A stretch of DNA of 64,000 nucleotides from Anodontia alba (lineage: Eukaryota > Mollusca > Bivalvia > Lucinida > Lucinidae), in contig OZ024828.1 in assembly GCA_964016985.1 (NCBI GenBank), positions 2,257,701-2,321,700 on the forward strand, read 5' to 3'. Below, piece after piece: positions 1 to 64,000 of the stretch. A program made the translations under genes and the position numbers. Below the pieces are notes generated by a model. The model was given only the letters and a program-made list of their open reading frames with translations, had not been told where the DNA came from and ran no database searches. How positions within the stretch are numbered: position 1 is the stretch's first letter; every line of letters starts with the position of its first letter.

Positions 1-1640
1 TGGAATAGAACTATTGCAGCAATTTTGAATCTTCAGAACACTCAAATTTAATCTAAATCTGACTTACTGTTCTGAAGCAGATGTGATTTGGTGATTTTCA
101 AGGTGGCTGCCGTGGTGGCCATCTTGGATATCAGAAGGAAACCATTTTAGCAATTCTAAATCTCCTTATTGCTGTGTTGCACAATGTTGTTCAAAGTTTT
201 TACTCCATCTGACTTACGGTTCAGGAGCAGATAAAAATAGACTTTCAAGGTGGTCGCCATGGCAGCTATCATGCAGATGTCAAAAATGTGATTTACTGAC
301 TGACATACAGATGACAGATCAACAGACCACGGCATAAGCTGACCTAGAGCAAAGTTCTAGGTGCGCTAACAACTGAAGATCTTCAAGATTGCTGCTATCC
401 TGGACATCGTAACAAAATGGTTTAGCATTTCTGAATCTCCATGTTGGCCCAATGCCGCCCACTAAGTTTCGGCTCAATCCAACTTTACATTCGGGAGCAG
501 ATGAGGTTTGAAGATTTTCAAGATGGCCACTTAGGTGCCGTATTAGATATTGGAACAGACCGATTTTAGTAATTCTGAATCTCTATGTTGCTCTGATGCC
601 TCTCATCAAGTTTTGGCTTAATCCGCATTATGGTTTTAGAGATGTCGTTTGAAGCATTTCAAGATAGTCCCGCCTAGGCAGCCAACTTGGATATTGGAAT
701 AGAACTATTTTAGCAGTTCTGAATCTCCATGTCTCCCCAATGCCTCTTTCAGAGTTTCAGCTTAATCTGATTTACCATTCTGGAACAGATGTTGTTTCAA
801 GATTTTCAATATGGCCACCATTGCGGCCTTCTTGGATATTGGAACGAAACAAATTTAGCAATTCTAAATCTCAATGTCATACCAGTGTCTCCAACCAAAC
901 TCAATCGGACTTAGGGCGGGAGCAGACTTGGTTTGAAGATTTTCAAGATGGCCATCATGGCAGCCATTTTGGATATCGGAACAGCACAATTTTCACAATT
1001 CTGAATCTCCATGTTGCTCCAATGCCTCCCATCAGCTAAATCCAACATACAGTTTTGGAGGAGATGTTGTATGAAGATTTTCAAGATGGCCAACATGGTG
1101 GCAATCTTGGATATCAGAACGGAATGATTTTAGCAATTCTAAATCTCCATGTGTCCCCAATGCTGCCAAACAAGTTTGGGCTCAGTCTGATTTAGGGTTT
1201 GGGAGCAGAGGTTGTTTCAAGATTTTCAAGATGGCTGCCTGGGCAGCCATCTTGGATAGCAGAACAGCATGATTTTAGCAATTCTGGATCTCTGTGTCAC
1301 CCCGATGCTTCCCATCAAGTTTCTGCTTAATCTGACTCAAGGTTTGGGAGGAGATGTCATTTGAAGAATTTCAAGATGGCCACTCTGGCAACCATCTTGG
1401 ATATTGGAACGGAATAATTTTGCAATTCTGAATCTCTATATCACTCTGATGCCTCCCATCAAGTTTTGGCCCAGTCCAACTTAGGTTTTGGAGGAGATGT
1501 TGTTTGAAGAATTTCAAGATGGTAGCTGTGGCAGTCATCTTGGATATTGGAACAGAATGATTTTCACAATTCTAAATCTCCATGTAGCCAGCCTCCCACC
1601 AAATTTAAACTCAATCTGACTCTGAGTCTGGAGTAAATGT
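1..1640. repeat. Diverged satellite, unit about 140-145 bp, about 11 units
   Basis: The phrase TTTCAAGATGGCC or a close variant recurs near 96, 243, 382, 514, 656, 798, 938, 1078, 1217, 1368 and 1512, a spacing of about 132-151 bp. Each unit carries a short inverted repeat (AAGATGGC ... GCCATCTTGGAT) and an AT-rich tail ending GAATCTCCATGTT. Two units (near 290-370 and 1640-1730) share a different end segment with ACAGACCAC and a following AGCAAAG. Open frames here are chance products of the repeat. No gene is supported. Confidence 0.85.
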
Positions 1641-1745
1641 CAAAAATGTGAAAAGCGAAGAACGGAAGACAGACGACAGATGCTGGACAACAGACCACTG
1701 CATAAACTGACTTGGAGCAAAGCTCCAGGTGTGCTACCGGTAATA

Positions 1746-2000
1746 AGACTTACCATATTCAATCTAATTACTGCATGGTGCACTAAGGTTTTCAAATTAT
1801 TGGGAAAACCTTTCAATACAAAGGCACACTTTAAAGAAATGGTAGCAGAGGAGCTTCATGAGAGGATTATTTATGATGCTTACATTATAGTTGTTTCTGA
1901 TTAGCTTTATAAAAGCATATGTCATGGATACTCATTTGAATTGCCTCAACTTCTCAAGGGAATTCAAATGAGTACCCACAACATATGCTTTTACACCACA
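1746..2000. mobile_element. Truncated MITE with inner hairpin, related to 13319-13673
   Basis: The stretch starting TACCATATTCAATCTAATTA matches the reverse complement of the right half of the MITE at 13319-13673, including the motif TTGTTTCTGATT just before the hairpin. The inner hairpin (1911-1992) begins AAAAGCATATG and ends CATATGCTTTT; its arms pair over about 33 bases. The second outer terminal repeat is not found, so this copy is truncated or decayed on its right side. Confidence 0.7.
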
Positions 2001-2034
2001 GCCATTTTATAACACTATTGTTGGGGTCCAAAGC

Positions 2035-2205
2035 ATAAACCATGTTAGTTATACAACCGTGTTGTATCCAAACAAAAAAATGTATAAATTATATAGAAAA
2101 AAATGACCATTTATGGTCATTTTTCTATATAATCTATACATTTTTGGGATCCATCTTTGAACCATGTTGTATCCAAACCCAAGTTAATACAAACTGTGTT
2201 ATAAA
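2035..2205. mobile_element. MITE-like repeat with variable inner hairpin, copy 1
   Basis: It contains CATAAACCATGTTAGTTA at the left and TTTTTGGGATCCATCTTTGAA at the right, both also found at 56548-56700. Between these shared flanks lies an AT-rich hairpin (about 2089-2131) whose arms include AAAATGACCAT and ATGGTCATTTT. The second copy has a different, shorter hairpin at the same place. Confidence 0.65.
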
Positions 2206-2995
2206 GAGGTTAATGTGTAAAAGGAAGTAGATACAAATACATGGGCAGATCTATGTAAGTAACAAAGTTTAGCAGGAAACAGCATTTTAAAGAGGCCAAA
2301 AATGCATTTATTATAATAATTGAATAGAATTTGCAATATACTGTATTTACATTCACTATTTGGACTGACAAAGCAAACTGTGGATCTGGATCAGACTGCC
2401 CCAAAATGAGGGTTTACATTGTTTGCCATACATCCAGCAAATTTTATTAGACTTTACCAAATAGCCAAGATAAATTAGTTCAAATTTTAGGGCAAATTCC
2501 GTTAGGTGTCCAAAATTTAGAATAAATACAGTCAGATTACCAATGTTATATGAGCCCCGGCACAACATTTCCATCAAGATTTCAAGTGTGTCGTGTGAAG
2601 TCTCAAATCAGCCTGCACATCCACAGTCTGATCAGAATCTTTGCAAGGCACTCAGCTGGTAGTCAAGAATCCAAAGCAACTTCAGGTGGACAGCAATGAC
2701 TGATCAGCCTGCTTATATGCCCAGGTTGATCTGCTTTCACTGAACACAATGCAACTTTGCTGGAAACACATGCAATCTTGCAGTAGAAGCTGTGTCACGG
2801 CTCATATTATAAAATAAAAGTCATTTCCCATTGTTATTTCCCATTTTGTGCCATATGTGCTGCAAGGTCCACAAATTCAATTGACGTTCTGAAAAAAAAA
2901 AAAAAAGAAAAAAAAAAAAAAAGAAACAAGATAAAATCACTTGACTCATGACAAACCTGTGAACTGTACATGTCCTGACTACTCATAAAATTCAG
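2206..2995. other. No gene seen; one MITE remnant and poly-A tract
   Basis: AT-rich non-coding sequence. It includes a remnant of the CAGCCTGC family (about 2605-2755; other copies at 13852-14005 and 16620-16790) and an A-rich tract at 2892-2925. No splice-bounded open exon or RNA gene is evident. Confidence 0.5.
2605..2755. mobile_element. CAGCCTGC-family MITE, degraded copy
   Basis: ATCAGCCTGCACATCC is followed by TCTGATCAGA and a region parallel to the copies at 13852 and 16620; the right end reads CAGGTTGATCTGC. The ends are imperfect inverted repeats, as expected of a non-autonomous DNA element. Confidence 0.55.
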
Positions 2996-4390
2996 ACCGT
3001 GGTTAACTGGCAACCATGTCTACATAACCTTGGTCAATCATGATGGAAATACCATCATCCAAGGTAGCTGACAAAACTATGGTTATATATCCATGATCAG
3101 CCATGGTTTGATGGAACTTCAGTCAACCAGGGTCAGCTATGGTTGACTGGCAAACCATGGTTACATATCCATGGTCAGCTGTGTTTTGATGGAACTTCAG
3201 TCAATCAGTCAGCTATGGTTGACTGACAAACTACCATCATCCAGGGTAACTGACAAAAACTGTGGTTATATATCCATAGTAAGCCATGGTTTGATGGAAC
3301 TTCAGTCAACCAGGGTCAGCTCTGGTTGACAGACAAACTATGGTTACATTACCATAGTAAGCCATGGTTTGATGGAACTTCAGTCATCCAGGGTCAGCTC
3401 TGGTTGACTGACAAACTATGGTTACATTACCATGTTAAGCCATGGTTTGATGGAACTTCAATCAACCAGGCAGCTATGTTTGACTGGCAAATTATGGTTA
3501 TATAACCATGGTCAGCCATGGTCATGATTGATGGAAATTCAGTCAACCAGTGTCAGCAATGGCTGACTTGGCACACTATGGTTATATAATAAGGGTCATC
3601 CATGGTTTGATAGAATTTCAGTCAACTATGGTCAACTTGGTTAACTTTGGTAACCTATGGTTATATAACCGTAGCCAGCCATGGTCATGGTTTGATGGAA
3701 ACCCAGTCAACCAGAGTCAACTAAGGTTTACTTTGACAAATTGTTGTTATATAACATGGTCAGCCATGGTTTGATGGCACTTCAGTCACCAGGGACAACT
3801 ATGGCTGACTTTGGCAAATTATGGTTATATAACCATGGTCACACATGGTTTGATGAAATTTAGTCAACCAGGGTCAGCTATAGCGGACTTTGGTAAACTG
3901 TGGTTATACAACCATGGTCACACATATTTTGACAGAACTACAGTCAATCAGGGTCAGCTATGGCAAACTTTGGTAAACTATGGTTATATAACCATGGGCA
4001 CACATGGATGGAACTACAGTCAACTGGGGTCAGATATGGCTGGTGTTGGTTAACTATGGATATATAACCATGGTCGCACATATTTTGATGGAACTACAGT
4101 CAACCAGGGTCAGCTACGGCTGTCTTTGGTAAACTGTGGTTATGCAACCATTATTACACATAGTTTGATGGAAATTCAGTCAACCAGGGTCAGCTGTGTC
4201 TGACTTTGGTAAACTATGGTTATATAACTATGGTCACACATGTGATGGAACTACATTCAACCAGGTCATCTATGGCTGACTTTGGTAAACTATGGTTGTG
4301 TAACTATGGGCAGGCATTGTTTGATAGAACTACAGTCAACCAAGGTCAACTTGACTGACTTTGACCAACTATGCTTTATATAACCTGAAG
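2996..4390. repeat. Satellite, unit about 75-80 bp, about 18 units
   Basis: Every unit has GGTTATATAACCATGG followed by GTCAGCCATGGTTTGATGG and CAGTCAACCAGGGTCAGC. Several sub-motifs are themselves palindromic (GGTTATATAACC, CCATGG). Unit length varies through small indels and similarity decays towards both ends. The open frames in this stretch translate the repeat and are not genes. Confidence 0.9.
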
Positions 4391-4552
4391 CAGATTTGTG
4401 TTTCCCATCCACCATTTTCTTGACACTAGATGATATATCTCAATAGAATAAAACTTGAAGGTAATTTTGCACCATTCCATGCAAGCCATGCCCTAAGAAA
4501 ATGTATTTCAGGGGCTTATGCAATAGTAAAGATCTAGACCAAAGGTCGAAGC

Positions 4553-4803
4553 CATATCGAGGGTTGATCGCAAGACTATTGCAAGTCAGATGGTTGTTTT
4601 TCCCAATACTTAATCTCCTCACCATGAAGGCATTATGAAGATTACATTTCTTTCTGTAAACAATGGAAATTTAGGTGCCATTGCTCGTATGAGCAATGGC
4701 ACCTAAATTTGCATTGTTTACAAAGGAGTCAAAGTTGCCCCTAAACAAGGGTTTCAAAAATATGTTTGAGTTACTATAGTCTTGCGCTCGACCCTCGATA
4801 TAG
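4553..4803. mobile_element. MITE with 26-bp terminal repeats and an inner hairpin
   Basis: The left terminal repeat reads ATATCGAGGGTTGATCGC then AAGACTA; the right end reads TAGTCTTGCG then CTCGACCCTCGATATAG, its inverse with a few changes. An independent hairpin with about 33-bp arms lies at 4655-4722 (TGTAAACAATGG ... TTGTTTACA). It has no coding capacity. Confidence 0.75.
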
Positions 4804-4805
4804 TC

Positions 4806-5165
4806 AGAGGGCTTGTTAAGGAGGAGTGTTTACTGATAATTCTGAGTTTTCTCCAGCTTTAAGAATGGTGATGCCTAGTGATTTTAACATTTTATGGATA
4901 CCTTCACCGCTCTTAGTTTTTACTACTGACCATTCTAAAGTAATAGTTTGGGTGATGTTCTATTTGTGGCCATACGACTGCTCACTGCTGAGCTTTTTTC
5001 ATCCTTTATCCTGTTCATTGTCTTATTGATGTTTTTGATGGATCTGTCTAGCATTATGATTACCTCATTAGGAAAGAAGGACCTGGTTACTTTTCACTTT
5101 TTTGGTTTGTTTCATGTGTATTATCTTGTTTTGTTTGCGCTTTCTCTTTGTGTCATTAGTAGGCC
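4806..5165 (+). mobile_element. Old Penelope-like 3' fragment
   Basis: The order of short matches (ACTGACCATTCTAAAG, GATTACCTCATTAGG, then a T-rich stretch with TTTGTTTGCGC) parallels the 3' end of the Penelope-like family seen intact at 21900-22200. Divergence is high, so this is an ancient copy. The frames open here are short and not coding. Confidence 0.45.
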
Positions 5166-5265
5166 ATCATTACGAAAACACGCCTATTCAAATAAATTGG
5201 AAATTTTACCACCAAAAACTGACTTTTCAGATAAAAGTTTTTTATTTTTAATATTTCTGCTCCAC

Positions 5266-5331
5266 ATAAATTGTGGGTAGTCATTAGAACTGCCTCGCCG
5301 AGGCGGTTCTAACGAGTACCCACAATCTATG
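5266..5331. repeat. GTGGGTACTC-family hairpin
   Basis: The left arm begins ATTGTGGGTAGTCATTAG and the right arm ends CGAGTACCCACAAT. The outer part of the stem matches the hairpins at 1911, 13424 and 53395, while the inner stem differs between copies. Confidence 0.7.
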
Positions 5332-5360
5332 ACACACTGTCTGAATGGGTTAAATCGGTA

Positions 5361-6827
5361 ATGTCCTTGGTAAACAGACGTGTCTCAGTACTCAGCAGAA
5401 CCATGTGTCGCCGACATGAATCGGTGTTTGACGATCAAGATGTTGCTGCTGAGTTAGCTGAAATCCATGAGAAGTTTGTCGTTGTTCCAGCCGACAAGGC
5501 ATCTAACAATATTGTGTTTGTTTGCAAAACACACTATATAAACTGCTTAATGGAAGAGCTTGGTATGAGTACCATGACCGGAAACCCTACATATAATCTT
5601 ACTGCTATGTCCAAGGAAGAAATTCTACAAAACCACCATTCGGTGATGCTGACATTTGGAATTTCCCTCCCAGAGGAAGATATTGACCTTCCCAAACTGT
5701 ACTGGATTCCTAAACTTCACAAGAATCCGTACATGCAGAGATATATTGCTGGTTCAGCTAAGTGCTCAACCAAGCCTCTTTCTCAGATTCTAACACGAAT
5801 ACTAACCGCAGTTAAAGAAGGCCTTCAGAAGTATTGTGACACTGCATATGCCAGAAGTGGTGTTAATCAGATGTGGATCCTGAAAAACTCCAAAGAGCTC
5901 TTAGAAAACCTAAAGGCACAATCTCTTCATTCCATCAACAGTATAAAATCTTTCGATTTCTCTACTCTCTACACTACTATTCCTCATGATAAATTGAAAT
6001 CTAAATTAAAGGCAATTATCAACCAGTGTTTCTTCCACAAGAATGGTAACCGTCGATTTCAGTATGTTGTCATTGGCTACAAAGACACATACTTCATTCG
6101 GGATCACTCTGATGCACCACAAAAATACTCAGATGCAGATTTCATTAAGATGCTGGAATATCTAATCAACAATATTTTTGTGGAGTTCGGCGGTCGGATA
6201 TTTCAACAAACAATCGGCATACCGATGGGTACTAATTGTGCACCGTTACTTGCCGACTTGTTTTTATACTCGTATGAGGCGGAGTTTGTACAAAGTCTCC
6301 TCCAAGCAGGCAAGAAACACCTCGCACAACAATTCAATTTCACCTACAGATATATAGATAATGTATTGTCTCTGAAAAACACAAAATTTGCAGAGTATTT
6401 AGAATTCATCTACCCACGTGAACTTGAAATAAAGGAAACAACGGAGACTTCAGCCTCCTCCTCATACTTGGATTGTTATCTCTACATCGACAATGGAAAG
6501 CTTACTTCTAGGCTTTACGACAAACGGGATGACTTCAATTTTCCCATCGTTAACTTTCCTTTCCTGAGCAGTAATATCCCTTCTGCACCAGCATACGGCG
6601 TTTACGTTTCACAGTTAATCCGTTATGCCAGAACTTGTTCAAATTATCAGGACTTCATGGAGCGTGGGAAAGTGCTCACTCAAAAGTTGTTGAGCCAGGG
6701 ATTTCAAAAAACCAAACTTGTAGCAACACTTAAGAAGTTCTATGGGAGACATCATGATCTAGTCAATCCCTACAATGTGGCAGTTTCCAGAACTGTTTCT
6801 GATGTTTTTGCCAGTGACGCGCCATAA
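5361..6827 (+). CDS. Penelope-like reverse transcriptase, 5'-truncated, catalytic Asp changed
   Basis: A 488-codon open frame from an ATG at 5361 to TAA. Motifs in order: PADKAS near residue 43, IPKLHK at 116, motif A FDFSTLYTTIPH at 198 (first catalytic Asp), GIPMGTNCAPLLADLFLYS at 286, YIDN at 331, and RLYDKRDDFNFPIVNFPFL at 384. These are typical of the abundant Penelope-like reverse transcriptases of molluscs and cnidarians, enzymes that copy element RNA at chromosomal ends or nicks. The usual YIDD box reads YIDN (GAT AAT), so the second catalytic Asp is lost; polymerase activity is unlikely. No GIY-YIG nuclease domain is visible before or after it. The ATG is only the first in an open frame; homologous sequence probably begins upstream and is missing. 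A further 3' region follows to about 7145. The YIDD expectation is family knowledge recalled, not searched. Confidence 0.8.
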   Translation: MSLVNRRVSVLSRTMCRRHESVFDDQDVAAELAEIHEKFVVVPADKASNNIVFVCKTHYINCLMEELGMSTMTGNPTYNLTAMSKEEILQNHHSVMLTFGISLPEEDIDLPKLYWIPKLHKNPYMQRYIAGSAKCSTKPLSQILTRILTAVKEGLQKYCDTAYARSGVNQMWILKNSKELLENLKAQSLHSINSIKSFDFSTLYTTIPHDKLKSKLKAIINQCFFHKNGNRRFQYVVIGYKDTYFIRDHSDAPQKYSDADFIKMLEYLINNIFVEFGGRIFQQTIGIPMGTNCAPLLADLFLYSYEAEFVQSLLQAGKKHLAQQFNFTYRYIDNVLSLKNTKFAEYLEFIYPRELEIKETTETSASSSYLDCYLYIDNGKLTSRLYDKRDDFNFPIVNFPFLSSNIPSAPAYGVYVSQLIRYARTCSNYQDFMERGKVLTQKLLSQGFQKTKLVATLKKFYGRHHDLVNPYNVAVSRTVSDVFASDAP

Positions 6828-7145
6828 GTAGACTTCCCAAATCCCGGACATACGCTTCTACCGATATTTCCTTCGTTCAGGCCCATGGGTATGGTGGGCG
6901 AAGCTTGCTTACCAAGTAATGCTTACTATCCGCGGACGCCTGATTACACCCTTTGTTCTGGGGTCCATGTCTGTTGGTCTGAACATTCTGATTCGTCATT
7001 CGTTTATGGATTTATGATTTTGAATTACGGCTTTGGTACCATGACCGCAACTATTTTGAGCAGAAATAAGAAAAATAATATGTACACCTGTAAACCCCAG
7101 TTTTTCTATTTTAAAGGCGAGTTTATGGGGGTCAATATTATATAG
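6828..7145 (+). other. Probable 3' region of the Penelope-like element
   Basis: It follows the reverse transcriptase stop directly. It holds an 86-codon open frame starting at 6885 that has no recognisable domain and is probably incidental. The right border is set only by the change to the minisatellite after about 7300 and is approximate. Confidence 0.4.
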
Positions 7146-7469
7146 GTATATTTTCGCGTTCTTCTTGGACATCTTTATGTTTTTCAGTACGGTAAACAGG
7201 TAGATAACACATACCTATTTTCTGGCAGCTTGAGTTCGCAAGCCAGGAACTCAAATATTTTTGGAAAATATGTCGGATTTTTTTCCTTGTCAAACACAGC
7301 AATGGAATGTATCTGTAATATCGCTGCAGGATCATAGCTCCCCGCTTTACAAATCCTTTGGTTAGGACTTACTACCACGCTGATTCTCTGTAATAACATT
7401 AATAATAATGATGTAATACTATTAAAGGATCATAGCTATCTTCTTTACATATCCTTTAGTCAGGATTTT

Positions 7470-7594
7470 GTTGATGTTGAGGTTTTACGACCCAGTCAAC
7501 CCGAAAGAATGTTGCCTACCTCGGTGGGGGTTGAACCCGCGACCTCCTGATCTCCAGGCGGACAGCGCATCCAAGTGAGCCACCGAGGCCGACA
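7470..7594 (-). mobile_element. tRNA-derived SINE, internally deleted copy
   Basis: Read on the minus strand it has a tRNA-like head with A box TGGCTCACTTGG and B box GGTTCAACCCC, then a tail ending TAAAACCTCAACATCAAC. It matches the longer SINE at 59767-60063 but lacks its middle. Flanking sequence shows a target duplication: TTAGTCAGGATTT on the left (7456) and TTAATCAGGATTT on the right (7595). Confidence 0.8.
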
Positions 7595-7871
7595 TTAATC
7601 AGGATTTAATTACCACGCTGATTTTGTGCGGTAACAAAATTTAAATGACAATACAATATCACTGCAGGATCATAGCTGGCCGCTTTACATATCCTTTAAT
7701 CAGGGCTTACTGCAACACTGGTTCTCTATAATAACAACATTGATAATGATAATGTGATGTCACTACAGGATCATAGCTGGCTGCTTTACAAATCCATGAC
7801 CAAACAAATGGCCATGATTTGCCTGTTACCTGTAATAATGATAATACTTACAGTAATAATAATATAATATC

Positions 7872-10111
7872 ACCGTGATTTCGCAGCTGCAATCATTCGC
7901 GATGGTAAAGTACCCTTTGTCTGCCTCTACAAGGGTAAGGGGGATGCATTGGAAAGGGAAAACTGCCGCGGGCTCAAGCTGACAGAGCAGGTTAGAAAAG
8001 TCCTGGATAGGATTGTGGACGGCCTCATCAGACAGTGTCAATCGACGATTCACAGTTTGGCTTCGACCCAGGCAGAGGCACAACAGATGCATTTTTGTAG
8101 TCAGGCAGCTGTAAGAGAAGTATTTAGCTGCCAACAAGAGACTCTACATGGATTTTGTGGACCTGAAGAAGGCGCTTGACCGGGTGCCTCGGAAGGTCAT
8201 CTGGTTGGAGGTCAGAAAACTTGGTGTGGAGGAGTGAATTGTACAGTGAAGAGTGTAAAGTGCAGGTCGGTATTCATCAAGGCTCGGTACTCAGCGCGTT
8301 GCTCTTCATCATTATGTTTGAAGCCTTGTCACGCGAGTTCCGTTCTGGAGTCCCCTGGGAGGACCTCTATGCTAGTGACCTTGTTATCATCGCTGAGTCG
8401 CTCGAGGAATGTGTCAGGAGGATCTTGACTTGGAAAGAGGCAATGGAGAGAAAAGACTGAGTAAATGCAGGAAACACAAAGATCATGATCTGTGGTACGG
8501 GTCTGGACCTCCTGCAGAGATCAGGCGAGTTTCCATGCGCACTGGAGTGGACAGCCACAGCATCTTCAGCAACGGCTGCAAGCACTGAGTGGACAAGAAA
8601 TGCAGTGGGCTCAATCACTTGACAAAGGACCCTGATTACAGATTTACACGGTGCCAGGGAACTGCACGACCCTTGGACGGCAGACCACAGAGGGAAGTCA
8701 AGTCGGACCTGACAAGCTGGAGGTTGTAGCTTCCTTTTGCTACCTAAGAGACATAATTTCAGCAGCCGATGGCTATGAACCTTCAACAACAACACATGTG
8801 AAAACTACCTAGAACAAGAAGCTGCTACCAGTTTCCTCTTCCCGCCACCTCTCCTTTAAGACGCGTGGCCGCGTGTACAGCTCTAGTGTACGGAGCGCAA
8901 TGCTCCATGCCTGTGATACTTGGCCACTGACAAAGCCAAACCTCCAACGTCTGCAATGAAATGACAGGGCAATGATCAAACAGATCTGCAATGTCAAAAA
9001 AGGTAAAAGAAAAGTCCAGGGAGTGCCACAATCACAAACCGCAGCCCTTCCCAGACCCCAAGAGGAAGAGAAAACCGACAAATCTAAACAAGCACAAATC
9101 GAACAAACGTACGAAAAACACTAAGATTAGCTCTCTCTTCCCCAAGCGAAGTAATCGCAATACTAAAAGGACTGAAAAACACAAGAACACAATGACACAT
9201 GGAAAGACATACAACAAATCGCCTCGTAGAATAAACCACAAAGCAACAAAGAGTAAGATTAACACCGGGACCACCGCCTTAGAACGGTCGGTAGAGCAAA
9301 CCACCGAGGGTTTAAAGCACTTTTACAGCTAGCTAACTTCACCTGGGTCCCGATGCTACTCTTAATACAGAAATACATAAAAATTCGGTTCGCATAAAGG
9401 CTCCCAACTCAGTCAATGCATTAAAGCGAAAACATAAAAATCAAATTAATCACTATAATAAACAAAGACGAGTACTCTACTGTATGCCAGAGTAAATGAA
9501 AACCAATAGTTGAACCACGGCGGGCCAAGCCAAAAACATGTCAAGCCCCAACCCATTGGTTAAAGTTTTACGAAGAGGCCGTCATTGAGTCTGAGGTCCG
9601 AACCGCCGTCGTGCAATTAAAGAGTGAAGCATAGCCATCAACAATGATTGGGTTGACAACTAGGCATGCAGTCTGCCGCATAATATCCAGGCTATAGCCA
9701 ATTCTTTTATAACGGTTAATAAGTTTTCTGAATTGCTCCGAAAAGTCACTGGATTAAATGAGCTACTTGCGCGGCTGGGCATTGAGGATCTGGACCTCAT
9801 TCTGAAGGAGAGAAGGCTCCGCTGGTATGGACATGTAGAACGCTCCAATGGTGCAGTCAAGACAGCTTTTGACATACAGGTTGATTGAAAGCATGGGCCT
9901 TGGAGGACCAAGATGACATGGAAGCAGCTGACAGAGAGGGATTGTAGAGAGTGGAAGCTCTCAGCTATCAACTCTCATGATAGACATACCTGGAGATAAG
10001 GTGTGAGATCTACTATGCATGCAGCAAGCCAGCTACCTGGAAGGAAGCCCACTTATATTGGCGCTGGTTTTGTACCTGCACGTTAATAAAAAATCCGACG
10101 ATGATGATGAT
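7872..10111 (+). pseudogene. RTE-like LINE reverse transcriptase, decayed and split
   Basis: Fragments in several frames match one RTE-like element: RGLKLTEQVRKVLDRIVDGL (from about 7970), GVEE, HQGSVLSALLFI (about 8275), PWEDLYASDLVIIAESLEE (about 8352), and after a 750-bp insertion a stretch including RRLRWYGHVERSNGAVKTAF (about 9808). The catalytic box reads YASD instead of the expected YADD. Remnants of a PHD-like Cys/His module (NGCKH ... KKCSGL) lie between the polymerase and the C-terminal part, as I recall for this element. There are several stops, deletions and frameshifts. The 3' end is AT-poor then (GAT)n at 10094-10111, the normal microsatellite tail of RTE elements. Confidence 0.75.
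8995..9748 (-). mobile_element. Penelope-like 3'-end copy inserted in the RTE-like LINE
   Basis: On the minus strand it runs from ACTTTTCGGAGCAATT to CTTTTCTTTTACC followed by T's, matching 21450-22215 nearly end to end. The RTE-like reading resumes right after it at AATGAGCTACTTGCGCGGCT. It begins inside the last part of the reverse transcriptase and is therefore 5'-truncated. GTCA lies at both junctions and may be a short target duplication. Confidence 0.8.
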
Positions 10112-10281
10112 CGCTGCAGGGTCATAGCTGTTTGCTAAAATACAAATCCTTTAGTCAGACCTTACTAACACGCTAATTCAATAATAATAATAATAATAAT
10201 AATAATCTAATATCTCAGGATCATCGATACTCGCTTTACATATCCTTTAGTCGGACCTTACTACCACGCTGATTCTCTGTT

Positions 10282-10326
<45 letters not shown>

Positions 10327-10599
10327 TAATAACACTGCAGGATTATGGCTGCTCGGTACACAAATCCTGTGGTAGGGACTTCCTACTAGTATGAATCTCT
10401 GTAATAGCAACATTAATGATAATAATGTAATATAAGGAGGTCCGTCCGCTGTTCACAGTGTATGGTGTAGCCCCTATGTGACTCTGTTGCCTGGCTACGT
10501 TAAAATATAACTGTTTGATGTAATATTACTGCAGGATAATAGCTGCCCAATTCTACCAAGTATTGCTTCCAAAATTGGGGCTACTTTTAAAGGAAAGAA

Positions 10600-13265
10600 T
10601 TCGCTCTCCACGCAATAATGAAGACCACCAAAGTTGCCACATTGTAAAGACCAATCGCAAAGACATGAGATGTCACTAACATTGCCTCACTGTGAAGACC
10701 AATAAAGACGTTATATCGCCAAAGCCACTTTACTATGAAGGCCAGAGGCTAGGATAAGTATAGTTACCAAAGTTTCCATTCTGATGCATTTGTGATGACC
10801 AAAAGCAAACACATGCGTTGTCACAAAGCTGACACATTGTAAAGACCAATAGCAAAGATATATATCTAAGAAATGCAAAAACCCAGTAGTAAAGACATGC
10901 GATATCACCAAAGTTGCCTAATCGTAAAAAAACAATATCAAAGATATGTGATGTCACCAAAGTTGCCATCAATAGCAAAGGCCTGTGATGTCACCAAAGT
11001 TGCCGTCAATAGCAAATACATGTGATGCCACCAAAGTTGCTATCAATAGCAAAGCCATGTGATGTCACCAAAAGTGCCACACTGTGAAGACAAAAAGCAA
11101 AAATATGCCATGTTACCAAAGTTGACATATTGTGAAGACCAATAGCAAAAACGTAATGTAACCAAAGTTGAAACCAATAGCAAATACTGTGAAATCCAAA
11201 AACAAAAATAGGCCGTGTTACCAAAGTTGACATACTGTGAAGAACAATAGCGAAGACGTGATGAAACCGAAGTTGACACACTGTGAAGACCAGCAGCAAA
11301 GACATGCCATGTACCAAAGTTGACATTCTGTGAAGACCAGTAAGACGTGATGTTACCAAAGTTGACACACAGTGAAGACCTATAGCAAAGACTAGCGATG
11401 TCACCATAGCTGACATACTGTGAAGACCCAACAGCAAAGACGTAATGTAATCAAAAGTTGACACACTGTGAATACCAATATCAAACATGACATACCGTGA
11501 AGACCAATAGCAAAGACGTGATGAAACTAAAGTTGACACACTGCGAAGACAAATAGCAAACACTAGCGATGTCACCAAAGCTGACCTATTTGGAAGAACA
11601 ATAGCAAAGATGTGATGTAACCAAAGTTGACACACAGTGAAGACCAATAGCAAAGACGTGATGTAACCAAAGTTGACACACTGTGAAGACCAATAGCAAA
11701 GAAATAGTGTCAACAAAGCTGACATACAGTGAAGACCAATAGCAAAAACGTGATGTAACCAAATTGGACACAATGTTCAGACCAATACCAATGATGTTAC
11801 CATACTGTGAAGACCAATAACAAAGACGTGATGTCACCAAAGCTGATACACTGTGAATATCAATAGCAAAGAGATGCAATATTACCAAAGTTGTCGTACT
11901 GTGTGAAAACCCATGGCAAAGACGTAATGTTACTACACTGTGAAGACCACTAGCTAAGACATTCGATGTTACCAAAGTTGACATACTGTGGAGAGCAATA
12001 GCAAAGACGTAATGTAAAATAGTGGACGCGATGTGAAGACCAATAGCAAAGACGTGATGTAACCAAAATTAAAACACTGTGAAGATCAATAGCAGAGGCA
12101 TGCGATATTACCTAAGCTAACATACTGTGAAGACGAATAGCAATGATGTGATGTAACCAAAGTTGACACACTGTGATAACCAATAGCAAAGGCATGTGAT
12201 GTTACCAAAACGGACAGCTGTGAAGATCAATAGTAAAGGCATATGATGTCACCAAGGTTGACAAACTGTAAAGACCAATGGCAAAGACATGCAATGTTAC
12301 CAAAGTTGGCACACTTATGAACAATAGTAAAGGCATGTGAAGTCATCAAAATTGACTCGCGATGAAGACCCATAGCAAAGGCATGCAATGTTACGAAAGT
12401 TGGTTCACTGTGATTACCAAATTTTAAGGCATGCGATGTCACCAAAATTGACACACTGTGAAGCCCAATAGCAAAGACTTGCGATGTCACTAAAGCTGAC
12501 GTACTGTGTACATCAATAGCAAAGACGCGATGTCACCAAACTTGACACACTATGAAGACCAGTAGCAAAGACATGCGATGTCACCACAGCTGACATACTG
12601 CGAAGACCAATAGCTAACACTTGCGATGTCACCAAAGCTGACATACTATGAAGACCAATAGCAAAGACATGCGATGTCACCAAAGCTGACATACTGTTGA
12701 GACCAATAGCAAAGACATGCAATGTCACCAAAGCTGACATACGGTGAAGACCAGTAACAAAGAAATGCGATGTTAACAGTCGGCATACTGCGAAGACCAG
12801 TAACAAAGACATGCGATAACGCAAAAATGCCACGTAGTAAAGACAAGTAGTAAAAGCATGTGATGTCGACACACTGTGAAGATCGATGTCGCAAAAATGC
12901 CACACGATGTAGACCAATAGCCAAGACGTGATGTCGCCAGAGTTGACTCACTTTGAAAACACTTTGCAAAGACGCGATGTCACCAAAGTCCGACTCACTG
13001 TGAAAACCAATATCAAAGACATTTGCTGTCATCAAAGATGGAACATTGTGAATACCACAAAAGTTTTTACACTGTAGTCCAATAGCAAAGACGTGATGTC
13101 ATCATTGTTGACTCACTGTAAAGACCAAAGACAAGTGATGTCACCAAGTTGACACATTGTGAATACTACAAAAGTGTTCACACTGTGAAGAATAAAGGCT
13201 GTGTAGACCAAACGCAAAGATGTGCGAAGCGACCAAAGTTGCCACACTGTGGCACAAAAGCAAAG
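10600..13265. repeat. Satellite, unit about 46-48 bp, roughly 55 units
   Basis: The unit is close to ACCAAAGTTGACACACTGTG followed by AAGACCAATAGCAAAGACGT and GATGTC. Similarity is highest in the centre (11000-12750) and falls at both ends. Higher-order variants alternate GATGTAACC and GATGTCACC. Minus-strand open frames up to 255 codons arise from the repeat because the unit rarely contains a stop in some frames; they are not genes. Confidence 0.9.
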
Positions 13266-13318
13266 ATATGGTTTTCTAATGTGCTACATGTATAGTTTCT
13301 TTACTTGAGATTTGATAG

Positions 13319-13673
13319 ATACCGTATTCGATCTAATTACCGCACATACCCCTATAAGCGCACAGTCAAGAAATTCCGAAGTCTTCAGATTACAGCCAGT
13401 GTAATTTTTCTTTACTTCTTTTTAAAAGCATATGTTGTGGGTACTCATTTGAATTGCATCGACTTGTCGATGCAATTCAAATGAGTGCCCACAACATATG
13501 CCTTTATAAAGAAAATCAGAAACAATCACATAATCATCATCAAATAAGTCCTTTTCTGATCTTTTTTATAGTGTATCCTTAGTAGGTAGATACATATTTT
13601 ACCACAAATGAGTGTTCCCAGTAATTTTGAAAAACCTAAGCGCACAGTGCGGTAATTAGGTCGAATACGGTAT
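13319..13673. mobile_element. MITE with 27-bp terminal repeats, TA target and inner hairpin
   Basis: The ends are CCGTATTCGATCTAATTACC and GGTAATTAGGTCGAATACGG, both flanked by TA, which suggests a Tc1/mariner-type element. In the middle is a second, near-perfect palindrome (13424-13510) with arms of about 40 bases, outer part AAAGCATATGTTGTGGG, ending CCCACAACATATGC. A related truncated copy lies at 1746-2000. Confidence 0.8.
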
Positions 13674-13851
13674 CAATGGAAATAGAATGCTAATCGACAT
13701 TGTTTTCAGATAGGTTTCTGGTAAACATTTTGTGGGTGATTTATATACCTGTGCGGAAAATGTCCGTAAATCAACGATTACCAACAGTTTCTCGTAAATA
13801 TGAGCAGTTACGTGAGAAAACGTACCTTCTGACACGTGCGCCTACAGAAGA

Positions 13852-14005
13852 CTTAAATCAGCCTGCGCATCCGCACTGTCTAATCAGAGTCATCATTGTC
13901 CACATGAAGAAACTTGGCATCATTGGTTATCCAAAATTCGTCCAGTGAAGATTCTGATCAGACTGGGCGAATGTGTAGGCTGATCTGATCCTTCGCTGGG
14001 CGCAC
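13852..14005. mobile_element. CAGCCTGC-family MITE
   Basis: The left end ATCAGCCTGCGCATCCGCAC and the right end GCGAATGTGTAGGCTGAT form an imperfect inverted repeat. The internal part (CCACATGAAGAAACTTGGCA) matches the copy at 16620-16790. It is non-coding. Confidence 0.7.
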
Positions 14006-14067
14006 ATTATATCCGAAGGTACACTTACTGAAGTTGCGACTCATATGCTCGGTTCCAAAACCGCAGA

Positions 14068-14303
14068 TTTTTATACCCCGCCACACAACAGTGGCGGGGT
14101 ATTATGGTTTCACGCTGGACGTCCGTGTGTCTGTCCGTCTATCCGTTTTTCGTTTCCGGATGATAACTTGAGTAAACATCGACGGATTTTCACCAAACTT
14201 GGTATGTGCATTGATATTGTGGAGATCTGGTTTGGGATTGCTAATGGGCAAATTTCGTAAAGAGTTACCTGCCCGAATGGCGGGGTATTATAGTTTAACC
14301 TTT

Positions 14304-14342
<39 letters not shown>

Positions 14343-14345
14343 TTT
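14068..14345. mobile_element. TTATACCCCGCC-family element, short copy, with (TTTA)n
   Basis: It starts TTTTATACCCCGCCACACAA, followed by GTGGCGGGGTATTATGGTTTC; the hairpin CCCCGCCA ... TGGCGGGG is at the left end. It contains one internal unit (GATAACTTGAGTAAACATCG ... TTTGGGATTGCTAATGGGC) and ends GGGTATTATAGTTTAAC next to a (TTTA)n run at 14304-14345. Longer relatives lie at 40433, 44700 and 54918. Confidence 0.75.
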
Positions 14346-14582
14346 TATCATGTCAGAATGCAGAAAGCGGTTTATTCAAAAGAAAATGATCCCTCATCAG
14401 GGTGGAGCTACATGTCCTGTTCGTTAATAGAAGCTTTCAAGTTAATAGATTATTGTAACATAATGATGCATGATCTTGAAAAGGTTGTGGCTTTTGTATA
14501 GGGAACAACTGTGTGCTTGATTCATCTATCTTGGGTATCTGGCACGTCTTTGACATAAACAAATATTACAAGTTACAGTCCT

Positions 14583-14809
14583 GGGCCCAGTTGTTCAAAG
14601 CGTCGTTAGCTTAACGAGCTCGTTAAGGGTCATTTCGTTAACTATTTTAGCAGATTCAATATACAATATTCTGATATTTTTTGCTGAAAAAATGCGAGTA
14701 GCTTTTCACATTTTTTCAGCAAAAAATTTCAGCATATTTGCGTATCACTCGATGTAAATTGTAACGAATCGTTAACTAACGACATCGTTAGCTTTGAACA
14801 ACTGGGCCC
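14583..14809. mobile_element. GGGCCCAGTTGTTC-family MITE with inner hairpin
   Basis: Terminal repeats GGGCCCAGTTGTTCAAAGC and GCTTTGAACAACTGGGCCC are exact over 19 bases; further inside, copies of CGTTAGCTTAACGA / TCGTTAACTAACGA continue the inversion. An inner hairpin at about 14677-14730 has arms TTTTTTGCTGAAAAAATG and CATTTTTTCAGCAAAAAA. It is non-coding. Confidence 0.8.
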
Positions 14810-16241
14810 TGGGAAATAGCCGCCGATTATTAATTATTAATAATCTAGCAACTTTCCGAAATTCCTCCGCTTGGTTTGTACTATGATTGGGTAGGAAATT
14901 ACTTATGTGGTAAAAAGGTCTGACCATGCATTGTTTTGTGGGGAGGAGCTGTAGCAACCCTACGTAAGAAAGAGAGTGGAAAAGATAGGAAAGGGGAGAG
15001 CGGGCTGAGCGGTGTATGAGTGAGGGCGTAGAATTGAGATAGCAAAAACTGGAAACTGCGGGAACATTTGTTCTACACGAGAAAACAATAAAAAGTCACT
15101 GTGCTGTTAAATATTCTTCGTCATACTAATAAAGAGTCACTGTGCGCCAACTGTTCTTCGTTATACTAATTAAGAGTCACGCTCTTATCAAATACCTTCC
15201 CTTATACCGCTCGAAGTGGGACAATTATGTAAGCGACCAGTGTGTACCTTGATCAGACTGCCTGCGCACACGCACAGACTTATCTTGCTCAAACTGGTCG
15301 CCTATGTCTTACAATGATCGCATACTTCATACCATGGTCGTTTATGTCATACTACGGTCGCTTATGTCATACGATAGTCGCTTACGTCATGCGATTGTCG
15401 CATATCTATTTCTTTTTGGAGAGGTTCAGTTATATTATCATTTGATTCTGTAAGTTGGCAACACATACCCTGGTCATACTGCACGAATGCACACGCTGAT
15501 CTGGCCTCTTGTTGCCTGCATGTGTCGCAAGGGCCATTTTCGCGCGTTAGGCAACATGTTAGTAAATTCAGTAGGCCGAGACAACCATGAATAATGCATT
15601 AACACACTATTATTTTTGTTATAGGTATAAATCATGACCATGTCACATTGAAATTATAGGATTCAGAAAATGACTTGTCTACTGGGGGCGATGTGCAAAT
15701 CAACAAAAACTGTTACAGAAGAAACTATCCCCACAATTGCCACTAAATTCTTAAGCGCTATAACCTTTTCTAACTTACTAATTTCTTTGAAATTGAACGG
15801 CACAATTTACCTCCTTCCCCCCCCCCCCACCACCCACCCACACCCACCCCCGCTACACACACACATAGAGTGACACACACATAACTGACATTTCCTGTGT
15901 ATTGTATGCCAAGCAGACGATTCATAAGAACTGTCAAGACATGTTATGAAAATAAAAAAACAAAAAAAAAAAAAAAAAACAAAAAAAAACAACATTTAAA
16001 TGTGTCTTCTGGTGCAATTATGATTGTCTTTTCAAGGATTAATAAATATGATATTAATGATTTCTTAGGTTAAAACATTCTGAGTTTCATGTGACACTCA
16101 ACAAACATTGTACACAAGTATAAAGTTTAAGAGATGGGAATGAAGCAATATGCTTATATATTAGTTTAAAAGCACCACTGGAGGTAGCTTGGACTGGTAT
16201 TAGTCAGTTGAATTAAAGATGACTGCATAAAAAATGCACAA
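14810..16241. other. No gene seen; short tandem and low-complexity tracts
   Basis: A 20-22 bp tandem (GGTCGCTTATGTCATAC variants, about six units) lies at 15296-15400. A C-rich/CA-rich tract lies at 15817-15868 and an A-rich tract at 15953-15992. Open frames at 15242 and 15670 show no domain and no splice support. I see no RNA gene. Confidence 0.5.
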
Positions 16242-16348
16242 CCCAGTCAGCATTCTACGTAAATCTATATCGGGCCGTCATCGGCCCGTCAGGGTAGCTG
16301 ACGGGCCGATGACGGCCCGATGTAGATTTACGTAGAATGCTAGCTGGG
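16242..16348 (+). mobile_element. 107-bp palindromic element, copy 1
   Basis: Two 51-nt arms (CCCAGTCAGCATTC ... and ... GAATGCTAGCTGGG) flank a 5-nt loop GGTAG. The arms differ at three positions, one of which is a T opposite G and would still pair as G-U in RNA. The body motif is CGGGCCGTCATCGGCCCGTC. Flanks end and begin with AA (CACAA, AATCTG), a possible 2-bp target duplication. Orientation is set by the loop and by the unequal ends. Confidence 0.9.
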
Positions 16349-16619
16349 AATCTGTACCTTAATAATCAGATCACGATTTTTTTTTTATTCTAATTCTCCT
16401 CTGATAGTGAAATCAATAGTGACCAGTCTTTAATGTAATATAACATTGGTTTTATTTTAGCGGATGTACCAAACATAATTATATTATAAGAATAAGAATG
16501 AATATATAATCGCTGGAGACTGGAGCCAGTCTAGAAGCAGAGGACAACACCACAGCTGTTCGGGGCTATAAATCGCCTCTTCCTGACATTTAGCCGTAAC
16601 GGTGCATTCTGAAATGTGC

Positions 16620-16790
16620 GCCTAACGAAGACTCAAATCAGCCTGCGCGTTCGCACCCTCTGATAAGTATTTGTTGTCCGTATGAAGAAACTCTGCACCC
16701 TTGGCCATCCCTCATGTGCCCATTTTGGATTCTGATCTGCACGAATGCGCAGGCTGACCTGCATCTTCGCTGGTTGTACATGACCGAAAG
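16620..16790. mobile_element. CAGCCTGC-family MITE
   Basis: The left end is AATCAGCCTGCGCGTTCGC and the right end CGAATGCGCAGGCTGACCTG, an inverted pair. The inner part (CGTATGAAGAAACTCTGCAC) matches the copy at 13852-14005. Confidence 0.7.
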
Positions 16791-18739
16791 TATTTTATCT
16801 CATGTTGCGGGTCAAATTCTAGCTACGCCTCTTATCTGGAGCTAAGATATTAGACACGAAGATAATACAGGTGACTCTCGTTTTCACAAACACTGATAAC
16901 TGGAGTATGCTTCAGCTATATAACCCCCCCCCCACACACACACACACACATACACACTAAAAAGAACACACACGGAAGCATGCAGCCTGGTGGGCCATGA
17001 ATGATTACGCCAGGTAACAAGCGTCTCTTAATTGCTGCACGAGTTGGATTGGCAAACACTTGACGAGAGACGAACTGTTTTCCGTCTCGGTCTTTTCTAT
17101 AAAATAGTAAAATACCTCGTGGCCGTGCCCTTCCCGCTAACGTTCAGCCCCGCTCTCATAAGCTATTCAAATGCTCCCACTCTATGATATTTCGTCAGCG
17201 TCATTTCGGCAAGGATTCCTTAACAATTCTTTCTTTCCACTGGCCATTGTCCAGTGGAATGCCCTTCCAGATAAAGCTATAACCTGTCTAAGTCTTGATT
17301 AAACCAAGCAGAAATTAGAAGGGTACGGCGCCCCAAGCCCTAAATACTTTTTGCTTGCTTAATCTGATTTTATCGGTTTTAAGCCGTTGTAATGCGGGAT
17401 GTTTACAAGTCATTTGTTTTTTAGGCCTGCCTCAGCCTTCTTTTCAGTGTAGGTTTTTAACCTATCGTCTTAACATACACTAACTGTCGTGCTGTTACTT
17501 TCTCTTTTCATAACACGACGCACAGAACCTGCTAAATATAGGCAGCATTCGACGGTAGATTAGCCCTATCGGCGCTCCATGACTAGTCATTTCCTGTTAG
17601 GAAAAAGAAAACAGAAAACGTGACGTTTACTTCTTCTGGTTTGTTAAAAATGTCACAAACAAGCGCGGACAGTCTGCTTTCAAATCCATCTGGGATCTCC
17701 GTTTTGTCTAAGCTTGTAAAACAGAAACAAAGCGGCATTTTCTAGCCTTCAACCGAATGTGTATCCTCGAGTGTGTATTGTCACAGGTAAATAAAATATC
17801 ACTCGTGAAGGTCACAATAAAATTTAATATATCGAAAAAGTATGGGCAGCCGTTCCGTGTTGAGTTTTTTTTTTGTTGTTGTTAATTCTGCCAATATTCC
17901 ACTATACAGAAATTTAAGCGGACGCCGGAATTCCAGATCCTTTTGAGTATATCCGCAGTTTGATCATCTGGAGCTGTCCGCACCAATCAACAGCGCCCCA
18001 TTTCATTCTCTGAAATATATGACCAGCATATCCAAGTGTACGTCGCTGATGCAAACACGCCGTTAGGAGGTAGGTACCTAGAGTTTTCCACAAATCAGGC
18101 ACCTTGGCTTGATAAATACTATTTAGTGGTTGGTCTTGCTACTGTCCAGGCCGATGTGATTGCCTTAAAGCAGGACAATAATACATTAACTGGTGAACTT
18201 AATCTATCAAAAACGTGCTGTTAATATAATTTAAATCTGAAACGATAGCTGCGTCACGTGAGTTACGTTGGATAAGTTCAAGAGTACCGTATAGCACAGT
18301 GTTGACAATCCATTGTTTGAAGTCCAGCGGAATAGCGAATACCGAAAGTGACACTAAGATATTCGCTCTGAAGTCTCGTCAGCTGATGAAACTGTATGTC
18401 CAGTACTCGGAAATGTAGTAAAAACTTTCAGCACTAAGAAAACAGAAAGACGACTGATGAAAACTGAAAATACTTTACAGACAGAAAAGAAGGACCAGTA
18501 GATAGTTCAAGTCAGACACAAGGACGGTCACTTAACGTCGTCTCCTCGTCTTCTCATTGAAATTTGGAAAGAAGACCACCATTTTCGAAAAGTTTTATAG
18601 CAGAACGATGTACTGCAGAAACCTTTATTTACAAATCTAGTTGGCAACTATATTGATACGGAATGAAGGTAGTACCATCGAAATAACATTTACACTGGGA
18701 CTATCCTTTTACATCAGAGTCATGGAAAAAAATAGGTAG
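16791..18739. other. No gene seen
   Basis: It contains a C-run followed by (CA)n at 16924-16950. Open frames at 17914 (minus) and 18036 (plus) are about 62 codons long, without domain or start support. A CTGATGA ... GGAAA pattern near 18382 was considered as a hammerhead core and rejected for lack of stems. Confidence 0.45.
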
Positions 18740-19033
18740 AAAAAAAGAAGAAAAAGTCGAGAGAGTGCCACAAGCCGCAGCCCTTCCCAGACACCAAGAG
18801 GAAGGGGAAACAGACAAAACAAAACAAGCGCAAATCGAATATACGTAAATGTACGAAAAGCATTAAGATGAGCTCTCTCTTCCTCAAGCGAGGTAATGTA
18901 TTGTAGTGCTAAAAGGACTGGAAAACGCAAGAACAAAATAACACAAGGCAAGACTTTAAACAAATCGCCTCGTAAAACAAACCACAAAGTGTAAGACTAG
19001 CACCGGATCCACCGTCTTACAATGGTCAGTAGG
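18740..19033 (-). mobile_element. Penelope-like 3'-end copy, diverged
   Basis: On the minus strand it shares the order of the 3' region seen at 21920-22215: a CCGTTCT-like start, the GTTTGTTTTACGAGGCGATT segment, the TTACCTCGCTTGAGGAAGAG segment and the final CCGCAGCCCTTCCCAG complement. It is more diverged than its neighbours. It lies next to the second minus-strand copy with only about 15 bases between. Confidence 0.7.
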
Positions 19034-19047
19034 ATAACCACCGTGGG

Positions 19048-19165
19048 ATAAGATAAGAGAAAAGTCCAGAGAGTGCCACAATTACAAACAGCAGGCCTTC
19101 CCAGACACCAAGAGGAAATAAAAAAAAAATAAATAAATAAAATAAAAAAACAACAACAACAACAA

Positions 19166-19201
<36 letters not shown>

Positions 19202-19562
19202 CACAAATCGAACAAACGTATGAAAAGCACTAAGATTAGCTCTTTCTTCCCCAAGCGAGGTAATCGCAATGCTAAAAGGACTGAAAAACACAAGAACAAA
19301 ATAAGACAAGGTAAGACATAAAACAAATCGCCTCGTAGAATAAACCACATAGCAACAAAGAGTAAGACCAACACCGGGACCACCGTCTTAGCACTTTAAT
19401 AGCCGGCCAATTTCACCCTGGGTCCCGATGCTACTCTTAATACAGAACTACATAAAAATTCGGTTAGCATAACTAGGCCTCCAGCTCAGTCAATGCAGCA
19501 AAGCGAAAACATAAAAATCAAATTAATCACTATGATAAACAAAGTCGAGTACTAATGGCTAA
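19048..19562 (-). mobile_element. Penelope-like 3'-end copy with A-rich expansion
   Basis: It matches the 3' region of the family from the terminal GAAAAGTCC side up to TTTGTTTATCATAGTG. Between 19129 and 19200 a run of A with (CAA)n replaces about 25 bases of the element, probably a microsatellite expansion. It makes short Phe/Leu-rich frames on the minus strand that are not genes. Confidence 0.75.
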
Positions 19563-20115
19563 TTGTGCTACGTAACAACGCAGCGCCGTTTGTGATGTTT
19601 GGGATAATGGCTTATGTGTTTTTGGGTTTTCATTGCTGTAAGCTATTTGTCAGTTACCGAAGTTCACGTTGTATCAAAAGTAAAAACACGTATTTTTTTT
19701 TTTTTTTTTTTTTTTTTTACAATATTAATTTGCAACCTCATCAAATTATACATTATACTATATTTTTGGCACATGCATGCTATTTTGAGATAATTTGGAT
19801 TAACATAACGAACTCGTTTTTTTTTTTTTTTTTACTTTATGATAACCGAAATGTAATCGGTTTTGATGATTGCTTTCGTTCTAACTCGGTAAGTCCTGTA
19901 TTTTATTTTACATTCAGTGTTAGAAAGAAGTGACGGTACTTCAACATAAAATAGTACAATTCTCATTTTCGAGATCCCTTTCAAGCGGACGTTTGTTTAC
20001 TGCATATTTATTAGCGTGCCTGGTAACTATTTAGCACTTCTCCAAATTATCTCTTGACCACGTACAACGAGGTCAATCTTTGTCGTCTAGTAACCATTTA
20101 TAGGCAGACTATAAA
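19563..20115. other. No gene seen; poly-T tracts
   Basis: Two long T tracts (19691-19718 and 19818-19833) interrupt AT-rich sequence. The 122-codon frame at 19565 is built on these tracts and has no support. Confidence 0.5.
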
Positions 20116-20530
20116 ACAAAGGTAAGAGAAAAGTCCAGGGAGCCACAATCACAAACCGCAGCCCTTCCCAGACCCCAAGAGGAAGAGGAAACCGACAAAT
20201 CGCCTTGTATACAAGCACAAATCGAACAAACGTACGAAAAGCACTAAGATTAGCTCTCTGTTCCCCAAGTGTGGTAATGGCAATACTAAAAGGACTGAAA
20301 AACACAAGAACAAAATGACACACGGAAAGACATACAACAAATCGCCTCGTAGAATAAACCACAAGTACTCATGACGAGTACTCATGGCTAATTCTACTGT
20401 ATGCCAGAGTAAATGAAAACCAATAGTTGAACCACGGCGGGCCAAGCCAAAGACATATCGTCAAGCCCCAACCCACTGGTTAAAGTTTTACGAAAAGAGG
20501 CCGTCATTGGGTCTGAGGCCCGAACCGGGA
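20116..20530 (-). mobile_element. Penelope-like 3'-end copy with internal deletion
   Basis: It carries the terminal block (20116-20365) and, joined to it, the more upstream block with GCCAGAGTAAATGAAAACC and CGAACCG (20366-20530). About 200 bases present in the copy at 21192-22218 are missing at the junction, where GTACTCATG is repeated. Confidence 0.75.
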
Positions 20531-20534
20531 CTAT

Positions 20535-20935
20535 GCTCAGGAGTCGGGAGTAAGTTCCGGGAGTAAACTTCGACAAGTAATTAATGACATTAAATGGATA
20601 CCTGCCGTGCTGAAATTTGGAACATTTACGGAATATAGACTCTTCTTCCAAATGGATGTTAGATAGTTTCATAATTTATTGTATACGGCTTTTATTCAAG
20701 AGAAATATCCCACCCCGGCACAAGATTCGCGACCGGGAGTAGACAATGTCGGAAGTAAACTTTGATAAACAATCAATGGTGCTTAATACACACATATCGG
20801 GCTGAAATTTAGAACTTATGAAGAATATAGACTCTTCTCCTAAATGCATATTAGACGTTTTCATAATTTACTGTATTTTGATTTTATACAAGAGAAATAT
20901 GCCACCTCTTTGCAAGATTCGCGGCCGGGAGTAGC
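20535..20935. repeat. Tandem duplication, unit about 180 bp, two units
   Basis: GGGAGTAAACTTCGACAAG ... ATATAGACTCTTCTTCC ... CAAGAGAAATATCCCACC is repeated as GGAAGTAAACTTTGATAAAC ... ATATAGACTCTTCTCC ... CAAGAGAAATATGCCACC. Each unit ends with a CAAGATTCGC(A/G)(A/G)CCGGGAGTA segment. No coding capacity. Confidence 0.75.
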
Positions 20936-21011
20936 TTAAATCCATTGCTCTTCTCTTACATCTCGTATTACTTCTACTTAAGGCACATTTCTATGTATAG
21001 AATGAAAAACG

Positions 21012-21095
21012 ACTCACCTGCTTTCACAAACACGGGACTTGGGACCCGGCGAATGCGCAGTCATCTGTCCCAAATCCCGGTTATGAAAGCAGAAG
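21012..21095. repeat. Inverted repeat, probable small MITE
   Basis: CTGCTTTCACAAACACGGGA at the left pairs with TCCCGGTTATGAAAGCAG at the right; GACTTGGGAC and GTCCCAAAT extend the pairing. The loop is about 20 bases. Confidence 0.55.
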
Positions 21096-21191
21096 GGTCA
21101 CATTTGACTATTTGTGTATTTTACTTGCCAGTGAGGGACAATGAACTTCATGAAACAACTCAAGAGACACTTTCTGATCTCAACTTATTAG

Positions 21192-22218
21192 ATTCGCCAG
21201 AGCTTCTTCAAATCTTAATGACTTTAACTACCGTAATAAAGTGCTTACTGCCAAACTTCTTAGGCAGGGCTATCGTTATTTTAAACATCGTAAGGCGTTT
21301 TCGAAATTTTATCGCAGACACAGTGCCTTGTTATAAATGTTATAAAAATATAGCGTCAGTCTGAAAACACTTCTGCAACAAGGTATATCGGAACCAGAAT
21401 TTTACGGTGACTTAGTGTACAGATTTAGAAAAATTGTAGGTAAATCTAACTTTTCGGAGCAATTAAGAAAACTTATTAACCGTTATAAAAGAATTCGCTA
21501 TAGCCTGGATATTATGCGGCAGACTGCATGCCTAGTTGTCAACCCAATCATTGTTGATGGCTATGCTTCACTCTTTAATTGCACGACGGCGGTTCGGGCC
21601 TCAGACCCAATGACGGCCTCTTCGTAAAACTTTAACCAGTAGGTTGGGGCTTGACGATATGTCTTTGGCTTGCCCGCCGTGGTTCTACTTTTGGTTTTCA
21701 TTTACTCTGGCATACAGTAGAATTAGCCATGAGTACTCGTCTTTGTTTATTATAGTGATTAATTTGATTTTTGTGTTTTCGCTTTGACGCATTGACTGAG
21801 TTGGGAGCCTTTATGCGAACCGAATTTTTATGTGTTTCTGTATTAAGAGTAGCATCGGGACCCAGGGTGAAGTTAGCTAGGTGTAAAAGTGCTTTAAAAC
21901 CCCCGGTGGTTTACTCTACTGACCGTTCTAAGGCGGTGGTCCCGGTGTTAGTCTTACTCTTTGTTGCTTTGTGGTTTATTCTACGAGGCGATTTGTTGTA
22001 TGTCTTTCCATGTGTCATTTTGTTCTTGTGTTTCTTAGTCCTTTTAGTATTGAGATTACCTCGCTTGGGGAAGAGAGAGCTAATCTTAGTGCTTTTCGTA
22101 CGTTTGTTCGATTTGTGCTTGTTTGGATTTGTCGGTTTCCTCTTCCTCTTAGGGTCTGGGAAGGGCTGCGGTTTGTGATTGTGGCACTCCCTGGACTTTT
22201 CTCTTACCTTTTTTTACA
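21192..22218 (+). mobile_element. Penelope-like element, 3' third with reverse transcriptase tail
   Basis: This is the longest 3' copy. It starts inside the reverse transcriptase (FARASSNLNDF, then NKVLTAKLLRQGYRYF) and continues through AFSKFYRRHSALL, two in-frame TAA codons near 21334, then SVSLKTLLQQG, EFYGDLVYRFRKIVG and INRYKRIRYSLDIMRQTACL, ending at a TAA after RASDPMTASS (21627). A 590-bp 3' region follows, ending CTTTTCTTACC plus T's. Later open frames (21771, 21971) lie in this 3' region and recur in every copy; I do not call them genes because they are broken in most copies. Confidence 0.8.
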
Positions 22219-22526
22219 TGTGAACACTGCAATAAAGTCTGTGGGAAAAATGTTAATATACTCCCTGACTGTACATGTATGTCGCATAAAGAAATAGTCG
22301 GAATCCTGCCAGTTGATGCCACACGATATGGGTGCCTAGAATTATCGAAACGACTCTAAATACCGAAACGACCACGAAATACCGAAACGGCCAAAAGATA
22401 TATGTATTTACAAGGGTTGGATAAGAGACAAGGCTCCGGGCCTGTTTCAGCTGTGACTGACATTCATAGAGAATTATAGGTATTGTTGAGGGTTAAAGTT
22501 TCACTTGGTTTTAGTGCATGCAGGCA
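22219..22526. other. No gene seen; short tandem
   Basis: It contains three near-repeats of TACCGAAACGACC(A)CGAAA at about 22335-22400. No other structure is evident. Confidence 0.4.
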
Positions 22527-22785
22527 TTCATTTGTGGTTTATTCTACGAGGCGATTTGTTGTATGTCTTTCCGTGTGTCATTTTGTTCTTGTGTTTTTCA
22601 GTCCTTTTAGTATTGCGATTACCTCGCTTGGGGAAGAGAGAGCTAATCTTAGTGCTTTTCGTACGTTTGTTCGGTTTGTGCTTGTTTAGATTTGTCGGTT
22701 TCCTCTTCCTCTTGGGGTCTGGGAAGGGCTGCGGTTTGTGATTGTGGCACTCCCTGGACTTTTCTCTTACCTTTTTTTTATTCAA
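22527..22785 (+). mobile_element. Penelope-like 3'-end copy, short
   Basis: It carries only the last 255 bases of the family, from TTTGTGGTTTATTCTACGAG to CTTTTCTTACC followed by eight T's. It is very similar to the corresponding part of 21970-22218, so the two are relatively recent. Confidence 0.8.
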
Positions 22786-23135
22786 TATGTATTTTTTCGG
22801 ACAGTCTTTAGTGTTGTGTCGATCAGAGATTTATTGTTTAAGAACACGCACTGATATCATTACAACATCAACAATAAAAAAATTTCTGTTCTTTGATTTA
22901 TAAATGTTTTCCATGCGATATGACTAACAGGAATATAGCATGGTATTATGGAAAATGCAGGAAATAATTGGTTTGTGTATCAACAGCGAATCTTTATTGT
23001 CTACATTTTAGGATTTGTCTTTTTTTTTTTTAAGTGCGTTCCCGCTCGTGATTCGGTAGTGGTTTAATGTGTCACTTACTGGCTCTTATTGGATTATGGA
23101 TATGCCTTTATGAAAATATAAAACCTAACCCAATA

Positions 23136-23467
23136 CAGTTGACTCTCGTTATCTCGACCTCGCTTATCTCGAATAACCGCTTATCTCGAAGTGAGAATCT
23201 GGTCCCTGCCTATACATGAAAACCTAACAACAGATGGAAAATATTGTAGAAAAGAGGAGAAATTGCTCCTAAGGAGCAATTTCTCCTCTTTTCCACAATA
23301 TTTTCAATATATCTCTAACTTCAAAAGTCCAATTACCTATCAGTTTGTTAAATGTAGTTAATCAAATTATTTTTTTCCACAATTCTGCAAACCTGATATG
23401 TCGAACTACGGATATCTCGAAGTATTTCAGAGAGTCCCTTGGAATTCGAGATAACGAGAGTCGACTG
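23136..23467. mobile_element. pogo-like MITE with TA target and inner hairpin
   Basis: Ends are CAGTTGACTCTCGTTATCTC and GAGATAACGAGAGTCGACTG, each flanked by TA. CAGT ends with TA duplication and the TATCTCGA sub-repeats fit the pogo/Tigger branch of Tc1/mariner. A near-perfect inner hairpin at about 23228-23304 has arms with AAAGAGGAGAAATTGCTCC and GGAGCAATTTCTCCTCTTT. It is non-coding. Confidence 0.85.
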
Positions 23468-23476
23468 TATTACCAT

Positions 23477-23790
23477 ACAGTCCATATTTTAGACGTAAGC
23501 AAAAACATGTAGACCCAGACTGGCCTACGCAGATAGTAGCGTCTGATCATGGTCTGCACAATTAACTTGCAGAAATGTCAACATGTACCTAACCGCAATA
23601 TAAGCATAGTCATTTTGCTTTTGACATAACCAAACAGTTTAGAGCCAGATTGGATGCCACAGTTAGCGGCGTCAGATCAGGGCTTCCACAATGTGTTGGC
23701 ATAAATTTCAAGATGTACCTAACCAATATAAGCCTCGTGTCCCATTCTTTAGATACAGGCAAACAATGCAGACCCTAATCTGATATATCT
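23477..23790. repeat. Two degenerate copies of a GTAGACCC-type MITE
   Basis: TTAGACGTAAGC ... TGTAGACCCAGACTGG ... CATGTACCTAACC is followed by a second unit with TTTAGAGCCAGATTGG ... GATGTACCTAACC and the start of a third (AGATACAGGCAAACAATGC). The same family occurs near 36840 and 49280-50350. Confidence 0.5.
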
Positions 23791-23794
23791 ATTT

Positions 23795-24465
23795 CACCTT
23801 ATTAAAAAAAAAAAAAAAAAAAAAAAAAAGAAGTCTTTCCTCAGCTTCTGGAATGGACTCGTCGAGGATGAACCTTGGCTCGTACTCTGCGAACATTTCT
23901 TCGATCAGGTCATCCATTGTAGCCATGGTGTCAGATGGGTATATACTTTGTATCACCTGCCTCTAAATGGAAATCTCGATGGCGGCCAGACGCGCAAATT
24001 CATTTTGCGTCGCTCTTGTTGCACGCCACTCACTCCTATACCCGCACTGACAACAGAGCTGTTGCTTGTTAGTAACCCCTACCCCACAACCCCTGCAGGG
24101 CTAAGTGCGTGAGCCTTTACGGAGTCTCACGAGATGAACTTTACAAATGTCCGTAAGACAGCTTTTACCACAGAGCTCCGTTGAGCTCACGGTCAGCCAT
24201 TTGCATGTGTTGTGTCCCTTGGGCATGTCGCTTGTAGTGGTATATCAGCAGTCACCCACTTCTTTAATAGATGAGCCCCGGACTGACGAGGGCGGGGGCC
24301 GTTCCCAGGGGCTCGGGCGGTTCTCAAGCGCAAGCCGCATGTTTATGTAGATCGGGCCGTACACACACATTTACCAATTGTTTATGTAGGTGGGATCCTT
24401 CGCGGCCCAATCTAGCTGGTTTACTCGCCCTCCCTGCTGCTCTGAAAACTTACTTCATTAGTTCT
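23795..24465. other. No gene seen; GC-richer island
   Basis: After a poly-A tract (23803-23829) the sequence is relatively GC-rich and CpG-rich (for example 24280-24330). Open frames at 24147 and 24271 overlap in different frames and show no domain. A promoter or CpG island for a gene cannot be supported here. Confidence 0.35.
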
Positions 24466-24469
24466 GGCT

Positions 24470-24589
24470 CTTTGTAGTTTTGAGCATTTTTACCTTGTCA
24501 GCAAAATATCTCAAAAGTTGTTGGAACTAGAGCCTTGACACTTGATTAGTAGACTAGTAGTGATGACTTGACAACCTAATTAAATTTTG

Positions 24590-24624
<35 letters not shown>

Positions 24625-25760
24625 TTCATGAGTTATGGCACTTTGTAATTTTGGGCATTTTTATCTTGTCAGCAAAAAATCTCATAAACTGTTGGAGCTA
24701 GAGACTTGAAACTAGGTGAATTTATTGGAAATGATGAGTAAATGACCTGATTAACTTTTGAATAAATTATCAAAAAATATTTCATAAGTAATGGCCCTTT
24801 GTAAATTCGGGCGTTTTTCCCTTATCAGCAAAATATCTCAAAAACTACTGAAGCTAAAGCCTTGAATCTTGATAAATAAATTGGTAGTGATGAGTACATG
24901 ACCTGATTATCTTTTGAATAAATTTATAAAAATATGTCATTAATTATGGCCCTTTGTAATTTTAGGCATTTTTTACATTGTCAGCAAAATATCGCAAAAA
25001 CTATTGGAGCTAGTCTTGAAACTTGGTTAATTGATTGGTAATGATGAATAGATGACCTGATTACCTTTTGAATAAATTCTGAAAAAAAAAAAAAAAAACA
25101 AAAAAAAAAAAAACTTAGCGAGTAATGGCCCATTGTAAATTTGGGCATTTTCCCTTGACAGCAAAATATCTCAAATCTATTGAAGCTAGAGTCTTGAAAC
25201 TCTATGAATAGATTGGTAGTGATGAGTACCTGACCCTACTAACTTTTGTATCAATTCTGAAAAAAAAACTTCGTGTGTTATGGTCCTTTATAATTTTGGG
25301 CATTTTAACCTTGTCAGCAAAATTTCTCAAAAACTGACGGAGTTAGAGCCTTGAAACTTAGTGAATTGATTGGTAATGATGCGTAGATGGCTCGATTAAC
25401 TTTTGAATAAATTGAAAAATACTTCATGAGTTATAGCCCTTTGTAAATTTGGGCATTTTCTCTTGTCAACGAAATATCTCAAGTACTGTTGGAGTTAGAG
25501 CCTCATTACTTGATTAATAGGTTGGTAGTGATTAGAAGGAAGTTGGAGGGGCCTATTGCTTCTGGGCATGAGTAATGTCCCTTTGTAAATTTGGGCATTT
25601 TCCCTTATCAGCAAAATATCTCAAAAACTGTTGGAGCTAGAGCCTCATCATTTGATGAACAGATTGGTAATGATGAGAAAATGACCTGATTAACTTTGAA
25701 TAAATTCTGAAAAATATTTCAGGAGTTATATGGCCTTGTGTAGATTCGCCCATTAATACC
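24470..25760. repeat. Tandem array, unit about 155 bp, about 8 units
   Basis: Each unit has TGAGTTATGGCCCTTTGTAA, TTTGGGCATTTT, CTTGTCAGCAAAATATCTCA, AAACTGTTGGAGCTAGAGCC and TTGGTAATGATGAGTA followed by GACCTGATTAACTTTTGAAT. Poly-A expansions sit at the same place in two units (24590-24621 and 25081-25113). It is non-coding. Confidence 0.85.
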
Positions 25761-26090
25761 TTGTATTATCTTTAGAGGAAAGCATATGGTTGGGGGCAAA
25801 GTGTTTTACAAACACAATTTCTAGTTATCATTTTCAAGTTTTCTTATTTTCAAGTTTTTTTTTTTTTTTTGTTATTGTTTCGACAATGAACAATCAAGTG
25901 TACATGGAAAAATATAGAATATGTTCAGGCAGTTCGACCTGTTTTCACGAGAAAATATGGATATATATATAATATAGCATTCGTCTTGCTCTTTCCATTG
26001 GTACCATAAAGCGCACGTGTTTTTTGTAGGCTTTAGTATTTTATGCAGACAGGTACACTTTACAAATGATATTCAAAGGGAATTTACTAT

Positions 26091-27945
26091 TTAGCTCACC
26101 TGAGCACGAAGTGCTCATGGTGAGCTATTGTGATCAGTCAATGTCCGTCGTTCGTCGTTCGTCGTGCGGCGTCAACAATTGCTTTAAAAGCCTACTCCTC
26201 CTACACACTTTGGCCAATTGACTCGATACTTGGTAGGAAGCATCGGGGTGACTTGTAGAACAAAAATAGCTAAAATCGTTGCAATCGGAAATCCAAGATG
26301 GCCGCCATCTTGAAAAACTATTTTTCGCTTCTTCTCCTGAACCGAAAGGCCAATTCTCCAAACTTGCTAGGAAGCATTGGGGTGACTTGTAGATCAAAAA
26401 GCTAAAGTCGTGCCGATCGGAAATCCAAGATGGCCGCCATCTTTTAATTATATTTTTCGCTTCTTCTCCTGAACCGAATGGCCAATTGACTCCAAACTTG
26501 CTAGGAAGTATCGGGGTGACTTGTAGATCAAAAATAGCTAAAATCATGCCGATCGGAAATCCAAGATGGCCGCCACGGCAGCCCTCTTGAAAGTCTATTT
26601 TTTTTTGCTTCTTCTCTTAAATCCAAAAGCCAAATGACTCCAAACACGGTAGGAAGCATTGGGGTGATAAAAAATAACTAAAATCGTTCCAACTGAAAAT
26701 CCAAGATGGCCGCCATGACAGCCATCTTGAAAATCTATTTTTTTGCTTCTTCTCTTGAACCGAAAGGCCAATTGGGGTGATAAAAAATAACTAAAATCAT
26801 TCCAATTGAAAATCCAAGATGGCCGCCATGACAGCCATCTTGAAAATCTATTTTTTTGCTTCTTCTCTTGAACCGAAAGGCCAATTGACCCCAAACTTGC
26901 TAGTAAGCATCCGGGTGCTTTGTTTAAGCAATCATCATGAATCTTGTTCAAAATGTTTGTCTTGATGATTTCTAGGTCAAGTTCGAAACTGGGTCACGGC
27001 GTAAAAAAGTAGGTCACCTGGCCGAATCAGCTAAAACCTTGTTAACACTCTAGCGGTCACATTTTTTAAGCAGTCATTATGAATCTTGCTTAAACTGTTT
27101 TGTCTTGATAAGTTCTAGGTCAAGTTTGAAACTGGGTCACTTGGGGTCAAAAACTAGGTCACCGGGCCAAATCAGCAGAAAAAATTATTAACACTCTAGC
27201 GGTCACATTTTTGAAGCAATCATCATGAATCTTGCTCAAAATGTTTGTCTTGATGAGTTCTAGGTCAAGTTCGAAACTGGGTCACTTGGATTCAAAAACT
27301 AGGTCACCTGGCCAAATCAGCAGAAAATTTTGTTTACACTCTAGTGATCACAATTTTAAAGCAATCATCCTGAATCTCGTCAAAATGTTGTCTTGATGAT
27401 TTTTAGGTCAAGTTCGAAACTGGGTCACATGGTGTCAAAACCTAGGTCACCAGGCCAAATCAGCAGAAAACTGTTAACACTCCAGAGGTCACATTTTATA
27501 AATAATCATCATAAATATTGCTCAAAATGTTTGTCTTGATGATTTCTAGGTCTAGTTTAAAACTGGGTCACTTGATATCAGAAACTAGGTTACCTGGCCA
27601 AATCAAAGGAAAACCTTGTTGATGCTCTAGAGGTCACATTTTTGAAGTGATCATCATGAATCTTTGTGTTTAGGTCAGTTTCTCAGTAACTACGAGTATT
27701 GCTCCTACAGCCAGTGATACTTAGTACATGCATACATCTTAGCATGGCCTCTTGAGTGCAGTCATCCATATTTGACCTTGACCTTTATTTCACAATCCAT
27801 TAGACATGCTACATTGTCTTACTTGTTAATATAATCATTTTGAATTTTGATCAGAATGTTTGCCTTGATCAGTTCTAGATCAGGCTCTCAAAGTGCTATG
27901 ATGCTCAGGTGAGTGTTACAGGGCCATCATGGCCCTCTTGTTTTT
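26091..27945. mobile_element. GCTCACCTGAGC-family element with internal tandem units
   Basis: It starts TTTAGCTCACCTGAGCACGA, followed by AGTGCTCATGGTGAGCT, and ends GCTCAGGTGAGTGTTACAGG, then GCCATCATGGCCCTCTTG. The outer CTCACCTGAGC / GCTCAGGTGAG pair is inverted. Inside are a first array of about 120 bp units around AAGATGGCCGCCATCTTGAA (26280-26900) and a second of about 140 bp units around TTCTAGGTCAAGTTCGAAAC and AACTAGGTCACC (26940-27660). Minus-strand frames here are repeat translations. The family is one I recognise as common in bivalves. Confidence 0.8.
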
Positions 27946-28437
27946 TTACATTATTGTGGCTGACTGAGAGGAGTTCAAACTTTAGTTTATTTACCATAAG
28001 CACCTGCAACGCACACGACATCTCGTATAGGGCACAGGGAACCAATTGTGCCAGGACTTCTGATTTGTGCAAAAAAAAGTGCAGGGAAGCCCAGGGTAAT
28101 TATTTTGTGTAAGGCGATCTGTGATTGGTTAATGAAAATGATGAATAAAAATGAATTAAAATTTATTAATCTTATTTGAAGAAAAATGTTTGTGTGTAAT
28201 ATCCTGATTGTTTCAAAGAAATGAATGTTTCTGTTTGTGTTTGCTGGAGCCAAAAGAGGAAGTGGTGAAGTTTGAAAGTTTCATTGTTTGCTACCTGCCA
28301 ATTGAGGGGTTGCTACACTCAGCCCTACATTCAGCCTCTAAAATGTCCCAGAAAGTGTTGGTGACAGTGGTGTTATGTCTAGGAACTTAAAATTTTATCC
28401 ATGGCATGAACACAAAAAATAAGCGAACGCATATTTT
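27946..28437. other. No gene seen
   Basis: AT-rich sequence between two related arrays. Short open frames at 27909 and 28208 show no domain or splice-bounded exon. Confidence 0.45.
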
Positions 28438-29475
28438 TAGCTTACCTTAGCAAAAGCTCAGGGTGAGCTGTTGCGATCACCCTCTGTCTGTCGTCCGTCT
28501 TTCGTCGTCAACAATTAGTTTGTTAACACTCTAGAGGTCACAGTTTTGACCCAATCTTGATGAAACTTGCTCAGAATGTTTGCCTCTATGAAATCTAGGT
28601 CTAAGTTCGATACTGGGTCATATGGGGTCAAAAACTAGGTCACCAGGTCAAATAAAAGGAAAAACGTGTTAACACTCTTGAGGTCATAGTTTTGACCCAA
28701 TATTGATGAAACTTGCTCAGAATGTTTGCCTCTATTAAATCTAGGTCAAGTTTGTTACTGGGTCACTTAGGGTAAAAACTAGGTCAGCAGGTCAAATCAA
28801 AGGAAAAACTTGTTAACACTCTAGAGGTCACAGTTTTGACCCAGTTTTGATGAAACTTGCTCAGAATATTTGCCTCTATGAAATCTAGGTCGAGTTTGAT
28901 CCTGGGTCACGGGGTCAAAAACTAGGTCACCAGGTCAAATCAAAGGAAAAGCTTGTTAACACTCTAGAGGTCACATTTTTGAAGTAATCATCATGAATAT
29001 TGCTCAAACTATTTACCTTGATGATTTCTAGGTCAAGTTCGAAACTGGGTCACTTGGGGTCAAAAACTAGGTCACCGGACCAAATCAGCAGAAGACCATG
29101 TTAACATTCTAGCAGTCACTTTTTTGAAGCAATCATCGTGAATCTTCCTCAAAATGTTTGTCTTGATGATTTCTAGGTCAAGCTCGAAACTGGGTCACTT
29201 CGGATTAAAAATTAGGTCACCAGGCAAAATCAGCAGAAAACCATGTTAACACTCTAGCGGTAACATTTTTGAAGCAATCATCATGAATCTTGCGCAAAAT
29301 GTTTTTCTTGATGATTTCTAGGTCAAGCTCGAAACTGGGTCACTTGGGGTCAAAAACTAGGTCACCAGGCCAAATCAGCAGAAAACCTTGTTAACACTGT
29401 AGCTGTCACATTTTTCAAGCAATCATCATGAATCTTGCTCAAAATGTTTTTCTTGATAAGTTCTAGGTCAAGTTC
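28438..29475. mobile_element. Second GCTCACC-family element, cut by a LINE
   Basis: Its head is TAGCTTACCTTAGCAAAAGC, followed by TCAGGGTGAGCTG and a CTGTCTGTCGTCCGTC stretch, as in the first element. About seven units of roughly 140 bp follow (GTTAACACTCTAGAGGTCAC ... AAAAACTAGGTCACCAGG). The array ends abruptly at 29475 where LINE sequence begins, and its normal right end is absent. Confidence 0.75.
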
Positions 29476-31364
29476 AAAACGCAGTTGCTAAAGAAATCTC
29501 TGTACCACTATCAATTCTTTTTAATAGATAATTCGCAGACGGAGTTTTTGCGACTTTTCTAAAAGCACCGAATGTCTTGCCTCTGTACAAAAAAGATGAT
29601 AAATCTCTTCCATCTAATTACAGACCTATGTCTCTTTTAAGTAATATTGGCAAACTCCAGGAACACATTATATTCAAACATATGTACAACCACTTGCACG
29701 AAAATAATCTCCTTTATAAATATCAGTCTGGGTTTCTTCCTAACCATTCAACTACTTATCAGCTTAATTATCGACATATATCACCACATATGCCAAACAT
29801 TTGATAATGATCAATTCTCAGGCATGGTTTTTTTGTGACGTATCAAAAGCCTTTGACAGGGTCTGGCACAAAGGGCTCATTTTTAAGTTGAAACAGTATG
29901 GCATAAGCGGGTCTCTCCTAAATTGTGTCACACATTACCTTAGTAACAGAACTCAACGAGTCATCATTAGATCCTGCGTGTCAAGCTCTCTGCCAATGAA
30001 TGCCGGTGTCCCCCAAGGATCTGTTCTTGGACCCCTCTTATTTCTAATTTATATTAACGACATAGTTGACTCTCTCCTAAGCTTAATAAGGATTTTTGCA
30101 GATGATAGCTCATTGTTCTGTTCCGCATCCTCCATTCAAGATCTTGAAGGCATAATTAACCACGATTTAAAAATTTTGGCAGGCTGGGCAAAACAGTGGT
30201 TAATAAATTTCAACCCTCTGAAAACTGAAGCCCTTTTATTTACTCTAAAACTGTATGAACACCTCCCAAATATAGAATTCGACGGCATTCCTGTTTCCTT
30301 TGTATCTGACAGACATCTAGGACTGACATTAAGTAACAATGGACGTTGGAATAAACACATAGAAAATATATTGTAAACAGTGCCTCCAAAATCATTGGCA
30401 TTATGCGCAAATTAAAATACACATTCCATAAAGTCGTTCTTAATCAAATCTACGTTTCCTTCGTTTTACCTGTACTGGAGTACTCGGCAATTGTTTGGGA
30501 TAATTGTACCGCCCAGAACTCAAACACCCTTGAAAAACTGCAGAACGAAACGGCCAGGATAGTCGCTGGACTAACCAGGCTGTCTCACTAGACAATTTAT
30601 ATAGAGAATGTGGATGGGTGCCACTGTCTGTAAGAAGACAAGAGCAGAAAGTATCCTTTATGAACAAAGCAGTTAATGGTCTCTCTCCAGGTTATATTCG
30701 AGATATTATTCCTCCTTACGTAAGAGAAACTACACCATACTCATTAAGAAATAATAATAACCTAGTCACCCCAACTACTCGTACTGAAATATCACGGAAA
30801 TCATGTATTCCCTCTTCAGTGACACTGTGGAATTCGCTAGACAATGACATTCGGACTGCAGACAGTCTCTCTAGTTTCAAAAGTAGCATCAAAAGCCAGC
30901 GTCTAAATAACTCCAAAGGCCCTCTGTACTTTCTCAGTGGCAACAGATACTTATCAGTGCAACATGCACGAATTCGCAATAAATGTAGTAACTTAAAAAG
31001 CGATTTATATGACAGTCATCTCTGTCCAAGCCCCATATGTAGTTGCAACACTGCATTTGTAGATGCAGCACATTATTTTTTCCACTGTCCCAGTTTCGCC
31101 GAATGTCGCATGGTTTTGTTCCAAGTAACCCACGCTTTTCATCCTTTCAACATGGATAAGCTTCTTTTTGGAGATGCGAGCATTAGTAACCAACAGAACT
31201 CAGTACTTTTTTCCATCATTCAAAATTTTATCAAAGGATCAAGAGGATAATTAGTAGAAGTAATAACAAAGAATGACAACTGCAACTATTAATAAAAATG
31301 ATTTTTTCTTCAAGAACCTTTTCTACAGGCCTGTTCATCTGGACTCCTGACAAACTTATTTATT

Positions 31365-31410
<46 letters not shown>

Positions 31411-31930
31411 GCCAGCTATCAAGCACAAACTTATATACACGTTCACTTATTTTTCTTGGTCTTTATCTAATTATTTTATAACTGTAAATATGTCCTTGTT
31501 TTGTTATTATGTATGGTTTCAAACAAAACAGATATCTTTACAATGCTGCCGAGCTGCTCGGACACATTCCATGGATGAATAGGGAAAGGGAACGGGTCTA
31601 TGGTCGCCGGAAGATAATGCATTGTATGCATAGTTGGTTATATCAAGGTCGCTGACCTCAAGTATGAACCTATTTAACCCACCTGAGAGGACAGACCCGG
31701 TCTGGACGCGCTTTGCTATTGGGTGACTGTTCCTTGCAAGTAGCTCGGTATTGACTGGTTAGTTTATTAATTGTACTAAAAACAATTGAACTTCTATGTT
31801 TAATGTCATTGTCATGTGAGTTATAATGTGTGTGTATTATAATATACGGGAAAGGGTAAAAGTACTGTTGTGAGAACTTGTGGCCCGACCCCTTTGCATT
31901 AGTATATGCAATAAAATATGATTAAACTTA
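29476..31930 (+). pseudogene. CR1/L2-like LINE, 5'-truncated, frameshifted
   Basis: Reverse transcriptase pieces in order: PSNYRPMSLLSNIGK (29609), QSGFLPNHSTT (29723), FFCDVSKAFDRVWHKGL (29831), NAGVPQGSVLGPLLFLIYIN (29998), FADDSSLFC (30097), WLINFNPLKTE (30200), LEYSAIVWDN (30476), and a C-terminal region with ICSCNTAFVDAAHYFFHCPSF (31035-31100) ending at 31250. The ADD triad of the catalytic box is intact, but the frame changes near 29800-29830 (an extra T in a T run), at 30375 and near 30575. A 3' region with (CA)n at 31369-31409 and AATAAA at 31910 follows. The first part of the protein, including any endonuclease, is missing. The clade is judged from the GVPQGSVLGPLLF style and C-terminus; Jockey-like is the alternative. 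Confidence 0.8.
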
Positions 31931-32755
31931 AACTGTAGTGTTTCACTTTCTAATGTTTTAATTTTAACAATAATGTATGTTTAAGATAATTCAGTTAAGT
32001 TTGGGTAACATTCGCCACCATTTTGGGAAAAAGTTGCCAACTCTGCTTGCCATCTGTTCATTTTATGGCTGCTTAATTGTATTTTTCTATCTTTTCCTTT
32101 GGTGTTGGGGGTTAGATGTGGATCTGACTGTATCAGTTCCTGAGTTTACTTATTCACTTTGCTTAAAGTGACCGGAATTCCACTGTTTTGTATCTGCCGT
32201 ATGCCGGATTCTGGCTTTATGTTCACATGTTCAAAATGCCAAAAACGGTTCCATCCAAGCTGACAAAATATCACACAGTTACGGCAAGTCAATTTATCAA
32301 AAAAAAAATATCAAATGTTTAGATTACAGGTCACAAGAGACAATCAATTAAAATTATGATTTATTATTTAGTTATTTTGTAGTGTTCAATTAAATGACCA
32401 TGTTATTGCTGCTACGGACCATTTACAGACCAATTTTCGGACCATAACTGACCGTTCACGGACCATTACGGACTATTCACGGACCACGGACTACTCACTG
32501 ACCAATTAGCGGTTAAGTTTACCATATTTTGCAATTAATACAGACCATACGGAATTTTTATTGGTTCGCAAGTCCGTGAATGGTCAGTGTTTTGTCACCG
32601 GGCAACGTGTGATTGATTTGACTGAGTTGGGGTTAAACGACATGTCAACCTTTGTGGGTCATTTTGTGTCTCTTCCAGAGAAAGGGAGAAGAGAGACAGG
32701 AGATAGTAGAGGAGATGAAAGAGAGGGACAGGGGAGAAAGGAAAATGAATGAAAC
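31931..32755. other. No gene seen; short degenerate tandem
   Basis: At 32390-32520 variants of ACGGACCATTACGGACTATT recur at about 13-20 bp. A frame at 32561 (CVTGQRVIDLTELGLNDMST) reads smoothly but has no splice or domain support. Confidence 0.4.
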
Positions 32756-33048
32756 AGAAGAAATAAAAACATTCCCCCGCTACCTTTACCTGCTGCAAGG
32801 ATAGCAGGCCTTACCCAACTGTAAGCCAATATCAGTTGGACGCCTCGGTGACAGAAGAAATAAAAAGCATTCCTCCGCTACCTTTACCTGCTGCAAGGAT
32901 AGCAGGCCTTACCCAACTGTAAGCCAATATCAGTTGGACGCCTCGGTGACAGAAGAAATAAAAAAACATTCCTCCGCTACCTTTACCTGCTGCAAGGATA
33001 GCAGGCCTTACCCAACTGTAAGCCAATATCAGTTGGACGCCTCGGTGA
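32756..33048. repeat. Three head-to-tail copies of a 96-97 bp unit
   Basis: The unit runs GACAGAAGAAATAAAAA ... CCTCCGCTACCTTTACCTGC ... GCAAGGATAGCAGGCCTTAC ... CAGTTGGACGCCTCGGT. The three units differ at only two or three positions, so the amplification is recent compared with the satellites elsewhere in the window. The minus-strand 169-codon frame overlapping it is a repeat translation. Confidence 0.9.
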
Positions 33049-33837
33049 CGTAAGATACACGACCCCTTTGCCTCACCCAACCACGCTACCGGACAACGTG
33101 TATATTTCGTGTTTCGAATACCTATCAGAAAATTCACGTTGGATTCTTGAAGTCTATTTTTTTTAACAGCGCAAAAGTCCTTATCTAACAATGAGCAAAT
33201 AGAATGATTGTCTATGGCAGACGGATAATTATTTCTAAAGATGTGGATTGCCACCGAAACAACGGCTATTATGTGAACCTTCGGAATCAAAGGGAAGTAA
33301 TCAACTAGAGATAAACCGAAATCGGACGTAAAAGAAGTCAATGTAAACCACGGTTGGCGGAAAACTCCTCGTCGAAGTTAAATCAACGCTAATTCATTGC
33401 AAATATACCTGAATTTACTTCAATACGTCTATTAGATACTTCTGATACCCAATTATTGCATTGAAGTACATAAAAATAGATTAAATCAGTAAAATACAAC
33501 AGATTTTGTTATAATCCCCGCCGCCAAAATTTTCCTACCCCCATCCCCTTATCCCCTGTCCACCCTCTCTTTTTTCAACTTTTGAACTTCACCATTTTTG
33601 GTGTTTAAGTATTTAATATGTCAGTGTATGTTTAAGGGAAAGCATTTAGTTGGGGGCACAGTGTTTTACAAACACACTGTCTATAGTTCCTTATTTATTT
33701 TGCTGTGCTAAGCCTAAGCTTAAAATTTGGAAGCCCAGTTTTACCCTGAAATGAATTCTTAAAGGTGGAATTTCTACAGGAGACACACAAATTATTCACT
33801 TCACGTTGGAAATATCTACTGTTGTTTTGTTTTTCAG
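33049..33837. other. No gene seen
   Basis: AT-rich with one C-rich stretch (33515-33565). The segment around 33640 (GTTGGGGGCACAGTGTTTTA then CAAACACA) also occurs near 25788 and marks a dispersed repeat. Confidence 0.4.
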
Positions 33838-33990
33838 GGGATAGCGCGTACGCAGTCCCCCACACTAATAAATTGCGTACCCGAGTTACCCACATTTGGG
33901 GCAATCGCAGGCGTCAGCTCGACCGAAGTGCAATGGAAGAGCCTCTTCCTGGGAGAACCGCCTTGCTGATCACGGTATCTCCTGTACCAG
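33838..33990 (+). CDS. Exon-like segment of unknown gene
   Basis: A 153-nt stretch begins after a good acceptor (GTTTTGTTTTTCAG) and ends before a strong donor (ACCAG then GTAAGTATG). It is open in one frame with phase 1 at both borders, encoding a basic peptide with GDSAYAVPHTNKLRTRVTHI and later GRTALLITVSPVP. I recognise no domain. No neighbouring exon in compatible phase is obvious, so it may be a relic exon of a transposon or a lone exon of a gene whose other parts lie elsewhere. Confidence 0.3.
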
Positions 33991-35412
33991 GTAAGTATGA
34001 TTTATCGTACACGTTTGCTCATTTTATATGAGGGTTATATTATTTGTAACTGGTCTTTTTACAGTCAACCAAAATCGTTTATTTGTAAAATAAGTAAGAT
34101 AAATAACATGTTTCTGTGGGTTTTCCACGACGAGATGAGGTTTCTATATCCACCCTTATTAAATGGTAAATTATCAGATAAAATGGTACATTGATAAATT
34201 AATTACATGCATTTTCTTATCATTTGCACTTCTTAAACGACAACAGATACGGGCTACATGTACGTCTATTAATAGTACAGTACAGGTATGTGTATTCTAT
34301 AAATAGAACAATAGAGGCCAACGGTTCAAGTATTGGCTTTTCAAATAGCATATATTTGTTATCAGCGCTTTGTTCAGGTTACGGTACACATTTCAACGAC
34401 GACACAGATCTAAAACTGCATACTGAGAACTGCCAATGAATCATGAGCTGGTCCAGTTTCGGGTCCCATAATAAGACTTTATAGCCTTTCTTTCTTTCTT
34501 CCATTACGTCTTAACCTCCGAAGAGGACGTCAGACGGGGTTCGGTAAACGAGTGCAAAAGGGGGTTAGCTGAAAATAAAAGAGGTGCACAGTTAAGAAAA
34601 AGAATATAAAGATGTGAAACAAGAGTTAGTATAGTTAAAAGATAAAAGCTTGTTGGGTGTTTAGGGTGAGATATGGACTACTTGGCACACAGCATAGCTG
34701 AATTGTGCCACAGTAGGTAGGACGGGGATGTGGTGTTCTAGGGCATTCCAGTGAACTATAGTACGGGGAAAGAATGTGTACTTGTAATAGTCATGGAGGG
34801 TGGGAATCTGTCTATATGCCAAGGGGTGATTGGACTTAGACGGCCTTGTATTGGGAATAAGGTAGTCTGCTGCAGGTATGGCGACAAGATCATATGTGAT
34901 CTTGTACATAAGAATCAATCTACTGTCTATCCGACGTTGTTCCAGAGTGCGTCAGTTTAGGTCCTTTAACATTCGGATTACACTAGAGGTGCGCTGGTAA
35001 TCACGAGTAGCCCATCTGGCTGCCCTGCACTGAACTGCTTCAACTTTAGCAATATTTGTAGCTGTGTGGGGAGACCAGACCGTCGAAGCATACTCCAACT
35101 GGGGTCACTAGAGTTTTGTAGGCTGTGGATTTGAGGTCCTGATTATGGACCTTAATATTCCGTTTAAGAAACCACAAAGGCTGGTTAGCTTTCTTGGTAA
35201 TCAAATCAATATGGGGGCTCCAAGAAAGGTCATCTGAGATTGTAACACCCAGATATTTGGCCGATGGGACTGTTTGAAGGACAGTGTCATGGAGGATATA
35301 TTTGGTTTGGATGGGACGTTTGGCTCTTGTGATATGCAGGTCCTGGCATTTTGAAGGGTTGAAGCTCATGTCCCATCGTTGTTCCCATTTTTCGAGGGTG
35401 TGAAGGTCATTC

Positions 35413-35519
35413 CCCAGCCAGCATTCTTTATAAATCTATAGCGGGCCGTTGTCGGCCCGTCAGCTACCCTGACGGGCCGATAACGGCCCGCTATAGATTT
35501 ATAAAGAATGCTTACTGGG
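35413..35519 (-). mobile_element. 107-bp palindromic element, copy 2 (TTATAA subtype)
   Basis: Arms CCCAGCCAGCATTCTTTATA ... and ... TATAAAGAATGCTTACTGGG flank the loop CTACC, so it is reversed relative to copy 1. The body has GCGGGCCGTTGTCGGCCCGT in one arm and the pair of it, with one change, in the other. It interrupts the LINE frame. The site is preceded by GGTCATTC and followed by TCAG (possible TC duplication). Confidence 0.9.
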
Positions 35520-35631
35520 TCAGCAGTGTTATTGACTCATTGACTCACCTCCAGAGCTAATAGCTAGGTATATGGCCATATCATCTGCAAAAAGCCTAAC
35601 TCTGGACTTTACCTGGTCAGGTAGGTCATTT

Positions 35632-35738
35632 CCCAGTAAGCATTCTTTATAAATCTATAGCGGGCCGTTATCGGCCCGTCAGGGTAGCTGACGGGCCGAT
35701 AACGGCCCGCTATAGATTTATAAAGAATGCTAGCTGGG
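35632..35738 (+). mobile_element. 107-bp palindromic element, copy 3 (TTATAA subtype)
   Basis: Same length and body as copy 2 but opposite orientation (loop GGTAG). It is inserted between AYI and ND of the LINE reading. Comparing with the uninterrupted reading GTCATTTATATAGG gives a 2-bp TT duplication. The site is preceded by GGTCATTT, almost the same heptamer as for copy 2. Confidence 0.9.
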
Positions 35739-35880
35739 TTATATAGGCCGATTCAGGTGTTTTAATAATGGCAGTTCTAAGGCCTGACTCGAAAGCGTGT
35801 GGTCACGAGTTTGATTTCTGCGACAGGTGCTGAAAAAGGAAATTAAGCGCTTTTGATCAGGATCTACACTATGTATATGG

Positions 35881-36105
35881 TGTTACGGCCTAGCACTCCT
35901 ACCTTCGATTATCTGCCTTGGCAGATTACGCATAGCTTCGAAGTATATATACAATCACTGACAACTGCGTCAGGGAGTCGACTCTTTGGCTCAGTGGTTA
36001 GAGCATTGGATTTTTAACCGGGAGGACCGGGTTCGATTCCCAGGAAAGACGGGATATTTTTTCAGCTATGCTTCATTCCTTTGTTACGGCTATCATGTCG
36101 TAAGA
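35881..36105 (+). repeat. TRIM 5' LTR
   Basis: 225 bp. It begins TGTTACGG, contains the palindrome ATCTGCCTTGGCAGAT near its start, and a tRNA-like block at 35981-36052. It has the extra 13 nt (GATATTTTTTCAG) missing from the 3' copy. LTR ends TGTTACG / CGTAAGA are inverted over six of seven bases. Confidence 0.9.
35981..36052 (+). ncRNA. tRNA-like Pol III sequence inside the 5' LTR
   Basis: The A box TGGCTCAGTGG (35987-35997) and B box GGTTCGATTCC (36030-36040) match the consensus exactly at normal tRNA spacing. D-arm stems GCTC/GAGC pair, the T arm pairs at four of five positions, and the anticodon loop centre is TTTTTAA, as in a lysine tRNA (UUU). The acceptor stem pairs only in part (TCTTT/AAAGA), so it is a tRNA-derived promoter rather than a working tRNA gene. 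Confidence 0.7.
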
Positions 36106-36123
36106 TGGGGGCTCGTCCGGGAT
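36106..36123 (+). promoter_or_regulatory. Primer binding site complementary to tRNA-Pro
   Basis: TGGGGGCTCGTCCGGGAT starts directly after the 5' LTR. It is the 18-nt complement of the conserved proline tRNA 3' end, the same primer site well known from some gammaretroviruses. It marks minus-strand priming of the TRIM. Confidence 0.9.
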
Positions 36124-36176
36124 TGGATTTTATACGCCGAAAATGGCTTCACGTCATCATAAATGATGACTTCCTT

Positions 36177-36188
36177 GAAAAGGGGGAG
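36177..36188 (+). promoter_or_regulatory. Polypurine tract
   Basis: GAAAAGGGGGAG abuts the first base of the 3' LTR, the expected place for plus-strand priming. Confidence 0.85.
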
Positions 36189-36400
36189 TGTTACGAACGA
36201 GCACTCCTACCTTCGATTATCTGCCTTGGCAGATTACGCATAGCTTCTAAGTTTTTATTCAATCTCTGACAACTGCGTTAGAGAGTCGACTCTTTGGCTC
36301 AGTGGTTAGAGCATAGGATTTTTAACCGGGAGGACCGGGATCGATTCCCAGGAAAGACGGCTATGCTTCATTCCTTTGTTACGGCTATCATGTCGTAAGA
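36189..36400 (+). repeat. TRIM 3' LTR
   Basis: 212 bp. It is the direct repeat of 35881-36105 with a 13-nt deletion after the tRNA-like block. Its tRNA-like block (36289-36360) keeps the A box TGGCTCAGTGG (36295-36305) and has one B-box change (GGATCGATTCC, 36338-36348). Confidence 0.9.
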
Positions 36401-36404
36401 ATGG

Positions 36405-37694
36405 AACATATAGGTATTTCTGACAAAAAGAGAATGAATATACAACCGGCTACGTCTACCAGGCGTGGCCAAGTTTATTTTGAATATAACAATAATGATA
36501 GAGCCAATGTAATGATAACGCTGTTCAACCAAATTTATGAAAGGACTCAGCCTTTTGACAGTGAAAGGCAATGTAATTTGCTCACATGTAGACCACTTTT
36601 GGTTAGTTCGTTGTAACTTACCTATACCTTGTTCTGTTCATTTGTAATTTAATCTCATCGTTCGCACCTTTCGGTACTACTCACTGTGTACCTACTGTAT
36701 AGACCTGTTCAGTTTTCAGATTTTTAACGCTACCAGGCAACTGAGTCACATAGAGACAGCGCCTACGTGAACATGTTGATTTGTCAGCAGTAAAAGAACA
36801 CAGAGCACTGTGCCCTAAATATTCGGACAGAAAGGCCTAAGTAAACAATGTAGACCCAGGTGTGACGCCACAGAACGTGACAAATGATCAGAGTCTACAC
36901 TGTTTGCCACTCACCCACCACTTTTAGATGCATCAACATGTAGCAGCCTAGTCCCACGCTATGAGTTTTACTTTTTTAATCTAACGAAGGTAAAATACTC
37001 CATCTTGACTATTTTTCTACATGTATCATTTCCCTTGCCTGTCAGAAACTCATAACTGATCAGGCAAGTCAGAGAAGGACACTCCAAATCCAAAATACAG
37101 AATTTTTGTAGAATATGAATTGCTTTTATGCTGATTCAAATATCAGTTAGACGGGAGCCAGTTTTAACATGTAGCAAAATGGGCTTGCTCAAATTTTGGG
37201 ACGAATATGGTCAGGAGTGAACTCGGAAAATATTTGGGCGGGGGTGTGCCGCTGGAACTTTGAAGACACCCCCCTATTCATATAATTTCCAGACTGACAA
37301 AATATACCTATTCATATAATTTGCGTGTAAAAGATACCCTATTTATATAATAGAAGAATATTAGTAAACGCTAGTTGAACCAAAACAGACTACTGTGCAT
37401 TTTGATTATGTTAGTGGCCAGGTAAGACTTAAGCTACTTTTCTGTCAAAATTTCAAATTAATCGGCTATTGATATAATGCTGCTTTAGAAATGGGGGCTG
37501 TTTACATAATTGTGTGATAAAATTGATACCTTATCATATAATCTCAGGCATGAAAAGTACACCTATACTGTTTTATAAAGGAAGTGACTATCCCCCCAAC
37601 ACCCCACCCCAACCCCGCGAGACGCTAGGTAAGGTGAACGGTTTCCTTTGCGTAAAAAACACATGGTAATGAACTTATTATAATTTTGTCGATG
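36405..37694. other. No gene seen; one MITE remnant
   Basis: A GTAGACCC-type MITE lies at about 36835-36915 (AAACAATGTAGACCCAGG ... CAGAGTCTACACTGTTTGCC, inverted ends). Short AT-rich tandem phrases (ACCTATTCATATAATTT) lie at 37265-37350. No exon is supported. Confidence 0.5.
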
Positions 37695-37801
37695 CCCAGC
37701 TAGCATTCTACGTAAAACTACATCGGGCCGTCATCGGCCCGTCAGCTACCCTGACGGGCCGACGACGGCCCGATATAGATTTACGTAGAATGCTGACTGG
37801 G
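37695..37801 (-). mobile_element. 107-bp palindromic element, copy 4
   Basis: The left arm starts CCCAGCTAGCATTCTACG, the loop is CTACC, the right arm ends GAATGCTGACTGGG. Flanks GATG and TGGG give a possible TG duplication. It lies 91 bp before another copy in opposite orientation. Confidence 0.9.
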
Positions 37802-37892
37802 TGGGGCTATTCTAGTGGGGTTTTGAAAACCTACATTTTGGCGCAAAATTAACAAACACCGACATCCATAGTTCCAATGTCGTTAGTCATGT

Positions 37893-37999
37893 CCCAGTCA
37901 GCATTCTACGTAAATCTATATCGGGCCGTCATCGGCCCGTCAGGGTAGCTGACGGGCCGATGACGGCCCGATGTGGGTTTACGTAGAATGCTAGCTGGG
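37893..37999 (+). mobile_element. 107-bp palindromic element, copy 5
   Basis: Loop GGTAG, left end CCCAGTCAGC, right end GCTAGCTGGG. The right arm carries three A-to-G changes (CGATGTGGGTTTACG), and all three face T in the left arm, so they would be G-U pairs in the transcript. No target duplication is seen. Confidence 0.9.
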
Positions 38000-38362
38000 A
38001 CGACCGTGAACCTTTAATATCTGAAGGTGAGATCAGTGCCCGGATCAGTGCTGCGTGCAGAAGTGCGAAAGTTTTGCACTGGATCCCTGTACCTTACGAC
38101 GAGCGCCAACAGGAGCAGGGGTCCAGGGCAAAACACTCGCGGGTAACTTGGACCCGGGGTCCACGGAAAGCTAATAACTCTTGTCTTACTATTAAGACAG
38201 GGGCGGATTCAGATTGGATTGGGGTGAGGGGTGTGGATGTGGGTAAGGGGGTCAGCGAAACCCGCTTTAACTCAAAATTGCTTTTTTTATGGGATTTTTT
38301 TTAATAAATTTGATAAATTTTGGATACCATATTTACCCTAACTATTCACACCCCTTATCCGT
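38000..38362. other. No gene seen
   Basis: It contains a 76-codon open frame at 38074 with no domain. Bounded by a palindromic element and the mariner left end. Confidence 0.4.
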
Positions 38363-39689
38363 GGGATGTTCGAAATGAATTGCTTATTGTCCTCTAGCTC
38401 GATATCCACGTGGGGCACGATAAAAACCAATACATACCTGTATAGGGCTATTCAATATCTACACAATGGTATATAAATGTACATGTAAGACTAAGTGTAA
38501 GACATAAAATTTGCCATTTGAATACACGCAGTCATTGACCACTGCAGTAAAAATGGTTGGTAGAAGCTTCGACAAAAAAGATGAAATACGGGCTTACGTC
38601 AAAGCTGGCTCAAAACTTGGTTGTTCTTTGAAGAAGCTGATGACTGAAATTTCTACTGCTTTTGGACCTTCTTGTGTGTCTTATGACACAGTTCGGCGGT
38701 GGAAAAAGAACTTTGAGTCTGGTGTAGAGTCCATCAAAAATGCACCGAAATCAGGTAGGCCAAAATCTGCATCTCGTAAAGAAATCGTTTCCAAGTTGAA
38801 GGAGATGCCAGATTTACAGTTCGTGATATTGCACGAAAGGTAGGCATATCACTTTCAACGGTTCACCTTATTTTGAAGAAGCATTTGAAAGTCAGAAAGA
38901 TTTCTGCTAGATGGGTGCCACATCTGCTGACTGACGAGCAAAAGAGGCAACGGGTTAAAGTGGCCAAAAAGCTGCTTCAAATGTTTCCAAAATATGACAA
39001 AAAGCAGTTTGCCAATGTCGTCACAGGTGATGAAACCTGGGTCCATTATTTTGAGCCCGTCAGAAAGGTTAGCAATAAGATCTGGGCCACTAAACACAGC
39101 AAACGCCCAATAATTGCCAAACATTCTTTGAGTACAAAGAAGGTTTTGTATGCAATCTTCTCTGGTGAAGGAGTCGCAATAAAAGTGCCAGTGAAAAAGG
39201 GCAAAAGCATCACCGGAAAGTACTACAAAGACGTAGTACTGAAGAAACTGAAAAAGTATTATCAGAAACGACGCCCTGCCACTGGCTTTAAACATGTCCG
39301 TCTTCTACATGACAATGCCCCAGCTCATACCTCCGCAATAGTTACGGCGTTTTTGAAGAAAGAAAAAGTAACTGTTTTGCCTCACGCCCCCCCCACCCCG
39401 TATTCCCCAGACCTTGCTCCATGTGATTTCTTTTTGTTTCCGAAATTGAAAGCATTCCTTGCTGGGCGGAAATACCAGTCCCGACAGGCACTTGGATCTG
39501 CCATTCATCAGTACCTTATTACTGTGCCCAAATCAGCGTACCGTGACGCCTTCAAGAAGTGAATACATCGGCTGAAACTTTGCATTTCTAGCCACGGGTA
39601 GTATTTCGAGGGCATGAACTGAGTACTTCTGGGCTCACTTGAAATTTGAAGTCTCCAGATAGAAATAAGCAATTCATTTCGAACATCCC
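38363..39689 (+). mobile_element. mariner element with 26-bp terminal repeats
   Basis: GGGATGTTCGAAATGAATTG then CTTATT at the left (38363-38388) is repeated exactly, inverted, at 39664-39689. The element is about 1.33 kb, the usual mariner size. TA lies 6 bases outside the left repeat and 2 bases beyond the right repeat (CCCTCGTA), so the precise ends may include a few more bases. It encodes one broken transposase. Confidence 0.9.
38553..39622 (+). pseudogene. mariner transposase, frameshifted
   Basis: N-terminal helix-turn-helix region from MVGRSFDKKDEIRAY (38553) to SGRPKSASRKE, then a frame change near 38800 (about seven bases missing), then VGISLSTVHLILKKHLKV and the catalytic part: VTGDETWVHYFEP, LLHDNAPAHTS and YSPDLAPCDFFLFPKLK carry the three Asp residues. 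Spacing between the second and third Asp is 37 instead of 34, because a C-rich tract (39387-39399) encodes three extra residues. The frame stops at TGA 39560-39562 after AYRDAFKK; reading on shows a likely original end near 39622 with one further stop (TAG). The enzyme cut and pasted the element at TA sites; this copy is dead. Confidence 0.9.
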
Positions 39690-39769
39690 TCGTACTTCCC
39701 TTCAACAAATCAGTTTTAATCAGGTAATCGATGATGTAAACGAGAGTATGTTGAGCTTGATGCTTCAAA
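39690..39769. other. No feature seen
   Basis: Short spacer between the mariner right end and the start of the Penelope-like copy. Confidence 0.4.
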
Positions 39770-40432
39770 GGAATGGAAATTGAACATTTTCAATGTTATC
39801 TATAAACGTAGTAAATTTTATTCCCAAAATAATAATATATTATCACCTAAACGTAGATCTATTTTCCGTCATCTGAAGCAGGGTATTCAAGAATTTCATA
39901 GGAACTATGATTTGGTTCCAGTTAATAAGGCCGCAAACAAGGGGTATTCATTGTTTGACGGTTACATTATATTAATACACTGATACAGGAACTGAGCGAC
40001 CCAAGGCCTGTATTAAGAGACTTCGGAAAAAGAGGTCAGTTGTCGTTCGGCTACTGCAACTGTTTAGCTCTGTAGTTTTCTGTTAATGTTAAGGAACAGG
40101 AAGACAAGCTTTTTACGACGTATTGGTTACCTAAGCTTCTTAAAAAAAACACAAAAAAAAAAACAAAAACAAACAAACAAACAAACAAAAAAAAAAAAAA
40201 ACAAAAAAAAAAAAAAAAACATATAAAACAAGGTTTATCGCGAATTCAAGCTACAGAACTTTCTAAATTATTAACTTCTTGTCTCACTGCTATTAAAACT
40301 CATGTAATTAGAACTTGTAAAAAGGTCACGAAAACTCAGGCAGCATTTTGTTTTGGTCAGTTAAAAATTCTGCCATCGTACATAATAAACTAAAGTCAAG
40401 AGGATTTCGCGCGTCCAGTTTGTCAACATATA

Positions 40433-40852
40433 ATTTTTATACCCCGCCAAACGATAGTGGCGGGGTATTATGGTTTCACGTTGGACATTCGTGTGTCTGT
40501 CCGTCCGTCAGTCAGTCGTCCGTATGTCGTTTCCGGATGATAACGAGTAAACATCACTGGATTTTCACCAAACTTGGTATGTGCATTGATATTGTGGAGG
40601 TCTGGTTTAAGGTTTGCTATTGGGCAAATTTCGTCAAATTTTGACGGAGTTATCTGCCCGAGACACGCCCACATCTTCGTTTCCAGACAATAACTTGTGT
40701 AAATGTCTACGGATTTTAACCAATTTGGTACATGCATTGATATTAATATCTGGTTTGGGATTGCTAATGGGCAAATTGTGTCAATGTTTGACAGAGTTAT
40801 CAGCCCGCGACACTTTCACGTTGAGTATTATAGTTTAACGTTTTTATTTTAC
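40433..40852. mobile_element. TTATACCCCGCC-family element nested in the Penelope-like copy
   Basis: It starts TTTATACCCCGCCAAACG with the hairpin CCCCGCC ... GGCGGGG, has two internal units of about 170 bp (TTTTCACCAAACTTGGTATG ... TGGGCAAATT), and ends GAGTATTATAGTTTAACG then TTTTT. ATTTT at both borders is a likely target duplication, since removing the insert rejoins the Penelope-like reading. Confidence 0.8.
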
Positions 40853-40896
40853 GCTTTATACAACCTTACCCCATAACTTAATCAAAGAGAAACTTA

Positions 40897-41003
40897 CCCA
40901 GCTAGCATTCTACGTAAATCTACATCGGGCCGTCATCGACCCGTCAGCTACCCTGACGGGCCGATGACGGCCCGATATAGATTTACGTAGAATGCTGACT
41001 GGG
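40897..41003 (-). mobile_element. 107-bp palindromic element, copy 6
   Basis: The arms CCCAGCTAGCATTC and GAATGCTGACTGGG flank loop CTACC. Removing it with one TTA restores the reading KLTDLIES of the Penelope-like protein, so the target duplication is TTA (left CTTA, right TTACAG). Confidence 0.9.
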
Positions 41004-41806
41004 TTACAGACTTAATTGAGAGTACTTTTCAAAGGGAATGCTCTCATTATCTTGCTTGTAATGAAAGGAATGTATTCTTTACGTCTGATGACCAAAAACG
41101 GTTTAAACTTTGTTCATGTCAAAACGTTTGTGACGCATTATCATACCTTTTAGACAACATTTTCATTAGATTTGGCACTAAGTTATATAGACAAATTGTT
41201 GGAACTCCGATGGATACTAATTGTGCGCCTCTTATAGATTTTTTTTGTTGTTGTTATGAAAGAGATTTTATGATGCCTCTTTCTGATGATTCACACGTTG
41301 ATATTATTGAAGCTTTAAACTCACTTTCCAGATCTTTGGACGACCTTTTGAATATCGGCAATCCTTACTTTGAAGGAATGATCACTCAAATATATACTAC
41401 TGCATTGCAATTAAACAAAGCTAATTCTACTGATACCGAAGCCGTATTTTTAGATTTGCATTTGATAATTTCTTCAAGTTTTGTTTCATCTAAAATTTAT
41501 GACAAGCACGATGATTTTAATTTTGACATTGTTAATTTCCCGTTTTTGGATGATGACGTTCCTCGTGCCCCTTCTTATGGTGTTTACATTTCTCATCGTA
41601 CTCGGTTTGCAAGAGTGTCTCGTCATTTGGCTGACTTCAGTGCTCGTAACAAATCTTTGACTGCTTAATTTCTCCAACAGGAAAGCGTTTTCTAAGTTTT
41701 ATCGTCGACACTATGAATTAGTCTCTAAATACGATACCGGACTAAAACACTTCTGCTACAAGGTCTGTCGGAACTTGAATTTTATGGTGACTTAGTGTAT
41801 AAGTTA

Positions 41807-42006
41807 NNNNNNNNNNNNNNNNNNNNNNNNNNNNNNNNNNNNNNNNNNNNNNNNNNNNNNNNNNNNNNNNNNNNNNNNNNNNNNNNNNNNNNNNNNNNNN
41901 NNNNNNNNNNNNNNNNNNNNNNNNNNNNNNNNNNNNNNNNNNNNNNNNNNNNNNNNNNNNNNNNNNNNNNNNNNNNNNNNNNNNNNNNNNNNNNNNNNNN
42001 NNNNNN
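41807..42006. other. Assembly gap, 200 N
   Basis: A run of exactly 200 N, which suggests a gap of arbitrary size. Penelope-like sequence enters it on the left; promoter-like single-copy sequence follows on the right. Confidence 0.99.
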
Positions 42007-42059
42007 CAGATTATTAACATGCCTAATGGTTGGAACCAATCGCATTGTATCTTACAAAA

Positions 42060-42123
42060 ACTCGGTCACGTGGGGTGGTACGTCATCGCTTACTCGCTCA
42101 GCTTCTTCATCATCAGAATCAAG
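42060..42123 (+). promoter_or_regulatory. Probable core promoter and 5' leader
   Basis: It contains the E-box CACGTG at 42067-42072 (GGTCACGTGG) and a CRE-like TACGTCA at 42079-42085, then AATCAAGATGGCGC at the start codon, a strong initiation context that also matches the AAGATGGCG initiator motif bound by YY1 in animals. This combination is typical of broadly expressed genes. Sequence upstream is lost in the gap. Confidence 0.55.
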
Positions 42124-42225
42124 ATGGCGCAGGTGGTAGACGGCAATTTTGCTTTGGTGGAAGACGATGTTTCTGCCACTACAAGCTTAAGTGGTGCAAA
42201 CTCTGATAATGGAAACTTGCCTCAG
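42124..42225 (+). CDS. Probable first coding exon
   Basis: 34 codons from ATGGCGCAG, starting MAQVVDGNFALVEDD and ending GNLPQ at a donor (CAG then GTGTGT), phase 0. The acidic/Ser-rich composition fits a disordered N-terminus. Assignment to the downstream gene rests on strand and order; a separate small gene is possible. Confidence 0.6.
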
Positions 42226-43905
42226 GTGTGTATACCTATATATAATAACTCCTGTAGTTTTCATTTCGTTCCTTTTATTCCTTTTTTCTACTAACAAATT
42301 CCATGAATGCTTTCTTGTGTGGCACCATCATCTCGACTCGGCAACAAAGAAATGTTTACTTCTAGGCTTTACGCATATTTATATATTTATTATTTATTTT
42401 TGTTCAGATTTAGTTTTACTCAACATAAGTTTTAACTGTTTATGAAAACCGCATATTAATTTAATAGTTTTTTTTGGCACAGGCTCGTAAGCGTTTTCGG
42501 CACTATTTGACCTACTTTCTAAGTAGGCCAATTATATTAGCAGACAACAGTTACTGTGCTTTTGACACCTTTTTTGCTTGGCGCTTTACACAGAAGAAGT
42601 GAGTTTTTAAACTTTAGTCATGATTTAATCTAAAACCATTTGTCGAAACTACCTATGTTAAAAAAAAAAATATATTGGTAATTTTAAAAATCAAATATTT
42701 TCACCTCATAGAAAAAACAAATGTAAATTATGCAGAAATCTGCAGGATAGGTAACTTGGAGGCAGATTTTAACAAGTTCCGCTTGTTCAATTTTTCACTA
42801 TGTTTTTACACAACAATAATTCAAATAAAAGGAAAAGTTATTTTCTTGGACAAAAATTCCAAAAGTCACTTTACTACAGACACTGCATAGGTCCCAGCAC
42901 ATGAGTCAGTGTTTCACAAATAGCTTTTTTTTTACATAGCAATCTGATATCACATCAAATAGAAAAGCATGGCTTTAAATAAATAAATATAAATGAATTA
43001 TTTCATAAAAATAAGTGATTGTCACTTGGGCATCAGTAACGTTAAGCTACTATGCTTTGTCAGATGGGCATCACTAACGTTAAGCTACTACAATTAATGA
43101 CCAAAAAGCTTGAATGTGCTTGATCGAAAAGGTACATGCAGTTTGGACACATATGGGTGTGACTGTTTTGTACGTTAGTTTATGTTGTCTCTGCAGACTG
43201 GTACCAAGCAATTTTGATTATTGGTGAAAAAGTCAGTTCCAATAAGGCAAAATAAAAAAAAAATATGTGTGTTTCAGGTTACAAGGAATTTTAAAACAGA
43301 GACGGTAGGTTGGAAATATTTTTATTTTGTTAAAAGTTTTTATATGGGGTTATTAGGTAAACCATATGGCCAAACAGGGAAATCCCCTAAAAAAACAACA
43401 ACAAAAAAAAACAACTTTAAGGTTGGTTGCGAAAAATTAGGCACAATTGGATAACCTGAAACACACACTTTTTTTTATTTTAGGTCTAATCAGAATCTAC
43501 AAAACAAAATGATGTTGCAAGTTCTCTAGCAGTCTGATTTTTATACACTGGTTTGAAAAATGGGACATATATTAGGGGGTCTGGCGTCCATCTGTCCATA
43601 AACTTTTTCGTTTCCGACTAACTCCTCTTACAGTTTACAGCCTATCAAGCTGAAACTTAATTTATAGTTAGACCATGATGTGGAGCAGCACCTGTTGTTT
43701 CGGGGCAATAGTCCACCAAATATTAACAGGGTTAGGCCCTTTTGAAAATTTCTGTAAACTGTTTGTTTCCGGCTAATTCCTACAGTTTACATATGATCAA
43801 GCTGAAACTTGATTTATAGTTAGACCATGATGTGGAGCAGAGCATATTGTTTGGAGGTAACAGTCCACCAAACACTAGCAGAGTTATGCCCCTTTGAAAA
43901 TTTCT

Positions 43906-43936
<31 letters not shown>

Positions 43937-46900
43937 CACTATTTTTCCTCCTACAGTTGATATCCGATCAAGCTGAAAGTGGGTTTGTAGTTAGACCATG
44001 ATGTGAAGCAGCGCATATGGTTCCAGGTTTCAGTCCAACAAAAGTTAGCAATGTTGTGCCTCTTTGAAAATTTCTTTAAACTTTTTGTTTCCGGCAACTC
44101 CTCCTTATAGTTCACATCCAATCAAGCTGAAACTTTGTAAATAGTTACACCATGATGTGAATCAGCGCATGTTGTTTTGAGGTTACAGTCCACCTAATAT
44201 TAGGAGATCTATGCCCCTTTAGAAATTTTGGTAATTTTTTTGGTTTCCAAGTTTACAATTTACATCTGGAGCAGTGAATTGTACAGGAGTCGGTATTGTG
44301 TGCTACATCTTATTACTTGCCACAGGTGATGATACCTCCACTTGTGGAGGTGCTGTTTCTTATTGTAATAGCAGGATTTCCCAGGACTCGCATTTTGGCA
44401 GTTTTTACCCCCAAAACCTTGTTTGGGACCCTTAAAAGTTAGGGACAAGGGTCCTGAGTGATGCATACAAAAGCAAATCCGAAATAATTTTGTTTATCAA
44501 TAAATTTGCATTTTAATCTATTTGTGGGATGAAGATAGAGCTGTCATTGATAGAAACATTTTCATATCAATATATCAAATCTTTAATGTTTACTACTTAA
44601 AAATAGGTTTCTGTCATGTTGAAATCCAAAAATTATGTTATGTAAATTTAGTTTTAAGATTTGGACTGAAGGTATTTAAGCCTCAAAAGTTTTCTCGTAC
44701 TTCTTATACCCCACCACACAATAGTGGTGGGGTATTATGGTTTCATGTTTGACGTCCGTGTGTCTGTCCGTCCCTCCGTCGTAAGTCCGTTTTAAGTTTC
44801 CGGATGATAACTTGAGTAAACATCAATGGATTTTCTCCAAACTTGGTATGTGCATTGATATTGTGGAGATCTGGGTTGGGATTGCTAATGGGCATTATTT
44901 TGTCAAATTTTTAGGGATTTATCTGCCCGAGATACGCCCATATTTTTGTTTCCAGACGATAACTTGAGTAAATAACAAGGGATTTTAACCATACTTGCTA
45001 TATGCATTGACATTAAGGAGGTCTGGTTAGGGATTGCTAATGGGCAAATTTTGTCAAATTTTTACGGAGTTATCTGCCTGAGACTTGCCCACATTTTTGT
45101 TTCCGGACGATGAGTAAATAACAAGGGATTTTAACCAAACTTGTACCGGCACAGTGGCTCAGTGGTAGAGCGTCCGCTTTGTGACCGGGAGGTTGTGGGT
45201 TCGATCCCCGGCCGGGTCATATCAAAGACTTTAAAAATGGTACTAGCTGCTCTTTCGTTTGGCGCTCAGCATTAAGAAAGTAGAGCTAGAACTGGTCAGC
45301 TCAGTGTCAGTATAATGTGACTGGGTGGAATATCATGTCAAAGTGTCTGGGGCGTGATATTTCAGTGAGGCAGCACGCTAAAAGTGAGCATTGAGCTCCC
45401 TGCCACATCCAAACACCGTCGCGATATGACTGAAAAAGGTTGAAAGCGACGTTAAGCCCAAATCAAACAAATAACCAAACTTGCTATATATATTGACATT
45501 AAGGACATCTGGTATGGATTTGCTATGGTAATGGGCAAATTTCATCAAATTTTACGGAGTTATCTGCCCAAGACACGCCCATATTTTCGTTTCCAGACGA
45601 TAACCTGAGTAAATAGCAAGGGATTTTAACCTAACTTGCATTGACCTTCAGTGATTTTTTTAGGCGTGCGTCCTGCATCCTGTATGCATAATTTCGCCAG
45701 AGGATGCAAAAAATTAGCCTCTGTGAGTCCCGTGGACTCATAAAAAATATCTAATGTACGTACGTTTTGCTTCTTGAAGTCTACTTTCATTTTTGGAAAA
45801 AGCGAATGCGCAAGCGGTGTTTCAGTACAGTATTTGGTAAAAGCCAGTACTGAAAGGCGTCGTATCTCTACGGTACACCGATTTTACCTTTAGAGTCAAA
45901 TAATCAATACCAAGTTGTCCAGTATCGGAGGAAACCGTAGCAGATACTAAAGTATTGGTTTTTAGTCTGATGAGATCTTTTATCGTAACACCGTTTGACC
46001 TTGCAATTGTCAACAGGAAACAGCGATCGTTTTTTCTTTTTTTTTTTTTTTTTTTGAAAGAAGAAAAAGATGCACCCTAAAAAGATAATAAAACTAGACC
46101 CCAAACAGCAAATGCTGTTCGGTCTGCTAGGTCAGCAAATCAGACTGACACGGACAACAAAGTCTGAGACTGCCGATGATGGCAATCTCGATAACGAAAA
46201 CCCCCAGTCCCAAACTGAACCCACAAAGCATCAGACAAAAATGTCTCTGCTTTGTATCACGGTCTAGTCAAAACAGACAAAATGTCTGTCCTTAATCATG
46301 TATCACAGGTATTTGATCATCTGTCACTAAAACTGAAGATTTATGAAAACATTTTCATAAGCCTGTGGGTGAAACATTTTAACACTTCACTTTAAATAGA
46401 CAGTGGTATTACAGTTCCATATTTCTCAGGAAGGTTTCTGGAAAGAATTAAAGCAACTCAGTCACCACTATTTACTTTAATTGCACATCCTATTAAAATA
46501 CAAACAAAGTAATTATAAAACACTGTTACACAAGTTTAAATGAAAAGTCTAGGACGCAACAAAATATTTCACCACAAGTCCCAGGCTGGATGCATAGTTT
46601 CAGTTTGGGCTGCATGAATTCTGGACCTAGCGAGTCCCAGGACCCATAAAGGCAAAATTGTAAAAAAATCACTGACCTTAAGGAGATCTGTTTTGAATTG
46701 AATTTGTTCTTTTTTGTAGTTTTTTTCCCTGAACGAATTTCAAAGCCAAAGTCTTGGGCACTTCTTAACTTATTATGGTTTGAAATATTTTGATAATATT
46801 TGGTAGAAGCATAGATAAGGACAAATAGGCATGTCACATGCAAGAGAGGCAACTGTGACTTTATTTCCTACATACTTATCTCATCTGAAGCCCAAAGGTT

Positions 46901-49900
46901 GTGCAGCCAAAATTGATTTTTTAAAAACCTGTCCTTTAAAATAGCTATGTGCGGGGAGGGGGGGGAGGAGGGGTTTTAGTATCGTCCAAGGTTTATCCAT
47001 TGGAAATAATGTCCATAATGCCATTAGGTGTTTTTCTTGTTAGCTTTCAGAAATAATTTGTCTACATGGGTAATGCAATTTTGAAGTGCATACCATGTTG
47101 TAAATATCTGAAATTAAGGTACTTTTCTTGCCACTCTACTCGATGCTTTTCTTCATCAGGCCTTGATTGTATGCAATCTGGTCAAGTTTCTCACTTGATA
47201 CTTCAAAAACAGATAAATAGCAGCGTGGAAAAACAAACTTTAAAATAAGGCCTTAGTTATAGCAAATAATGACAGGTTCATGAATAATTACTTGGGTAAA
47301 TAAGTATTACAGCAAATAATGACAGGTTCATGAAGAATTACTTGGGTAAAGAAGAATTACTTGGGTAAACAAGGTATGACTGGGATAAGACTGATTTTTC
47401 ATATTAAACATTTAGATGAAATTAACGGAGTTTTGCCCCTTTGACATGTCTGTAATTTTTTTTGTTTCTGGCTAACATCTTGTACAGTATATCTCCAGTC
47501 AAGCTGAAAGTTAGTAAACAATGACACCAGGATGTGGCACACATAATTTTTCGAGATTCAATACAGTCCTCGCCATATTTGCTGAGTTACAGTACTGTGC
47601 GGGGATTTTTCTGGGCTGTGCCCTGTCCTAAATCGTGCATCACACTAACCAAAGGCAAAAAGAAAATTATGTAGTGCACTGAAATGTCACGCTAAAGTTC
47701 CAAAAAGAGCATCAAAAGTCGTTATAATGCATGTTGTTAAAATCTGTTACCAACTGCGCAAGCAAATTCTACGCGAACGCGTCCGTAATCACTGTATCAT
47801 AAGCGCAATATATTTTTATTGCAGTGAATAAACCGTTTCCATGATATCGCCTAACATGCTTTATTATTGTATGTAATCATAAGGTGGAGTTTGACTTAAT
47901 CATCCAGAACCATCCATACTGCCAGACATTGATCTGTAAAAAATATTTTTTATTTACAAAACCGAAGCGTTTTATCTTGATTACGCCCCTCCTTATTGCT
48001 AGTAAGGGTCCTTTTCATGAAACAAGAAATAGCATATTTATGGTAACTGATTGAGTACTAACTTTTGTCCACTTTGTGTTTTGCAATAAAATCGATACCA
48101 TCACGGCCCGAGGGGAGGGCTTCGCATCCCTGGACCCTAACAGGGGTGTTGCCTCTGGTCCCCATAGCCCCCAGATCCCCGGCTGTTTAATGGGCCCCTG
48201 GAGCCCATCCACCAAAAATTCCAGGTAAATCCCTGCTGTGAAAATTTCTGTAAACTTTTTGTTTCCAGCCTACTCCTCCTACAGTTTATGTCTCATCAAA
48301 GTGAAACTTAGTTATTTGTACTAACACCAAGATGTGGAGAAGCGCATACTGTTTTGAGGTTACAGTCCAAAAAAAATATTTACAGTTATGCCCCTTTGAA
48401 CATGTTGAAAATTTCTGTAAATTTTTCGTTTTCTTCTAACTCATTGTACAGTTTAAATCTGATCAAGCTGTAACTTAGTAAATATGTAACACCTATGGTC
48501 TTGGTGTCGGGAATTGCATATTGTTTCCAGGTTATAGTCACCAAATATTAGCAGAATTGCGTCCCTTTGAAATACCTGTATCCTTTTCTTTTCCAACTGA
48601 TTCCTCCTTCAGTTTATATCCAATCAAGCTGATGTTAGACCATGATGAGGAGCAGCACATGTTTGTTTTGAAGTTACAGTCTACAAACATGGACTCGTGA
48701 AATAGTCAGTATATCTGCTATGTACTTCTTATTACTTATCACAAAGTTCGGAACACTATTTAGATTTATATTTGCAGGGCCATATGTTCCTAACCAATAG
48801 AATAGTCACCGTTTTGTTGGGTATTACAGGTGGGGACATACATACATGTTATTCTGATATTTTCTTCTTTCATTTTTTTTTTTTTTTTTTTTTTTTTTTA
48901 TTTTGCAGATACATGTATATGAAGCAGGTGTGCCATCTTCTAGGCCTGAACTTGGCACTTGTTCTGCATCGACTCTTCAGAATCTTGGTAAGTGAAATGT
49001 ATTATGGTTCTTTTGCATTATAGTCAAGAGTTGAATTTTTATTTGTGAAAAAGAGGGGAAAAATAGAGCTGACACAATTAATGATAAATCAAATAGTCGA
49101 TTAATTGATTGATAAATTTCACAAAAATGATTATAGGTACAGATTTGCAAAGAATCGATCATTTGATTTCTGTCTGTTACTTTACCATGTTAACCTCTTA
49201 TGATACTTTATCTAAAATTTGAACAAGTACAATTAACTACCCATTGTTGTGTCTAAAAAAAGCTGAAAGAGTGGCAAGCAGTGTAGACCCTGATGAGATG
49301 TTGCATTTTGTGGCATCTCATCTGGTTCTACACTGTTTGCTCAGGCCTGTCTGGCCAAATATGTTGGTATAGTATAACATAAGTTAAGAGTCATACTAAG
49401 ACAGATAGGTAAAATTATGACCAAATCTTCAGTGATTACTAATCAATTATTGATCACAATGGCATGACTGATAACAGAATATTTTTGGCAGCTCTGATTA
49501 ACCAGCTTCAGGTGGAAAAGTTTTTATACCCCACTGTGCATAATAATTATTTTTTCATTCAGTTTGAGTGTCTGGTATCCTTCAACAGTCAGCCAGATCA
49601 TTCTCATGTTACCAAAGTGAAAAAATCAAATTATAACTTAATGTTCTATTTGCTGTCTTAAATATGGGCACTTTTAAACAAGGTTTTTTAAATTTCTCTC
49701 AAATTTTATTTCTTTGTTTGTATCATTGTCAGTGTCATCTGATTCTGTATTAGGCGCCTTCTAGGCATAATCCCCACATTGAGAGGATTGATGGATTATG
49801 TCTAAACTTGTAAATGTATATTGTAATGCTGGCTAATCAGAACTGAAAAGATAATCTGTTATCAGTTTTGCCATTGTGATCGATAATCGATTAGTGACAA

Positions 49901-52900
49901 CTGAAGATTTTTTCATAATTTTACCTGTCTGTCTGAGCATGATGCTTACCGTATGTTATACTTTATGTATTTGGTCAGACAGGCCTGAGCAAACCATGCA
50001 GACTAGATGATGCACCCAAAATGTGGCGTCTCATCAAGGTCTACACTGTTTGCCACCCATACAGTTTTCTAGACACACATTGGGTAATAAATTATACTTG
50101 TTCAAATTTTAGACAAAGTATGATAAGGTGTCTGAATACTTAGGATAAATACAGTAAAGTTGCAGACACAGAACTCAAATGATCAATTATTAGCAAATCT
50201 GTAACAATAATCATTTTCGTGGATCAACTTATAAATCGATTATCTGATTAATTGTGCCAGCCTTAATGTATTGATTACTGATGGCAAACAGTGCAGATCC
50301 AGATCAGTTGTCTTCAGAAGCTGACTGATCTGGATCTACACTATTTGTAAAGGCAGGGTACATCCGAGCTCAACAGGACTAGGGTTAAGAGATGACTGCT
50401 GTTATTGACATGGCTGAACACTTTCTTCTTTGCATGGTTTAAGGCTAGTATGATTATTGGATAGTAGATTAATCAAACGATAAATTCCAGAAAAAAATTA
50501 TTATTGCTACTTATTTCCTAATATTTGATATTTTCCTTTTCCAAGAGGTATATTGTTTATGTTTTGTGCATTTTGATTTGTAGTTTTGTCAAAATACGAC
50601 TTCTAAAGCATAACTGGCTATGCATAGAATGGTTTTGAGCCTCACAGTAATTTTTAAAGTATGACATGTAGTAAAAGTCAAGCTCAGACATTAAGCCAGA
50701 AAGGTAAAATTTTGACAAATATCCAGTGATTACTAATCAATTATTGACCACAACAACAGGACTGGTAATCGGGTTATCATTTCAGTTCCAGTTAGCCCTA
50801 GTGTCATTGTTTATGCCTTAGGTGGTGTTCACATCTGCAGTTGCTATATGATATAACCATGGTATAGGTATTGCATCTGTACATCATGCATTGTCCACTC
50901 AAGAGTTTATTTTTCAAATGTGTCTGACAGATTTAGTAGACGAATTAACATGGAACTGATCATATTGATATATAAAACTATGACCCACTGGTTATGCAGG
51001 TTATTATTTGATTTTGTACTTTCAATCATTTCAGAATGGCAAAGATATCTCCGTGAGAATCTTCAATCCTGTCGTGCTGCCATTTTTAGACAGCAGCATT
51101 GTAGTCATTTCTTACAAAAGACAACCTTGCCAGAAACCAGTTATTTGTTTCTGCTTGAGAGCAGCCTCTTTGACATGGTAACTTCTGGTCTGAGTGAAGG
51201 GTGCTTCTATGCTGTTGTCTTTCGACAAGGACGTCAGAAGTATGTTCGCTTCTTGGAAAGTGGCATTTTCCAGGGTTTCTTTGAAAGCAAAGGTAAGTTG
51301 ATGAGAAACTGCCATGTTCAAGCAGTCTGTGTGAACCAACATCAAACAATTGTTTTCCAAGTCCTGGAATAACCTTGCTTATAAATCTGAGTCCAGTATA
51401 CATGAAATCTTGCCAAGGGCTGTCTGATGTTGGTCAGTCTCACAAGTCTTGAATATTGTGCCATCCCAGACAATTTTTATCATATCTGGTAGACATATTT
51501 TTTGAAGGATGTGAGTTTATCTAGATAGGATGAATCGACGCTTCTGCTAATATCATATGTACATAGTTACTGCTATTAAAACATGTAAAATAAGAAGAAA
51601 GACCTGCTAGTGCACCTTGTAATATTCTTTTCTTTCTTTCCTTTTTTTTTTTTTCTTTTAAAGGATTTTGAAATGTTCGTAGCAGATATTTCCTTGTTGA
51701 CTGGTCTGAATTCTTTTTTTTTTTTTTTTTTTTTTTTCAATTCCATTACAACACATTATCCAAGTGTTGTAATATTTGTCACAATTGAATTGAATACATA
51801 GTGGAAGTTTTCAAGTTTTCATCATATCTGCAAGAAATGACACAGACAGCTTGTAGGAAAAGACAACTGTAAAAGTGTTTATTGACTGATATGCTAGGTT
51901 TTTGCACTAAGTTAGACTTATTATACTAGTTCCAATACTTTTATATCACAACTGATAAAAAAGCAATGATCAGGAACCAAAACAATTGAATTCCACATCC
52001 TTCCACCAAACTTGAAAGGAATGCATACATTAAAGATCTGAAGAGGACAGCTCTTTCCAAGCAGATGGCCATCAAGCTATCCTAAACAAAATGAACAAAA
52101 AGTCAAATATATACTGTTAAGCAGAAAGCATACAAACATTGACAATTATAATAAATTACAACAGAAGCACCACCTTAGAACAGTCAGTATCACATTAATT
52201 TAGGGGAGTGTGTGGAGCTTAAACAAGTTCTACTTTACACAACTCTCACCCTAGAGCCCAAAACTACAAATAAATATCCATATAATTTGCCTGTCCTCGT
52301 GCTACATATTAGCTGTTCTGTGTGTACATTTTTGTATGTATTATAACCATTATGTTCATATATATCAAAGTAGTTGTACTACAGCACTTAAATCATACAA
52401 CATATGGGTAGACTATTGGGTAGGGAGTGGACAAGGTGAAAATCATAAAGGCATTTACATTGCTATCTAGTTTGTCACTTCATTTTTATAGGCCCTTTGA
52501 GTTTTTTTGAATTTATTTTTATCATCATGATCCCTTCTTAGATACCAATATTTCTATAGTCTACCATCACTACAGTCTACACCATCATGTATATTTCTGG
52601 CCCTAAAATATGATGGGCCTTTAAGATGGCTCCAGTGTCTCATTCAAATACATGTGCATTGTACCTGTAAAATTTAAAATTTAATGGGCCTTTTTAAATT
52701 TCTATGGCCCTCTGTAAATTTTGATGAGCCCAGGTATCCTTGATAACTATCGTAAGGCAAAATGAGCATGAGATTTGAATAGCATATAAAAGGGATCATT
52801 TAAAATATATTCAGTATCAGCCTATCACTGATAGTTTTATCATTAAATGGGTTGTTTCATCTGAGAAGTATCCCTGTACCATACCTGTATGTGTGAAGGA

Positions 52901-54838
52901 TAGTTAAGTATATATAAGACAAGATTAGCCATGTTAGATGAATTCCAATTATTTCAGGATTAGACCTTATCCTTTCTTCGGTTGAAGTTTCAAAGGAAGA
53001 AGATCTGCTATGGGAAAAAATTTTCACAGAGGAAGATCTGAAACACACCGAAGAAGGTTACAAGAGCTCTCTGGCTGATAAAAGAAGCAAACTAGATCCA
53101 TCAAGTAGGTATATATGATTCCAGAATTAGGCAAAACTGCTGAAACTAGATCCATTAAGAAGATATCTCATTTCTGTTTCCCATGTTGGACTAATGTCAT
53201 GTATCTTCTGGAATGTTTTTTATGTGGAACATCAGTTTTAATTGATTGCTTTGGCAACCAAAACTTCCCATACCCTGATGATGGGAAACTGCAGTTAGAA
53301 AACAACTCTAGCAGTGAAAACCAAACTTGTCCCATAGCATCATATAAGACGAGTATCCAGATATTTTTCTCATTTCTCCACAAATATATTTTGATATATG
53401 TTGTAGTTACTCATTAGAGGGCTTCTGAAAGGCATTTCTAGTGAGTACCCACAGCATGTTTTTGTGGAGAAATAGAACATGTAGATAAACTATCAAAACC
53501 ACATACATATATATGATATGGGTACTTACTGAAAACATTGCAGTGAGCCACCTATAATGGGTACCCACAGCATAGGTTATTCATGTAGAAATAAGAATGA
53601 TATCAATACTTTTCAGCAGAAACAAAAAAAATGACTCGTCTGGAGCTATGTGTTAGTAATAGAAATTTCTAACAGGATGTCTCACATTGTAAATGTGCTT
53701 CATGGCTGTTAAGCTCAGGCCTGTGGTTGGTGGTGGGGGAGTGTGAGGAGAACAGTGGCACTTGTGCCTCATGGTTTTTGACAGGAAATGAGCATAGGTT
53801 TGCACCTCATGGTTTTTGACAGGAAATGAGCATAGGTTTGCACCTCATGGTTTTTGACAGGAAATGAGCATAGGCAACATAGTTATTTTAGGTACACAGT
53901 CCCATCAGAGTTATATAAATTTGTTTAGAGACTTGTAGTGTATGGGAATAATTTTTAATTTTTTACCTTTTACTTGGCTTGCGATGGTCTGATGTTAAGA
54001 GGTAGTGATGATAAATTATGAGAAACAGTCAAATCATTGTGAACTATGAGTTCCTAGGAACATACTGTATTTGTAGTGTTGTTCATTATCAAAAACTTTT
54101 ATTCATAAGTAATTAAGGACCTACAAAACAACAACAAAAATCTGTGAATAAATAAATAAAAAAGAAATTCACTTGCTTTAAATTTGTCATTACAGAAAAC
54201 CAAAAGTTGCCATCATCTGGACGGCGGTACATGAAGGTCCTAAAGACAAACAAGCAAGGGATTATCAACTCTCTAGATCACTTTCTCTTGCATGTCCAGA
54301 CAAGGATATTTCAAGAGAATGATATAGAGTGTCTTGGTATCCTTGTTCGTGTTGAAAAGAAGAAGAGCTTTAAAGATAAAGATTGTGCCAAGTAAGTATG
54401 ACTTATTACAAGCCTCAATGTATGTGCGTAGCAGTGAGGGTTTCTATGCACAGTGCATTACTTTAAAGGTTGAATGGATTGGATTCATATTTTATACAAA
54501 GGTATGTAGTCATAAAACACAGGCCAAGTAAGATTTTGGTTACATTAAACCAATTATAATGGGAGTTATGACCCCTCTTCATCTCAAATTTTGTCAGTAT
54601 GATGGTTTCCGCATGATATATCTGGAAAGTTTGTAGATTAAATTCATATTTTATACACTTGCTTAAAATCATGAAATATAGGTCAAGTTTGATCCTGGAC
54701 ACATTACAGTGTTCATTTCATGAACCTGTTAACATGATGGTATTATCTTGCATAAAATTTATACCCAACTTATACTGCACCTTAGACAAAAACATGTCAA
54801 GTCTGGTAACTGGAAAGTAGATTTTTTGCATGTGCAGT

Positions 54839-54869
<31 letters not shown>

Positions 54870-56482
54870 TCCATGCATGGCTAATGCTGATGAGTTTTAT
54901 GTAGACATTTAGTTAAATTTTTATACCCCACCAAATGATAGTGGCAGTGTATTATGGTTTCATGGATGTCTGTGTGTCTGCCTGTCCATCTGTATGTCCG
55001 TCAGTTATATGTCCGTCCGTCCATCCATCCTTATTTAGCTTTCAGATGATAACTTGAGCAAACATCAGTAGATTTTCACCAAACTTGGTATGTAACGATC
55101 TTGTAAAGATCCGATTTGGGATTGGTAATGGGCCAAATTTCTTCGATCAAATTTTATTTTGTTAAATTTTCACAGAGTTATCTGCCCGAGACATGCCCAT
55201 ATTTTTATTTTCCGGAAGATAACTTGTGAAAATTTCAAGAGATTTTAACCATGCTTGGTACATGCATTTATATTAAGGACATCTGGTTTGGGATTGCTAA
55301 TGGACAAATTTTGTCAGTGTGAGTTATCCACCCATGACACGATAATGAAGGGTTATTATAGTTAAACAATTTTATTTTTGTTATCTCCCCTGCCAGACAT
55401 GTTGAGACCAGGCGGGGAACACAACCTTAAAATGTATTGTGCTTTAAAGTTAAGAACTTTACAAATGATGGATTTTGACACAAATTAAATCCAAATTGGT
55501 GGAAAATTAAGTAAGTTATAGACAATTGAATATTTTAACATTGGTGTAATGGGCGCCGCTATTTTGACTAGTGAGGTTACATAAAATTTAAAATTTGTTT
55601 CATAAAAGTAGTTATTCTTATAAAGTTTGTTTATTTTGAGGGAAATGATTGCTTGTCACTAAAATTAAAAGATTAAAAAAAAACTGTAGCAAAATTATTC
55701 TTAAAACCTTTATAATTTGGTTTTGCATATTTTATTTGGGTTGTGTGACATCACAAAGCCTACAATATGGTGGCATCTTTGACAGCCATTTTAAATATAT
55801 TCAAACCACCATAACTTCCTTATTTCTAGGCCACTTTTGAAAACTCTTGCATCAAAATAAATGGCTTGTTAACCACTTTACTCCAAAATATACTTACAAC
55901 TTACATATTAGTGTATTCCCCTTTGATTTAAGCTTGAAAGTTCAGAGTGGCATTTGGCATGATGTGTTATGCAGAGGAGAAACATAACCACTCTTCCTAG
56001 CTTCCTTGCTTAATGAGTTGTCTCAGTGGGAAGCACAAAGTGAGAGTATCAAAGTTCTATGGATAAATTTACAATTGTAATTTAATGATTAAGTGTTTTT
56101 TTTATTTTTTTAAATTCTGCTTATAGTTATATCTTGAGAACTCATTGGTTCTTCATTCTGTCTCAGATTTTTATCAGGCTGCATGGTTTCATTGGGCAGG
56201 CAAAAAAGTTGAAAAGATTTCAATAAATATTGGATCACATCTATCCAAAAGAGATGAAGTGCTGAGTGAAACACACAGGCTGTTATCATTCCCAAAACAA
56301 TTATTTAGTAATTTTAATGTTCACCACATGGTTTTAGACTTTACCTCAGAAACTGTTTTAATTTTAGGGATTGCACTATAACATATTATGTGGACAAATT
56401 TTGTTTTCATATATCTAGAGATGTACACACACAAACTTGAATACAACATATAATATATATTATTTAACTAACATGGTTTATG

Positions 56483-56547
<65 letters not shown>

Positions 56548-59500
56548 GCATAAACCATGTTAGTTAAACAACCATGTTATATCCAAACAAAAATGAATAG
56601 ATCATATTGAAAAATTTCAATATAATCTATACATTTTTGGGATCCATCTTTGAACCCTGTTATATACAAAACTGTGTTATAACGAACCGTGTTATAAAGA
56701 TATATATATACATATTTTTTTTTTTTTTTCAGCTTTTATTCAGCCAGTAAATGCTTCAGTGGTGAGGAGTTCGAGATGGCCTTCAGTGCATTTAGAACAG
56801 AAGGTTCCACATTCCAGTCAGGGTCATTAAATTTCCTCAGCCCTTTGCAGTACCCTGTTTCATGGAATCAACAGCTTCGATTCATTTCTAGCATTTCAAA
56901 TTTGCACAGATGGCAACATCAAAAAGTTGCTTATTCTCAGTGGCTTTCAATTATGGATGTAAAAGGGAAATACAAACCAGCTTCACCAAGGAATCAGATT
57001 TTATTTTATTTTAGAGAAGGGTATCTAAGCAAGGTATATGATGTTTGCTCAAAGCTTCAGAATTCAGAAAATCCGACTCGACATTCAGCACCTGTTTGTA
57101 GCACATCTTCTGTTAGTACAGTGATTGGTTCTGAAGACATTGATACCCCAGCCCCAAAACGTAGACGATCTGAGCCTCGTAAAAGATTGACAATGACGGA
57201 CCTTCTGTCAAACATTAGTTCCTTAGATCCTCAGTTCTCATCTCGGAATATGTCTCAGAAAACTTCACCTTATGAAACATTCAAATTTGCAATGATAGAA
57301 AATGGGCATTTGTTTTGGAGGCGTTCATCAGCAAACATTGATATTTTCGTAATGAATGATGTTAGCATGACAACTGGGCTCTTTCAAGAAGATTGTTATG
57401 TTCATTTGACGAGGTTAACTTATGATGGTGTAACTGAATTGACTTGTACATGTACTATGTACACAACTCTTCTTCAGGTAGTTTCTTTTGGTGTATCAGA
57501 AGAGGAATTAGATGACATGGATCTTGGTAACATTAACTGTTGTCATATGCGACTTTTCAATGAGTTTATAGTTGACCATATGCCTTCAGTTCTTAATAAC
57601 ACCTCACATTCAGAAAACAATTTGATCAGGAAGTTGGAACTTACGAAGGATCAAATTAATGATCCAGTTTGTCATTTACCAACACCGTCAAATAGGACTT
57701 TGAAGTTTTCGGTCTTTTCAGATCATGACAACAGGTGTTGCTTTGTGCATTTAACTAACAAGAGGCTTTGTTGCCAGTCAGGTTACTGTGATGCCCTCTT
57801 CTCTTCCTCTAAGAGGTTTATTGTTTATCTTGATAAAGCAGAGGTTCTTTGTCCTCATCTAATTAGCATGAAAACTCATCCTGACGTGTGGTATAGTCTC
57901 CTTCCTGAGGGTGTTGATTCTGTGGAGTCGGGAGCTAGTAATGAGGCTGAGGATGACCCTGATGATGATAATCAACTGCCCCCTCCCACGGTACAAGAGG
58001 CAATGAATGACATCAAGGTATTCTGCAAGTTAATGAATGTATTTTTTTGGAGTTCAACAGCCCAGTCAACACTAGATCATATTTAGCAGTTCAGTTTACC
58101 TAACCACACTTTTCCTGGGCAGGCTTATATATAAGCAGTTAACCATAATGTGTAAATATAATTTGGTTTTGATACTAATCAGTTTTTGTGAAACTTTTTG
58201 ACTGCTAAGCATGTCAGAAGGTAAAATATAAAAACTCAATGCATGATTCCAGTCCAGCTATTTTCTGTAAATAACCATTACTTGGATTTCCTACAATTTG
58301 GTGATAGTCATGTGGACATCAGCAATGAAAAATTATAGTGCTTAGTAACTTTGGGATGATTGACAAAAAATCATTACCAAAATGTTGTATTTACAGTTTA
58401 TGTGCATTATGACCACAGACACAAAGTATCTTTAATTATAAGTTCTGATTTCTAATTGTTCCTTTTGAGTTCTGTAGTCACAATTTCTGCATGGCATAAT
58501 TTTTGCTTGGATTTTTTTATGAAGTGATTTTTTAAGTCTGTTTGGTTTACAAAGCTCAGATGTTGAAAATAATACATGAATAATGTATTATGGTATTTGG
58601 CTTTCGATTGTCAGCTGTAATAACAGTAACATTGAATTTTTCATTGCTAAAGTACAGTCTGAGCCCATATCATGTATTTATGCAAAAAGAGCTCTACTCA
58701 GCACAAGGCTAGAGGTAGTAAGCAGTGTTTTATTTAACATTACTCTTAATGAATGTGCTCAGCAAAACTGTGTGCTATTTTAGATTTATTACCATAGTTC
58801 TTATTTCTTTTGGATTCCTCTTTGCAAACTTTTTTGAATTAAGGTTGTGATATGCAGAGATTCCGATAACTTTAAAGTCTTTTTCCTATAAAATAGAGAA
58901 AAGAGTGTACGCCAGTATCAGCCAGTAAAAGTATTAATTTGTTTCATGAGCAGACATAGATACTTTATATATCTGTATTTTTGTGATACATTTTCTTTGT
59001 GCTTGTGCAGTTGAATGGCATAACAGCACTGAATTGATTGGTTTAAAAGAAGTGTTTGACAAAAAGCTTGAATTTCAAATTGCCATATTCAGTACCATCC
59101 TAGTCCTCTTGCTCCTTCGATTTATTTTATTATAATGATTAGTGTTTTAACTCTGTAGAGCATACATTTCACTCAAAAGTTGAAAAATATCCAACATAAA
59201 CACTGGCATAGATATACTATATCATGATATGGACACTAATTAATTAAGAAATTTTCTTTTTTTTTCTTTCATTCATTCTTTCTTCCTTTCTTTCTTTCTT
59301 TCTTTCTTTCTTTGTAAAAAAGAGATGAACTATCTATGAATGAAAAATGCATTTCAGAATGCATTGTATACTCCTGTAAATGAGATAAACTTCATTGTTA
59401 AGTAAATGTTTAAACTGTCACTAAATGTCTGGTTTTGTGTGTTATCTACTTCTAGGGTCACAGATTTAATGAGGTGTCTGGGCTGTGGGAATACCCTTCT

Positions 59501-62500
59501 TTGAGCAGCCATACACCATCTGATGATGGCTCAGAGACATTACAAAATGCAATGCAGCTGAGAGAAACTTTCAATGATAGAACATTTGGCAGAGATGAAG
59601 TTGGGTTTTTACGCACAGCCACAGAGGGATATCACCAGTTGTTTCCCGAAGAAACTCCAGATACTTGTAAATGTGGGGTGAGTTTATTGTTATATAGCAT
59701 TTTATGAAAACCTGATAATACCCCAGCTTCAAAAAGTTAGGGTATACTGATTTACATCATCCTTCATGGCCGGCCTCGGTGGCTCAGTTGGATGCGCTGT
59801 CCGACTGGAGACCAGGAGGTTGCGGGTTCAGTCCCCGCCGAGATCGCAAACATTCTTTCGTACAGATTGATCATGAAATATTTTCTACGGTCTTTCTCTC
59901 CCTTGCGCCGATTCAACAAAGGCAGTTGTCAGTTTCTGGCGAAAGAATGTGCACAATACTGATTGACCGCTTAGAGAACTAAGCCTGCCCATTTAACGTG
60001 TGGTTAGGTAAACCGCTCGAAATGACCCCATTGGGTTGACCGAGCCATAAAACCTCAACACAAACATCATCCTTCTTTCCTTATTTGTCTGTCTGTCCAT
60101 CCCTCCATTTTTTTTTTTTTTTGGTCAAAGAACTAAGAAAAATTAGAAGCATCAAACTTGGTTTACTATATAATCATGATTTTTATTGTGTAAGAGACTG
60201 CAGGCTTTCTTGGCTTATTTGTTCATCTATTCTTTCATTCTTCTTTCTCTCCATATTGGCTAATATGGAAGTTTTCTTCAAAGATTTTGCAAACCCTCAA
60301 TTGGATACACAATGCAGTTATTTTGCAGCTAATTTGTTCATCTATTCTTTCATTCTTCGTTCTCTCCATTTTGGCCAATGTAAAATTTAGTCAAAGATTT
60401 CTAAGAAGCCGTAAGAGAAGTTTGAACATGGCATACTATGGAATGATGATGGCTTATGTCGGGCAAGAGACAATGGGCTTTCTCAGCATATTTGTCCATG
60501 TCTCTATTCATACTTAATTCTCTCTAGGTTTGCTAATGTTTTTTTTTTCTTTTTCTTTTTTTTTTTTTTTTTTCTTGTTAAAGAATTCTCAGAGCTATAA
60601 AAGCTAAAACCTCAAAATTTATATAAACTGCAATGTTGTTGACTTTCTGTGTAAGAGACATTGTGCTTTCTCGGCTTAATTGTTCAACTGTTCCTTCATT
60701 CTTCTTTCTTTCTTGCAAAATGTTAATATAAAAGATTTCTTTTTTTATTTTTATTTTTTTTTTTTTATTTGTCGAAGATTTCTCAGTTACTATAAAAGCT
60801 AGGAACCTCAAATTTGTACACCATAAATTATGATGGCTTATATCCTGTAAGAGTCGAAGGGTTTTCTTGCCTTGTTTGTATATCACTTCTTTCATTCTTT
60901 TTTCTTTCCATGTTGGATTATGTATTATAATACATGTATTTATATAAAAATAAGTGTTTGTGTTGCATTGAGGAACCTGAAAATAAGTATACATACTGAG
61001 AGAATAGCAAAATGAAAAGACTGTGAATGCATCAACTGATGTGTGGGAAAAGGTAATGTCAGGGAATTTTGAATTCCAAGTTGTGTGAACCCCTACAAGC
61101 ATATACATGCAGCACAAAAGAAGCCATAGAAACAACAGTAATGTCATAGGAGGAGAAATAGACCTGTAAAGAAAATATTCCCGTTGAGTGCCATATCTGG
61201 ATATCAAACCAGGTACCCTTGGCTCTGTAATCAAGCGTCATAACTGTGAGGCTAAAAGGTCTGGAACAGACTGGTCAGTTATGTGCACTATATATTTACA
61301 CACATAGTATATCAATTATTTATACTTCACTTTGCCACACTACTACGCTCCTCCATCCTACAATAAAACATTGTATCAAATGTTAGGAATTATTTCTGTT
61401 TCTTTCTACTTTTCCCAGCTTTTTGTGACTGTTGCCATTGCATCGCACTTGGGCTCCGACGGTAGTCATCCTGGCACCAGGCACTAAATGTAGTAGTAGG
61501 AGAAATTCACGTGTAAAGAAAACATGACTGGGGTTTGAACCAGGTACCCCTGTAATCTAATGTCATAACCACGGGGCTAAAAGGTCCAGACCAGTTAGAC
61601 TGGTCAGTTATGCTCCCTATATATTCACACATACTTTTATACTCGATTTCATGTTATATGGAGACTGCTATTTTAATGTCAAGCTCTTGTGAATGTGGTG
61701 TGTAGCTTATGCAGACCAAATTTGGTGTACAGTACATCAACTGAATTTTGTATTTCACATGTCATATGTAGATCACAGTAATCTAGATTGATGTTTGACA
61801 TACATTGCATATGATGTGTCTTTCAAGCCCTCTTAAGTTGTTTATTGCATATCACCTGTTCTTAGTTACCTAGGCTGTAAATTGTTCATACAAAGGTAGA
61901 TCTATTCAAGACGGTTTGCCACATACTGTCAGAAGATCATTATAGTAGATAAAGATCACTGGGATACATTTCTGAAGATCTGTAGAGCAACTGCCTTCAG
62001 ATCAGGAGGTTATGGGTTAGCCGCCAAGTCAATTTTACCTTTCTAAAATTGGTAATAGCTGCACTTTAGCTTGGTAGCTCATTGTAGGGAGAAGAGGATG
62101 GTTGCTCTGCAGTAGCTGGCCTTGTTAAAAGATTACAGCACGGGCCACTATGGCCTAGTTGGTCACTGACTCTTAATCAGTGGGTCTCACTTCTGTGGGT
62201 TTAAGCCGCACTCAGGTCACATGTGAGAGACCAAAGTCTTCAATGGAAGGTCAGGAGTTTTTTCTTTGGGTACTCCTGTTTATTGATCAGCCTGAAATAA
62301 GTGATATAATCTTGGAAGGGCCATAAAACCAAAACCAAAACAACAACAAAAAAAATAGATTAGTCTGTCATGACTATATTCAATTATTATTTTTTACAGG
62401 CTGGTTACTATATGGAAAATGGTGTGAGGGTTTCTTATCCATACATAACTACAGTGTACATGAACCATGGGCCTGCCAAATATCAGGTGAAGTACAAAAT

Positions 62501-64000
62501 AAGTCTATTATTAAAACAGTTTTTTTTTTCTTTTTTTTTTTTTTTTTTTTCAAACCCCAGTATAAGACTTTTCTACTATCAAGTGTCAGTTTCTTGTCAC
62601 AGAGCATGATAGATTCCAACTAGTCATATAGGCAAATTGAGACACTGCCAATTACATACTAAGACATAGCATATGCAGATATTTTGTGGAAAAAATAGCT
62701 TTTTCAGTAAAATATATGCCTCAGTCACAAAACACAGCCTTCCTAAGGAACAATGACCAAAAAAGCTCTTATGTAGCAACATATGAACAGAAAAGACTTG
62801 CATCAGAGGAACTGTCTTGGAAAGCTCAGCTTAAAAAGTAATAGAGCTTAAAAACTACTGGTCAGGAGTGGTAGTAAAATAGTTTTACTTACGTGAATTT
62901 TGTGCATGAATTTTGCATCATGTGCATACCATTCCCAAAATATGTTAATTTAACAAAAACAGAAAAAAAAAAAAACTTAAACATTTTTACACACATGGCA
63001 CAAACTCTAAAATTTGATTAATTTGCTGTCTGCCAAAGAATCAACCATTTATCAGTCGCACAAGTGTTGTTGTTGTTTTTTTCCATTGATAGGAAAGAAA
63101 GTCAGTGATTAAGCTTCATTGTAACTTAGTATTTTTTTCTTTCAACATTGCTTACATTGCTATAACAACCACTTTCCACTGTTTGCTTTTCATGTCATTA
63201 AGAGGAATACAAACATGCATACTGATAAGATTGAAATGTAAAAAGTATGGAGCTATCCAGGAAAGACCAGAAATACGACTAGCCCTCCCAAGGCCTGATT
63301 GAAAACCTCAATGTTCAGGTACAAGAAGGAAGTGCTGACTAAGACTTAGCTATACAGCTATTATACCTAATTGGAAATATATGACATGTGTTATGGCTGT
63401 GTCAGACTCCAATGACAGCCATGCATCAGACTGTAGTTACTGTTATTTTTTTGGGGGTCATTCAGAAAATTTATTTAAAAACAAAGAAGTATTGAAAAAA
63501 AGTCACTTGAGATGTTCATTATTATTTAAGATAGTTTAATGAAGTAAATATATGTGTTTTTGTTTCAGATCTGGATTACACAATGCAAAGCAAGGACCCA
63601 TCAATGTGATGTGGGACCAGGGCTGAACGAGAGTATTCATTTTTTGACTAGAGAAACAGGGGCTGGTGATGAAATAGGCTGGGACTTTGTTGATCATGTG
63701 CTAAATTCTTACATCACATTTGGTGCTTATTGTACTTTGATGAACAATAGATATCGTCGTATCAATTCCAAATCAGCTTCTTTCATGTCAAGCAATACCT
63801 TTATTGCCTGGTGGTTCTCATGGATTAGTAAATTTAACATTGACTTTCGACAGCCTTGTAAATTATGCAAGTTTAGTCCTAGGTATCTTGCAGCTGATGG
63901 AACTAAAATAGGTATTAATGTCAGTCATTCTACAGTTACTCCTATTGAGACACCATCTGTGGCTACACTGATAGATCCTTGTAATAGGAGAAACAATAGA
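42124..64000 (+). CDS. Multi-exon gene with KDZ/HMGXB3-like cysteine clusters (partial)
   Basis: Eight exons (48909-48987, 51035-51292, 52958-53104, 54196-54391, 56733-58017, 59456-59677, 62400-62486, 63569-64000) each have AG/GT borders, and every junction phase agrees (1,1,1,2,0,0,0), giving 902 open codons still open at the window edge. Two likely 5' exons lie at 42124-42225 and 42483-42598. Counting from 48909: a basic nuclear-signal-like stretch at 366-378 (PAPKRRRSEPRKR), SWIM-like CTC...CCH at 465-498, a Cys cluster with CC, RLCCQSGYC and LCPH at 561-602, an acidic patch near 631-640, CKCG at 726-729, Cys pairs at 764/771 and 855/858, and YLAADGTKIGI at 865-875. This order resembles the zinc-binding clusters and first RNase H strand of KDZ transposases and of HMGXB3-like proteins. 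I infer a nuclear DNA-binding protein derived from a transposase; no enzymatic activity can be claimed from the part seen. Confidence 0.75.
42483..42598 (+). CDS. Probable second coding exon
   Basis: Acceptor TTTTTTTTGGCACAG and donor AGAA then GTGAGT bound 116 nt, open in phase 0 from exon 1: ARKRFRHYLTYFLSRPIILA, then DNSYCAFDTFFAWRFTQK. It ends in phase 2, while the exon at 48909 needs phase 0, so at least one exon between 42600 and 48900 is missing from this model. No domain recognised. Confidence 0.5.
43540..44290. repeat. Intronic tandem repeat, unit about 165 bp, about 4 units
   Basis: Units contain TTTCCGGCTAACTCCTCCTA, GATCAAGCTGAAACTTAATT, AGTTAGACCATGATGTGGAG and GCCCCTTTGAAAATTTCTGT. 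A poly-T run (43910-43935) interrupts one. Diverged units of the same family occur at 47420-47600 and 48240-48700. Confidence 0.8.
44290..44699. other. Intron, no feature seen
   Basis: AT-rich. Short frames at 44260 (minus) and 44522 have no support. Confidence 0.4.
45144..45471 (+). mobile_element. tRNA-derived SINE, full length
   Basis: The tRNA head has A box TGGCTCAGTGG (45155-45165) and B box GGTTCGATCCC (45198-45208). The body contains GGTCAGCTCAGTGTCAGTAT and ends CGATATGACTGAAAAAGGTT, GAAAGCGACGTTAAGCCC. A perfect 12-bp target duplication TAACCAAACTTG flanks it (45132-45143 and 45472-45483). The 3' body is of a type shared by several bivalve SINEs as I recall. Confidence 0.9.
45652..46670. 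mobile_element. CAGTG-ended TIR element, about 1 kb
   Basis: It starts CAGTGATTTTTTTAGG and ends AAAAAAATCACTG. Flanks read TTGACCTT and ACCTTAAGG; removing the insert with one ACCTT rejoins the host repeat, so the duplication appears to be 5 bp. CAGTG ends are common in hAT elements, which duplicate 8 bp, so the class is unsettled. It carries one short coding-like segment (46062-46264). Confidence 0.65.
46062..46264 (+). CDS. Coding-like fragment inside the CAGTG element
   Basis: It follows a long T tract that could act as splice acceptor (TTTTTTGAAAG). The frame includes KLDPKQQMLFGLLGQQIRL and SETADDGNLDNENPQSQTEP, then stops at 46265. The K-rich start followed by LDPKQ and LFG resembles the N-terminal linker of BED-type or hAT transposon proteins, but this is a weak resemblance. 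It may be a remnant of the autonomous element's first exon. Confidence 0.3.
46953..46974 (+). other. G-rich tract with quadruplex potential
   Basis: GGGGAGGGGGGGGAGGAGGG followed by G has at least four runs of three or more G with very short spacers. It is intronic. Confidence 0.6.
47258..47360. repeat. Tandem duplication, unit about 48 bp
   Basis: AGCAAATAATGACAGGTTCA is followed by ATTACTTGGGTAAA, then the whole segment repeats once with minor changes; a third partial copy (GAATTACTTGGGTAAAC) follows. Confidence 0.8.
47420..48700. repeat. Intronic diverged units of the 165-bp family with unique spacer
   Basis: Units at 47420-47600 and 48240-48700 share TTTCTGGCTAAC, CAAGCTGAAAG and GCCCCTTTGA with 43540-44290. 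The part between (47600-48240) has no recognisable exon; the minus-strand frame at 48015 lacks support. Confidence 0.6.
48909..48987 (+). CDS. Exon, 79 nt
   Basis: It follows a long T tract and TTTTGCAG and ends CTTG before GTAAGTG. In phase 0 it encodes IHVYEAGVPSSRPELGTCSA then STLQNL, ending with one base that completes Glu with the next exon. A second open frame exists but does not fit the next exon phase. Confidence 0.65.
49065..50275. mobile_element. Long-terminal-inverted-repeat (foldback) element in intron
   Basis: The left 440 bases, from GCTGACACAATTAAT through GTGTAGACCCTGATGAGATG and TTGATCACAATGGC to CTCTGATTAACCAGC (49505), recur inverted from about 50275 back to 49830 (GCTGGCACAATTAAT, GTGTAGACCTTGATGAGACG, CGATCACAATGGC, TTCTGATTAGCCAGC). 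The central 320 bases are not repeated. No transposase frame is present. Confidence 0.7.
50276..50820. repeat. Further degraded copy of the foldback arm
   Basis: GGCAAACAGTGCAGATCCAG ... TGATCTGGATCTACACT (50284-50345) is a small MITE with inverted ends. The stretch 50455-50810 (GTAGATTAATCAAACGATAA ... GATTACTAATCAATTATTGA ... CCAGTTAGCCC) parallels one arm of the element at 49065. Confidence 0.55.
51035..51292 (+). CDS. Exon, 258 nt
   Basis: Acceptor CAATCATTTCAG, donor AAAG then GTAAGT. Phase 1 to 1. It encodes 86 residues beginning WQRYLRENLQSCRAA, with SYLFLLESSLFDMVTSGLSE and CFYAVVFRQGRQKYVRF in the centre. Hydrophobic and basic residues alternate as in a folded domain, but I do not recognise it. 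The other two frames contain stops. Confidence 0.75.
52958..53104 (+). CDS. Exon, 147 nt
   Basis: Acceptor TTATTTCAG, donor TCAA then GTAGGTA. Phase 1 to 1. It encodes LDLILSSVEVSKEEDLLWEK and a charged stretch ending SKLDPS, mostly acidic and probably helical. Confidence 0.75.
53395..53575. repeat. Two degenerate GTGGGTACTC-type hairpins in intron
   Basis: The first (53395-53460) has TGTTGTAGTTACTCATTAG paired with CTAGTGAGTACCCACAGCA. The second (about 53515-53575) has GATATGGGTACTTACTG and CCTATAATGGGTACCCACAG. Both keep the GAGTACCCACA or GGGTACCCACA outer stem of the family. Confidence 0.55.
53767..53880. repeat. Three copies of a 38-bp unit
   Basis: CCTCATGGTTTTTGACAGGA followed by AATGAGCATAGGTTTGCA is repeated three times with almost no change, so it is a recent slippage or duplication. 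Confidence 0.9.
54196..54391 (+). CDS. Exon, 196 nt
   Basis: Acceptor TGTCATTACAG, donor CCAA then GTAAGTATG. Phase 1 to 2. It encodes NQKLPSSGRRYMKVLKTNKQ and then HVQTRIFQENDIECLGILVR, ending KSFKDKDCA. Unknown fold; the next exon completes Asn across the junction. Confidence 0.8.
54918..55372. mobile_element. TTATACCCCGCC-family element in intron
   Basis: It starts TTTTTATACCCCACCAAATG, has AGTGTATTATGGTTTCATGG, two internal units (GATAACTTGAGCAAACATCA; GATAACTTGTGAAAATTTCA), and ends GGGTTATTATAGTTAAACAA then TTTTATT. Confidence 0.75.
55373..56460. other. Intron, no feature seen
   Basis: AT-rich sequence. The open frames at 55649 and 56145 have no splice borders in a phase that fits the gene. 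ACCATGTTAGTT-type sequence starts only after 56460. Confidence 0.5.
56462..56700. mobile_element. MITE-like repeat copy 2, large palindrome with (TA)n core
   Basis: AACTAACATGGTTTATGCTA and TAGCATAAACCATGTTAGTT flank a (TA)n run of about 60 bases (56486-56545). The right part (56548-56700) matches 2035-2205, including TTTTTGGGATCCATCTTTGAA, but with a different inner hairpin (TATTGAAAAATTTCAATA). It ends about 30 bases before the acceptor of the large exon. Confidence 0.7.
56733..58017 (+). CDS. Large exon, 1285 nt, with SWIM-like and Cys clusters
   Basis: A poly-T acceptor ending TTTCAG and donor ATCAAG then GTATTC bound 428 codons without a stop. It starts FYSASKCFSGEEFEMAFSAF. A basic stretch PAPKRRRSEPRKR (about codon 140 of the exon) suggests nuclear import. 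TCTCTMYTT followed about 30 residues later by NCCHMRLFNEF fits a SWIM-type CxC...CxH zinc site. A second cluster has NRCCFVHL, RLCCQSGYCDAL and EVLCPHL. An acidic patch EAEDDPDDDNQ precedes the donor. An ATG 43 nt into the exon gives an apparent 436-codon ORF, but its last codons run into the intron. Confidence 0.85.
58087..59455. other. Intron, no feature seen except a microsatellite
   Basis: (TTTC)n with interruptions lies at 59262-59313. No exon fits the gene phase. Confidence 0.5.
59456..59677 (+). CDS. Exon, 222 nt
   Basis: Acceptor TACTTCTAG, donor TGTGGG then GTGAGT, phase 0 to 0. It encodes 74 residues starting GHRFNEVSGLWEYPSL, with QNAMQLRETFNDRTFGRDEV, ending EETPDTCKCG. CKCG begins a cysteine cluster that continues through the next two exons. 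Confidence 0.8.
59767..60063 (+). mobile_element. tRNA-derived SINE
   Basis: Head with A box TGGCTCAGTTGG (59780-59791) and B box GGTTCAGTCC (59825-59834), body with CGAAAGAATGTGCACAATAC, end TGGGTTGACCGAGCCATAAA then ACCTCAACACAAACA. The phrase CATCATCCTT lies at both sides (59756 and 60066), a likely target duplication. A 5'/3'-joined short relative lies at 7470-7594. Confidence 0.85.
60090..60930. repeat. Intronic tandem repeat, unit about 120-190 bp, about 5 units
   Basis: CTTTCTTGGCTTATTTGTTC then ATCTATTCTTTCATTCTTC recurs near 60205, 60325, 60475, 60668 and 60860, with GTAAGAGAC(A/T) before it and T-rich runs between. Degenerate and non-coding. Confidence 0.75.
61055..61290 (-). mobile_element. 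tRNA-like SINE, minus strand, copy 1
   Basis: On the minus strand GGTACCTGGTTTGATATCCA occupies the B-box position, preceded by CTTTTAGCCTCACAGTTATG. The copy shares GGTCAGTTATG and the TATATTTACACACAT flank with the copy at 61490. More diverged than that copy. Confidence 0.5.
61490..61640 (-). mobile_element. tRNA-like SINE, minus strand, copy 2
   Basis: On the minus strand TTTTAGCCCCGTGGTTATGA leads to TACCTGGTTCAAACCCCAG, where GGTTCAAACCC is a good B box. The tail TTTACACGTGAATTTCTCC also matches copy 1. Confidence 0.6.
61975..62060 (+). mobile_element. tRNA-like SINE head, degraded
   Basis: GAAGATCTGTAGAGCAACTG CCTTCAGATCAGG and TTATGGGTTAGCCGCC look like the D-arm-to-anticodon and T-arm parts of a tRNA-derived SINE; boxes are imperfect. 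Confidence 0.35.
62148..62358 (+). mobile_element. tRNA-derived SINE just upstream of an exon
   Basis: A-box-like TGGCCTAGTTGG (62151-62162) and B-box-like GGTTTAAGCC (62198-62207), then a body ending GGCCATAAAACCAAAACC and an A/CA-rich tail to 62358. It ends about 40 bases before the acceptor of the 87-nt exon. Confidence 0.65.
62400..62486 (+). CDS. Exon, 87 nt
   Basis: Acceptor TTATTTTTTACAG, donor ATCAG then GTGAAG, phase 0 to 0. It encodes AGYYMENGVRVSYPYITT and VYMNHGPAKYQ. It links CKCG to the QCKARTHQC pair downstream; the resulting C-x-C ... C-x6-C order resembles the CxC modules of KDZ-type transposases. Confidence 0.8.
62487..63568. other. Intron, no feature seen
   Basis: Contains a poly-T stretch (62519-62551). 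The 65-codon frame at 63105 lacks a proper acceptor and domain. Confidence 0.5.
63569..64000 (+). CDS. Exon open to the window end; start of RNase H-like region
   Basis: Acceptor TTTTTGTTTCAG; 144 codons remain open to 64000 with no donor used. It encodes IWITQCKARTHQCDV, THFLTRE-like IHFLTRETGAGDEIGWDF, NTFIAWWFSWISKFNIDFR, PCKLCKFSPRYLAADGTKIG and PIETPSVATLIDPCNRR. GDEIGWDFV and the ADGTKIG strand are features I associate with HMGXB3-like/KDZ proteins, where the Asp sits in the first strand of the RNase H fold. This part has no stop in the window and so is easily missed by ORF listing. Confidence 0.8.
   Translation, partial: MWITQCKARTHQCDVGPGLNESIHFLTRETGAGDEIGWDFVDHVLNSYITFGAYCTLMNNRYRRINSKSASFMSSNTFIAWWFSWISKFNIDFRQPCKLCKFSPRYLAADGTKIGINVSHSTVTPIETPSVATLIDPCNRRNNR

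What the first reader, a model, noticed from the sequence alone, without database searches (positions are those of the whole stretch)
35881..36400. Miniature LTR retrotransposon whose LTRs carry a tRNA-like Pol III sequence
Seen: two direct repeats, a perfect 18-nt tRNA-Pro primer site, a polypurine tract, a 4-bp ATGG duplication and an 83-bp internal region. In both LTRs a block has an A box TGGCTCAGTGG and a B box GGTTCGATTCC (one change in the 3' copy) at tRNA spacing, with a lysine-like anticodon loop. Known: plant Cassandra TRIMs carry 5S rRNA sequence in their LTRs. Inference: this is an animal parallel in which a tRNA-derived internal promoter could drive transcription from an LTR element, blurring SINE and LTR classes.
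Basis: partly seen in the sequence, partly recalled or inferred. Interest (0 to 1): 0.9.

Follow-up and report, generated by a model that had tools for sequence, protein, structure and literature searches.

The report
tRNA-bearing mini LTR retrotransposon in clam
This is a tiny, protein-free jumping gene whose repeated ends contain a tRNA-like promoter; it is real and belongs to a large family in this clam genome, but the same kind of element (Helenus) was already described in 2024, also in bivalves.

Summary
It belongs to a large, recently active family: 1812 matches to the block (up to 3 mismatches; reversed-pattern control 0). In 39 loci read, the A box is exact in 80 of 81 LTRs, the B box in 73 of 81; 34 of 39 show a 4-bp duplication. 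The claimed novelty fails: Kojima 2024 (PMC10886601) named such elements Helenus, with 51 families in pteriomorphian bivalves. Added here: the host assembly matches Anodontia alba by size, a lucinid outside Pteriomorphia. The LTRs also hold two T-runs (T5 between the boxes, 81 of 81; T4-T7 after the block, 79 of 81), a TATA-like motif in 77 of 77 counted, and no AATAAA or ATTAAA in those 77. These predict mostly a Pol III RNA of about 85-90 nt that stops before the primer site. The autonomous partner could not be sought (genome search did not complete).

The parts
35877..35880 (.). target site duplication ATGG, left copy
35881..36105 (+). 5' LTR, 225 bp, TGTTACG...CGTAAGA; carries subfamily markers G at LTR position 8, T at 11, A at 71
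35944..35951 (+). TATA-like motif of the 5' LTR; such a motif lies 42-44 nt upstream of the A box in 77 of 77 family LTRs counted; changed to a T-rich stretch in the window's 3' LTR
35980..36051 (+). tRNA-like block in 5' LTR (lysine-type loop TTTTTAA; 5 of 21 cloverleaf pairs broken family-wide)
35987..35997 (+). A box TGGCTCAGTGG, 5' LTR
36011..36015 (+). T5 run in the anticodon loop, between the boxes (81 of 81 LTRs)
36030..36040 (+). B box GGTTCGATTCC, 5' LTR
36057..36062 (+). T6 run just after the block, Pol III terminator-like; T4-T7 in 79 of 81 LTRs
36106..36188 (+). internal region, 83 bp, too short to code for mobility proteins
36106..36123 (+). primer binding site, tRNA-Pro type (identity as tRNA-Pro complement recalled)
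36177..36188 (+). polypurine tract GAAAAGGGGGAG
36189..36400 (+). 3' LTR, 212 bp, other subfamily markers, 13-nt deletion that removes the T6 run
36288..36359 (+). tRNA-like block in 3' LTR (A box 36295-36305; B box 36338-36348 with one change)
36401..36404 (.). target site duplication ATGG, right copy

Best explanation
The element is a Helenus-type TRIM: a non-coding LTR retrotransposon moved in trans by the proteins of an autonomous LTR element, most likely of the Gypsy group. Shown here: anatomy, family, integration with 4-bp duplications, recent activity, promoter-like boxes kept while the tRNA cloverleaf is broken. Inferred: RNA starts about 12-15 nt upstream of the A box, near LTR position 92-95, set by the TATA-like motif plus the A and B boxes; most Pol III transcripts stop at the T6 run (about 85-90 nt); a minority reads on through the primer site and interior and stops in the 3' LTR, so that R is the stretch from start to T6 and serves for strand transfer. 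The primer is tRNA-Pro. Identity as a Helenus-type TRIM: about 0.95. The Pol III read-through step: about 0.5; Pol II from the TATA motif: about 0.4.
For: Structure. 34 of 39 loci show an exact 4-bp duplication, two more a 5-bp one (L010 and L012 are one insertion duplicated). Exact primer site in 34 of 43 full interiors (counted). 34 two-LTR loci outside arrays, window copy left out, have a median of 2 and at most 7 mismatches between LTRs of about 225 bp. Nested insertion in L008 where the duplicated 4 bp are LTR positions 65-68 of the older copy. Tandem arrays sharing LTRs in L003/L018, L015, L016, L022. A and B boxes exact in 80 and 73 of 81 LTRs. Cloverleaf: D arm 324 of 324 cells paired, but 5 of 21 pairs broken in nearly all LTRs. 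No position of A box, B box or T5 (27 positions) carries a variant shared by two or more loci, against 29 of 225 LTR positions (P 0.019, post hoc). Kojima 2024 describes the same combination. Yeast Pol III often reads through first terminators (passages of PMC9278858).
Against: No transcript, small RNA or Pol III occupancy data were available. The autonomous partner was not found because the genome search did not complete. T5, T6 and, in the window copy, a T4 just after the primer site would each tend to stop Pol III before a full template is made. The block as a whole is no less variable than the rest of the LTR (shared variants at 10 of 72 positions, against 10 of 99 before it and 9 of 54 after it), and all copies compared are close relatives, so conservation of the boxes may only reflect youth.
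Confidence: 0.85

Rival explanations
1. Pol II makes the template from the TATA-like motif; the tRNA-like block only yields a separate short Pol III RNA or is a passenger.
For: TATA-like motif 42-44 nt upstream of the A box in 77 of 77 LTRs counted; T5 in 81 of 81 and T4-T7 after the block in 79 of 81. Some Asteraceae TRIMs related to Cassandra lack the 5S promoter and have a TATA box (passage of PMC10853983).
Against: No AATAAA or ATTAAA in any of 77 LTRs; A box, B box and T5 show no variants shared between loci.
Confidence: 0.4
2. A SINE inserted once by chance into one LTR copy, then duplicated with the locus; no mobile family has it.
For: A tRNA-headed SINE-like insertion of another kind does lie in the window from 45148.
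Against: Block in all 81 LTRs at 39 loci on many chromosomes, most with their own duplications; 1812 block matches genome-wide, not each checked to lie in an LTR.
Confidence: 0.02
3. The block is a working tRNA gene spread by the element.
For: Rfam tRNA score above cut-off in the 5' LTR (31.3 against 29 bits).
Against: 5 of 21 cloverleaf pairs broken family-wide, anticodon undetermined by ARAGORN.
Confidence: 0.02

Closest known systems
Helenus (Kojima 2024, PMC10886601)
   Same: TRIM with tRNA-derived A and B boxes in both LTRs, primer site matching a tRNA 3' end (tRNA-Pro among those listed for bivalves), purine tract, 4-bp duplications in animals; tandem arrays reported for one family (LTR-11_DR).
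   Different: The paper's molluscan list holds only five orders of Pteriomorphia; this host matches a lucinid. Its two uses of words on termination concern Cassandra, and TATA has no occurrence in its main text. Comparison with its consensus sequences was not possible.
Cassandra (plants)
   Same: TRIM with a Pol III promoter-bearing small-RNA sequence in each LTR.
   Different: 5S rRNA, not tRNA; plants; Pol III transcription validated according to Kojima 2024 (the primary paper was not held).
biv-TRIM (Satovic 2019, PMC6934838)
   Same: Bivalve TRIM of similar size (repeats 202-218 bp, interior 77-80 bp, purine tract), with arrays.
   Different: No clear primer site; its conserved interior segment TGATCCCAAAGGAC is absent from this interior (read by eye); no tRNA-like block in its repeats is reported in the sections read.

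Membership tests
TRIM | two LTRs around a short non-coding interior, under 1000 bp | tested here: met
   520 bp, interior 83 bp
TRIM | primer site after 5' LTR and purine tract before 3' LTR | tested here: met
   exact primer site in 34 of 43 full interiors; purine-rich tract in all 43 with small changes, one of them a C
[quoted passage not shown]
   TGGCTCAGTGG in 80 of 81, GGTTC in 78 of 81 LTRs
Helenus | 4-bp target duplication in animals | tested here: met
   34 of 39 loci (one boundary shifted by hand; L010 and L012 are one insertion; several sites are AT repeats where 4 bp can match by chance), 2 with 5 bp, L003 without; in L015 and L016 the flank read lay inside the array, so the outer duplication was not tested
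Helenus | recurrent mobile family, not a single duplication | tested here: met
Helenus | sequence relation to published Helenus families | not testable with these tools
   consensus sequences are in Repbase and the supplement, neither open here
Helenus | mobilised by a Gypsy element with the same primer site (proposed for animals) | not tested
   searches for a tRNA-Pro primer site outside the TRIM and for integrase were unanswered (and repeats)
TRIMp3 | active Pol III promoter | not testable with these tools
   no RNA data
Cassandra | 5S rRNA sequence in LTR | tested here: not met
   Rfam lists tRNA and no 5S rRNA in the element

The most novel reading that the evidence does not exclude
The LTR is a self-contained Pol III transcription unit whose start and terminator define the R region: TATA plus A and B boxes start RNA near LTR position 92-95, the T6 run ends it, so the element floods the cell with an 85-90-nt tRNA-like RNA and copies itself only through rare read-through. 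If so, Pol III read-through, not promoter strength, sets the transposition rate of Helenus, and Helenus exists outside Pteriomorphia, pointing to an older or repeated origin in bivalves.
Probability: 0.35. Interest if true: 0.5.

Novelty: new member of a known kind. Interest (0 to 1): 0.3.

Why it matters
It extends a recently named class to a lucinid, a bivalve outside the subclass where molluscan Helenus was reported, which bears on the proposed origin in the ancestor of Pteriomorphia. The paired T-runs and TATA motif turn the open question of whether Helenus is really transcribed by Pol III into a simple RNA-end mapping test. It also warns that tRNA finders can call such LTRs tRNA genes.

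Tried and rejected
Rejected: chance SINE insertion, segmental duplication, functional tRNA gene, membership in Cassandra (see rivals and membership rows). Mercenaria mercenaria as host was considered (1.86 Gb) and dropped: 19 chromosomes and N50 83 Mb do not fit; Ctenoides ales (2.3 Gb) and Xylophaga dorsalis (0.45 Gb) do not fit either. A closer kinship of the block to the window's SINE head than to tRNA genes could not be shown: 50 of 73 alignment columns match the SINE head, 48 of 73 a tRNA-Lys, 46 of 73 a tRNA-Thr (both tRNAs human and recalled). Led nowhere: copy count of the interior, solo-LTR ratio, autonomous partner, real tRNA genes of the host, diverged relatives.

Unanswered: of the genome-search runs three were answered (6, 30, 101); the rest returned 'busy' (19, 23, 27, 49, 56, 62, 64, 65, 68, 70, 72, 75, 76, 78, 80, 81, 84, 86, 87, 91, 94-96, 99, 102, 103, 105, 106, 108, 109, 112, 114, 115, 117, 118, 120, 122, 123, 125, 127, 129, 131).

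Full report
What is there. The element spans 35881-36400. Two direct repeats of 225 and 212 bp enclose an 83-bp interior; ATGG flanks both sides. The interior begins with an 18-nt primer site of tRNA-Pro type (its match to tRNA-Pro is recalled, not computed; no tRNA-Pro gene of the host could be fetched) and ends in GAAAAGGGGGAG. Both LTRs hold a tRNA-like block, scored by Rfam at 31.3 and 22.9 bits (cut-off 29).

Family. The genome search returned 48 matches after scoring 40 of 2542 first-look candidates, so its counts are lower bounds. I read 40 loci, one a repeat view of another (L018 of L003), leaving 39 loci and 81 full LTRs. Exact 4-bp duplications flank 34 of 39; two show 5 bp (L011, L039); L003, an array, shows none; in L015 and L016 the script read the left flank inside the array, so their outer duplications were not tested. 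Two of the 34, L010 and L012, are one insertion duplicated, and several sites are AT repeats. In L008 one element sits inside the LTR of another and duplicates LTR positions 65-68, so the target before insertion is known. L003, L015, L016 and L022 are tandem arrays sharing LTRs. In 34 two-LTR loci outside arrays and apart from the window copy, the LTRs differ at 0-7 positions, median 2: young copies, though the sample is biased to the best matches. The window copy is older or rearranged (12 mismatches and a 13-nt gap). Its 5' and 3' LTRs carry markers of different subfamilies at LTR positions 8, 9 and 11, while in the other 38 loci the LTRs of a locus agree at position 8 (two of the 38, L003 and L006, differ at position 11); normal reverse transcription makes both LTRs alike, so gene conversion or array collapse after integration is likely. 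A 55-nt pattern of the block with up to 3 mismatches occurs 1812 times (890 and 922 by strand), the reversed pattern 0 times; I did not check that each lies in an LTR.

Promoter-like parts. TGGCTCAGTGG is exact in 80 of 81 LTRs and GGTTCGATTCC in 73 of 81, both in 72 of 81. The cloverleaf is broken in the family: pairs 2-70 and 5-67 of the acceptor stem, 29-41 and 31-39 of the anticodon stem and 49-63 of the T stem are standard in only 0-2 of 81 LTRs, while the D arm pairs in 324 of 324 cells. A tRNA product is thus unlikely, a promoter is not. A T5 run lies in the loop in 81 of 81; a run of T4-T7 follows the block in 79 of 81, the window's 3' LTR being one of the two without. A TATA-like motif lies 42-44 nt before the A box in 77 of 77 LTRs counted, and AATAAA or ATTAAA in 0 of 77 (L001 and L012 left out; the window's 3' LTR has lost the motif). 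A T4 follows the primer site in the window copy.

How it works. Movement by an LTR-type machinery follows from the anatomy and duplications; the element is too short to code for it, so proteins come from elsewhere. Which polymerase makes the template is the open point. With the usual spacing of tRNA genes (recalled), Pol III would start near LTR position 92-95; the TATA motif sits at a fitting distance for Pol II or Pol III (recalled). In animals runs of four or more T tend to stop Pol III (recalled); in yeast five T are the minimum, six are needed for fairly efficient stopping, and read-through of the first terminator is frequent (passages of PMC9278858). So most Pol III RNA should end at the T6 run before the primer site, and a template needs read-through or Pol II. 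Against a strong claim: the excess of unvaried positions in boxes and T-runs is weak and post hoc (P 0.019 for boxes and T5; 0.049 with T6), the block as a whole varies as much as its surroundings (10 of 72 positions with shared variants, 10 of 99 before, 9 of 54 after), and a young family says little about constraint.

Host. A mitochondrial contig of 18,475 bp (C317) and chromosome lengths such as 158.84, 147.77 and 143.40 Mb match the assembly of Anodontia alba (PMC13033139, abstract, section list and passages). Small differences remain: total 1862.85 Mb there and 1862.61 Mb here, 336 scaffolds there and 317 contigs here, and some chromosomes differ (99.37 Mb there, 98.95 Mb here for number 10), so the held copy may be another version. 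NCBI places the species in Heteroconchia, Imparidentia, Lucinida. The identification rests on sizes, not on a sequence comparison.

What is known. Kojima 2024 (PMC10886601; abstract, Methods, Results, Discussion, figure legends and tables, and passages read) defines Helenus as TRIMs with tRNA-derived sequence in their LTRs, in fungi, animals and one plant; 51 families in five orders of pteriomorphian bivalves; tRNA-Pro among the primers there; a figure aligning molluscan blocks to tRNA-Lys-TTT; 4-bp duplications in animals; Gypsy as likely helper; and it proposes SINE insertion as origin. In its main text 'heterodont', 'veneri' and 'gastropod' do not occur, and its two uses of words on termination concern Cassandra. 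My searches for Helenus, TRIMp3 and bivalve TRIM terms (9 of 9 listed; 20 of 404 listed; 6 of 6; 15 of 16) listed no paper on Helenus in lucinids or other heterodonts, judged from listings; the library holds only open-licence papers, and the supplement of Kojima 2024 could not be opened. biv-TRIM (PMC6934838; abstract, first part of Results, Discussion) is a different bivalve TRIM.

Verdict. A true, well-read observation of a known kind of element, in a host lineage where I found no report of it, with one useful mechanistic clue in the T-runs. New member of a known kind.

Noticed in passing
G000 C1-C3 and the places: Insertions with an exact block lean to chromosome ends: 11 of 80 on C1-C3 within 3 Mb of an end, 3.2 expected (P 3.5e-4; 0 of 25 on C1, 4 of 28 on C2, 7 of 27 on C3); in the best-match set 8 of 38 against 2.2 (P 0.0013; window and one duplicate left out). 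The 3-Mb limit was chosen after looking, and only the listed exact matches were used.
   Followed up: partly
L010 and L012: Two 3.5-kb stretches near the ends of two chromosomes are 99.8% identical and hold the same TRIM insertion: a duplication between chromosome ends.
   Followed up: partly
window 45148-45480: tRNA-Thr-like head of a SINE-like insertion with AACCAAACTTG on both sides (read by eye), set in a repeat with units of about 150 bp.
   Followed up: partly
window 35632-35738: Two 51-nt arms, 96% complementary, with 5 nt between them, just upstream of the element: a MITE-like hairpin.
   Followed up: no
window 33835-33998, minus strand: U1 spliceosomal RNA match, 141.6 bits against a cut-off of 69.5: a U1 gene or a good copy.
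   Followed up: no
window 5361-6827, 29801-30376, 38873-39562: Open frames with reverse transcriptase (two; the first below Pfam's cut-off) and DDE transposase (below cut-off) matches: other mobile elements.
   Followed up: no
G000:C56 (L041, L045, L046): A second mitochondrial-like contig of 17,203 bp; COX1 found by its Pfam model, other genes judged by eye and lying on both strands, COX1 unlike that of C317: perhaps another animal in the sample.
   Followed up: partly
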